Shown in pieces: positions 1-36,210 of a stretch of DNA of 36,210 nucleotides. The translations under genes were made by a program, and so were the position numbers. The notes beneath the pieces were generated by a model. It saw only the letters and a list, made by a program, of their open reading frames with translations, was not told the DNA's origin and did not search any database. The stretch covers positions 1 to 36,210 of the forward strand of contig JAGQQG010000058.1 in NCBI GenBank assembly GCA_020426325.1. Reading direction: 5' to 3'. Source of the stretch: Planctomycetaceae bacterium (lineage in GTDB: Bacteria > Planctomycetota > Planctomycetia > Planctomycetales > Planctomycetaceae). The stretch's first letter is position 1, and every line of letters begins with the position of its first letter.

Positions 1-50
1 CGCTGATCAGACGTCAACCGCACCCGATACTTCGCATTGAGATTCGGCAT
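1..50 (-). CDS. N-terminus of a probable IS630-like transposase, cut by the window edge
   Basis: An ATG at 50-48 on the minus strand opens a frame with no stop to the left edge. It is preceded by a strong Shine-Dalgarno sequence (AGGGAGG, 5 nt spacing). The 16 visible residues start MPNLNAKYRVRLTSDQ. The 'YRVRLT..QR' pattern resembles the start of the helix-turn-helix region of IS630-family transposases, where a short leader precedes a 'R(V/I)xLTxEER' stretch. Only 50 bases are visible, so the family call is an inference; it could be another DNA-binding protein. No terminal inverted repeat was identified in 51-198. Confidence 0.4.
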   Translation of the reverse strand, partial: MPNLNAKYRVRLTSDQ

Positions 51-198
51 CCTTGCCTCCCTGTTCCTCTGGAATCGAAAACCCAACACAGACTACAACA
101 CCATGACGGTTACCGATAGATCAACCACTAGGCACGTCGAAACTAGACGCAAGTCGCTCATGTTCAAATCACTTTGCAGATAGCGAGTCCGGCTTGTG

Positions 199-1980
199 TC
201 AGGGTGAGAATCCAAGCTCCTTTCTCGCTGCATCGCTGAGCCGCGCCGTTGTCCATGCGGGTTCCCAGGTGAAATCGATCACGACATCTTGCACTCCATC
301 AAGAGCGAGCAGGCGTTCGCGGATGCCGTTCTCGACGCGGCCTCCACCTTGGGTGACCAGGAAGTTGTACTCCGGGCGGCCGCGGTGTGGCATGGTGAGG
401 GTGAGGGTGGCGACGCCGGCTCGCAGGCGGACATCATAGACGTAACCAAGGTCGACGATGCCTGAGGTGATGTTGTACAGCTGTTCGTCCTTGACTTCGT
501 TGAGCTTCTTCCAGATGTCGAGTTTGAGTCGACCGGTCTTGGATGTCTCGCCATGACGAGCGAGACGGTCGACGCTCGACGAGGTTGGTGCGGTGGTGGG
601 GAGGTCGGCGGCACGGAGTTCGAGAGGGTGCTGAAGTTGATGGCGGAGCATCTCAAACTGTGCAGCGGCTCCTTCGGTCGGAAAGGGGGCAACAGTGTAG
701 GCGTTCTTCTGGCGGATCGAGGCACCGACGGGCATGGTCGTCGTCTGAGCCGGGTAGCGGCTCCAGAGTTGACCGTGGCCGTCGTAGTGCAGGGTTGGGA
801 CACCCCCATGTGCCGGTTCGGGGAAGTTCTTTGTGGAGTGGTCGAGTCGTAATGCAATGAACGCATCACGGCTGACGTCGTGATAGAAACCGACACCCCA
901 CAGGTTGTCCACATCGCTCGCAGGCACCTCGCCTTCACGCAGTTTGCCTTTTTTGTCGATCCAGACCTGGTGATTGAATGAGTAGCCGGAGAAGACCCAC
1001 TCGTCGTCGCGCATGGCCTCGATGCGGTGTTCCTGCACGTTGTCCATGCGACCTTCCTTGAAGAAGTACGGCTGCCCGGCGACGAACGTGTAGGTCTGAT
1101 CCATGTGCATGCGAGCGGGGGTGAAGACCGGATGCAGCGGACTGTGTGGAAATCCCCAGCGACGCACCCGCACACACACAGGCCCCTTCACGACCTCGAA
1201 GTTGGGACACTCGGCCCAATTCCGCATGCGATGCTTCTGGAAGTGCCCTTTGTCAACATAGTCGTGCCCCCAGTCGATGCCGGGCGGCTCGCCGTGCCCT
1301 TTGCCGCCTGCGTAGAGTTCGAGGCCGTGCTGACGTTTGTAGGTCAGACGTTCGAGCTGCCCGACCTGTCTTGAAAGACGGGCGACGTAGTACGCGTTCT
1401 CGATATCGAGAGCGTAACCTTCTCCGGTCGTTGTGAGGTCCGACTCGTATCGAGGCAACTCAGCGAATTGGTTTCCGTAAAGGACGAGATAGTCGGCCCG
1501 CCCGTGCATCGGAACGTTCGCGAGAAACATGACCCGGCACCGCCGTTCGCCGCCATATCGAAGGTCTTCCCACACCTGTGACCGGATCTCTCGCAACTGA
1601 CCATTGTCGGGGTCGATGCGAGCGACACGGATCTCACGAACCGGATCGTCGATCTCTTCAATTTTGAAAGCTATTGTCATTTCGACCGGCTCCGACTCTC
1701 GGGCGATGCCGACGGTTTCAAACAGTGAGACTGGCTTGCCAAACTGCCATCCGTCTGCCCAGGCCGACCAAGCCATGGGCAGGTCTCGCACCGCGAGCTT
1801 CACATCACTACCGATGTCCGCAGCAGGGACGTCCGCCAGCTGACGCTCGAACGTCAGCGTGTCCTTAATCGAGTTCGCCAGCGACATCGCGAGATCATAC
1901 TCGCCTCTCGCGTGGGCCGCTTGCAGGAGTTGCAACTTCGTCTGGACACTATCACTATGGTCATCGTAAGAGATCGTCAT
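199..1980 (-). CDS. Large protein of unknown function with C-terminal MIP18/DUF59-like domain
   Basis: 593 residues with no signal peptide or membrane segment seen. Residues about 1-480 are not recognised. They are rich in aromatic residues and include 'LVLYGN', 'GGKGHGEPP' and 'WGHDYVDKGH', which look like a folded beta-rich, carbohydrate-protein-like region. Residues about 490-593 match the MIP18/SufT/PaaD-like DUF59 fold: 'LNEVKDEQLYNI', 'GIVDLGYVYDV', then 'DGVQDVVIDFTWEPAW', 'LSDAARKELGF'. DUF59 proteins assist Fe-S cluster assembly and usually carry a Cys after the central beta-strand ('TxxxCP'). Here that position reads 'TMPHRGRP' (from about residue 529), so the Cys is absent. A GTG at 1983 precedes the ATG at 1980; GGAG lies 6 nt before the ATG, so ATG is preferred. 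It is divergent from the next gene with 22 nt between starts. Confidence 0.85.
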   Translation of the reverse strand: MTISYDDHSDSVQTKLQLLQAAHARGEYDLAMSLANSIKDTLTFERQLADVPAADIGSDVKLAVRDLPMAWSAWADGWQFGKPVSLFETVGIARESEPVEMTIAFKIEEIDDPVREIRVARIDPDNGQLREIRSQVWEDLRYGGERRCRVMFLANVPMHGRADYLVLYGNQFAELPRYESDLTTTGEGYALDIENAYYVARLSRQVGQLERLTYKRQHGLELYAGGKGHGEPPGIDWGHDYVDKGHFQKHRMRNWAECPNFEVVKGPVCVRVRRWGFPHSPLHPVFTPARMHMDQTYTFVAGQPYFFKEGRMDNVQEHRIEAMRDDEWVFSGYSFNHQVWIDKKGKLREGEVPASDVDNLWGVGFYHDVSRDAFIALRLDHSTKNFPEPAHGGVPTLHYDGHGQLWSRYPAQTTTMPVGASIRQKNAYTVAPFPTEGAAAQFEMLRHQLQHPLELRAADLPTTAPTSSSVDRLARHGETSKTGRLKLDIWKKLNEVKDEQLYNITSGIVDLGYVYDVRLRAGVATLTLTMPHRGRPEYNFLVTQGGGRVENGIRERLLALDGVQDVVIDFTWEPAWTTARLSDAARKELGFSP

Positions 1981-2002
1981 CACGGGCTCCGGGAGAGATC
2001 AG
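1981..2002. promoter_or_regulatory. 22-nt divergent intergenic region with a shared palindromic ribosome-binding site
   Basis: The two start codons (1980 minus, 2003 plus) flank only 22 nt. CTCC-G-GGAG at 1987-1995 is an inverted repeat whose arms supply GGAG to both strands, 6 nt from the minus ATG and 7 nt from the plus ATG. There is no room for promoters, so those must lie inside the opposite genes. Confidence 0.6.
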
Positions 2003-3628
2003 ATGGAGATGCAACATTATAACCATCACACTCCAAGTGATCAGCGATCGAAAGAGAACGACGACAGGTTCCCGCAACGCTTTCTCCGTGATTCTTATAG
2101 CACTCGGAATCTGATCGCGACGTACGCTGCTTCGCTGCTCGTGACCTTGTGTTTCGTCAACATGGTTGTAGCCGATGGAATGCTGAAGTTTCAGGTGGAC
2201 GACGGCAACGGGCATCCGGTTCCCGCGCGCGTACACATCCGGGACGATGCAGGCAAAGCGGTCAGTTCTCTGGGGCACAAGGATCACCTCGATCATCTGA
2301 TCATCGACGGCGAGCGGACCGTGACACTCCCGGCCGGGACGTATGTCTATGGAGTCGAACGGAGTCCTGAGTGGGAACGTGTCAGTGGCGAAGTGACGAT
2401 CAACAACGGTGCTGCTGAGACCGTTGCGATCGTGCTGCAGCGGCTTGTCGATCTATCGAAATCGGGTTGGTATTCGGGTGACCTGCACATTCATCGACCG
2501 CCGGACGAGATCGAAGACCTGATGCGTGCCTCGGATTTGCACATCGGGCCGGTCATCACATGGTGGAACAATCAGAACTACTGGAAAGATCACCCACTGC
2601 CCAAGCAGCCTCTCATTCAGTTTGACGGAAACCGGTTCGCCCGTCTCATGTCCGGTGAGGACGAACGGGAAGGAGGGGCCCTGCTGTACTTCGGCCTGGA
2701 TCAGCCTGTTGATATCACAGGTTCCAGTCGTGAGTTCCCATCGCCAATGACATTTGTCGAACAAGCACGACAGCAAAACGCGGATGTGCATTTGGATATC
2801 GAGAAGCCCTTTTGGTGGGATGTGCCGGTCTGGTTGGCGGTGGCCGAGCCGGACACGATCGGGCTGGCGAACAATCACATGTGCCGCGATCGTATGTACG
2901 AGACCGAAGCGTGGGGCAAGCCTCGTGACACAGATCGTCTTTCTCCGCCCCTGGGCAACGGCTTTTGGACTCAGGAGATCTACTACCACATTCTCAACAC
3001 GGGCTTGCGACTTCCGCCCTCTGCCGGGAGTGCGAGCGGCGTCCTGCCGAATCCCGTCGGATACAACCGTGTCTACGTCCACGTCGACGGGGAGCTGACC
3101 TGGGAGAAATGGTGGAATGGCCTGCGAGCCGGTCGGTCATTTGTCACCAACGGACCGATTATGCTTTGTCGTGCCAATGGAGAGTTGCCTGGACATGTCT
3201 TTCGCGCAGATTCATCCGGCATGCTGCGAGTCTCCTTCAATACGAGTTTCATCCACGCGGGGGACGTCACCCAATTCGAGATCATTCACAACGGAAAGCA
3301 CGCCATCACTGGTCCAGTCAGCGCAAATGTTCCCCATCAATTCGAATACACGTTCGAAGACGATGGTTGGTTTCTGATCCGCGTCATCAGCAATAACCCA
3401 CGCACCTTCCGCTTCGCCTCAACGGCACCATTCTACATTGAGGAGCAGAGGCAACCTCAACGCATCAGCCGTGCCTCCTGTCAGTTCTTCCTCGACTGGG
3501 TGAACGAACGCATCGAACGGGTCAAGAACAACATCACCGATCCGGATGAACGCTCATCCGTGCTGGCATCTCATCAAGCAGCCAAACGCTTCTGGCAACA
3601 ACGTCTCGAGATGGCAAATGCCCCGTGA
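2003..3628 (+). CDS. Secreted CehA/McbA-family metallohydrolase-like protein
   Basis: 541 residues. A hydrophobic stretch at about residues 38-57 (LIATYAASLLVTLCFVNMVV) follows an unusually long polar leader and probably acts as a signal peptide or anchor. Residues about 60-148 look like a carboxypeptidase-regulatory/beta-sandwich domain ('DGNGHPVPARVHIRDDAGK', 'VTLPAGTYVYGVERS'). The catalytic part starts at 'GWYSGDLHIHR', with the metal-binding HxH at H162 and H164, and continues through 'LANNHMCRD', as in PHP-like CehA/McbA hydrolases. The substrate cannot be told; the family is named after carbaryl hydrolases but is much broader. Start ATG 2003 has GGAG 7 nt upstream. No good in-frame start lies closer to the hydrophobic segment, so the long leader is probably real. 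Confidence 0.75.
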   Translation: MEMQHYNHHTPSDQRSKENDDRFPQRFLRDSYSTRNLIATYAASLLVTLCFVNMVVADGMLKFQVDDGNGHPVPARVHIRDDAGKAVSSLGHKDHLDHLIIDGERTVTLPAGTYVYGVERSPEWERVSGEVTINNGAAETVAIVLQRLVDLSKSGWYSGDLHIHRPPDEIEDLMRASDLHIGPVITWWNNQNYWKDHPLPKQPLIQFDGNRFARLMSGEDEREGGALLYFGLDQPVDITGSSREFPSPMTFVEQARQQNADVHLDIEKPFWWDVPVWLAVAEPDTIGLANNHMCRDRMYETEAWGKPRDTDRLSPPLGNGFWTQEIYYHILNTGLRLPPSAGSASGVLPNPVGYNRVYVHVDGELTWEKWWNGLRAGRSFVTNGPIMLCRANGELPGHVFRADSSGMLRVSFNTSFIHAGDVTQFEIIHNGKHAITGPVSANVPHQFEYTFEDDGWFLIRVISNNPRTFRFASTAPFYIEEQRQPQRISRASCQFFLDWVNERIERVKNNITDPDERSSVLASHQAAKRFWQQRLEMANAP

Positions 3629-3887
3629 TTGCAAGCCGAAGATCGGCAGCCTGCACCTTGACGGACAGGACGTCGCCACCCCCGTGATCCCCGGAGCCCT
3701 CTGAGGTGGCCTCATTGCCGCCAACGGCATTGACCATCGAGTGGTGGGCCACTTCAACGGCCGACGAGTCGTATTTGAAGTTGATACGCCGTATCAACCT
3801 TTTCAGTCTCATCGCAGGGGCGAGACGTTATTCGTCACACCACAGGGCAGACTCGACATTGATTTAGTGATTGTTTCCGGGACTTGA
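3624..3887 (+). pseudogene. Possible gene remnant with one in-frame stop
   Basis: In the frame starting at 3624 the plus strand reads as plausible protein for about 88 codons, interrupted once by TGA at 3702-3704 and ended by TGA at 3885-3887. Stretches include 'KIGSLHLDGQDVATPVIPGAL' (shortened here: IGSLHLDGQDVATPV), 'GGLIAANGIDHRVVGHF', 'RRVVFEVDTPYQPF' and 'ETLFVTPQGRLDIDLVI'. No ATG start or ribosome-binding site is present and the left end runs into the preceding gene, so it would be the tail of a lost gene. The parent family is not recognised. The reading is by eye and could be chance. Confidence 0.3.
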
Positions 3888-4414
3888 AATCGAAGTATTG
3901 CGGATGTGGTGTGCAAATCGATCTGTGCCATGTGCGGTGCACAGCGCGCCTAACCGGGACATTTGTCGATCTTGGATGGTTAATGACGCGATGTACTCTT
4001 GTTCAAGTCTCGATTTGTCGAATTTGATTTCGACTCGGTTGTTGCAAGGTGGTGCGATCATCCAGCATTGCCGAAGGCACAATGGTCTGAGTTTGATATC
4101 GATTCCACGCAAATCTATACGAGGAAACCTGAATCTCCCCTGGTTCTGAACGTGAGTTTTTGATGGTTCGGAAGTGTTCCGGAGCCTTCTTCCTTGTGGA
4201 TCAGCATCACTCTCACCGCGATTCTTCCAGTCATCAATTGAAGCGAATGGCACTGAAATTGCATTCCATGAGTCATCACAAAAATCGATCAGCTGGCGAA
4301 GAGCTGACAGATTTCCTGTGACCAAAGCAGGGCCTGCCGTTCTTAGGCGTAGGCCTGAGAAGGTTGAAGGCTTCTGCTGGGATTCGAACACCTTCGCAAA
4401 AGGAGGGCGATTCC
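3888..4414. other. Intergenic region before the His/Pro-rich protein
   Basis: About 530 nt with no convincing gene. Long frames here on the minus strand are shadows of the repeat-rich gene that follows. The region holds one promoter-like pair (4093-4121) and a small hairpin around 4167-4179 (CGGAA-gtg-TTCCG) without a T-run. Confidence 0.5.
4093..4121 (+). promoter_or_regulatory. Sigma70-like promoter candidate
   Basis: TTGATA (4093-4098), a 17-bp spacer, then TATACG (4116-4121). The -35 matches consensus at 5 of 6 bases and the -10 at 4 of 6. It would give a leader of roughly 285 nt before the ATG at 4415. Planctomycete promoter consensus is poorly known, so confidence is low. Confidence 0.3.
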
Positions 4415-5353
4415 ATGCGAACCTCTTCCACACCGCTCTCTCTGCTGGCCATGGCAATTTGTTGCCTGATGGGGCAGAACCTGTTGGCTCAGCCGAGCCA
4501 CTCCGGCGGCCATCCACATACCGTGGGACCACCCCCACATCACACAGGTTCATCACCCCATCACATTCACCCCCCGGGACCGCCGCACCATGTGGGGCCT
4601 TCACACTTTCCGCCCCCACATCCGCCGGGGCCTCCACCACATCCGCCGGGGCCACCACATCCGCCGGGGCCACCACATCCGCCGCCACCACCGCCCCATC
4701 ATCACCATACGTTTCACCCGATTCCGCCGCCTCCGGTGGTCACAGTTCAACCACCTCTACCGTCGTCGACGTTTGTTCGACCCAGTAACTGGGTGTATGT
4801 GATTCCACACGGCTTCTACTCCGGATATTCGGGGACCTATTACTCGATGAACGGCCGATACTACTTCTCACCACAGGTTGTTACGGCAGGCGGAAGCAGC
4901 TATCTGGGATCGTCGACTGAACTCGGTTTCGGGACGTTCTCACACGTGTCGGATCTGGCGGCCCGGTTGGTCGTGTTCAGCAATGATCTGTGTCTGGACC
5001 TCAACGCCAACTACGCCCATAACCCTGGTTACTCGACGACTTACCGCGATGCTTATGAGATCCTCGAGATCGCACGTAGCGTCCAGTCGTCCCAGCAACA
5101 ACTGGACCGTCTGGAGGTTCAGAACGCACTGATGGGGGCTGATCCACTGTTGCATCAGGTACAGGCGACAGTCAGTCAATGGACGCGGATTCAGTCTCGT
5201 CAGGTTGGCAGAGGGGATGCGACTTCCAAGATGGAGTTGATCGATGCTGCACTGCATCACCTGCTTTACAACGCTGGTGTCCCCAGCACGGCAACAACCA
5301 TCGGAGTTCCGACCGCATCGATCGAACAGGCGCCTTTGCCGACGATGCCATAA
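4415..5353 (+). CDS. Secreted His/Pro-rich protein of unknown function
   Basis: 312 residues from an ATG preceded by AAAGGAGG at 9 nt, which decides the start over an upstream in-frame ATG at 4364. Residues 1-26 form a signal peptide (hydrophobic 'LSLLAMAICCLMGQNLLAQ'). Residues about 27-105 are low complexity, dominated by His, Pro and Gly with tandem HPPGPP units, followed by 'HHHHTFHPIPPPPVV'. Residues about 118-312 look folded: a Tyr/Gly-rich patch ('HGFYSGYSGTYYSMNGRYYF') and then a mostly helical part ('HVSDLAARLVVFSNDLCLDL', 'QLDRLEVQNALM'). The His density suggests metal binding in the envelope, but that is inference. It stands alone and is closed by a strong terminator, so it is probably a single-gene unit. 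Confidence 0.85.
   Translation: MRTSSTPLSLLAMAICCLMGQNLLAQPSHSGGHPHTVGPPPHHTGSSPHHIHPPGPPHHVGPSHFPPPHPPGPPPHPPGPPHPPGPPHPPPPPPHHHHTFHPIPPPPVVTVQPPLPSSTFVRPSNWVYVIPHGFYSGYSGTYYSMNGRYYFSPQVVTAGGSSYLGSSTELGFGTFSHVSDLAARLVVFSNDLCLDLNANYAHNPGYSTTYRDAYEILEIARSVQSSQQQLDRLEVQNALMGADPLLHQVQATVSQWTRIQSRQVGRGDATSKMELIDAALHHLLYNAGVPSTATTIGVPTASIEQAPLPTMP
4617..4700 (+). repeat. Tandem 18-bp coding repeat (HPPGPP units)
   Basis: The 18-bp unit ATCCGCCGGGGCCACCAC occurs twice exactly, with flanking variant copies (one 3 bp longer, one with the GGGG changed). Each unit encodes HPPGPP-type peptide. Such tracts change length by slippage, so copy number may vary between strains. Confidence 0.8.
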
Positions 5354-5371
5354 AAACAGCGAAGCAATGAC

Positions 5372-5418
5372 GGGTGGCGGGGACAGGTGAAAGCCAAATG
5401 TCCCCGCCACCCTTTTTT
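5372..5418 (+). terminator. Intrinsic terminator, perfect 14-bp stem
   Basis: GGGTGGCGGGGACA (5372-5385) pairs perfectly with TGTCCCCGCCACCC (5399-5412) across a 13-nt loop, followed directly by TTTTTT (5413-5418). It lies 19 nt after the stop of the His/Pro-rich gene and is the clearest terminator in the window. Confidence 0.95.
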
Positions 5419-5739
5419 CGTACTTCACCAGAGAACTGACGCCTGCCGGCTGGGGATATTGTTTCTGTTTTAGAGAGGCAGATGACAATGACTTGCCTGA
5501 TCGTGATCACCATGGAGCGATTGACACATCTCCATCGTGTTTGAATCTGCTGGGACTTTTTTATCTACAAACCGAGCGAGGACCAATCCCACAGGAAGCC
5601 AGTTGGCTGGATCGCGAAAGCGACAGGATGCGTCACACTTCCCCGTCGATTGTTCTCAAAGTGGTTGGATGCTGAGTGTGAGGCATCTTGTGCCAGAGGC
5701 ACCCAGCCGTCCCGGCTTGGTAATCCACCGATTGCGATT
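5419..5739. other. Intergenic region with a pair of small hairpins
   Basis: No gene is supported here. The only structure is two adjacent hairpins at 5690-5717, listed separately. Confidence 0.5.
5690..5717. repeat. Tandem hairpin pair, candidate dispersed repeat
   Basis: GTGCC-aga-GGCAC (5690-5702) is followed 2 nt later by AGCCG-tcc-CGGCT (5705-5717). No T-run follows. The GGCACCC core is also present next to the palindrome at 25442-25470. It resembles short palindromic repeats between genes; a genome-wide copy count would settle this. Confidence 0.4.
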
Positions 5740-6093
5740 TCAGGCCAACCGGATTCCCAAGCTAACCTCATAACAATTCAGTTGGAACGACCATCTGCCG
5801 TTGCCTCGATCATGACAGTGATATCCGACAATCGACCAAGGCAAGTAGTTAAACTCCGGGTCATAGTTCTGTTGTTGGATTATGCCAAGGTGTGCATCAT
5901 TAAAGGTCGCAACCGTCGGTTTTTCGTATTGTCGTGTCTCGGGCACGACGGCGAGTCGAATCACATTTTCGTCGTCAGATTTCGGATTGAATCTGACGGA
6001 GAATTCGACAAGAGCCTGTTCACCAACATGCCCATCCGCCGAAACATGTTCAGCCCATTCACCATAAAGTTGTGATTCAATTCTCGACGGCAT
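5740..6093 (-). CDS. Small hypothetical protein
   Basis: 117 residues, predicted soluble, with no signal peptide or transmembrane segment. Amino-acid composition and codon use look like a real protein ('VEFSVRFNPKSDDENVIRLA', 'NYLPWSIVGYHCHDRGNGRW'). The opposite-strand frame over the same bases looks like a shadow. No family was recognised. The ATG at 6093 has only a weak ribosome-binding site (GAG about 7 nt upstream), so start and expression are uncertain. It lies downstream of the ABC exporter on the same strand, separated by about 80 nt. Confidence 0.55.
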   Translation of the reverse strand: MPSRIESQLYGEWAEHVSADGHVGEQALVEFSVRFNPKSDDENVIRLAVVPETRQYEKPTVATFNDAHLGIIQQQNYDPEFNYLPWSIVGYHCHDRGNGRWSFQLNCYEVSLGIRLA

Positions 6094-6175
6094 TGCGTCT
6101 CACACTTGTAGTGTGGCTTCGACAATAGATACAGGCCGAATCAACGTATCCTATCAATATTCTCATTTGCAATTC

Positions 6176-8080
6176 TCACATCCCCACGGTCGTTGGTTCG
6201 CTTGTTTGCATCGCGATCATGGCGGCGTATTTGCCGTCGGTGGTGAGGAGTTGGTCGTGGGTGCCGGTTTCGGTGATGCGGCCGTTTTCCATTACCACGA
6301 TGCGGTCGGCGTGGGTGATCGTGCTGAGGCGGTGGGCGATCACGAAGCTGGTGCGGTTTTGCATCAGGGTGTGCAGGCTGGACTGGATCAGGCGTTCGCT
6401 TTGGGTGTCGAGGTTGCTGGTCGCTTCGTCGAGAATGAGGATGCGCGGGTCAGCGAGGACAGCCCGGGCGATGGCGATGCGTTGACGCTGTCCGCCGCTG
6501 AGCTTGACGCCCCGCTCGCCGATGATCGAGTCGAAGCCGTGTGGCAACTCGTCGATGAACTCGGTTGCGTTAGCGACGTCAGCCGCGCTGCGAATCTCCT
6601 CCGACGTGGCGTGACGTCTGCCATATCCAATGTTGGCCGAGAGTGTGCCATCGAACAAAAACACGTCCTGCTCAACGATGCCAATCAGGCTGCGGTAGGT
6701 CTCGACGTCGAATTCGCGGAGGTCGCGTCCATCGAGCAGGACGCGGCCGGAGGTCGGATCGTAGAAGCGGGCAACGAGATTGCAGATCGTCGTCTTCCCG
6801 GCTCCGCTGGGACCAACGAAGGCGATCGTTTCCCCGGGCGCGACATCGAGCGAGACTTCCTCGATGGCAAAGGTGTCAGCGGAGGGATAGGAGAAGCTCA
6901 CGTTCTCAAACGTCACGCGTCCTTCAACATCGGCTGCTGAGAGTCGAATCGAGTTCTCGTCCGGCTCCATCTCGCGAGGCTCCTCCAGTAGGTCGAGCAC
7001 ACGATCGAGGCCGGACAGACTGCTTTGGAATGAGGTCGCACTCTCCGCAAGCGTCGCCAGCGGTCCGAGCAGCATCATCAGGTAGACGAGAAACATCATC
7101 AACTCGCCGAGGGTGAGGTCTCCCTGCAGCACTTGCCAGCCGCCATAAAGCATGAGGATGGACGAAGCCAGCGGGATGAGTGTCTCCCAGACGATCTCGA
7201 CGATCCGGGCCCACCACCACGCATAGAGTTGCTGTCGGCCCATCAGGTGATTGCCCCGCATGAGACGATCGGTTTCAGAACGCTGACGGCTGAAGCCTCG
7301 CACGACACGCATGCCGCCGAACGATTCGGTTGCGAGTGAATCGATCTCCTCACGCTGCGCGCGAATGCGTCTGTGCTGCGGACGGATGCGGTTGATCCAG
7401 GTTCGATGCGTGACGAAGACCACCGGCACGAGGACCAGTGCCCCTAACAGCAGTCGCCAGTCGACCCAGGCCAGCACACACAGACTGCCGATCAACTGGA
7501 TGATCGCCCGCCACGGATTGTAGAGCATGCCAAACACAAGATCACCTACCGCGTCCACGTCCTGCCGCAGGATGCTGGTGGCACCACCCGCTTTCAGTTC
7601 CTGCACCCGATGCAGCGGCAGTCGCAGGGCGTGATCGAGCACCTGACGTCGGACTGTCATCTGGACCAGTTTGGTCACGCGCGTGGCATGCCAGCGCCCC
7701 CAGATGTGGAGCACGAGTTTCAGCAAAGAGATCACCATAACGCCCGAGGTGATCGTGAGCAGGAGGGGCCACGGTTCACGGGGCACCCATGCAGGGGTGT
7801 TCGCCGGCAGGGGTTTGTCGCCGAGGACTGAGTCGACGACGAACTTCGTTGCAGCCGGCGGAATGAGAGCGAGCAGCGTCGCAATCGTGAGCGTCCCCAG
7901 AGCTAAGGCCATCGACAGCCGGTGCCCTTCGAGCATCTTCAGAAAGCTAGCGATGAGCCCAAGAGCCGATCTCTCCCGCCGTTTGGAATGACGTCCCTTC
8001 GGTCCCGCTTCACGTGGCTTGTGAAGCGAGTCACGGTACTCATCGAACTGCTGACGGCTGGCAAGTGGACGATCAGGCAT
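6176..8080 (-). CDS. ABC exporter, fused permease and ATPase (MsbA-like)
   Basis: 634 residues. An N-terminal cytoplasmic leader (1-50) precedes a six-helix ABC transmembrane domain (about 55-355) and a nucleotide-binding domain (about 388-625). All ATPase motifs are intact: Walker A GPSGAGKTT (423-431), Q-loop 'VEQD' (Q471), signature LSGGQRQ (527-533), Walker B 'ILILDEA' (547-553) and the H-loop His in 'IAHRLS' (H583). It is a half-transporter expected to work as a homodimer in the inner membrane, exporting lipid, peptide or drug-like substrates; the sequence does not say which. No clear Shine-Dalgarno lies before ATG 8080. No partner export genes are adjacent. Confidence 0.93.
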   Translation of the reverse strand: MPDRPLASRQQFDEYRDSLHKPREAGPKGRHSKRRERSALGLIASFLKMLEGHRLSMALALGTLTIATLLALIPPAATKFVVDSVLGDKPLPANTPAWVPREPWPLLLTITSGVMVISLLKLVLHIWGRWHATRVTKLVQMTVRRQVLDHALRLPLHRVQELKAGGATSILRQDVDAVGDLVFGMLYNPWRAIIQLIGSLCVLAWVDWRLLLGALVLVPVVFVTHRTWINRIRPQHRRIRAQREEIDSLATESFGGMRVVRGFSRQRSETDRLMRGNHLMGRQQLYAWWWARIVEIVWETLIPLASSILMLYGGWQVLQGDLTLGELMMFLVYLMMLLGPLATLAESATSFQSSLSGLDRVLDLLEEPREMEPDENSIRLSAADVEGRVTFENVSFSYPSADTFAIEEVSLDVAPGETIAFVGPSGAGKTTICNLVARFYDPTSGRVLLDGRDLREFDVETYRSLIGIVEQDVFLFDGTLSANIGYGRRHATSEEIRSAADVANATEFIDELPHGFDSIIGERGVKLSGGQRQRIAIARAVLADPRILILDEATSNLDTQSERLIQSSLHTLMQNRTSFVIAHRLSTITHADRIVVMENGRITETGTHDQLLTTDGKYAAMIAMQTSEPTTVGM

Positions 8081-8402
8081 GAGGGATTCAGCAGTGCGAT
8101 TTTTCGACAGATTCGTAACACATAAGAGTAGACCGGTCCCGCTGAGAAGTGAAGGGGGACTTCAGGCTTCGTTCATACGCTGGGTGGCATGTTCTCACGC
8201 CGACAGGCGGGTGAACATGTTTGGGTTCGGTCTCACAGCATGGCGACCCGGCTAAGGCCGTGACGCCATGCCACCTACCGAAATGAGGTTGGCAGCTACA
8301 GATCGCCATGATCTCGTCACGATCAAAGGACGCTCGTTGTCGAGCCTCCACGGGGGCTGTAGAATCAGTGAGTCATCGTGACAACATTTCTGGAATCAAA
8401 GC
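8081..8402. other. Divergent intergenic region between ABC exporter and LipB-like gene
   Basis: About 320 nt with no supported gene. It must hold the promoters for both flanking genes. Its central part is a multi-hairpin element (8183-8275), listed separately. Confidence 0.5.
8183..8275. repeat. Cloverleaf-like inverted-repeat element
   Basis: An outer stem GGTGGCATG (8183-8191) / CATGCCACC (8267-8275) encloses two inner hairpins. The first uses CATGTT (8189-8194) with AACATG (8214-8219), extended by CACGCC against GGC and GTG. The second uses GCATGGCG (8238-8245) with CGCCATGC (8264-8271), with an inner CGGC/GCCG pair. Outer and inner arms partly overlap, so alternative foldings are possible. 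It looks like a dispersed non-autonomous repeat of the kind common between planctomycete genes, not a terminator. Confidence 0.55.
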
Positions 8403-9149
8403 ATGTCATCCGCTCTCCTCAACACAACTTCCGCTACGGCTCATGCCGCGTCGCTGGAGGTGTATCTGTTGGGGATGGTAGAGTTGGACGCAGCGATCGC
8501 CTTGCAGGAGCGGCTGGTCTACGAAATCAGTGGTCGGGCCGACCGGCAGGGAGTTTTGTTGCTGTGCGAACATCCGCCCGTCATCAGCATGGGGCGTGAG
8601 GCAAGCCGATCGCAGATCCTCGCTGATCCGCATGATCTCGAAGCGTGCGAGATGGATGTCCGCTGGGTCGCACGTGGCGGCGGAGCATTTGTCCACGCAC
8701 CAGGTCAACTCGCCGTGTATCTGATCCTGCCTCTCGATCGGCTTGATTGCGGCTTGATGTCATTTCGAGAATCAGTCGAAGTCGCGATCGCAGAGACATG
8801 CCGCGATGTCATGATGACGGTCAAACGGACGAGTGACTCGCCCGGCGTGTGGTGCCGGGGGGGACAGCTCGCATCGTTCGGTGCAGCTGTCAAGAACTGG
8901 GTCAGCTATCACGGAGCGTTCCTGAATGTGTCCCCCGATCACAGCTTTCTCTCGATGGTTGAGTCCTCTCCGGTCGGAGAACGTATGACGTCGCTGGAGG
9001 CCCAGCTCAAACGTCCGATCCCGATGCACCGAATTCGCGAGTCGGTGATTCAAAACATTTCCAGGTCGTTCAGCTACGAACGATTTCACGTCTACACGGG
9101 TCATCCGCTGCTCAAGCGTACGACACGAAAGGTTTGCCAGCATGCTTGA
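8403..9149 (+). CDS. LipB-like octanoyltransferase homologue lacking both catalytic residues
   Basis: 248 residues of the biotin/lipoate A/B ligase fold. Family landmarks are present: 'CEHPPVISMG' (55-64), 'RGGGAFVHAPGQ' (91-102) and 'YHGAFLNVSPD' (169-179). LipB transfers octanoyl from acyl carrier protein to lipoyl domains using a Cys and a Lys (C169 and K135 in E. coli). Aligning by eye from 'PGVW' and 'LNV', the Lys position is Q155 ('RGGQLASFG') and the Cys position is S189 ('VESSPVGERMTSL'). The stop overlaps the lipA start by 8 nt, so the two are translationally coupled. It may be a pseudoenzyme, a carrier-binding protein, or a transferase using other residues such as C151. Confidence 0.8.
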   Translation: MSSALLNTTSATAHAASLEVYLLGMVELDAAIALQERLVYEISGRADRQGVLLLCEHPPVISMGREASRSQILADPHDLEACEMDVRWVARGGGAFVHAPGQLAVYLILPLDRLDCGLMSFRESVEVAIAETCRDVMMTVKRTSDSPGVWCRGGQLASFGAAVKNWVSYHGAFLNVSPDHSFLSMVESSPVGERMTSLEAQLKRPIPMHRIRESVIQNISRSFSYERFHVYTGHPLLKRTTRKVCQHA

Positions 9150-10119
9150 GTTGCCGATCATCGAAGTCGGAAGTGGGAACGGGGAATGCGGAAGTGCGGC
9201 AGAGGCCAACTCACAGCTCCATTCTCTCTCCTCCATTCCCAATCCTGCGGAGGAGGCACCGCGTCGCCGTCTCCCAAGGTGGCTCAAACGGCCACTGCCG
9301 TCAGCCGGCATGGCTTACACGAACAGTGTCATTGAAGACCTGAGACTGGAAACGGTTTGCGAGAGTGCCAAGTGCCCGAATCGCACCGAGTGCTGGTCGC
9401 AAAAGACAGCAACTTTCATGATTCTGGGCAACGTCTGCACACGCCCTTGCGGATTCTGCTCGGTTCCACGAGGGAAAACAGAGACCATCGAAGTCGATGA
9501 ACCGGAACGAGTCGCAGAGGCTGCAAAACGTCTCGGACTTAAACACGTGGTCATTACTTGTGTGACGCGAGACGACCTGCCGGATGGCGGAGCGGATCAC
9601 TTCTATCGCTGCGTTCTGGAAGTTCGCAAACAAACAGGTGCTGCGGTCGAAGTGCTGACGTCGGATTTCCTGGGAAACCGTGCGTCCATCTCCCGTGTCG
9701 TCGAGTCGCAGCCGGACGTGTTTAATCACAACACGGAGACCGTCCCACGTCTGTACGATCGAGTCCGTCGCAATGCGGACTATCAGCGGACGCTCGACCT
9801 GCTCAAACAGGTGAAGGACGAAGCCCCGAACATGGCAACAAAAAGTGGACTCATGCTCGGACTGGGCGAGACAGTGGACGAAGTCCTGGACGTCGCAGCC
9901 GACCTGCGCGGCGCGGGGGTCGATATGTTGACGATCGGTCAGTACCTGCAGCCCAGCCCGGACCGACTCCCGGTCGAACGCTACTGGACCCCCGAAGAGT
10001 TTGACGAGCTCGGCGAACAGTGCCGACGCCTCGGGTTTTCACTCGTCGCCAGCGGCCCCTTCGTACGATCCAGCTATCACGCAGGTGAGATGGCTGGTGT
10101 GCTTGGGAGGTCAGAGTGA
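9142..10119 (+). CDS. lipA: Lipoyl synthase
   Basis: 325 residues. This radical-SAM enzyme inserts two sulfurs into protein-bound octanoyl groups. The auxiliary-cluster cysteines C73-x4-C78-x5-C84 ('CESAKCPNRTEC') and the SAM-cluster motif C99-x3-C103-x2-C106 ('CTRPCGFC') are intact, as is the C-terminal 'RSSYHAGE' whose Ser ligates the auxiliary cluster. 'RRLPRWLKRPLP' marks the usual start of the conserved domain. Residues about 9-37 are extra relative to typical LipA and are encoded by a purine-rich then pyrimidine-rich repeat-like tract. It overlaps the LipB-like gene by 8 nt and the next gene by 1 nt, giving a tight operon. Confidence 0.95.
   Translation: MLELPIIEVGSGNGECGSAAEANSQLHSLSSIPNPAEEAPRRRLPRWLKRPLPSAGMAYTNSVIEDLRLETVCESAKCPNRTECWSQKTATFMILGNVCTRPCGFCSVPRGKTETIEVDEPERVAEAAKRLGLKHVVITCVTRDDLPDGGADHFYRCVLEVRKQTGAAVEVLTSDFLGNRASISRVVESQPDVFNHNTETVPRLYDRVRRNADYQRTLDLLKQVKDEAPNMATKSGLMLGLGETVDEVLDVAADLRGAGVDMLTIGQYLQPSPDRLPVERYWTPEEFDELGEQCRRLGFSLVASGPFVRSSYHAGEMAGVLGRSE
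9165..9253 (+). repeat. Repeat-like insertion in the lipA N-terminus
   Basis: A purine-rich half followed by a pyrimidine-rich half, with an imperfect inverted repeat (arms around GGAACGGGGAATG and CATTCCCAATCC). It encodes a low-conservation stretch ('GSGNGECGSAAEANSQL...') between LipA residues about 9 and 37 and keeps the frame open. Calling it an inserted element is inference. Confidence 0.4.
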
Positions 10120-10583
10120 TGCAGAAGTTTTCTGAACTGTCTCCCTCGGAAGAGCAGTGGATCAAGCATCAGTTGGAAGGTGCAAATGCATTCCTTGCGG
10201 CATTTGCCCCAGAATCACCGCCAACTCATTCTCTCCTGGACCGACTTGACTCAGCATTTGCGGCATGGATGGCTACTCAGGAAAGCGATGTTGATCTCGT
10301 CAACAAGGTCATTAACTGTGTTGGTACAGTGTTTGGTCAGGAACTCGTAAATGAGCTGGAATTGTGCTGGGTCATCGTCGAAGACGAACACGGAACCGAG
10401 CTTGCTGTGAAAGGAACGCCAGAGCAGGGTGACGCACTTGTGTTTCCGGCGAATTTCGTTGCAAAGAGGTGGGAAAGGAAGGAGACGACGTTTCTTTCCG
10501 ATTCACTCGACAAGATCAGGGATAATCTTGCCGCCGTTTCTCAGCCATCGGGATCGAAGAAGCAGTGGTGGAAGATTTGGTGA
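10119..10583 (+). CDS. DUF3806-like protein
   Basis: 154 residues, soluble. 'VDLVNKVINCVGTVFGQELV' followed by 'ELCWVIVEDEHGTELAV' and 'VFPANFVAKRWE' fits the DUF3806 pattern, a small alpha/beta domain of unknown function. The ATG overlaps the lipA stop (TGATG) and has GGGAGG 8 nt upstream, so it is preferred over a GTG at 10116. Its place inside the lipoate operon suggests a related role or merely co-transcription; nothing in the sequence shows which. Confidence 0.75.
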   Translation: MQKFSELSPSEEQWIKHQLEGANAFLAAFAPESPPTHSLLDRLDSAFAAWMATQESDVDLVNKVINCVGTVFGQELVNELELCWVIVEDEHGTELAVKGTPEQGDALVFPANFVAKRWERKETTFLSDSLDKIRDNLAAVSQPSGSKKQWWKIW

Positions 10584-10608
10584 TCGTGAACGGTCTCTAC
10601 TTGCAATC

Positions 10609-10854
10609 ATGATGACGCCCATCGTCCTACCAAACCTGGGCGCTCAGGAACATCAGATCCGTCTCGTCCAGTGGCTCGTTGACACGGGCGACCGCGTTCT
10701 CGAAGGGGATCGTGTTGCGGAGGTACTCGTCGGGGGAGTGTTGTTTCATGTGGCCGCTCCTGCCGAGGGAGTTGTTCAGCGAACGATCGAATCCGAGGGG
10801 ACACCACTGGATTCGCATGTCCAATTGGGATTCATCGAATCGGAATCGCGCTAA
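10609..10854 (+). CDS. Stand-alone lipoyl/biotinyl-like domain without the acceptor lysine
   Basis: 81 residues, about one lipoyl domain. 'IVLPNLG' at the start, 'VQWLVDTGDRVLEGDRVAEV' and 'HVAAPAEGVV' match the two beta-sheets of lipoyl carriers. In E2 and GcvH domains the hairpin turn reads like 'ETDKA', with Lys lipoylated. Here the same place reads 'VLVGGVLFHV', with G42-G43 replacing Asp-Lys, so classical lipoylation or biotinylation is impossible. It is 25 nt after the DUF3806 gene. ATG at 10609 is followed directly by another ATG at 10612; the ribosome-binding site is weak, so coupling to upstream translation is likely. Confidence 0.75.
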   Translation: MMTPIVLPNLGAQEHQIRLVQWLVDTGDRVLEGDRVAEVLVGGVLFHVAAPAEGVVQRTIESEGTPLDSHVQLGFIESESR

Positions 10855-11011
10855 ACCGCAGGCGGCGACGACACGTTGCAAAATTGCTTTGAGTTGGTCG
10901 AGTTTCGGATTCCTCTGGAACTTTTCCTGCGGGGGAGCTATCTAACGCGGGAGAGACCGGTCGCGGCTTGTGCCCGGCGGTTGAAACTCTTCTCTTGTCG
11001 GATCTGATGCG

Positions 11012-14000
11012 ATGTTTCAGCGGATCGTTACTCTTGCGCTCGCCGTTTCGTGTTCTCTGGGAGTGTTCATGTTGATGGCTGCTGATGCCCCGCTGCCCGA
11101 CCTGCGATCTTCTGCGAAAAAAGAGTATGACGCCGGCAACTGGCGAGATGCCTATGAAAAGTACCAGGAGTTGTGCCTGGACGAACGGAACGAGGGGCAG
11201 ACGCTCGCCTCTGACTATCAGCAGGCGGTGCAGTCCCTGAACAACCTTCAGCAGCAAGGGGAAATTGACGGGTTTCGCGAGAGTGTGCTGGGGGTTCACA
11301 GTAATGACTGGCGGCTGCTCGTCGCTGCGGCTCAGAGTTACCAGAACGGTCCGAATTACGGGTTCATTGTCGGCGGTGAGTTCGTGCGAGGCAGCCAGCG
11401 AGGTGGCGGTCGCTACGTGATGTCACTGGAGCGGGATCGAGTGCGTGCTCTGCAACTCATGGATCAGGCGCGGGTGTTGATTCACAAATCGAACGCCTCG
11501 GCTGCTGACAGGAGTTTCTTCTTCCGCCAGTTGGCCAACACGGTCTATTGGCAGCGATCGGGTAACGATGCGTGGCGGCTGCAAGATTTAACTGATCTCA
11601 ACGATCTGCCTGATTATGAAGAGGGAAACCGGTTTCGTGGTTTTGGAGGTCCTGGTGGGAAGGGAGCACCGGTCGATGCAGACGGAAACCCGGTCCTGCA
11701 TGCGATCCCGGAGAGCTGGGACTCCGCGACGAGCGACGGTCAGCGGTGGCGATGGTGTTTTGAACAGGTGGTGAAGTATCAGCCTTCGCAGCGAAGCACG
11801 GTCGACTTCGAGTTTGCAGGCTTCCTGCGCAGCCAGTTTGGCGTCCAGACAATGCAGCAGTGGGGCATCGTGCTGCCACGATATGGAGACGATGGTGCAC
11901 GGGGTCGAGCCGACGATGAGGACGAATCCGGGCCATACGCTGTCCACACCCTGAGCGACGACGAGACAATCGCCCGGTTGGCGACAGGTGTCAAACGCTT
12001 CACCCTGCCGGACGAGTTCAACTTCATCCGGATCTATCAACAGCTCACCCAGGACGAGAGCGGATTCGCAGACCCGTCCCTCCAGCAGTTGGCTCAGATC
12101 TACGAGGACCGTCAGCAGTATCCCAAGGCGGCCCAGCAGTGGCAGGAGAGCATTCGACGTTTTCGAGATCGGAACAGGCACAAGCGACAGCGGCTTGAGC
12201 AGATTGTCGGCAACTGGGGACGTTTCGAGGGGATTGAGGTTCAGCCGGCCCGGACGGGAGCGGCTATCGACTTCCGATTTCGGAACGGGAATCAGGTTTC
12301 GTTCACCGCACGCCACATCAAGGTCGCTGAGTTGATCGACGACGTGAAGACGTACCTCAAGAGCAACCCGCAGCAGGTCGACTGGCAACAGACGCAGATC
12401 GACAATCTCGGCTACCGGCTCGTGCAACAGAACGAGAGGAAGTACGTGGGTGAACAGGTCGCCCAATGGGACGTCGAATTGGAGCCGCGACCGGAGCACT
12501 TCGACCGTCGCGTAACGATCACAACTCCACTGCAACAGGCAGGGGCCTATCTCGTCACCGGCAAGATGGCGGACGGGAACACCAGTCGTGTGATCATCTG
12601 GGTCGCTGACACAGCCATCGCCAAGAAACCGCTCGATGGCAAGGCCATGTATTACGTCGCTGATGCCGTAACCGGTCAGCCAATCGCGGGGGCCAATGTC
12701 GAATTCTTCGGCTGGCGACAGGAAAGCGTGCCGGGAGGCAAGGGACGGAATCAGTACCGCGTCATCACGTCCAACTTTGCTGAGAAGACGAATGACGACG
12801 GACAGGTCATCACCGACCCGAAACTGATGGAGCAGAACCTGCAGTGGATCGCCATTGCCCGTACGCCTGAAGGACGCTTCGCTCATCTCGGTTTCAGCGG
12901 CATCTGGTACGGGCATCACCATCGCGAGGAGTATGACCAGACTAAAGGGATCGTCATCACAGACCGTCCTGTTTATCGGCCGGAGCAGACCGTGCAGTTC
13001 AAGCTCTGGATCCGTGAGGCGAAGTACGACCAGACGGAGGAGTCCCGCTTCGCTCATCAGAAGTTCAAGGTCATCATCAACGATCCGGAGGGAACCGAGG
13101 TCTATTCTGAGACCCTGACGACCGACGAGTACGGCGGCATGGTCGGCCATCTTGAGTTGCCTGAAGATGCGAAACTTGGGACCTATCAGATCGCCCTCGA
13201 CAATCCGCACGGCATCTGGGCGAACGGCAACTTTCGCGTTGAGGAATACAAGAAGCCCGAGTTTGAAGTCACCATCGACGCTCCGGACAAGCCGGTTGCA
13301 CTCGGTGACACGATCAAGGCAACCATCACGGCGAAGTACTACTTTGGGGCTCCGGTCACCAACGCGACGGTCCGCTACAAGGTCGAGCGCTCGGTCCACG
13401 AGGCCCGCTGGTATCCGTATCGTCCTTGGGACTGGCTGTATGGCGAAGGTTACTGGTGGTTCACGCCCGACTCGACCTGGTATCCGGGGTTTAAACGCTG
13501 GGGCTGCTTCGCGCCCATTCCCTCGTGGTGGAACTGGAATCCCGATCCGCCCGAACTCGTTCTCGATAGGGAGGTCGAGATTGGTGAAGATGGCACCGTC
13601 GAGGTCGAGATTGACACTTCGCTCGCCAAGGCCCTGCACGGCGATGAGGATCACAGTTACAAGATCACCGCAGAGGTCGTGGATGCTTCACGCAGGACCA
13701 TCGTGGGACAGGGGAATGTGCTCGTCGCCCGAGAGCCGTTCAAGGTGTTCGTCTGGACACATCGCGGCCATTACCGCGTAGGAGACACGATTCACGCCAA
13801 CTTCCAGGCACGCACGCTCGACGGCAAGGGGGTTGAGGGAAGCGGCACGCTCAAACTGCTCCGTATCACCTACGACGACAAGGGCGAGCCGGTCGAGAAC
13901 GTGGCACAGGAATGGGAACTCGACACCGACGCAGACGGCACAGCCGAGATCGACATCAAGGCGACTGATGCTGGACAGTATCGCTTGTCGTACGCACTCC

Positions 14001-17000
14001 AAGCCCACGGGTTACAACCCGTGGGTGAAGGTGATGAAGAAAACGCTTCGACCACCATTGAAGGCGGCCAGCTGTTCGTCATTCGAGGCGAAGGCTTCGA
14101 CGGATCGGAGTTCAAGTTCAACGACCTGGAACTGATCGTCGACAAGCCGGAGTACGCGCCGGACGACACGGTCAATCTGCTGATCAATACCAATCGCATC
14201 GGTTCGACGGTGTTGCTCTTCGTCCGACCGACGAACGGCGTGTATGTCGAGGAGCCGCGCGTCCTGAGGATGGATGGCAAGAGTACGGTCGTCGACATCG
14301 GCGTCGTGCAGGGCGACATGCCCAACTTCTTCGTCGAAGGGCTGACCATCGCAGACGGCAAGGTGTATTCGGTGGTGAAAGAGATTGTCGTTCCACCCGA
14401 ACAACGTGTGCTCAACGTGTCAGTCGAACCGGACCACGAAGACTACCAGCCGGGACAGGAGGCCAATGTCACGTTGAAACTGACCGACCTTGAGGGGCAA
14501 CCGTTCGTTGGCTCAATGGCCATGAGCGTCTACGACCGGGCGGTCGAGTACATCTCCGGCGGCAGCAACGTTCCGGAAATTCGTGAGTTCTTCTGGAAAT
14601 GGCGACGCAACCATAATCCCAACACGGAACACAGCCTCGCTCGCTGGTCCGACAACCTGCTCAAGCAGGGCGAAACGCCAATGGGCAACCTCGGCGTGTT
14701 TGGTGAACAAGTCGCTGACAATGAGTTCAAAGACCGAGGAGGAGTCGCTCAGAAATCGGGGATGAGAGCGCTCGGGCGAGGCATGGAGATGCGCTCCCTC
14801 GAAGCCATGCCCGCCATGGCAGCACCAATGTCCGAGATGGCGGCCGATGGGATCGTCGCCAACACGGCTCAAGGAGGAGAAGCGGGGGCCATGGTCGAGT
14901 CGACGGTCCGGACACAGTTCGCGGACACGGCTTTCTGGAAGGGGGACATCACGACGGACAGCGACGGTCTAGCAAAGGTCTCGCTGACGATGCCGGAGAA
15001 CCTCACCGGCTGGAAGATCCGCACCTGGGCGATGGGGCACGGCACCCGCGTTGGCGAGGGGGAGACCGTTGTCACGACGTCCAAGAATCTGCTCGTTCGG
15101 CTGCAGGCTCCACGCTTCTTCACAGAAACTGACGAAGTCGTGCTGAGTGCGATTGTGCATAACTATTTGGAAACCGAGAAGCAGGCCCAAGTGGAGTTGA
15201 TTCTCGAAGGCGGCACGCTCGAACCAATGGCGAGCGGGGGACGTCAGTCCTCTGATGGGGCCACACACGACAGGGGGTTAACACCCTCCGCTCGCCATGT
15301 GACGATCCCCGCTGGCGGGGAGGTGCGGGTCGACTGGCGAGTCAAAGCGGTTGCTGAGGGAGACGCGGTCGTTACCGTCAAAGCCCTCACCGACGAAGAG
15401 TCTGACGCGATGCAGCAGACGTTCCCCGTCTACGTGCATGGGATCCTCAAGACCGAGTCGTTCAGCGGCGTCATTCGACCGAAAGACAACACCGGCGTGA
15501 TCGACGTCACCGTCCCCGCTGACCGTCGCCCCGAACAAACGCGGCTTGAAGTGCGCTACTCGCCCACTCTAGCCGGTGCGATGGTTGATGCCCTGCCGTA
15601 TCTGGTCGAGTACCCCTACGGCTGCACCGAGCAGACGCTTAACCGGTTTCTGCCGACCGTCATCACTCAGCGGATTCTTCAGCGAATGGGACTCGATCTG
15701 GCAGCGATCCAGGAGAAGCGGACCAACCTCAACGCTCAGGAGATCGGCGATGCGGGTGAGCGGGCTGCCCAGTGGAAGCAGTACGACCGCAACCCGGTCT
15801 TCGACGAAGCTGAGGTCGAGCGAATGGTCAAACAGGGAGTGAAGGACCTGACCGCGATGCAACTCAGTGACGGCGGCTGGGGCTGGTTCTCCGGTTTTGG
15901 CGAGCAGAGTTATCCCCACACGACAGCGGTCGTCGTGCATGGCCTGCAGATTGCCACGCAGAACGATGTGGCCCTCGTGCCGGGTGTGCTCGATCGGGGG
16001 ATCGAGTGGCTCAAACAGTATCAGGACCAGCAGGTCTCGCTGCTGCAGGAGGGGGAACGCCGCGCGAAGCTGGAGGGTGAACGTCTTCGTAAGCACAAGA
16101 AGCCATATCGCATGCAGGCATCCAATATCGATGCACTCGTGTTCATGGCGCTGGTGGATGCAGATCAGACGAACGATGAAATGCAACGCTTTCTGTTCCG
16201 TGATCGTCTGGAACTGTCACTGTACGCTCAGGCCCTCTTCGGTCTGGCCCTGCACGAGATTGATGCGATCGACCAGCGGGACACGATCATCCGCAACATC
16301 GACCAGTTTCTGAAGGTCGACGATGAAAACCAGACGGCCTATCTCGACCTGCCCAACCAGGGTTACTGGTGGAACTGGTTCGGCGACACGATCGAAGGAA
16401 ATGCGTTTTACCTCAAGCTGCTGACACGAGTGAACCCGCAGGATGAGAAGGCAGCCGGGCTCGTGAAGTACCTGCTCAACAACCGCAAGCACGCGACCTA
16501 CTGGAACAGCACTCGCGACACGGCCTACTGCATCGAAGCGATGGCCGAATACCTCACCGCCAGCGGCGAGGACAAACCGGACATGACCATTGAAGTCATC
16601 GTCGATGGCAAGGTACGAAAAGAGGTACAGGTCACGAGCGACAACCTGTTCACGTTCGAGAACTCACTGGTTCTCGAAGGAGAAGCAGTCGAAAGCGGCC
16701 CGCATCAGATCGAACTCAGAAAACGAGGCACCGGCCCGCTGTATTACAACGCCTACCTCACAAACTTCACGACCGAGGACTTCATCACGTCAGCCGGGCT
16801 CGAGATCAAAGTGGAACGGGAGTTCTACAAACTCGTGCAGCGTGAAGACGCAACCGATGTCGTGCAGGGGAGTCAGGGACAGGTCATCGACCAGCAGGCC
16901 CTGAAGTATGACCGGGTCCCGCTGGCGAATCTCTCCGAAGTGACGAGCGGCGATCTGATCGAGATCGAACTCACGATCGAATCGAAGAACGATTACGAAT

Positions 17001-17275
17001 ACGTGGTCTTCGAGGACCGCAAAGCGGCCGGATGTGAACCGGTCGAACTCCAGAGCGGTTATACCAAAGACGGACTCGGAGCCTATGTCGAGTTCCGGGA
17101 TGAGAAAGTGGCCTTCTTCCTCAGGCGTCTGGCCCGAGGCACGCACAGCGTCAGCTATCGCCTGCGCTCTGAGATCCCGGGCCAGTACAGCGCCCTGCCA
17201 ACAAAGGCCTACGCGATGTACGCCCCCGAACTGCGGGCTAACTCCGATGAGTTGAAGTTGCAGATCACAGATTGA
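11012..17275 (+). CDS. Giant alpha-2-macroglobulin family protein with thioester
   Basis: 2087 residues, secreted (signal peptide 1-26). An N-terminal helical, TPR-like region (about 30-420) precedes macroglobulin domains ('GKAMYYVADAVTGQPIAGA' near 543, 'DRPVYRPEQTVQFKLWI' near 650, 'VEEYKKPEFEV' near 745). A Trp/Tyr-rich insertion lies at about 799-846. A Met/Ala/Gly-rich, probably disordered stretch at about 1230-1306 is in the place of the protease bait region. The thioester motif GCTEQ is at C1538-Q1541, so covalent trapping of proteases is possible, followed by the helical thioester domain ('GGWGWFSGFGEQSYPHTT'). Bacterial homologues guard the envelope, often beside penicillin-binding protein 1C; none is adjacent. 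Two palindromic repeats lie in frame inside the gene (14004-14025 and 15227-15298). Confidence 0.93.
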   Translation: MFQRIVTLALAVSCSLGVFMLMAADAPLPDLRSSAKKEYDAGNWRDAYEKYQELCLDERNEGQTLASDYQQAVQSLNNLQQQGEIDGFRESVLGVHSNDWRLLVAAAQSYQNGPNYGFIVGGEFVRGSQRGGGRYVMSLERDRVRALQLMDQARVLIHKSNASAADRSFFFRQLANTVYWQRSGNDAWRLQDLTDLNDLPDYEEGNRFRGFGGPGGKGAPVDADGNPVLHAIPESWDSATSDGQRWRWCFEQVVKYQPSQRSTVDFEFAGFLRSQFGVQTMQQWGIVLPRYGDDGARGRADDEDESGPYAVHTLSDDETIARLATGVKRFTLPDEFNFIRIYQQLTQDESGFADPSLQQLAQIYEDRQQYPKAAQQWQESIRRFRDRNRHKRQRLEQIVGNWGRFEGIEVQPARTGAAIDFRFRNGNQVSFTARHIKVAELIDDVKTYLKSNPQQVDWQQTQIDNLGYRLVQQNERKYVGEQVAQWDVELEPRPEHFDRRVTITTPLQQAGAYLVTGKMADGNTSRVIIWVADTAIAKKPLDGKAMYYVADAVTGQPIAGANVEFFGWRQESVPGGKGRNQYRVITSNFAEKTNDDGQVITDPKLMEQNLQWIAIARTPEGRFAHLGFSGIWYGHHHREEYDQTKGIVITDRPVYRPEQTVQFKLWIREAKYDQTEESRFAHQKFKVIINDPEGTEVYSETLTTDEYGGMVGHLELPEDAKLGTYQIALDNPHGIWANGNFRVEEYKKPEFEVTIDAPDKPVALGDTIKATITAKYYFGAPVTNATVRYKVERSVHEARWYPYRPWDWLYGEGYWWFTPDSTWYPGFKRWGCFAPIPSWWNWNPDPPELVLDREVEIGEDGTVEVEIDTSLAKALHGDEDHSYKITAEVVDASRRTIVGQGNVLVAREPFKVFVWTHRGHYRVGDTIHANFQARTLDGKGVEGSGTLKLLRITYDDKGEPVENVAQEWELDTDADGTAEIDIKATDAGQYRLSYALQAHGLQPVGEGDEENASTTIEGGQLFVIRGEGFDGSEFKFNDLELIVDKPEYAPDDTVNLLINTNRIGSTVLLFVRPTNGVYVEEPRVLRMDGKSTVVDIGVVQGDMPNFFVEGLTIADGKVYSVVKEIVVPPEQRVLNVSVEPDHEDYQPGQEANVTLKLTDLEGQPFVGSMAMSVYDRAVEYISGGSNVPEIREFFWKWRRNHNPNTEHSLARWSDNLLKQGETPMGNLGVFGEQVADNEFKDRGGVAQKSGMRALGRGMEMRSLEAMPAMAAPMSEMAADGIVANTAQGGEAGAMVESTVRTQFADTAFWKGDITTDSDGLAKVSLTMPENLTGWKIRTWAMGHGTRVGEGETVVTTSKNLLVRLQAPRFFTETDEVVLSAIVHNYLETEKQAQVELILEGGTLEPMASGGRQSSDGATHDRGLTPSARHVTIPAGGEVRVDWRVKAVAEGDAVVTVKALTDEESDAMQQTFPVYVHGILKTESFSGVIRPKDNTGVIDVTVPADRRPEQTRLEVRYSPTLAGAMVDALPYLVEYPYGCTEQTLNRFLPTVITQRILQRMGLDLAAIQEKRTNLNAQEIGDAGERAAQWKQYDRNPVFDEAEVERMVKQGVKDLTAMQLSDGGWGWFSGFGEQSYPHTTAVVVHGLQIATQNDVALVPGVLDRGIEWLKQYQDQQVSLLQEGERRAKLEGERLRKHKKPYRMQASNIDALVFMALVDADQTNDEMQRFLFRDRLELSLYAQALFGLALHEIDAIDQRDTIIRNIDQFLKVDDENQTAYLDLPNQGYWWNWFGDTIEGNAFYLKLLTRVNPQDEKAAGLVKYLLNNRKHATYWNSTRDTAYCIEAMAEYLTASGEDKPDMTIEVIVDGKVRKEVQVTSDNLFTFENSLVLEGEAVESGPHQIELRKRGTGPLYYNAYLTNFTTEDFITSAGLEIKVEREFYKLVQREDATDVVQGSQGQVIDQQALKYDRVPLANLSEVTSGDLIEIELTIESKNDYEYVVFEDRKAAGCEPVELQSGYTKDGLGAYVEFRDEKVAFFLRRLARGTHSVSYRLRSEIPGQYSALPTKAYAMYAPELRANSDELKLQITD
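14004..14025. repeat. Perfect 10-bp-arm palindrome inside the macroglobulin gene
   Basis: CCCACGGGTT (14004-14013), a 2-nt spacer and AACCCGTGGG (14016-14025). It encodes AHGLQPVGE (residues 998-1006) between two beta-domains. The perfection of the arms within coding sequence points to an inserted or repeat-derived element. Confidence 0.7.
15227..15298. repeat. 72-bp palindromic element inserted in frame in the macroglobulin gene
   Basis: The outer arms ATGGCGAGCGG (15227-15237) and CCGCTCGCCAT (15288-15298) are perfect 11-bp inverted repeats. Each half carries the same 26-bp motif in opposite orientation, about GGCGAGCGGRGGRTGTYAAY followed by CCCCTG. The element is exactly 24 codons, in frame (residues 1406-1429, starting MASGGRQSSDG). 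Removing it joins 'GGTLEP' to 'VTIPAGGEVRVDW', which reads as an uninterrupted macroglobulin strand pair. A half copy lies at 17329-17360. Confidence 0.75.
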
Positions 17276-17328
17276 CCCGGCGAAGAGGCCGTGAATCCCC
17301 CGATTCTTCCGTCAACCAGTGATCGCAA

Positions 17329-17360
17329 CCATCAGGGGATTGACATCCCCCGCTCGCCAT
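17329..17360 (-). repeat. Second copy (half element) of the macroglobulin-embedded repeat
   Basis: On the minus strand these 32 bases match 15227-15258 at 29 of 32 positions. The copy contains its own small hairpin (GGGGA-tgtcaa-TCCCC). It lies between the end of the macroglobulin gene and the convergent gene, touching the latter's stop codon. Confidence 0.75.
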
Positions 17361-18043
17361 CATGTTGTCGATGTCGCTCGTCCGCTTGTCTCAGTCTTGC
17401 GGTTGGGACTGTCGTCCGGACCGAGCGGTTCCTCGCTGGGAAGGACCTGGGCCACGTCGACCCGGTTTTCATCGCCGCCGAAGGAGCGGAGATAGCCGAG
17501 GATTTCCTGGTAGTGGCCGTAGACTCTCATCGAGTCGTAGCGGGTGATGAATCTGGTCCGGTCACGACTGTTGAGGCGGGTCCAGGCAACGATCGTCTTG
17601 TCGATTGCTCCCATCAGCACAAGCGCATGTGTGCTCTTGAGTTTGAGCTGTGACTGTAAAGGAATATCGGGGTCGCTGCCGTCGAGTGCATACGGCAGAT
17701 CGATGAGTCCACCGCTCTGATTCTGGATGTCATCTCCACCAAAAGGGTTCTCGCCAATCCCGATGGTGGCGTTGGTGTCGATCGCCTTCTCGATTTTGTC
17801 ACCCAGATCCTCGTGATCGGGGTTGTGAGTGACGCGGCGTCGCCAGCGGTCGCAGTTGACGAGGTGTGCAAGCAGGTGATCACGAGTCGGATCATCGAAC
17901 CCGCCGCGATCGGAGAGTTCATCGTTCGCCAGCAGTTCTGACCGCATGGTGAAGAGTGGTGAAAGAGCGGCAGCGATGTGCAGGTTCCGCAGCGTCAGGA
18001 TGCTGCGACGGAATTGTTCTTGTCCGGGGGCTCCGATGGGCAT
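17360..18043 (-). CDS. Hypothetical protein, last gene of a three-gene operon
   Basis: 227 residues, soluble, not recognised. The N-terminal half is helical ('RRSILTLRNLHIAAALSPLF'), with 'RDHLLAHLVNCDRWRRRV' in the middle. 'ENPFGGDDIQNQSGGLIDLP' is a Gly/Asp-rich loop, followed by helices ('SQLKLKSTHALVLMGAIDKT'). The C-terminal 30 residues are polar and probably disordered. The stop falls at a repeat copy, so the tail may have been altered by that repeat. ATG 18043 has AAGGA 6 nt upstream. It follows the thioredoxin-like gene by 42 nt on the same strand, so the two are probably co-transcribed. Confidence 0.75.
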   Translation of the reverse strand: MPIGAPGQEQFRRSILTLRNLHIAAALSPLFTMRSELLANDELSDRGGFDDPTRDHLLAHLVNCDRWRRRVTHNPDHEDLGDKIEKAIDTNATIGIGENPFGGDDIQNQSGGLIDLPYALDGSDPDIPLQSQLKLKSTHALVLMGAIDKTIVAWTRLNSRDRTRFITRYDSMRVYGHYQEILGYLRSFGGDENRVDVAQVLPSEEPLGPDDSPNRKTETSGRATSTT

Positions 18044-18085
18044 GATTGGTCCTTCGTTTTTATTGAGAAATGAGTGGGATGGGGG

Positions 18086-19222
18086 TCAGTTGACGGTCGT
18101 TGAGAGAGGGGCCACGTCATCGACGCGGCTGTCGATGTTTGTGCGAAGGAGTTGGGCCACAGCGACCTGCTCTTCGCTGCCGGTTGCGATCAGCTTCGTG
18201 AGTTCGTCATCGAGGAACATGCCTCGCAGTGCATCAAGTACTGCCACACGTCCCTCTGACTGTCGGAGTTCAAGTAGCTCACTTGCTTCATCCAGCTGTC
18301 GGGGAAAGGGGGCACGGGTTGGCACCCGCTGTTCGTCCTCCTTTGTAATTTCGTCGCTCATTCCCTGCTGAGAAGTTTCACTGGGAGTTCGTTGACGACG
18401 CCTGCGGCGGCTCCAGATTCTCCACAGGCGCGCAAAAACGATTGACCCGAGTCCGCCAGTGGCTGCTGTTCCTCCCAGGAGACCCGCCAGTTCCAGAGCC
18501 GTGAGCGCCAGCGGTGCCGCACGCACGACGGTCCCTCGCAGCCTCGACCAGAGTGATGGGCGTGAGGACTTACTCTCAGCAGGTTTCGATGACTTTGATA
18601 TCGATGCGGAAGGTTGTTCTCTCGGAGCGGAACCGATGTTCGGAGCCGATTCGGATACAGGCGGCTCGATCAGATGTTGAACTTTGTCTCCCATCAACTC
18701 TGATTCCAAGTTGCGGGTCGGACGTTCGAGCGGGGGCAGAGGGAGAACTGAGGTCGACTCTACTTCTGCTTCAAGGTGTCCGTCAGATTCGGGCGAGTGT
18801 TCGGGAATATCGTCAGATACAGCTGGTTCCCAGCTGCTTGTCTCGGGCCGAGTGAGTTGATCCCACAAAGCCTGTTTGCCGTCATACCCGACGATCCGAC
18901 GATCTTCGATCTCGAATGTCGGGAGCGAGTAAATGTCGCGTTGGGCAGCGGCATCACGATGGAGGTCAGCATCGATCCACTTCACGCAGAAGTTTGAGGT
19001 CAGTGCCTGACGAAACGCGGCGTCCTGACACATGTCTTGCCAGAATTGCTGACACGGTGGGCATGCTCGCGAGGTCCAAATGACAAGAGTGGGACACGAA
19101 GAACAGCAGGCGGTCAGTGATGTCGCTTCAGCACCTGTTGACGGGTTCACTGTAGGTGCTGCGATCGAAACCGTTTGCAGCATTGTGAAAGTCACTGCTG
19201 CAGGAATCAGCATTCGACGCAT
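18086..19222 (-). CDS. Membrane-linked thioredoxin-like protein with CPPC motif
   Basis: 378 residues. Signal peptide or anchor at about 1-22. A thioredoxin-like domain (about 40-125) carries CPPC at 54-57 and the cis-Pro in 'SLPTFEIE' (P101). Extra cysteines C39, C40 and C43 lie just before the fold. A long Ser/Pro/Glu-rich linker (126-225) follows, then a hydrophobic segment (about 234-264, 'APLALTALELAGLLGG...') and a strongly basic 'SRRRRRQR' stop-transfer sequence. A polar helical tail ends the protein. This suggests an envelope thioredoxin domain tethered to the membrane. GGAG lies 6 nt before ATG 19222, and the start overlaps the upstream gene by 16 nt. The redox partner is unknown. 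Confidence 0.8.
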   Translation of the reverse strand: MRRMLIPAAVTFTMLQTVSIAAPTVNPSTGAEATSLTACCSSCPTLVIWTSRACPPCQQFWQDMCQDAAFRQALTSNFCVKWIDADLHRDAAAQRDIYSLPTFEIEDRRIVGYDGKQALWDQLTRPETSSWEPAVSDDIPEHSPESDGHLEAEVESTSVLPLPPLERPTRNLESELMGDKVQHLIEPPVSESAPNIGSAPREQPSASISKSSKPAESKSSRPSLWSRLRGTVVRAAPLALTALELAGLLGGTAATGGLGSIVFARLWRIWSRRRRRQRTPSETSQQGMSDEITKEDEQRVPTRAPFPRQLDEASELLELRQSEGRVAVLDALRGMFLDDELTKLIATGSEEQVAVAQLLRTNIDSRVDDVAPLSTTVN

Positions 19223-19854
19223 GAGGTGCTCCGGTGATACGAGGCAATTCGATGGTATTTGCCGGTGCGAACGAGTTGACGCAGAAGTCGTCCCGGGTGG
19301 AACCGGGTCGGGTTATCGTGATTCATCCGAGCGAGTCGCATGAGCACTGCCGCAATCAGCTCCGAGCAGAAGAGACGTTCCAGGTCCGCTCCCGGGAAGA
19401 GTCGGGTGTGCTGAAACATGCGTGTCCCCGAGAGCAGGGCTCCACTGATGTCATAGCGAACGTCCCGTCTGACGAAGTAATCGAGAAGAATCCGGGAAAG
19501 CAGTTGGGACTCAGTGTTGCTCAGGCGATTGATGTCCGTGAGCCGGTAGAGATCGACACGTCCATTGTCCTGAACGTAGTCACGAATGCGTTCAATGGGG
19601 CGATGAGCCTGCACGCCTGTGACGGATCGCTTACGAATGAGACAGGGATGTGAACAAAGTGTTGTTGATTCGACCCACAGCGTCTGTTCCTCAACCCGGC
19701 AACAGATGGCGACGTGCGAGGGAGGACTGCGGAGTTCACGCGGACCGAGAAGCGAAGCGGTCCCGTAACGAATGATCCAACTGGTCCAATCGACGCCGTA
19801 ACAGGCAGCGATATCTCCCGGTTGAAGAGCGAGCGGAGAGACTGGTGCAAGCAT
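19207..19854 (-). CDS. Permuted papain-like (YiiX/NlpC-P60-type) hydrolase
   Basis: 215 residues. 'LQPGDIAACYG' at the start, 'PPSHVAICC' (H47), 'LWVESTTL' (E62) and 'LFCSELIAAVL' (C163) give the His-Glu-Cys order of circularly permuted NlpC/P60 enzymes, such as the YiiX/YaeF group. These cleave amide or ester bonds in peptidoglycan, lipids or peptides. No signal peptide is visible, so it may act in the cytoplasm or be exported by other means. It is first of a minus-strand operon, overlapping the thioredoxin-like gene by 16 nt. The ribosome-binding site is weak. The partner thioredoxin domain could keep the active Cys reduced; this is inference only. Confidence 0.75.
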   Translation of the reverse strand: MLAPVSPLALQPGDIAACYGVDWTSWIIRYGTASLLGPRELRSPPSHVAICCRVEEQTLWVESTTLCSHPCLIRKRSVTGVQAHRPIERIRDYVQDNGRVDLYRLTDINRLSNTESQLLSRILLDYFVRRDVRYDISGALLSGTRMFQHTRLFPGADLERLFCSELIAAVLMRLARMNHDNPTRFHPGRLLRQLVRTGKYHRIASYHRSTSCVEC

Positions 19855-20220
19855 GATGCCAACCGTTGAGGTGTGTGTCGGAACACGGATTCATCGACCG
19901 CAACCGTATTCACCCCAACAGCGTTGGTTGCGCAAGGCTTGCGACGATTAAAGTCGTTCCTTCTGCTGATTCCCAATGTTCGATCAAGATTGCGTCTCCT
20001 GAGGTGCTTGACGCTCAAAACTTTGAATCTGCCTGAAATCGCCGAATGTGAGAGATATTCAGGGAAATCCGAGGAGGATCGGGGGTTCAGCGCGTTGTTC
20101 AGAGAGAGATCAGTGCAACTGTGAGGGGCACGGTGTAGACAGTCGGCGACTTGCAGGTTTCAATGGGAGCCGAGGCCACTCGAATCGGCGTCGTCAGTTA
20201 CGTTTTCGGGAGAGCGACCA
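19855..20220. other. Divergent intergenic region
   Basis: About 366 nt between two divergent genes, with no supported gene. It should carry both promoters, but no convincing -35/-10 pair was found. A GGGAGAG ribosome-binding site for the right-hand gene ends 6-7 nt before 20221. Confidence 0.5.
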
Positions 20221-22998
20221 ATGCGAATTACCTGCAAGAAGTGCGGCACAGAACTCGAACTGCCAGCCGAAACTCAAAGCGGTGACGTCATTCGTTGCGG
20301 CAATTGCAGCAAGAAGATCCGCGTGAAGCTGCGACCCTCGCAAGGGCGTGTCGCGGTTCCGGGCAATTCCATCGAGCCAAATCCTGATCACAAAGGTGGT
20401 CGAGGACTGCTGGTTGTGCTGACCCTTCTGGTTCTCCTCGGTGTTGGATATGCCCTCTTGACAAACAAGGGCTTCGACATTGCGGATGTCAAAGAGGTTG
20501 TGCAACAACGCGTGGCGAACTTCACAGAGGACACGGAGGTTCCCAGTGGTGATACTGATGAACTGGCCGCTCAAGTGACGACGCTGTTTGAAGAGCGATG
20601 CCATCGTTGCCACGGAGAAGGGGGAAGTGACGAAGGTGGGTTCAACTTCGTCGTGAGACTGGACAAGCTGACCGAGGATGATGCGTATGTTGCCGCTGGT
20701 GACGCGGAGGATTCTTACCTATTCACGCGAATTGAAGACGGCGAGATGCCCCCTGCGGGAGAAGGGGAGCCGTTCACCGAAGATGAAATCGCATTAGTCC
20801 GCCAGTGGATTCTCGCGGGAGCCAAACCGGTCGGTGGAACCAGCGATGGTCCTGAGCCGGTCAGCAACGACAACTTGCTCCTGGCCATGCGTGAGGACCT
20901 GCAGTCGCTGGATGAAACAGACCGTCGTCAGACGCGGTACTTCACGTTGACTCATCTGTATAACGCCGGGTTATCACAGGACGAGATGGAGACGTACCGT
21001 CTCGCGATGGCCAAGCTTTTGAACAGCCTGAGTTGGGAACCGAGATTGGTCACCCCGCAACGTGTTGGAGAACAGGAGACTCTACTCCGGATCAACCTTA
21101 CGGAACTCGGTTGGAATTCCGGGACTTGGGATGCGATCGTCGAGACTGACCCCTATGCGACGACTGTTTCGACTCCTGACGGCTTGGCGATTCGCGACCT
21201 GACCGGGACCGATGTTCCCAACGTGAGAGCTGACTGGTTCGTTTCACGTGCGGCCAGGGCTCCGTTGTACTATGACATCCTGGGAATTCCGGAGCAGTTT
21301 GACGATCTGCTCAAGCGGCCAGAGATCAACCTCGATGTCGATCAAAATATTGCTGACGACAAGGTGGTGCGAGCGGCCTTCGTCGAATCGGGTGTCTCAG
21401 ACAACAACCGACTGATCGAGCGTCACGCGTTCACGCACGGCGGCTTCTGGGTGAGTTACGATTTTGCGTCCAGCACCGACAGTCAGAATGTTCTTGAACA
21501 CCCGCTCGGGCCGGACGGTCCAGATTCATTCGATCATGACGGCGGTGAGATCATCTGGAACCTACCGAACGGGTTGCAGGCCTATATGCTTGTTGACGGC
21601 GACGGCAATCGTATCGAAAAGGGACCCATCTCGATTGTCGCTGACGACAAACAATCGGACCGGGCAGTCGTGTGTGGGCTTTCCTGCATGTCATGTCACT
21701 CGAACGGCATGATCCGCAAGCAGGACGAGGTGCGACCGAATGTGCTCGCCAACCGTGACGCTTTCCCCAACGCGGACCGCATTCTTCGACAATACCCGGA
21801 TGCTGAGGTGATCAACGGAGTTCTCGACGAGGATGCTGCACGGTTTGAAGGTGCGCTCAAGTCATTGGGGTTAGATCGTCTGACGGAGACAAGCGAACCC
21901 GTGTATCACATGGCCAAGCGGTTCGAGCAGGCGGTCGACCGTTCACTTGCCGCGGCCGAGTTTGGAGTGACGGAAGAGCAGTTCGTTTCACTTCTGGATG
22001 AAACACCGGAAATTGCTCGCGTGCTGGGGCCGCTGAAGCTGCCGAACGGTAAAGTCAAACGCAAACAGTTCCTGGCCGAGTTCAAAGAAGCTGCACAGCA
22101 GTTTGGACTAGGGAACGCGTTTGGAGAGAACAATACATCAGTAACGACTCAAATCGCATCGACGACACCTACGACTCCGAACGCTATCAAGCAGCCGAGA
22201 GTTGTCAACAACCCATCAATTGCCAATCCAACTGCTCCGATTGCCCCGGCCGCTCAATCCGTCCCAGCAGCAACTGATGTCCCGACTGCTGTCCCAGATG
22301 CTCCTCCGGCAACTCCTCCCACTGGGAATCCTCCGACTGTCGCTCCCTCGGGAGATGTTCCAGATGTCGAGGTCACACCGCTGACTCCTGAGGATTTCAT
22401 CCACACTTGGGTCAACAATCAGGGCGAGGAGATATTGACTGCCCGCTTCATGACCGTGACCCGAACGGGCGATGTCCGCGTCGAGTTGTTGCCTCGTCAG
22501 TGGTCCATCGGCCAAAACGAAGATTACCAGCGTGAGGTTACCGGAGTGTTCTGGGTCTTCACCGGTGACCCGACGAAGGATCATCTTGTCCGCATCGGTG
22601 ATGTCTCATTACCGGATGCACCCCTGAACTACATTGACGTTCCACGAAGTGAGTTCAGCGAAGAGGATCAGGCGTACCTGCAACACCTCGAAAAGCTTGT
22701 TTCATACGCCAAAGTGAGTAAGGGACGCGTCCGATACTACACGCTGCCCTGGGATGTGCTGGCGGTTACGGATCAGCAGTATGTCTACGACTTGCTGGCC
22801 GCCATTGAAAAGGCGCAGCCTCAAGTCACGGAACCGTTGCCGCCCGCGCTACCGAGCGAGACGCCCCCTGTCGCTGGTGGTCCTCCACAGCAGGAAGGTC
22901 CCCCGGCTGATCTTCCCCCCGGCGACCCGACACCTGAGGGAGTCATTCCGCAACCAGGACCTCCGCAGGCGCCACCACGACGTCAGCCCGACTATTGA
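20221..22998 (+). CDS. Zinc-ribbon / membrane / multi-haem cytochrome c protein
   Basis: 925 residues. Residues 1-36 form an MJ0042-type zinc ribbon (C5, C8, C26, C29). A single transmembrane helix lies at about 61-81. A planctomycete-type cytochrome c domain follows, with haem site CHRCH (127-131) and probable Met ligand in 'EDGEMPP'. A second haem site CMSCH is at 489-493, with an extra Cys at 485, inside a large unassigned region. A Pro/Thr/Ala-rich linker (about 645-715) precedes a C-terminal domain ('DFIHTWVNNQGEEILTARF') and a Pro-rich tail. The topology implies a cytoplasmic zinc ribbon and periplasmic haems, a layout suited to redox sensing or electron transfer. The start is supported by GGGAGAG. 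Confidence 0.85.
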   Translation: MRITCKKCGTELELPAETQSGDVIRCGNCSKKIRVKLRPSQGRVAVPGNSIEPNPDHKGGRGLLVVLTLLVLLGVGYALLTNKGFDIADVKEVVQQRVANFTEDTEVPSGDTDELAAQVTTLFEERCHRCHGEGGSDEGGFNFVVRLDKLTEDDAYVAAGDAEDSYLFTRIEDGEMPPAGEGEPFTEDEIALVRQWILAGAKPVGGTSDGPEPVSNDNLLLAMREDLQSLDETDRRQTRYFTLTHLYNAGLSQDEMETYRLAMAKLLNSLSWEPRLVTPQRVGEQETLLRINLTELGWNSGTWDAIVETDPYATTVSTPDGLAIRDLTGTDVPNVRADWFVSRAARAPLYYDILGIPEQFDDLLKRPEINLDVDQNIADDKVVRAAFVESGVSDNNRLIERHAFTHGGFWVSYDFASSTDSQNVLEHPLGPDGPDSFDHDGGEIIWNLPNGLQAYMLVDGDGNRIEKGPISIVADDKQSDRAVVCGLSCMSCHSNGMIRKQDEVRPNVLANRDAFPNADRILRQYPDAEVINGVLDEDAARFEGALKSLGLDRLTETSEPVYHMAKRFEQAVDRSLAAAEFGVTEEQFVSLLDETPEIARVLGPLKLPNGKVKRKQFLAEFKEAAQQFGLGNAFGENNTSVTTQIASTTPTTPNAIKQPRVVNNPSIANPTAPIAPAAQSVPAATDVPTAVPDAPPATPPTGNPPTVAPSGDVPDVEVTPLTPEDFIHTWVNNQGEEILTARFMTVTRTGDVRVELLPRQWSIGQNEDYQREVTGVFWVFTGDPTKDHLVRIGDVSLPDAPLNYIDVPRSEFSEEDQAYLQHLEKLVSYAKVSKGRVRYYTLPWDVLAVTDQQYVYDLLAAIEKAQPQVTEPLPPALPSETPPVAGGPPQQEGPPADLPPGDPTPEGVIPQPGPPQAPPRRQPDY

Positions 22999-23013
22999 GA
23001 TGACGGATCGCAA

Positions 23014-24048
23014 ATGATTTCGAAGAGCCACGACATGTCACGGTCACTGCTTTGCCTCAGTGTATTCACCTGTTTCTCCATCGCACTTCTCTGTCTGTGC
23101 TTTTTTGCCTGCTTTCCGTCTTCTGCCGGTGCGACGGACTTCTATGTTTTCTACCTCGGCGGACAGTCCAACATGGACGGTTACGGTCAGGCTTCGGAGT
23201 TGCCCGCAGATTTGCAGGGAGAGGTCGAGAGAGTGCCGATCTTTCACGGCAACAAAAGTGCGGATTGTACGCCGGTGGACGGACGCGGCATGTGGACAAC
23301 CCTGCGACCGGGACATGGTTTCGGTTTCAAGTCTGACGGGAAGAAAGTGACATACTCGGACCGCATCGGGATCGAACTCACTTTCGCCCGGCGTCTGCAG
23401 GAGTTGCTTCCTGACAAGCGAATCGCACTGATCAAGTATTCACGCGGTGGCACTTCGATCGACGAAGATGCTGCTGGCAGATTTGGTTGCTGGGAACCTG
23501 ACTTTGAACAGGGCGAAGGAGAAGGCCACGGCATCAATCAGTACGATCATTTTCTCGCCACCATTCGTTACGCGATGTCGGACAGCGACATCAACGACGA
23601 TGGCGAAACTGATCGATTGATCCCGGCAGGCATCATCTGGATGCAGGGAGAAAGCGATGCTGCTTACACTGCTGAAATCGCAGATCGTTATGAGGCCCAT
23701 CTCAAACGGCTGATGGACCTCATGCGTGCTGCTTTGAGATCAGATGATCTTCCGGTTGTCATCGGCCGCATCTCGGACTCCGGCCAGGATGATGATGACG
23801 GCCAAGTCTGGGAGCACGGCGATACAATCCGTACGGCTCAAGCAGCTTTCGTGAAGAAAGACGGCCACGCCGCTCTCGTCACGAACACCGATGAATACGG
23901 CTACTCCGACCGCTGGCACTACGATACCGCTGGTTACATTGATTTGGGGCAGCAGTTCGCAGAGGCTTGGCTGTCGATTAGTGAAATGAACATGCCTCAA
24001 CAGGAAAACGCCAGTGGTGGCAACTCAGAAAGTTCGACTGATCCTTGA
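23014..24048 (+). CDS. Secreted sialate O-acetylesterase-like (DUF303/SASA) protein
   Basis: 344 residues with signal peptide at about 1-40. SGNH-hydrolase-type motifs are present: 'GGQSNMDG' with nucleophile S52, 'IIWMQGESDA' near 210 and 'DRWHYDTAGY' with catalytic H302. The family removes acetyl groups from sugars. In planctomycetes it usually belongs to the breakdown of complex polysaccharides; the natural substrate here is unknown. It starts 15 nt after the multi-haem gene, so co-transcription is likely. ATG 23035 is an alternative start that shortens the leader. The last 20 residues are polar and probably disordered. Confidence 0.88.
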   Translation: MISKSHDMSRSLLCLSVFTCFSIALLCLCFFACFPSSAGATDFYVFYLGGQSNMDGYGQASELPADLQGEVERVPIFHGNKSADCTPVDGRGMWTTLRPGHGFGFKSDGKKVTYSDRIGIELTFARRLQELLPDKRIALIKYSRGGTSIDEDAAGRFGCWEPDFEQGEGEGHGINQYDHFLATIRYAMSDSDINDDGETDRLIPAGIIWMQGESDAAYTAEIADRYEAHLKRLMDLMRAALRSDDLPVVIGRISDSGQDDDDGQVWEHGDTIRTAQAAFVKKDGHAALVTNTDEYGYSDRWHYDTAGYIDLGQQFAEAWLSISEMNMPQQENASGGNSESSTDP

Positions 24049-24086
24049 AGCTACTTCGATTCGATCTTCGGTGAGAGTGATTCAAC

Positions 24087-24863
24087 TCAAGCGAATTCCG
24101 GACGTCGTCTTCGCAGTTGGTCTTTCAGCCGGGCGACAATGCTGGAGTGCATTTGGCTGACGCGACTTTCGGAGAGGCCAAGCGTCTGCCCAATCTCCTT
24201 CATGGTCAGCTCTTCGTAGTAGTAGAGAATCACGATCAGACGTTCGTTGCGGTTGAGGCCTTTGGTGACCAGACGCATGATGTCGCGTTTCTGGATGCAG
24301 CCCGTCGGATCTTCTCCTTTGACATCTTCCAGAATGTCGATCTCGCGGACGTCCTTGTAAGAGTCGGTCTCGTACCACTTCTTGTTGAGACTGACGAGGT
24401 TCACGGCACTGGCATCAGCACGGAGTTTGTGGAACTCATCGAGAGAGAGTTGCATCTTCTCAGCAATTTCCGTGTCGAGTGGCGGTCGGCCGAGTTTGGC
24501 TTCAAGCGATTTTCTTGCGGCCCCGAGTTTGCTGGCTTTGCTGCGAACAAGCCGGGGAACCCAGTCCATGGTCCTGAGTTCATCGAGCATGGCCCCGCGA
24601 ATTCTCGGGACGCAGTACGTCTCGAACTTCACACCGCGGTTGAGATCGAACGCATCGATCGCATCCATGAGGCCAAACACTCCCGAAGAAATGAGGTCGT
24701 TGATGTCGACCCCTTCCGGAAGTTTGGACCAGACTCGCTCCGCGTTGTAGCGGACGAGGGGGAAGTATTGTTCAATCAGACGATTGCGAAGATCCTGATT
24801 ACTTTGGTCCAACTTGTAGTCAGCCCAAAGTTGTTGGATCTCAGGGGTTACCCTCGTTGCCAT
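24087..24863 (-). CDS. fliA: RNA polymerase sigma factor, FliA/WhiG type (sigma-28)
   Basis: 258 residues with sigma regions 2, 3 and 4 intact: 'EQYFPLVRYNAERVWSKLP' and 'DLISSGVFGLMDAIDAFD' (region 2), 'LGRPPLDTEIAEKM' (region 3), 'NERLIVILYYYEELTMKEIG' and 'LSESRVSQMHSSI' (region 4). It directs polymerase to flagellar and motility promoters in most bacteria. GGAGG lies 5 nt before ATG 24863. No intact flagellar gene is adjacent, but a possible flhF fragment lies upstream on the same strand, which fits the usual flhF-flhG-fliA order. A long opposite-strand frame here is a shadow. Confidence 0.93.
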   Translation of the reverse strand: MATRVTPEIQQLWADYKLDQSNQDLRNRLIEQYFPLVRYNAERVWSKLPEGVDINDLISSGVFGLMDAIDAFDLNRGVKFETYCVPRIRGAMLDELRTMDWVPRLVRSKASKLGAARKSLEAKLGRPPLDTEIAEKMQLSLDEFHKLRADASAVNLVSLNKKWYETDSYKDVREIDILEDVKGEDPTGCIQKRDIMRLVTKGLNRNERLIVILYYYEELTMKEIGQTLGLSESRVSQMHSSIVARLKDQLRRRRPEFA

Positions 24864-25094
24864 GCAGTCCTCCGTGACAGCAGCATCTTGCTGTGTGTCC
24901 AGTTGTCGTCCCTGACAGGTGACGCCTCACCGCTCGAAGCACGATGCGATGCAAGCGCATCGGACCATACTGACGGAAAAACATCACTTCGTATGTATCG
25001 ACCAATCATGGTCGGCATGTTCATAAAAACTCGTGAAAGCTACGTAACCGTCAGACTCTGCCATCGGGCATGCCGACAGTTCGGGTGTGAAAAT

Positions 25095-25245
25095 TTAGGA
25101 AGGTCTTCGATGCACAGTGTCGACGACGTTGCCGGAACGCTCTTTCAGCCCTTGTGATCTGGTCACTTGCTTGTCCAATTCGAGTTGAAGACGCACAAGA
25201 GCGTCGCGCATTGACGACGCTCGGAAAGAGTAGACCTTGGACATT
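25095..25245 (-). pseudogene. Possible flhF N-terminal remnant
   Basis: From ATG 25245 the frame reads 'MSKVYSFRASSMRDALVRLQ' then 'LELDKQ', matching the FlhF start pattern (short strand, 'F(R/K)AxxMxxALxxVxxELG'). The expected 'DAVILxTR' and the GTPase domain are missing; the frame stops after 50 codons. FlhF is a signal-recognition-type GTPase that places polar flagella. Position upstream of fliA on the same strand supports the reading. It may instead be a chance short ORF. Confidence 0.35.
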
Positions 25246-25441
25246 CGAGAAGAATCCAGGAAAGGTAAGTGAGATGGTGGTGCGAGGAAGAACCGCCTCA
25301 CCGTCTGTGAGAACTCGCACGCAGAGTGCTCGTTCAGACAGGCTGGTGACGTTTAGGTGATTCAGATTGTTAAAAGGGAGACTCCCACCGAGTGGAGTGT
25401 CATTGCTCAGAATTCGGGTGAAGTTTGTCATACTTCGTTGA

Positions 25442-25470
25442 CACTGCTGGACAAGCCAGCAATGGCACCC
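25442..25470. repeat. Short palindromic intergenic repeat
   Basis: CACTGCTGG (25442-25450), a 5-nt loop, then CCAGCAATG (25456-25464), paired at 8 of 9 positions, followed by GCACCC. No T-run follows. It resembles a frequent planctomycete intergenic palindrome, as recalled and not verified here. Confidence 0.5.
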
Positions 25471-25922
25471 GTGATCCAAGCGGTGACAGACCACCAGGAG
25501 TCAGTAATGTGACTTCAAATGGGACGTTCCTCGAACGACTCAGAAACACCGCCGTCCATCAGCGGACTGGCAGCGAGTCGAGTGTTCGCAGATTGAATTG
25601 TGTCTTGGGAAATTGAGTCTCGTGGGCGGGGCGGGATTGATATCCGAACGATCAAACTTCCGTCCAGCCTGAAGCGCCCACGAAACGTAAGAATCATTCC
25701 GGCAGTTCCTGCAGTCGTACCGGAACCTCCATCCAATCAATGAGTTGTGCCCCGCAAGCGGCACCCGCCTGGTTGACACTTACGCCGATGCTCACGCACG
25801 TTCTGCCGAACTCGCGGCACACAACCTCCTGATGACCGGTCTGAGTCCTCTCAGTCGGCGAGGGAAAGATCCGTATTCAGCAGAGAACTGTGTCGCGAAC
25901 GCAATCCTTCGGCACCGGATGT

Positions 25923-26870
25923 ATGATGCGACATATGTCGGATGACCCCTCAAAAACGCATGGTGATCGCCTGAGATGGCGCATGCCCAGCGTCGGCGTT
26001 CTGGCCCTGTTCGCTGTCCTGTTCCTGTTGGGAGTTGCCTTACTGACATGGCGCGTCTCCCGTTCCGGGATTCGCCGTGTTCTGTCCCTCGGCGGTGAAG
26101 TCAGTGTTGATCCAAATCGGGTTTCTCGTTTCGCAGTCAACTGGAGTGGAATCGATCTGCTTCAACTTTCAACCGACCACGATGTCGCATTCGTTTATCT
26201 TGAAGGACCTGAGATCGACGACGAGATCATGCCGGTTCTCAGGCGATTTCCAAATCTTCGGATCGTTCAACTGGAGGGAACCACTGTAACCGACATTGCA
26301 TTGATCGAGGTGGCAGGTATCTCGCAGCTGAATCATGTGTCTCTCTCCGAGTCACCGGAAATCACAGATGAGGGAATCGCGTTGCTGGGCAGACTACCGA
26401 AACTTCGACATGCCAGATTGGAGGGACTCTTGATCTCGGGGGCAAATCTTGGTCAGCTCAGCCACCTTGAGATCCTCGATCTTGATTATTGCCCAAGGCT
26501 GGGGTCAACCGTGCTTCAGGAATTGTGCGAGATTCCGAATCTACGAAATCTGTCCCTGTACGATTCGCATATCACGAACGCCTGTTTTCAGGACATCAAA
26601 GGAACACCGAATCTTGAAGAACTCGATCTCAGCAAGACCAGGATCACCGACGGCAGTCTGACGACCCTTGTCGAGAAATTTCCCGGCATCAAGATTCTGT
26701 ATCTGGAAAATCTCCGTGGGGTCACTGATGAAGGTGCACGACAATTGACGGAGCTGACCTTGTTAGAACATGTGTCCATTCACGGATGCCGAATCTCAAA
26801 CGAGGCAGCCAAGTCACTGCAAGATTCTATACCACGCTGTAAGGTCTACCATGAATCCCTGGAAGAGTAG
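25923..26870 (+). CDS. Membrane-anchored leucine-rich-repeat protein
   Basis: 315 residues from ATG 25923. The reading frame opens at GTG 25890, and ATG 25926 and 25935 are also possible; none has a strong ribosome-binding site. One transmembrane helix lies at about 22-42 ('VGVLALFAVLFLLGVALLTW'). The rest is made of about eight LRRs of the 'L..L.L....ITD.G...L...P.L..' type, e.g. 'LRIVQLEGTTVTDIALIEV' and 'LEELDLSKTRITDGSLTTL'. Such RNI/F-box-like LRRs are abundant in planctomycetes and bind proteins; the ligand is unknown. The repeats probably face the periplasm. It seems to be a single-gene unit. Confidence 0.85.
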   Translation: MMRHMSDDPSKTHGDRLRWRMPSVGVLALFAVLFLLGVALLTWRVSRSGIRRVLSLGGEVSVDPNRVSRFAVNWSGIDLLQLSTDHDVAFVYLEGPEIDDEIMPVLRRFPNLRIVQLEGTTVTDIALIEVAGISQLNHVSLSESPEITDEGIALLGRLPKLRHARLEGLLISGANLGQLSHLEILDLDYCPRLGSTVLQELCEIPNLRNLSLYDSHITNACFQDIKGTPNLEELDLSKTRITDGSLTTLVEKFPGIKILYLENLRGVTDEGARQLTELTLLEHVSIHGCRISNEAAKSLQDSIPRCKVYHESLEE

Positions 26871-27066
26871 CTTCCTCCCCTGAGATGCCCCGGGACCGAA
26901 GCTTGGCCATCGTTGGGGGTTGTTTGAGCCTCCGACCCATTTTCATCGGCCATTCTCATCGCCAGGTGACGACCGGGCTACCCTCTGCGCGAACGCCTGA
27001 TACACTTCCCGTGTCGGCGAAGTAGGCCGTTCTATGGAGACAATGTGAGGACAGGAAGGACCTGTG

Positions 27067-28758
27067 ATGTCTGCTGAAGAGACGCGTGAGAGCGAGAAAA
27101 AACTGGATGTGATCCGTCAGATTGTGGCGGATGATGTGGCTGCCGGGACGCATGGCGGGCGGGTACAGACACGGTTTCCTCCGGAGCCGAATGGGTATTT
27201 GCACATCGGCCACGCCAAGTCGATCTGTCTGAACTTCGGTATCGCGCAAGAGTTTGGAGGCCGATGCAATCTGCGGTTTGACGACACGAATCCGACCAAG
27301 GAAGACGTCGAGTATGTGGACTCGATTCAGGCAGACGTCCGCTGGCTGGGCTTTGAATGGGACGGGCTGTTTTTTGCGTCCGACTACTTTGAGCAACTCT
27401 ACGAGTGGGCCTGTCAGCTGATCCGGCAGGGGGATGCCTATGTTGACAGCCAGTCGACGGAGGAGATTCGAGCTCAGCGGGGAACGTCGTCCGAGCCTGG
27501 GACCAACTCGCCGCACCGGGACCGGTCTGTCGAGGAGAATCTGGACCTGTTCGCCAGGATGCGGGCGGGGGAATTTGCAGACGGTGAGCATCTGCTGCGT
27601 GCGAAGATCGACATGGCGTCGAAGCACCTGATCCTTCGAGATCCGCCCATGTATCGCATCCGGCATGCGGAACATCATCGTACGGGGAACGACTGGTGCA
27701 TCTACCCGATGTATGATTACGCCCATGGCGAAAGCGACTCGATCGAGGAAGTGACGCACTCGATCTGCACGCTTGAGTTCGAAACGCACAAACCTCTGTA
27801 CAACTGGTTCATCGAGAAACTGGGCATCTTTCCTTCAAAACAGTATGAGTTTGCCCGGCTCAGTCTGACTTACACAGTCATGAGCAAGCGAAAGCTTCTG
27901 GAGCTGGTGGAAGGTGGTTTTGTCGATGGCTGGGATGATCCGCGGATGCCTACCCTGTGCGGGCTTCGTCGCCGGGGCTACACGCCTGAAGCGATTCGGG
28001 CCTTCTGCGACACCATTGGCATCACCCGCTACAACGGCATGACGGACATGGTCGTGCTGGAGAACGCCCTCCGTGCCGATTTGAACACACGGGCCGAGCG
28101 GCGGATGGCGGTGCTTCGACCGTTGAAGGTTGTGATCACCAACTATCCCGAGGGGCAAAGCGAGGAACTGGAGGCGGTGAACAACCCGGAGGATGAATCG
28201 GCTGGAACCCGGATGGTGCCTTTTGGTCGTGAGTTGTTCATCGAGCAGGAGGACTTCATGGAGGATGCTCCGAAGAAGTTCTTCCGGTTGGCCCCCGGCC
28301 GCGAGGTTCGTCTGCGTTATGCGTACTTCATCACGTGCACGGATGTGATCAAGAACGACGCAGGGGAGATCGTGGAACTGCGTGCAACCTATGATCCGGC
28401 CACCAAAGGGGGAGACGCCCCGGATGGCCGCAAGGTCAAAGCGACTTTGCATTGGGTGAGTGCTGATCACGCAATCAATGCAGAGGTGCGACTCTACGAT
28501 CATCTCTGCAAAGTGGAGGACCTCAGCAAGGTTCCGGAGGAGGAAGACTGGAAGTCCTATCTCAATGAGAACAGTCTTGAAACGCTCACTGATTGTCGAC
28601 TGGAGCCCTCGCTGGGCGACTTTGAATCAGGAACGCCTGTTCAGTTCGAGCGACTGGGTTACTTTACGCAGGATGCGAAGACCTCGGCGAACGGGAAGCC
28701 GGTCTTCAATCGGAGTGTCACCCTCAAAGATGCCTGGGTGAAGGCTCAAAAAGGCTGA
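27067..28758 (+). CDS. glnS: Glutaminyl-tRNA synthetase
   Basis: 563 residues. Class I synthetase charging tRNA-Gln. '[15 protein letters not shown]' carries the HIGH motif at 46-49, and '[10 protein letters not shown]' (MSKR at 272-275) is the KMSKS-like loop. '[19 protein letters not shown]' and '[20 protein letters not shown]' are GlnRS-typical, and the C-terminal beta-barrel anticodon-binding domain (about 340-555) is complete. ATG 27067 follows AGGAAGGA at a good distance; a GTG at 27064 is less likely. Its presence implies direct glutaminylation and not only the Gln amidotransferase route. Confidence 0.97.
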
Positions 28759-28952
28759 TCGAGTTGCTCATCACTTCCTCCCCAGACCGGCAGGAAATGC
28801 GCAAACCAACGTCCTGACGGGGGAGATTCCGGCCGAATTGTCGGCAAGTCGCGAGTGCGGCTTGAGACAAAATCTGGCGTCTGTTACTCCTCCGCGAATG
28901 GCCGGATCACTGCGCCGGCTGATGGACGATTTCCTTCCGCATGAGGCATGCC

Positions 28953-31568
28953 ATGAGGGCATCCTTCGCCTTATTTCTTTTCACAATACTGCTTGTGGTG
29001 ATGAGCACCGCAGACAGGGCGAGCGCGGAGTATCCGTACACAGTCCCCGAATTGCCGCCTCTCGAAGGCATGTACGCGTCTGCCCCCCCGATGTCCTATG
29101 ACCCGAACCTCACGGTTCCGGGAGACTATGGACCTGGACCGGGAGATGATTATCTCTCAGATCAGTATCCGGTTGATGATTTTGGTGGTGATGTGGGACC
29201 AGGTGGTTATCCCATCGATGACCCAGTCCCAGGATTCGAAACCGTGTTCGCGAATGGGGCACCGATCTGGGTTGGGCACATCGCTTCGCTCTATATGCCT
29301 GGAACGGAACGCGCGATCTGGAACGGGGAACTCTTCCTCCCCTTGTGGCAGGATGGACGGAACTTGTGGTTCTTCAACATGCGTGGACAGGTTGATGACC
29401 AGGATGCAGGTGAGTTCAACGTGGGTAGCGGATTCCGCACCATGGCTTGGCCGGGCTGGGTCTTCGGCAGCTATCTGTTCTACGACCGATTGAATTCATC
29501 AAACGACAACGGCTATTCACAAGCCACGCTGGGTGTTGAAGCGATGGATGTGTTCTGGGACTTCCGCTTCAATGTGTATTTCCCCGAGTCGAAGGCGAAA
29601 GCCGTCTCTGCTCCTCCGTCGGCGACGATCTCCAACGGGACGGTCGTCGTGAACAGTGGTGTGGAACGAGCCTACTGGGGCGTCGATTTTGAAACAGGTG
29701 CTCTGCTTTGGTCCTGGGGACCGAACGCGGATCACGAGCTTCGCGGGTTTGTCGGTTTCTATCACTTTGACCATTCCGAACCGGGCTTCGATAGCATTAC
29801 AGGCCCACGCGCTCGCATGGAATGGCGAGCGTACGACCTGCCATACTTTGGAAACGGTTCTCGATTCACCTGTGGTTTCTCCGTTCAGGCAGACTCTGAG
29901 CGGGGAGGTGACGCGTCAGTTTTTGCGGGATTGCGAATCCCACTCGACCCCTGGGCCAATGCACGACGACCGCTTTCCCAACTGCAGCGACGCATGCTTG
30001 ACTCGGTTGTTCGCGACGTCGATGTCGTGACGAACGTCGTCGGGCGATCTGAGGCAGCCATCAACACCAATACCGGAAGGGTCATCCAATCCGTCCGGAC
30101 ACTGCAGAATGGAGACAACCTTGCTAACGAGATTCCCGATGCGGGCGAAGACTCTCTCGTGGTGATCGATGGGACTGACGGCGACATCTACAGCACTTCG
30201 TCCGTCAATGTGGAAACGGGACAGATGGTGATCGGAGGCGGCATGCAAATCGCCGTCGTCGGAGAACGGACGGGATTACCTGCGACCTTTACGGCACCGG
30301 GTAAGCGACCGAACATCGAGTTTGGTGCAGCGACCAGCAGTCAGTATCACACTCCCCCAGCCGGCTTTGTCATGGCCGATCAGACATTCCTGAAGGGGAT
30401 CAATATCCGCAGCGGCAAGCCAGCTGTCTGGGTCAACCACGCCGACGATGTCACCATCGATGATGTCTACATTCGCGATTCCGATGGTGCCGGAATTGCA
30501 ATTCAGAATGCCAATCATGTCGACATTGATCATGTGACGATCGACGAAGTCAACGGCCCGCGGCTCAGTGGAGCGATCCTAAGTACAGAGGCGACCTACG
30601 AATCCGCTCCCTTGCGTCAGGGTTCCGGAATCTTCGCGGTGAATTCGAAGGACATCTCGATTCGCAACTCCAGCATTCGGGAAACCGACGGTCCCGGGAT
30701 CAGTCTGAGAAATACCGAAGATGTGACAATCGAGAACGTCAAGATTGAAGGAGTCCGGCATGACTACGAGTATTGGTATGTCGCAAGTCCCCCGGCTGAC
30801 ATACTCAATCCCGGATTGCCCCCTGTGATCATGTGGGCTCCCAACAGGACCGGAATCGAACTGATGGATACGACCAATACCAGCATCTCCCACGTCAGTA
30901 TCAAGTCCTACGGGACCTTCGGTATCTGGGGGAACCGAGTTACGGACACATCGATCGATCAGGTCAGCATCAAAGATGTCAGCAAAGGGATCTACCTTCG
31001 AGATGCCTCCGGGTTCACTCAAATCATTAACTCTCAGATTACAGACGGTACGTCCGAGACCGGCATTGAGGTAACAAACTTGAGCAGCAATCCTCTCGAC
31101 CTGTTGATCTCGGAGAACATGATTGATAATCAACAGATCAAGCTCAAGTTCTTCAACGAGACCAACGCCACGGCTCGGCTCGTCGAAAATGAAATCGGTG
31201 GAGATGGGATGTCTGTCGAAATCCTCGGCTCCGGTACCGGTACGAGCAGCATTGGGTTGTTCGATAACCAGTTGAAAGGGATGGTTGACCTGACCGCATC
31301 GGGTGAGAGAGTTCTGAATCTCGTTCTTCAGGACAACAATCTCACCCCCGGTTCCAACCCACACTCGATCACGAGCCAGGATGATGCCTCGACCTACCTG
31401 CTCTATGGCGGAAACAGTTCGTCAAGCCAGGTGATCTTCGAGAACGACGGTGCGTTCTTCGGGGTTGAGCCATTCACCGGGAACAATCATTCCCCGACAT
31501 TGATGGGTGACTTTGACACGCTCACGATCGGCACGCTTCAATCTCGCGCCCCCGCTCTGTTCGACTGA
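28953..31568 (+). CDS. Inverse-autotransporter-type beta-barrel with parallel beta-helix
   Basis: 871 residues. ATG 28953 has GAGG 6 nt upstream and gives a clean signal peptide (1-25), so it is preferred over ATG 28941. Residues 26-90 are Pro/Gly/Asp/Tyr-rich. Residues about 105-340 resemble the intimin/invasin barrel: 'WNGELFLPLWQDGRNLWF', 'EFNVGSGFRTMAWPGWVFG', 'YLFYDRLNSSNDNGYSQATL', ending in 'LDPWANARRPLSQLQRRML'. From about 430 to 800 a right-handed parallel beta-helix is built of 'DVTIDDVYIRDSDGAGIAI'-type turns. It is expected in the outer membrane with a surface-exposed helix, as a possible adhesin or polysaccharide-binding protein. Confidence 0.85.
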   Translation: MRASFALFLFTILLVVMSTADRASAEYPYTVPELPPLEGMYASAPPMSYDPNLTVPGDYGPGPGDDYLSDQYPVDDFGGDVGPGGYPIDDPVPGFETVFANGAPIWVGHIASLYMPGTERAIWNGELFLPLWQDGRNLWFFNMRGQVDDQDAGEFNVGSGFRTMAWPGWVFGSYLFYDRLNSSNDNGYSQATLGVEAMDVFWDFRFNVYFPESKAKAVSAPPSATISNGTVVVNSGVERAYWGVDFETGALLWSWGPNADHELRGFVGFYHFDHSEPGFDSITGPRARMEWRAYDLPYFGNGSRFTCGFSVQADSERGGDASVFAGLRIPLDPWANARRPLSQLQRRMLDSVVRDVDVVTNVVGRSEAAINTNTGRVIQSVRTLQNGDNLANEIPDAGEDSLVVIDGTDGDIYSTSSVNVETGQMVIGGGMQIAVVGERTGLPATFTAPGKRPNIEFGAATSSQYHTPPAGFVMADQTFLKGINIRSGKPAVWVNHADDVTIDDVYIRDSDGAGIAIQNANHVDIDHVTIDEVNGPRLSGAILSTEATYESAPLRQGSGIFAVNSKDISIRNSSIRETDGPGISLRNTEDVTIENVKIEGVRHDYEYWYVASPPADILNPGLPPVIMWAPNRTGIELMDTTNTSISHVSIKSYGTFGIWGNRVTDTSIDQVSIKDVSKGIYLRDASGFTQIINSQITDGTSETGIEVTNLSSNPLDLLISENMIDNQQIKLKFFNETNATARLVENEIGGDGMSVEILGSGTGTSSIGLFDNQLKGMVDLTASGERVLNLVLQDNNLTPGSNPHSITSQDDASTYLLYGGNSSSSQVIFENDGAFFGVEPFTGNNHSPTLMGDFDTLTIGTLQSRAPALFD

Positions 31569-31827
31569 TCCCGGAAGAAGACCGCTCGTAATATGCCGTC
31601 CCGGATTTCGAGCGTGGTTCTGAGATTGAGTCACTGGAGAGTCGACACACGGCATAATTGTCGGATCGACTTGGTCGTGACACCCGGTTGCAATCGAGGG
31701 CATGTTCTCGATCGCACAACCGAATGATGCAGCCAGACTTGACGCTGATCCGGTGGCATGTCAGATTCGCAGTCCTTCCCTTGGCTTCTGCGAGCTGAGC
31801 AACTTCCCCGCCGACGGACTCTGCCTC

Positions 31828-33300
31828 ATGTCACACCAGCCCGAACAGTCGAAGCTGACTGGTATCGCCGTCATCCTTTTGGCCATCATTCTAGGGGGAA
31901 TGGCCGCCGGGATGGGCTGGGGGATTCGCGGGCAGTACGGCCATGAGACCGGTGCCATGATGGCCGGTATCCTGTTCAGTCTTGTGATGGTGTTCCTGTA
32001 TGGAGCACAACTCACATCGCTCACGGGAGCACGGGCCGCAGCCCTGTGTGCACTGGGCATCTCGATCGGCGGTTCGATGACGTACGCTCAGACCGTTGGC
32101 CTGACGAAAGATGCACCTCTGATTGGAAACTGGGAAGCCCTGCGTTGGGGGTTTCTCGGCCTGTTTATCAAGGGGGGCATCTGGATCGGTTACGGCGGTG
32201 TCCTATTTGGAATGGGGCTCAGCGGTCGACGTTATCGCCCGCTCGAACTCATCCTGCTGCTGATGTCAGCCCTGCTGATCTTCTTCTTCGGTGTGTGGCT
32301 CATCAACTCTCCCTTTGATCCGGAGAACAAGATCCTCCCACGGATCTACTTCTCGGATGACTGGTACTTTGAACCTGAGGAGGCAAACCCTCGCCCGGAA
32401 GTCTGGGGCGGTCTCCTGCTCGCACTGATTACTCTCATCGGATACGCCCGCATTGCCAAGGGGGATCGGCTGGCACTGCGACTGGGACTGTGGGCGTTCG
32501 TCGCCGGCGGGATTGGTTTTACCCTGGGTCAGGCGATTCAGTCTTATCATGACTGGAACCGCGAAGCTCTGGAACAAGGGCTACTCACTCATCTGCCGAA
32601 GAACATCAACTGGTGGAACTTCATGGAGACCGGCTTCGGCGTCGTCTGGGGAGGCATCCTGGCCTTGGGAGTCGGACTCAATCGACATCTCATCGCGATG
32701 CCCGATAACCCTGACGATGTTGAGATCACCCCGGTCGCAGAATGGCTGCTGGTCATCCTGCATACCGGGTCGATTATCGGTCACGAGTTTCTGGTCATAC
32801 CTCGCCTCGATGCCTTCATGAGTTACGCCATCACGATGATCATCATTCCGGTCACTTGCGTAATGGCAGGACGGTACTGGCCCTATCTGATGTCGCTTCC
32901 GATCATTGCCGCTCCGATCGCAGGAAAGACGGTGCGCGAGTTGTGCTTCAAGCAGCAGCCTCCAGAAAACAACCTCGAACTATGGATCGGTATCGCAGCC
33001 TACATCGTGCTGCCGCTCGTCATGATGACGTTGCTGGCTGTGCTACTTGCGCGACGTGGACAACACGGCGAGGGAGCACGACCGTTCGCAAGGTGGTCAC
33101 TGCTCCTCGCAACCTGGGTCTACTTCTGGTTGAACTTCGCATTCTTCCACTTTCCGTGGCCCTGGATTCCTGTCGACGAATGGACCGGTCGGACCCCCAA
33201 TGGTCTGGTCTTCGCGCTCTGTGCAGTCACCCTGACGTTGGCAACCCTTGCTTACGGATGGCGGAGGCAACCGGCACAGGACGCCCTCGGCTCCGAGTGA
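31828..33300 (+). CDS. Polytopic membrane protein of unknown function
   Basis: 490 residues with roughly 11-12 transmembrane helices. The most striking motif is in the first helix pair: 'GGMAAGMGWGIRGQYGHETG', with charged and polar residues (R, H, E) in a Gly-rich segment likely to be buried. Other in-membrane polar sites include 'HTGSIIGHEF'. A soluble loop 'INSPFDPENKILPRIYFSDD' splits two halves. No known transporter signature was found. An upstream frame extension to 31702 is not supported; ATG 31828 starts just before the first helix. Function cannot be assigned; transport or acyl transfer are guesses. Confidence 0.8.
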   Translation: MSHQPEQSKLTGIAVILLAIILGGMAAGMGWGIRGQYGHETGAMMAGILFSLVMVFLYGAQLTSLTGARAAALCALGISIGGSMTYAQTVGLTKDAPLIGNWEALRWGFLGLFIKGGIWIGYGGVLFGMGLSGRRYRPLELILLLMSALLIFFFGVWLINSPFDPENKILPRIYFSDDWYFEPEEANPRPEVWGGLLLALITLIGYARIAKGDRLALRLGLWAFVAGGIGFTLGQAIQSYHDWNREALEQGLLTHLPKNINWWNFMETGFGVVWGGILALGVGLNRHLIAMPDNPDDVEITPVAEWLLVILHTGSIIGHEFLVIPRLDAFMSYAITMIIIPVTCVMAGRYWPYLMSLPIIAAPIAGKTVRELCFKQQPPENNLELWIGIAAYIVLPLVMMTLLAVLLARRGQHGEGARPFARWSLLLATWVYFWLNFAFFHFPWPWIPVDEWTGRTPNGLVFALCAVTLTLATLAYGWRRQPAQDALGSE

Positions 33301-33542
33301 CGCCAGAGCCTGAAAGAACGATTTGAGTGCTTCGGAATCACGCGTTCCTGTGTAACGAGTGCCTCGGCCTTCACTCATGGAACAGGCATGATTGCTGAAT
33401 CATTGTGCGACCTGTGTGCGGCGTGCTCTCAGCTGTCCGCGCAAAACGTTGCAGTTGAACACTTTTCTGCTTGATGTCGCTCATGGCATGAACGTTGCTC
33501 TTGCCAGCAATCGCTCGCCGATCTTTGCAGGAGGAAAGTGTC

Positions 33543-33896
33543 ATGAGAGTCAGGCTGTATGAAGTCGGCGAACGCTGTGGTCATGTCCACTGGCTCGATG
33601 ATCTGCCGGTCGCAATTTCAACCACAATCCAGGGAGAATTCTGTACGGGGAAGGCGGAACAGTCTGAAGCCAAGTGCGTGATCGCCGAAGACCGAGGCAA
33701 TCTGGTGATCGAAACCTGCTCCGACACGGACGAGGTTTTCCTGAATGACATGCCGATCGAACAGGGCGGACTCATGCCGGGAGATTCGTTGAGGGTCGGT
33801 TCACACTGCTTTGTCGTCTCCTACGAGCGCGTGACGACCGAGCCGTCACCCCCGTGTCGCTTTCGCCTGCCCGATTTGACAGTTGCGAGATCGTGA
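33543..33896 (+). CDS. Small FHA-like domain protein
   Basis: 117 residues. AGGAGG lies 8 nt before ATG 33543, which decides the start over an upstream in-frame ATG. 'CVIAEDRGNLVIETCSDTDE' followed by 'VFLNDMPIEQGGLMPGDSLRVG' and 'CFVVSYE' matches the second half of FHA domains ('S.NG.fvNg..v....L..GD.i.iG'). The usual Asn of 'S.NG' is replaced by 'SDTDE', so phosphothreonine binding may be lost or changed. No other domain is present. It stands alone with about 240 nt upstream. Confidence 0.65.
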   Translation: MRVRLYEVGERCGHVHWLDDLPVAISTTIQGEFCTGKAEQSEAKCVIAEDRGNLVIETCSDTDEVFLNDMPIEQGGLMPGDSLRVGSHCFVVSYERVTTEPSPPCRFRLPDLTVARS

Positions 33897-34054
33897 ACCG
33901 ACACTTCGTCACTGGACATCAAAGTCCGACGAATCGAAGAATTCGGTTTCATCCGACCCAGCTGCAAATCCGAAGCTAGTGTTGAGAGGTCACATTGCGT
34001 GCTGTCCGTGAGTTCGACGGCATGCATCCCGTTCCTCCAACATCTGGTGAGATC

Positions 34055-34672
34055 ATGCGTTATGTCAGTCTGTCGGTCCTCTGCCTGTTCCTGGCTCTCG
34101 GGACTACGCGTCTCGTTTCCGCACAGGTGTCCGATGCATTTCCGGATGCCAGGCAAGTTGACGCCGTGATTGCCAAATATCTGAATGATCTCCCCAAACG
34201 GCAGGAGACGGACTTGATCACCTCCGATGACATCCAGGGTCTCTTCAAGGAGCTGGAACACATCGGCTGGAACGTCAGCGATCAACGGGAAATCAACCAG
34301 CGTCTGCTCAAGGACTCCGACTGGATGGTCAAGCAGCTCCGCACGAAGCAGGGGACCAAGTTCATGCGAAAGATCGCCGATTTCCCCGGAGGATATGCAC
34401 AGCTCGATCTGATGCGGGAATCAAAGCAGGGACAGAAAGAGGTCGCGGGGATCATTACGACGCCCGGAGGGGAGGAACTGATCGAATTTCTCACCACCAG
34501 CAAAGTCGGTCACAACACGAGTAAGCAACTCGCTGCAGAACACCCCAAGAAATCCAAGCGAGTTGCTGAGCGACTCTATACGAAGGCAGACATCGCCAAA
34601 CAGCTCAACATGAGCTACGCAGCCGAAGCCAACCGCCGCGCAGAGGCTGCTGCCGCTCTCAATCAGAACTGA
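34055..34672 (+). CDS. Secreted protein of unknown function
   Basis: 205 residues from ATG 34055, chosen because it gives a clean signal peptide ('MRYVSLSVLCLFLALGTTRL', cleavage near 'VSA-Q') and has GGTGAG just upstream; earlier in-frame ATGs exist at 33995 and 34022. The mature protein is helical and charged ('VDAVIAKYLNDLPKRQETDL', 'MVKQLRTKQGTKFMRKIADF'), with a C-terminal Ala/Glu/Arg-rich helix. No family was recognised. It is probably periplasmic. A weak hairpin follows the stop. Confidence 0.7.
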   Translation: MRYVSLSVLCLFLALGTTRLVSAQVSDAFPDARQVDAVIAKYLNDLPKRQETDLITSDDIQGLFKELEHIGWNVSDQREINQRLLKDSDWMVKQLRTKQGTKFMRKIADFPGGYAQLDLMRESKQGQKEVAGIITTPGGEELIEFLTTSKVGHNTSKQLAAEHPKKSKRVAERLYTKADIAKQLNMSYAAEANRRAEAAAALNQN

Positions 34673-34675
34673 GAG

Positions 34676-34707
34676 AAGCCCGGTTCACCAACCGTGTGGG
34701 CTTTCAT
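34676..34707 (+). terminator. Weak terminator-like hairpin
   Basis: AAGCCC and GGGCTTT flank a partly paired interior (GGTT/AACC with a bulge) just after the stop at 34672. The T-run is short, so efficiency is doubtful. Confidence 0.4.
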
Positions 34708-34742
34708 CGAATGATGTCTCGACTCAATGGTGAGCATGGCTG

Positions 34743-36056
34743 CTACAACTGTGAGATGCGATACCCCGGTTCATCACTGTTGAACAACTCGGGCAGCCAA
34801 CGGGCACCCAGACCAGCGCGATCGGAAAGAGGGATGCCCCCGCTGCTCACCGCGATCGTCTCGTCGATCAGTCTGGGGTACAGAGTCGCGATATGCGCTC
34901 GAACGGTCTCCTGATACGTCACTCCTGCGACAGAAGCTGCGATGTTGAGACCGGCCAGCAGAGTGAACGGACCGGTACAGTCGTGCATCAGGGTCGGGAT
35001 GTTGTAAGCCTGAGCCAGTTCCGCAATTCGTCGAGTCTCACTGATGCCGCCGACCCATGTGGGATCGATCATCACGTAGTCAGCCGCGTGACGCTCCAGC
35101 ACCTGCCGGTACTGCTCGCGGGTGACGAGCATCTCACTCACCGCAACCGGCACGTTGGCAGCACGTCGGAACTCGGCCAGCGTGTCGACATTATCAAGAC
35201 GCAGGACATCTTCCAGCCATAACGGGCGAAACTCCCGCATCGCACGAGCAATGTCCATTGCAGCCGGCCAGGCGAAGAACCCGTGCCCATCCAGCAGGAC
35301 ATCCATCCGGTCTCCAACACGCTCTCGAATCGCTCGAAACGGTGCAACACCACGCTCGACGTCAGCGGAACTGAGCCGGAGTCCGCCCGACTTTCGATAG
35401 ACTGCATCGAAAGACCACAGCTTCATCGCTGAGTAACCGGCCTCGAGCAGTTCCTCCGCAAGTTCTCCGGGCCGGTGCTGACTCGACCAGTTATCTTCGA
35501 GCGGACCGGGCTGACCCGGATCACCGTGACCGGGCCAGCCAGCATGCGCGGGTTGATCACGTCGACGTCCTCCATACGCAGGACCACCGCAACTGTTGTA
35601 TACCGGGACAACATCACGCACCGGCCCGCCTAACATTCGCCAGACCGGCTGCGAACAGAGCTGACCACGGATGTCCCACAAAGCCAGGTCAACCGCAGAG
35701 AGTGCCCGCAACTCGGCCCCCACGCCGCCGAAGGCCGTCATCCGCTCAAACAGAAACCGCCAGTGACTCTCGACCGCCATCGCATCCGCACCGAGCAGCC
35801 GCTGCGCCATCCAGTCATGCAGCACCGCCGCAGCCGCCTCGGGGATGTAATACGTCTCCCCATGACCAATGACCGCCTCACCGCCTACGGTCCCTGCATC
35901 GGTATGAATCCGCAGACACAACAACCCCGGCATCACTTCCGACGGAATGACCGTCTCAATCGCAGTGATCCGCGGCCCACGAGCATAAGCATGCTCCTGC
36001 ATCGGACCGGAGGCCCGCTGAATAAACGGATTATCAGAACCATCAGGTAAAGACAT
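34743..36056 (-). CDS. Enolase-superfamily (mandelate racemase/muconate-lactonizing type) dehydratase
   Basis: 437 residues. An N-terminal capping domain (about 25-145) precedes a TIM-barrel. Visible catalytic positions are K212 in 'AMKLWSFD', metal ligands D256 ('LLDGHGFF'), E282 ('LWLEDVL') and E308 ('AVSEML'), and H358 ('TLMHDCTGP'), the pattern of sugar-acid dehydratases such as galactonate dehydratase. A Gly/Pro/His-rich insertion at about 157-194 contains 'YGGRRRDQPAHAGWPGHGDP'. The substrate is probably an acid sugar, but the sequence does not fix which. ATG 36056 has no clear ribosome-binding site; M19 is an alternative. No sugar transporter or regulator is adjacent. Confidence 0.88.
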   Translation of the reverse strand: MSLPDGSDNPFIQRASGPMQEHAYARGPRITAIETVIPSEVMPGLLCLRIHTDAGTVGGEAVIGHGETYYIPEAAAAVLHDWMAQRLLGADAMAVESHWRFLFERMTAFGGVGAELRALSAVDLALWDIRGQLCSQPVWRMLGGPVRDVVPVYNSCGGPAYGGRRRDQPAHAGWPGHGDPGQPGPLEDNWSSQHRPGELAEELLEAGYSAMKLWSFDAVYRKSGGLRLSSADVERGVAPFRAIRERVGDRMDVLLDGHGFFAWPAAMDIARAMREFRPLWLEDVLRLDNVDTLAEFRRAANVPVAVSEMLVTREQYRQVLERHAADYVMIDPTWVGGISETRRIAELAQAYNIPTLMHDCTGPFTLLAGLNIAASVAGVTYQETVRAHIATLYPRLIDETIAVSSGGIPLSDRAGLGARWLPELFNSDEPGYRISQL

Positions 36057-36172
36057 CAGAGTATTGCTCTTGCTAAGTACGTGGCTTCGAATCTCAAACG
36101 AGCCTTAAGCGTAATCACGTGAGGCTCATGCATCCTAAGAACGCGTTTGAAAAGTGGTGTTGAGGTGATTTG

Positions 36173-36210
36173 ATGTTCACGTTACATCTCTGGCATGGCA
36201 AGGAAGCGAT
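36173..36210 (+). CDS. Start of an unidentified gene cut by the window edge
   Basis: ATG 36173 is preceded by GAGGTG at about 6 nt and the frame stays open to the end (MFTLHLWHGKEA). Twelve residues are too few to assign a family. Confidence 0.35.
   Translation, partial: MFTLHLWHGKEA

Follow-up and report, generated by a model that had tools for sequence, protein, structure and literature searches.

A REPIN-like hairpin doublet in frame within a planctomycete alpha-2-macroglobulin gene, and its family in other core genes

REP sequences that lie inside protein-coding genes were described in a 2013 study of the GTAG and CGTC super-families, whose single or dimeric hairpins occur within open reading frames (ORFs) (PMC3733652). 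tRNA synthetases and repair genes are among the targets given there, the latter including uvrA (two genes of O. terrae and one of Thioalkalivibrio); inserts of 20–30 aa are frequent, and the authors proposed that inserts of this kind might be neutral where they fall in linkers or loops. GTAG REPs are also recorded there for a planctomycete, R. baltica. The palindromic elements of Rickettsia (RPEs), likewise already published, also sit in frame in functional genes, and as described in PMC3733652 those of R. conorii carry a terminal CGTC tetranucleotide. In Pseudomonas, REPINs consist of two REPs in inverted orientation around a spacer and are considered mobile and connected with RAYTs (PMC3116915). 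Class 3 TnpA-Y1 genes, which have planctomycetes among their carriers, are accompanied by atypical non-GTAG hairpins with the foot CnGA, sometimes in high copy (PMC6006769). Among the matches listed in our literature search, judged by titles and abstracts, there was no further work on in-frame REPs in planctomycete genes.

We now report an element in the alpha-2-macroglobulin (A2M) gene of a planctomycete, found in a window of 36,210 nt (the whole stretch of DNA that was analysed), together with the repeat family to which it belongs. In our best reading it behaves as a REPIN does and, where it lies in a gene, as an RPE does. The family resembles the intragenic REPs of PMC3733652 in consisting of short hairpins within ORFs, with uvrA and tRNA synthetases as shared targets; unlike the elements treated there, it has the foot GCGAGC, which is neither GTAG/GTRG nor CGTC, and places three doublets in one UvrA fusion. 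Because this foot fits neither published REP super-family, we have filed the family as a distinct variant. The work also goes beyond the account of intragenic REPs in that paper by comparing arms between species at silent sites. With the Pseudomonas REPINs of PMC3116915 the family shares inverted hairpin doublets, a variable spacer and dispersal in many copies, but the analyses taken from that study concern extragenic space, whereas here a third of the doublets are in-frame copies within confirmed genes. Class 3 TnpA-Y1 systems as set out in PMC6006769 are similar in that Y1 transposases are flanked by non-GTAG hairpins, with planctomycetes among the hosts, yet GGCGAGC contains no CnGA. In-frame REPs in uvrA and tRNA synthetases were thus already known; what this work adds is the family with the foot GCGAGC, the transposase group linked to it and the way it behaves inside genes.

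The first-pass annotation had placed an inverted repeat of 72 bp, exactly 24 codons, in the A2M gene (Table 1). The repeat is present, since an inverted-repeat search of the window pairs 15227–15254 with 15271–15298 (arms 75% complementary), and the 2087-aa ORF runs through it unbroken, but the boundaries have to be moved. Across 63 family members the bases outside the block that starts with GGCGAGC are unconserved, apart from a few Gs, and the two flanking bases on each side (AT...AT) pair by chance. The element is therefore limited to this block, 15229–15296, 68 bp, which is not a multiple of three. When this 68-nt stretch was folded as RNA, none of 200 shuffles was equally stable. The related half copy that had been noticed outside the gene is also real: 17329–17360 is 91% complementary to the left arm over 32 nt and begins 54 bp past the A2M stop codon. 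The solo arm within it may be the remnant half of an older doublet, because the congener G001 has a whole doublet, of 82 bp, just past the end of the same gene.

Table 1. Coordinates of the element and neighboring features in the window
Feature	Position	Strand	Basis or remark
Alpha-2-macroglobulin gene, 2087 aa	11012–17275	+	Pfam: MG2, MG3, bait region, A2M, TED, bMG10; open in relatives
Stretch encoding residues 1406–1429 (MASGGRQSSDGATHDRGLTPSARH)	15227–15298	+	Translation; predicted disordered loop between two strands
REPIN-like element, 68 bp	15229–15296	+	Conserved block over 63 arms; inverted repeat; fold z = -4.65
Left arm, type A (stem ends AC/GT), foot GGCGAGC	15229–15254	+	0 mismatches to family pattern
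16-bp spacer between arms	15255–15270	+	
Right arm, type B (stem ends GT/AC), foot GGCGAGC	15271–15296	-	0 mismatches to degenerate family pattern
Solo arm, between the ends of the A2M gene and the convergent ORF	17333–17358	-	2 mismatches to type A pattern, 0 to degenerate pattern
Convergent ORF, 227 aa, no Pfam match	17360–18043	-	Stop codon just outside solo arm

That the element is a dispersed repeat, as the first-pass annotation proposed, was borne out by a search of the host assembly (G000, a draft of 6,845,261 bases in 424 contigs, 95.6% complete). A degenerate 26-nt arm pattern matched 63 arms at up to 2 mismatches, as compared to 1 match for the reversed pattern; a narrower first arm pattern had given 58 matches at up to 3 mismatches, and none in its control. 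The 63 arms make up 36 elements, namely 24 facing (inverted) doublets and 12 single arms, where partners in doublets were accepted at up to 4 mismatches and more decayed partners would escape. Doublets range from 68 to 186 bp (n = 24) with a variable spacer, the one in the window being the shortest. Each of the seven positions of the foot GGCGAGC is kept in 60–63 of the 63 arms, and the arm ends in CTG. Stem pair 12–19 is A–T in 48 arms and G–C in 13 (61 Watson–Crick), while pair 13–18 is C–G in 43 and T–A in 17 (60 Watson–Crick); with two pair types at each position, the stem has been kept through changes on both sides. Each 26-nt arm is therefore itself a hairpin with compensatory stem changes.

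Eight of the 24 doublets are in frame inside five confirmed genes, by which we mean long open frames identified by family matches. One is the A2M doublet, whose in-frame placement had been noted from the window alone, and the seven others are in four further conserved genes: three in a 2423-codon UvrA–UvrA fusion, two in a DUF3686 ATPase of 1884 codons (“involved in DNA repair”), and one each in LysS and IleS. IleS falls short of the NCBIfam cut-off (580 against 621 bits), and its identity comes from its domains and the best-matching family. In LysS, query residues 299–339 stand opposite only 4 residues (297–300) of the solved LysRS chain 3a74_A. Doublets inside genes have a median length of 111 bp, versus 142 bp for the other 16 (p = 0.0006), a difference expected from a filter on gene insertions. 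Lengths that are a multiple of three occur in 5 of the 8 in-gene doublets and in 4 of the 16 others, a difference that is not significant (p = 0.10). The 5′ arm reads ASGGRQSP or a close variant in seven of the eight (p = 0.003 versus one in three, under the assumption, only roughly true, that the three frames are equally open); the exception is the second UvrA site, with GRAGGVNPL. Three further candidates were not accepted as in-gene cases: ORF P0006 (contig C17) has no Pfam match, and in P0009 (a sulfatase, C273) and a DUF1559 ORF (C60) the element is upstream of the conserved domain. Of the 12 single arms, one is inside ArgJ and another is in ORF P0007, for which there was only a sub-threshold family match; the solo arms in L022 and L049 are in open frames without a Pfam match. 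Another of the 12, in L055:453–1532, encodes the C-terminal residues of an Ada-like DNA repair methyltransferase, whose tail reads AGDDSPLTG.

The A2M element is absent at the site in all four same-genus orthologues (G001–G004), and no arm was found at the site in a further 29 and 80 A2M loci from two collections. Away from the site, these loci give a few matches at 3–4 mismatches, of a kind that the reversed controls also give. A clean insertion of 72 bp, for which the first-pass annotation expected a gap at residues 1406–1429, does not fit. Between fixed anchors the A2M loop has 59–61 residues in 86 of 110 rows (some genomes being included twice through the two collections), with extremes of 59 and 113, and 76 in the window; subtracting the 24 residues leaves 52, fewer than the shortest of the 109 other rows, and we have therefore rejected this simple form. 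The net gain of 10–17 residues is also below the 22.7 codons of the element, and a clean insertion is therefore not supported for the 68-bp form either. The insertion either removed host sequence or came into a loop that had already changed. Congeners also lack arms at the sites in LysS (four of four) and IleS (the three that cover the site, the IleS fragment of G003 ending short of it), and the insert sites differ in length between relatives. In another planctomycete (L249) the same A2M loop carries a long insert that by eye resembles an ExbD-type periplasmic segment.

An AlphaFold model of the 360 residues around the A2M site, built from 31 sequences, is weak overall (mean pLDDT 65, pTM 0.47). 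Within it the strand blocks on either side of the insert score 81–92, with strands at 127–136 and 140–142 before the insert (residues 143–166 of the fragment) and at 164–169 and 173–183 after it, while residues 146–161 fall below a pLDDT of 50. The model suggests that the insert is probably a disordered lengthening of a beta-hairpin loop, and no dedicated protein function is apparent for it.

In other genera, similar arms flank one group of Y1 transposase genes, which we define by score rather than by a tree, among the Y1 loci fetched from the host genome and its relatives, as the 12 loci in 10 genomes whose proteins reach at least 95 bits against the L130 protein. Under a strict rule that requires CGAGC-footed hairpins within 700 bp of the Y1 gene, and that mishandles contig ends (L159, L177 and possibly others), 7 of the 12 group loci have such hairpins, compared to none of 52 other Y1 loci (p = 1e-6) and none of the 64 Y1 loci in reversed sequence. 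Excluding the four loci where the link was first noticed leaves 4 of 8 versus 0 of 52 (p = 0.0001). A looser, whole-locus rule brings in two loci at contig ends, L159 and L177, for 9 of 12; elsewhere it picks up an unrelated CGACCC hairpin at L061, L063 and L123, and one weak hairpin plus one distant arm at L127, with one match in the reversed control (L185). In G011 (L124/L158) the Y1 gene is enclosed by two facing arms, 688 bp in all. These loci make the group a candidate for the transposases that act on a foot outside the GTAG and CGTC types. Set by eye, rather than by profile, against the Class 3 motifs W[TA] and Y----Q, the group proteins have WWT or WWA in 11 of 12 cases and mostly Y---Q rather than Y----Q. 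Three group loci (L156, L160 and L178) have no such arms nearby. At L160 and L178, both from G051, the transposase gene has repeated hairpins with a different sequence on its flanks, a hint of joint change in hairpin and transposase.

A protein fragment search with L130 found no group member in the host or in its four congeners (G001–G004), the best host match scoring 61 bits at 33% identity. A PF01797 search of the host gave 11 Y1 matches, and none of the 10 loci fetched carries such arms; on contig C111 a 20-residue match looks like a broken Y1 gene, with no arms nearby. Because the group was not found in these five genomes, the host copies may be orphans, or the transposase gene may be missing from the drafts. 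Across 59 genomes, copies at up to 2 mismatches occur in 7 of the 10 with the group and in 12 of the 49 without it (p = 0.009; the backwards-pattern control gave one match each in G015 and G051), so that the link between group and copies is loose.

We favor, at a probability of roughly 0.8, the reading that the 68-bp element is a REPIN-like doublet of a GCGAGC-footed REP-type hairpin, which a RAYT-like enzyme moves and which proteins tolerate in the form of a flexible loop. The REP/REPIN-type assignment is made because in other genera similar arms flank the one Y1 (RAYT-like) group. The doublets would move, probably as single-stranded hairpins, by means of a Y1 (RAYT/TnpA-REP-like) transposase; we infer that the linked group did so in the host lineage. 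Copies would land genome-wide, and those in genes would survive in tolerant loops where they leave the frame open, with presumed neutrality for the protein. The arm consensus favors this: by eye it lacks stop codons in most frames, and the frame in almost constant use encodes the soluble, Gly/Ser-rich ASGGRQSP. Read in this way, REP-type mobile hairpins add peptide segments to core enzymes of a planctomycete, including two tRNA synthetases and UvrA. The likeness to RPEs drawn in the first-pass annotation holds for in-gene behavior, in that 8 of 24 doublets are in frame in five confirmed genes whose frames stay open; by kind, the element is closer to RAYT-associated REP doublets, because the arms flank the Y1 group in relatives and because its GCGAGC foot differs from the CGTC that PMC3733652 gives for R. 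conorii RPEs. Arms that start with GGCGAGC and end in CTG, the location of 16 of 24 doublets outside confirmed genes and the linked transposase group all set the family apart from RPEs, and we regard it as improbable that the element is itself an RPE, a selfish palindrome specialized for life inside proteins. Inverted ends, a variable middle and a length of 68–186 bp would also suit a MITE derived from a common type of DDE insertion sequence, in which case the 26-nt arms would be its terminal inverted repeats. That origin is very improbable given that each arm is a hairpin with compensatory changes, that 12 of the 36 elements are arms occurring singly, and that such arms flank Y1 genes in relatives. 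The draft state of the genome, in 424 contigs, leaves only the faintest chance of an assembly artefact or chance palindrome when set against 63 arms versus 1 in the control, unbroken frames, and two insert sites common to separately assembled genomes.

Those two shared sites bear on a further question, whether the hairpins in genes are more than tolerated. The insert at the second ATPase site is common to G000, G001 and G002, and that at the third UvrA site to G000 and G002. Taking the second ATPase site of G000 and G001 with the third UvrA site of G000 and G002, fourfold sites are identical at 20 of 23 positions in the arms versus 219 of 403 in the flanks, which were taken as ∼200 codons on each side (p = 0.002), and the spacers have 18% and 32% of their residues in common. 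When the second ATPase site of G000 and G002 is added, the counts become 23 of 29 in the arms and 296 of 559 in the flanks (p = 0.007). G002 has a different hairpin variant at this site: both arms differ from those of G000 (left arm 21 of 26 bases identical, right arm 16 of 26), and by eye they still pair. From these few sites, the comparison suggests that shared-site arms are under constraint or renewal at the nucleic-acid level. The same figures, and the changed yet still pairing arms of G002, favor the explanation that in-gene copies are kept, beyond tolerance, for a useful DNA or RNA hairpin acting, for example, in mRNA decay, translation pausing or chromosome organization. We consider this explanation unlikely, though worth entertaining: the comparison draws on no more than two sites in three species, the same pattern would arise from parallel re-insertion or gene conversion, and in the ATPase left arm only 2 of 5 fourfold sites agree between G000 and G002.

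Some loops have received an insert more than once, in different genera. The first ATPase loop, which is without arms in the congeners of G000, holds in another genus (G016; L359:4072–4200) a 129-bp GCGAGC doublet whose frame differs from that of G000. The third UvrA loop holds a 66-bp doublet in another family (G051; L398:5079–5144), with decayed or variant arms at 4 mismatches each. The A2M loop itself carries an in-frame 84-bp doublet, GTAG-type by eye, in the genus of G029 (also L207, OMIV01000007.1; L081). G016 has in addition a 148-bp in-frame doublet elsewhere in UvrA, and G015 has a decayed doublet in IleS at 3–4 mismatches. Planctomycete core genes might accordingly be lasting harbors, with loops recolonized across genera, even by unrelated REP families, and the hairpin kept at the DNA or RNA level while the spacer drifts. 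We put this forward tentatively, with the odds somewhat against it, although they were raised slightly because other genera have doublets in the same ATPase and UvrA loops. If it is true, one stretch is under constraint both as a protein loop and as a nucleic-acid hairpin. Together, the shared, lineage-specific and independently filled sites make a set that allows tests of tolerance, age and hairpin maintenance.

A second type of in-frame inverted repeat was seen in the host IleS gene, with two insertions (L283:1712–1792 and 3782–3859). It is built of the 7-nt units GAGTCCA/GTGTCCA and ACTGGAC. By eye, similar repeats of this 7-nt type are present in the UvrA, LysS and A2M loops of congeners.
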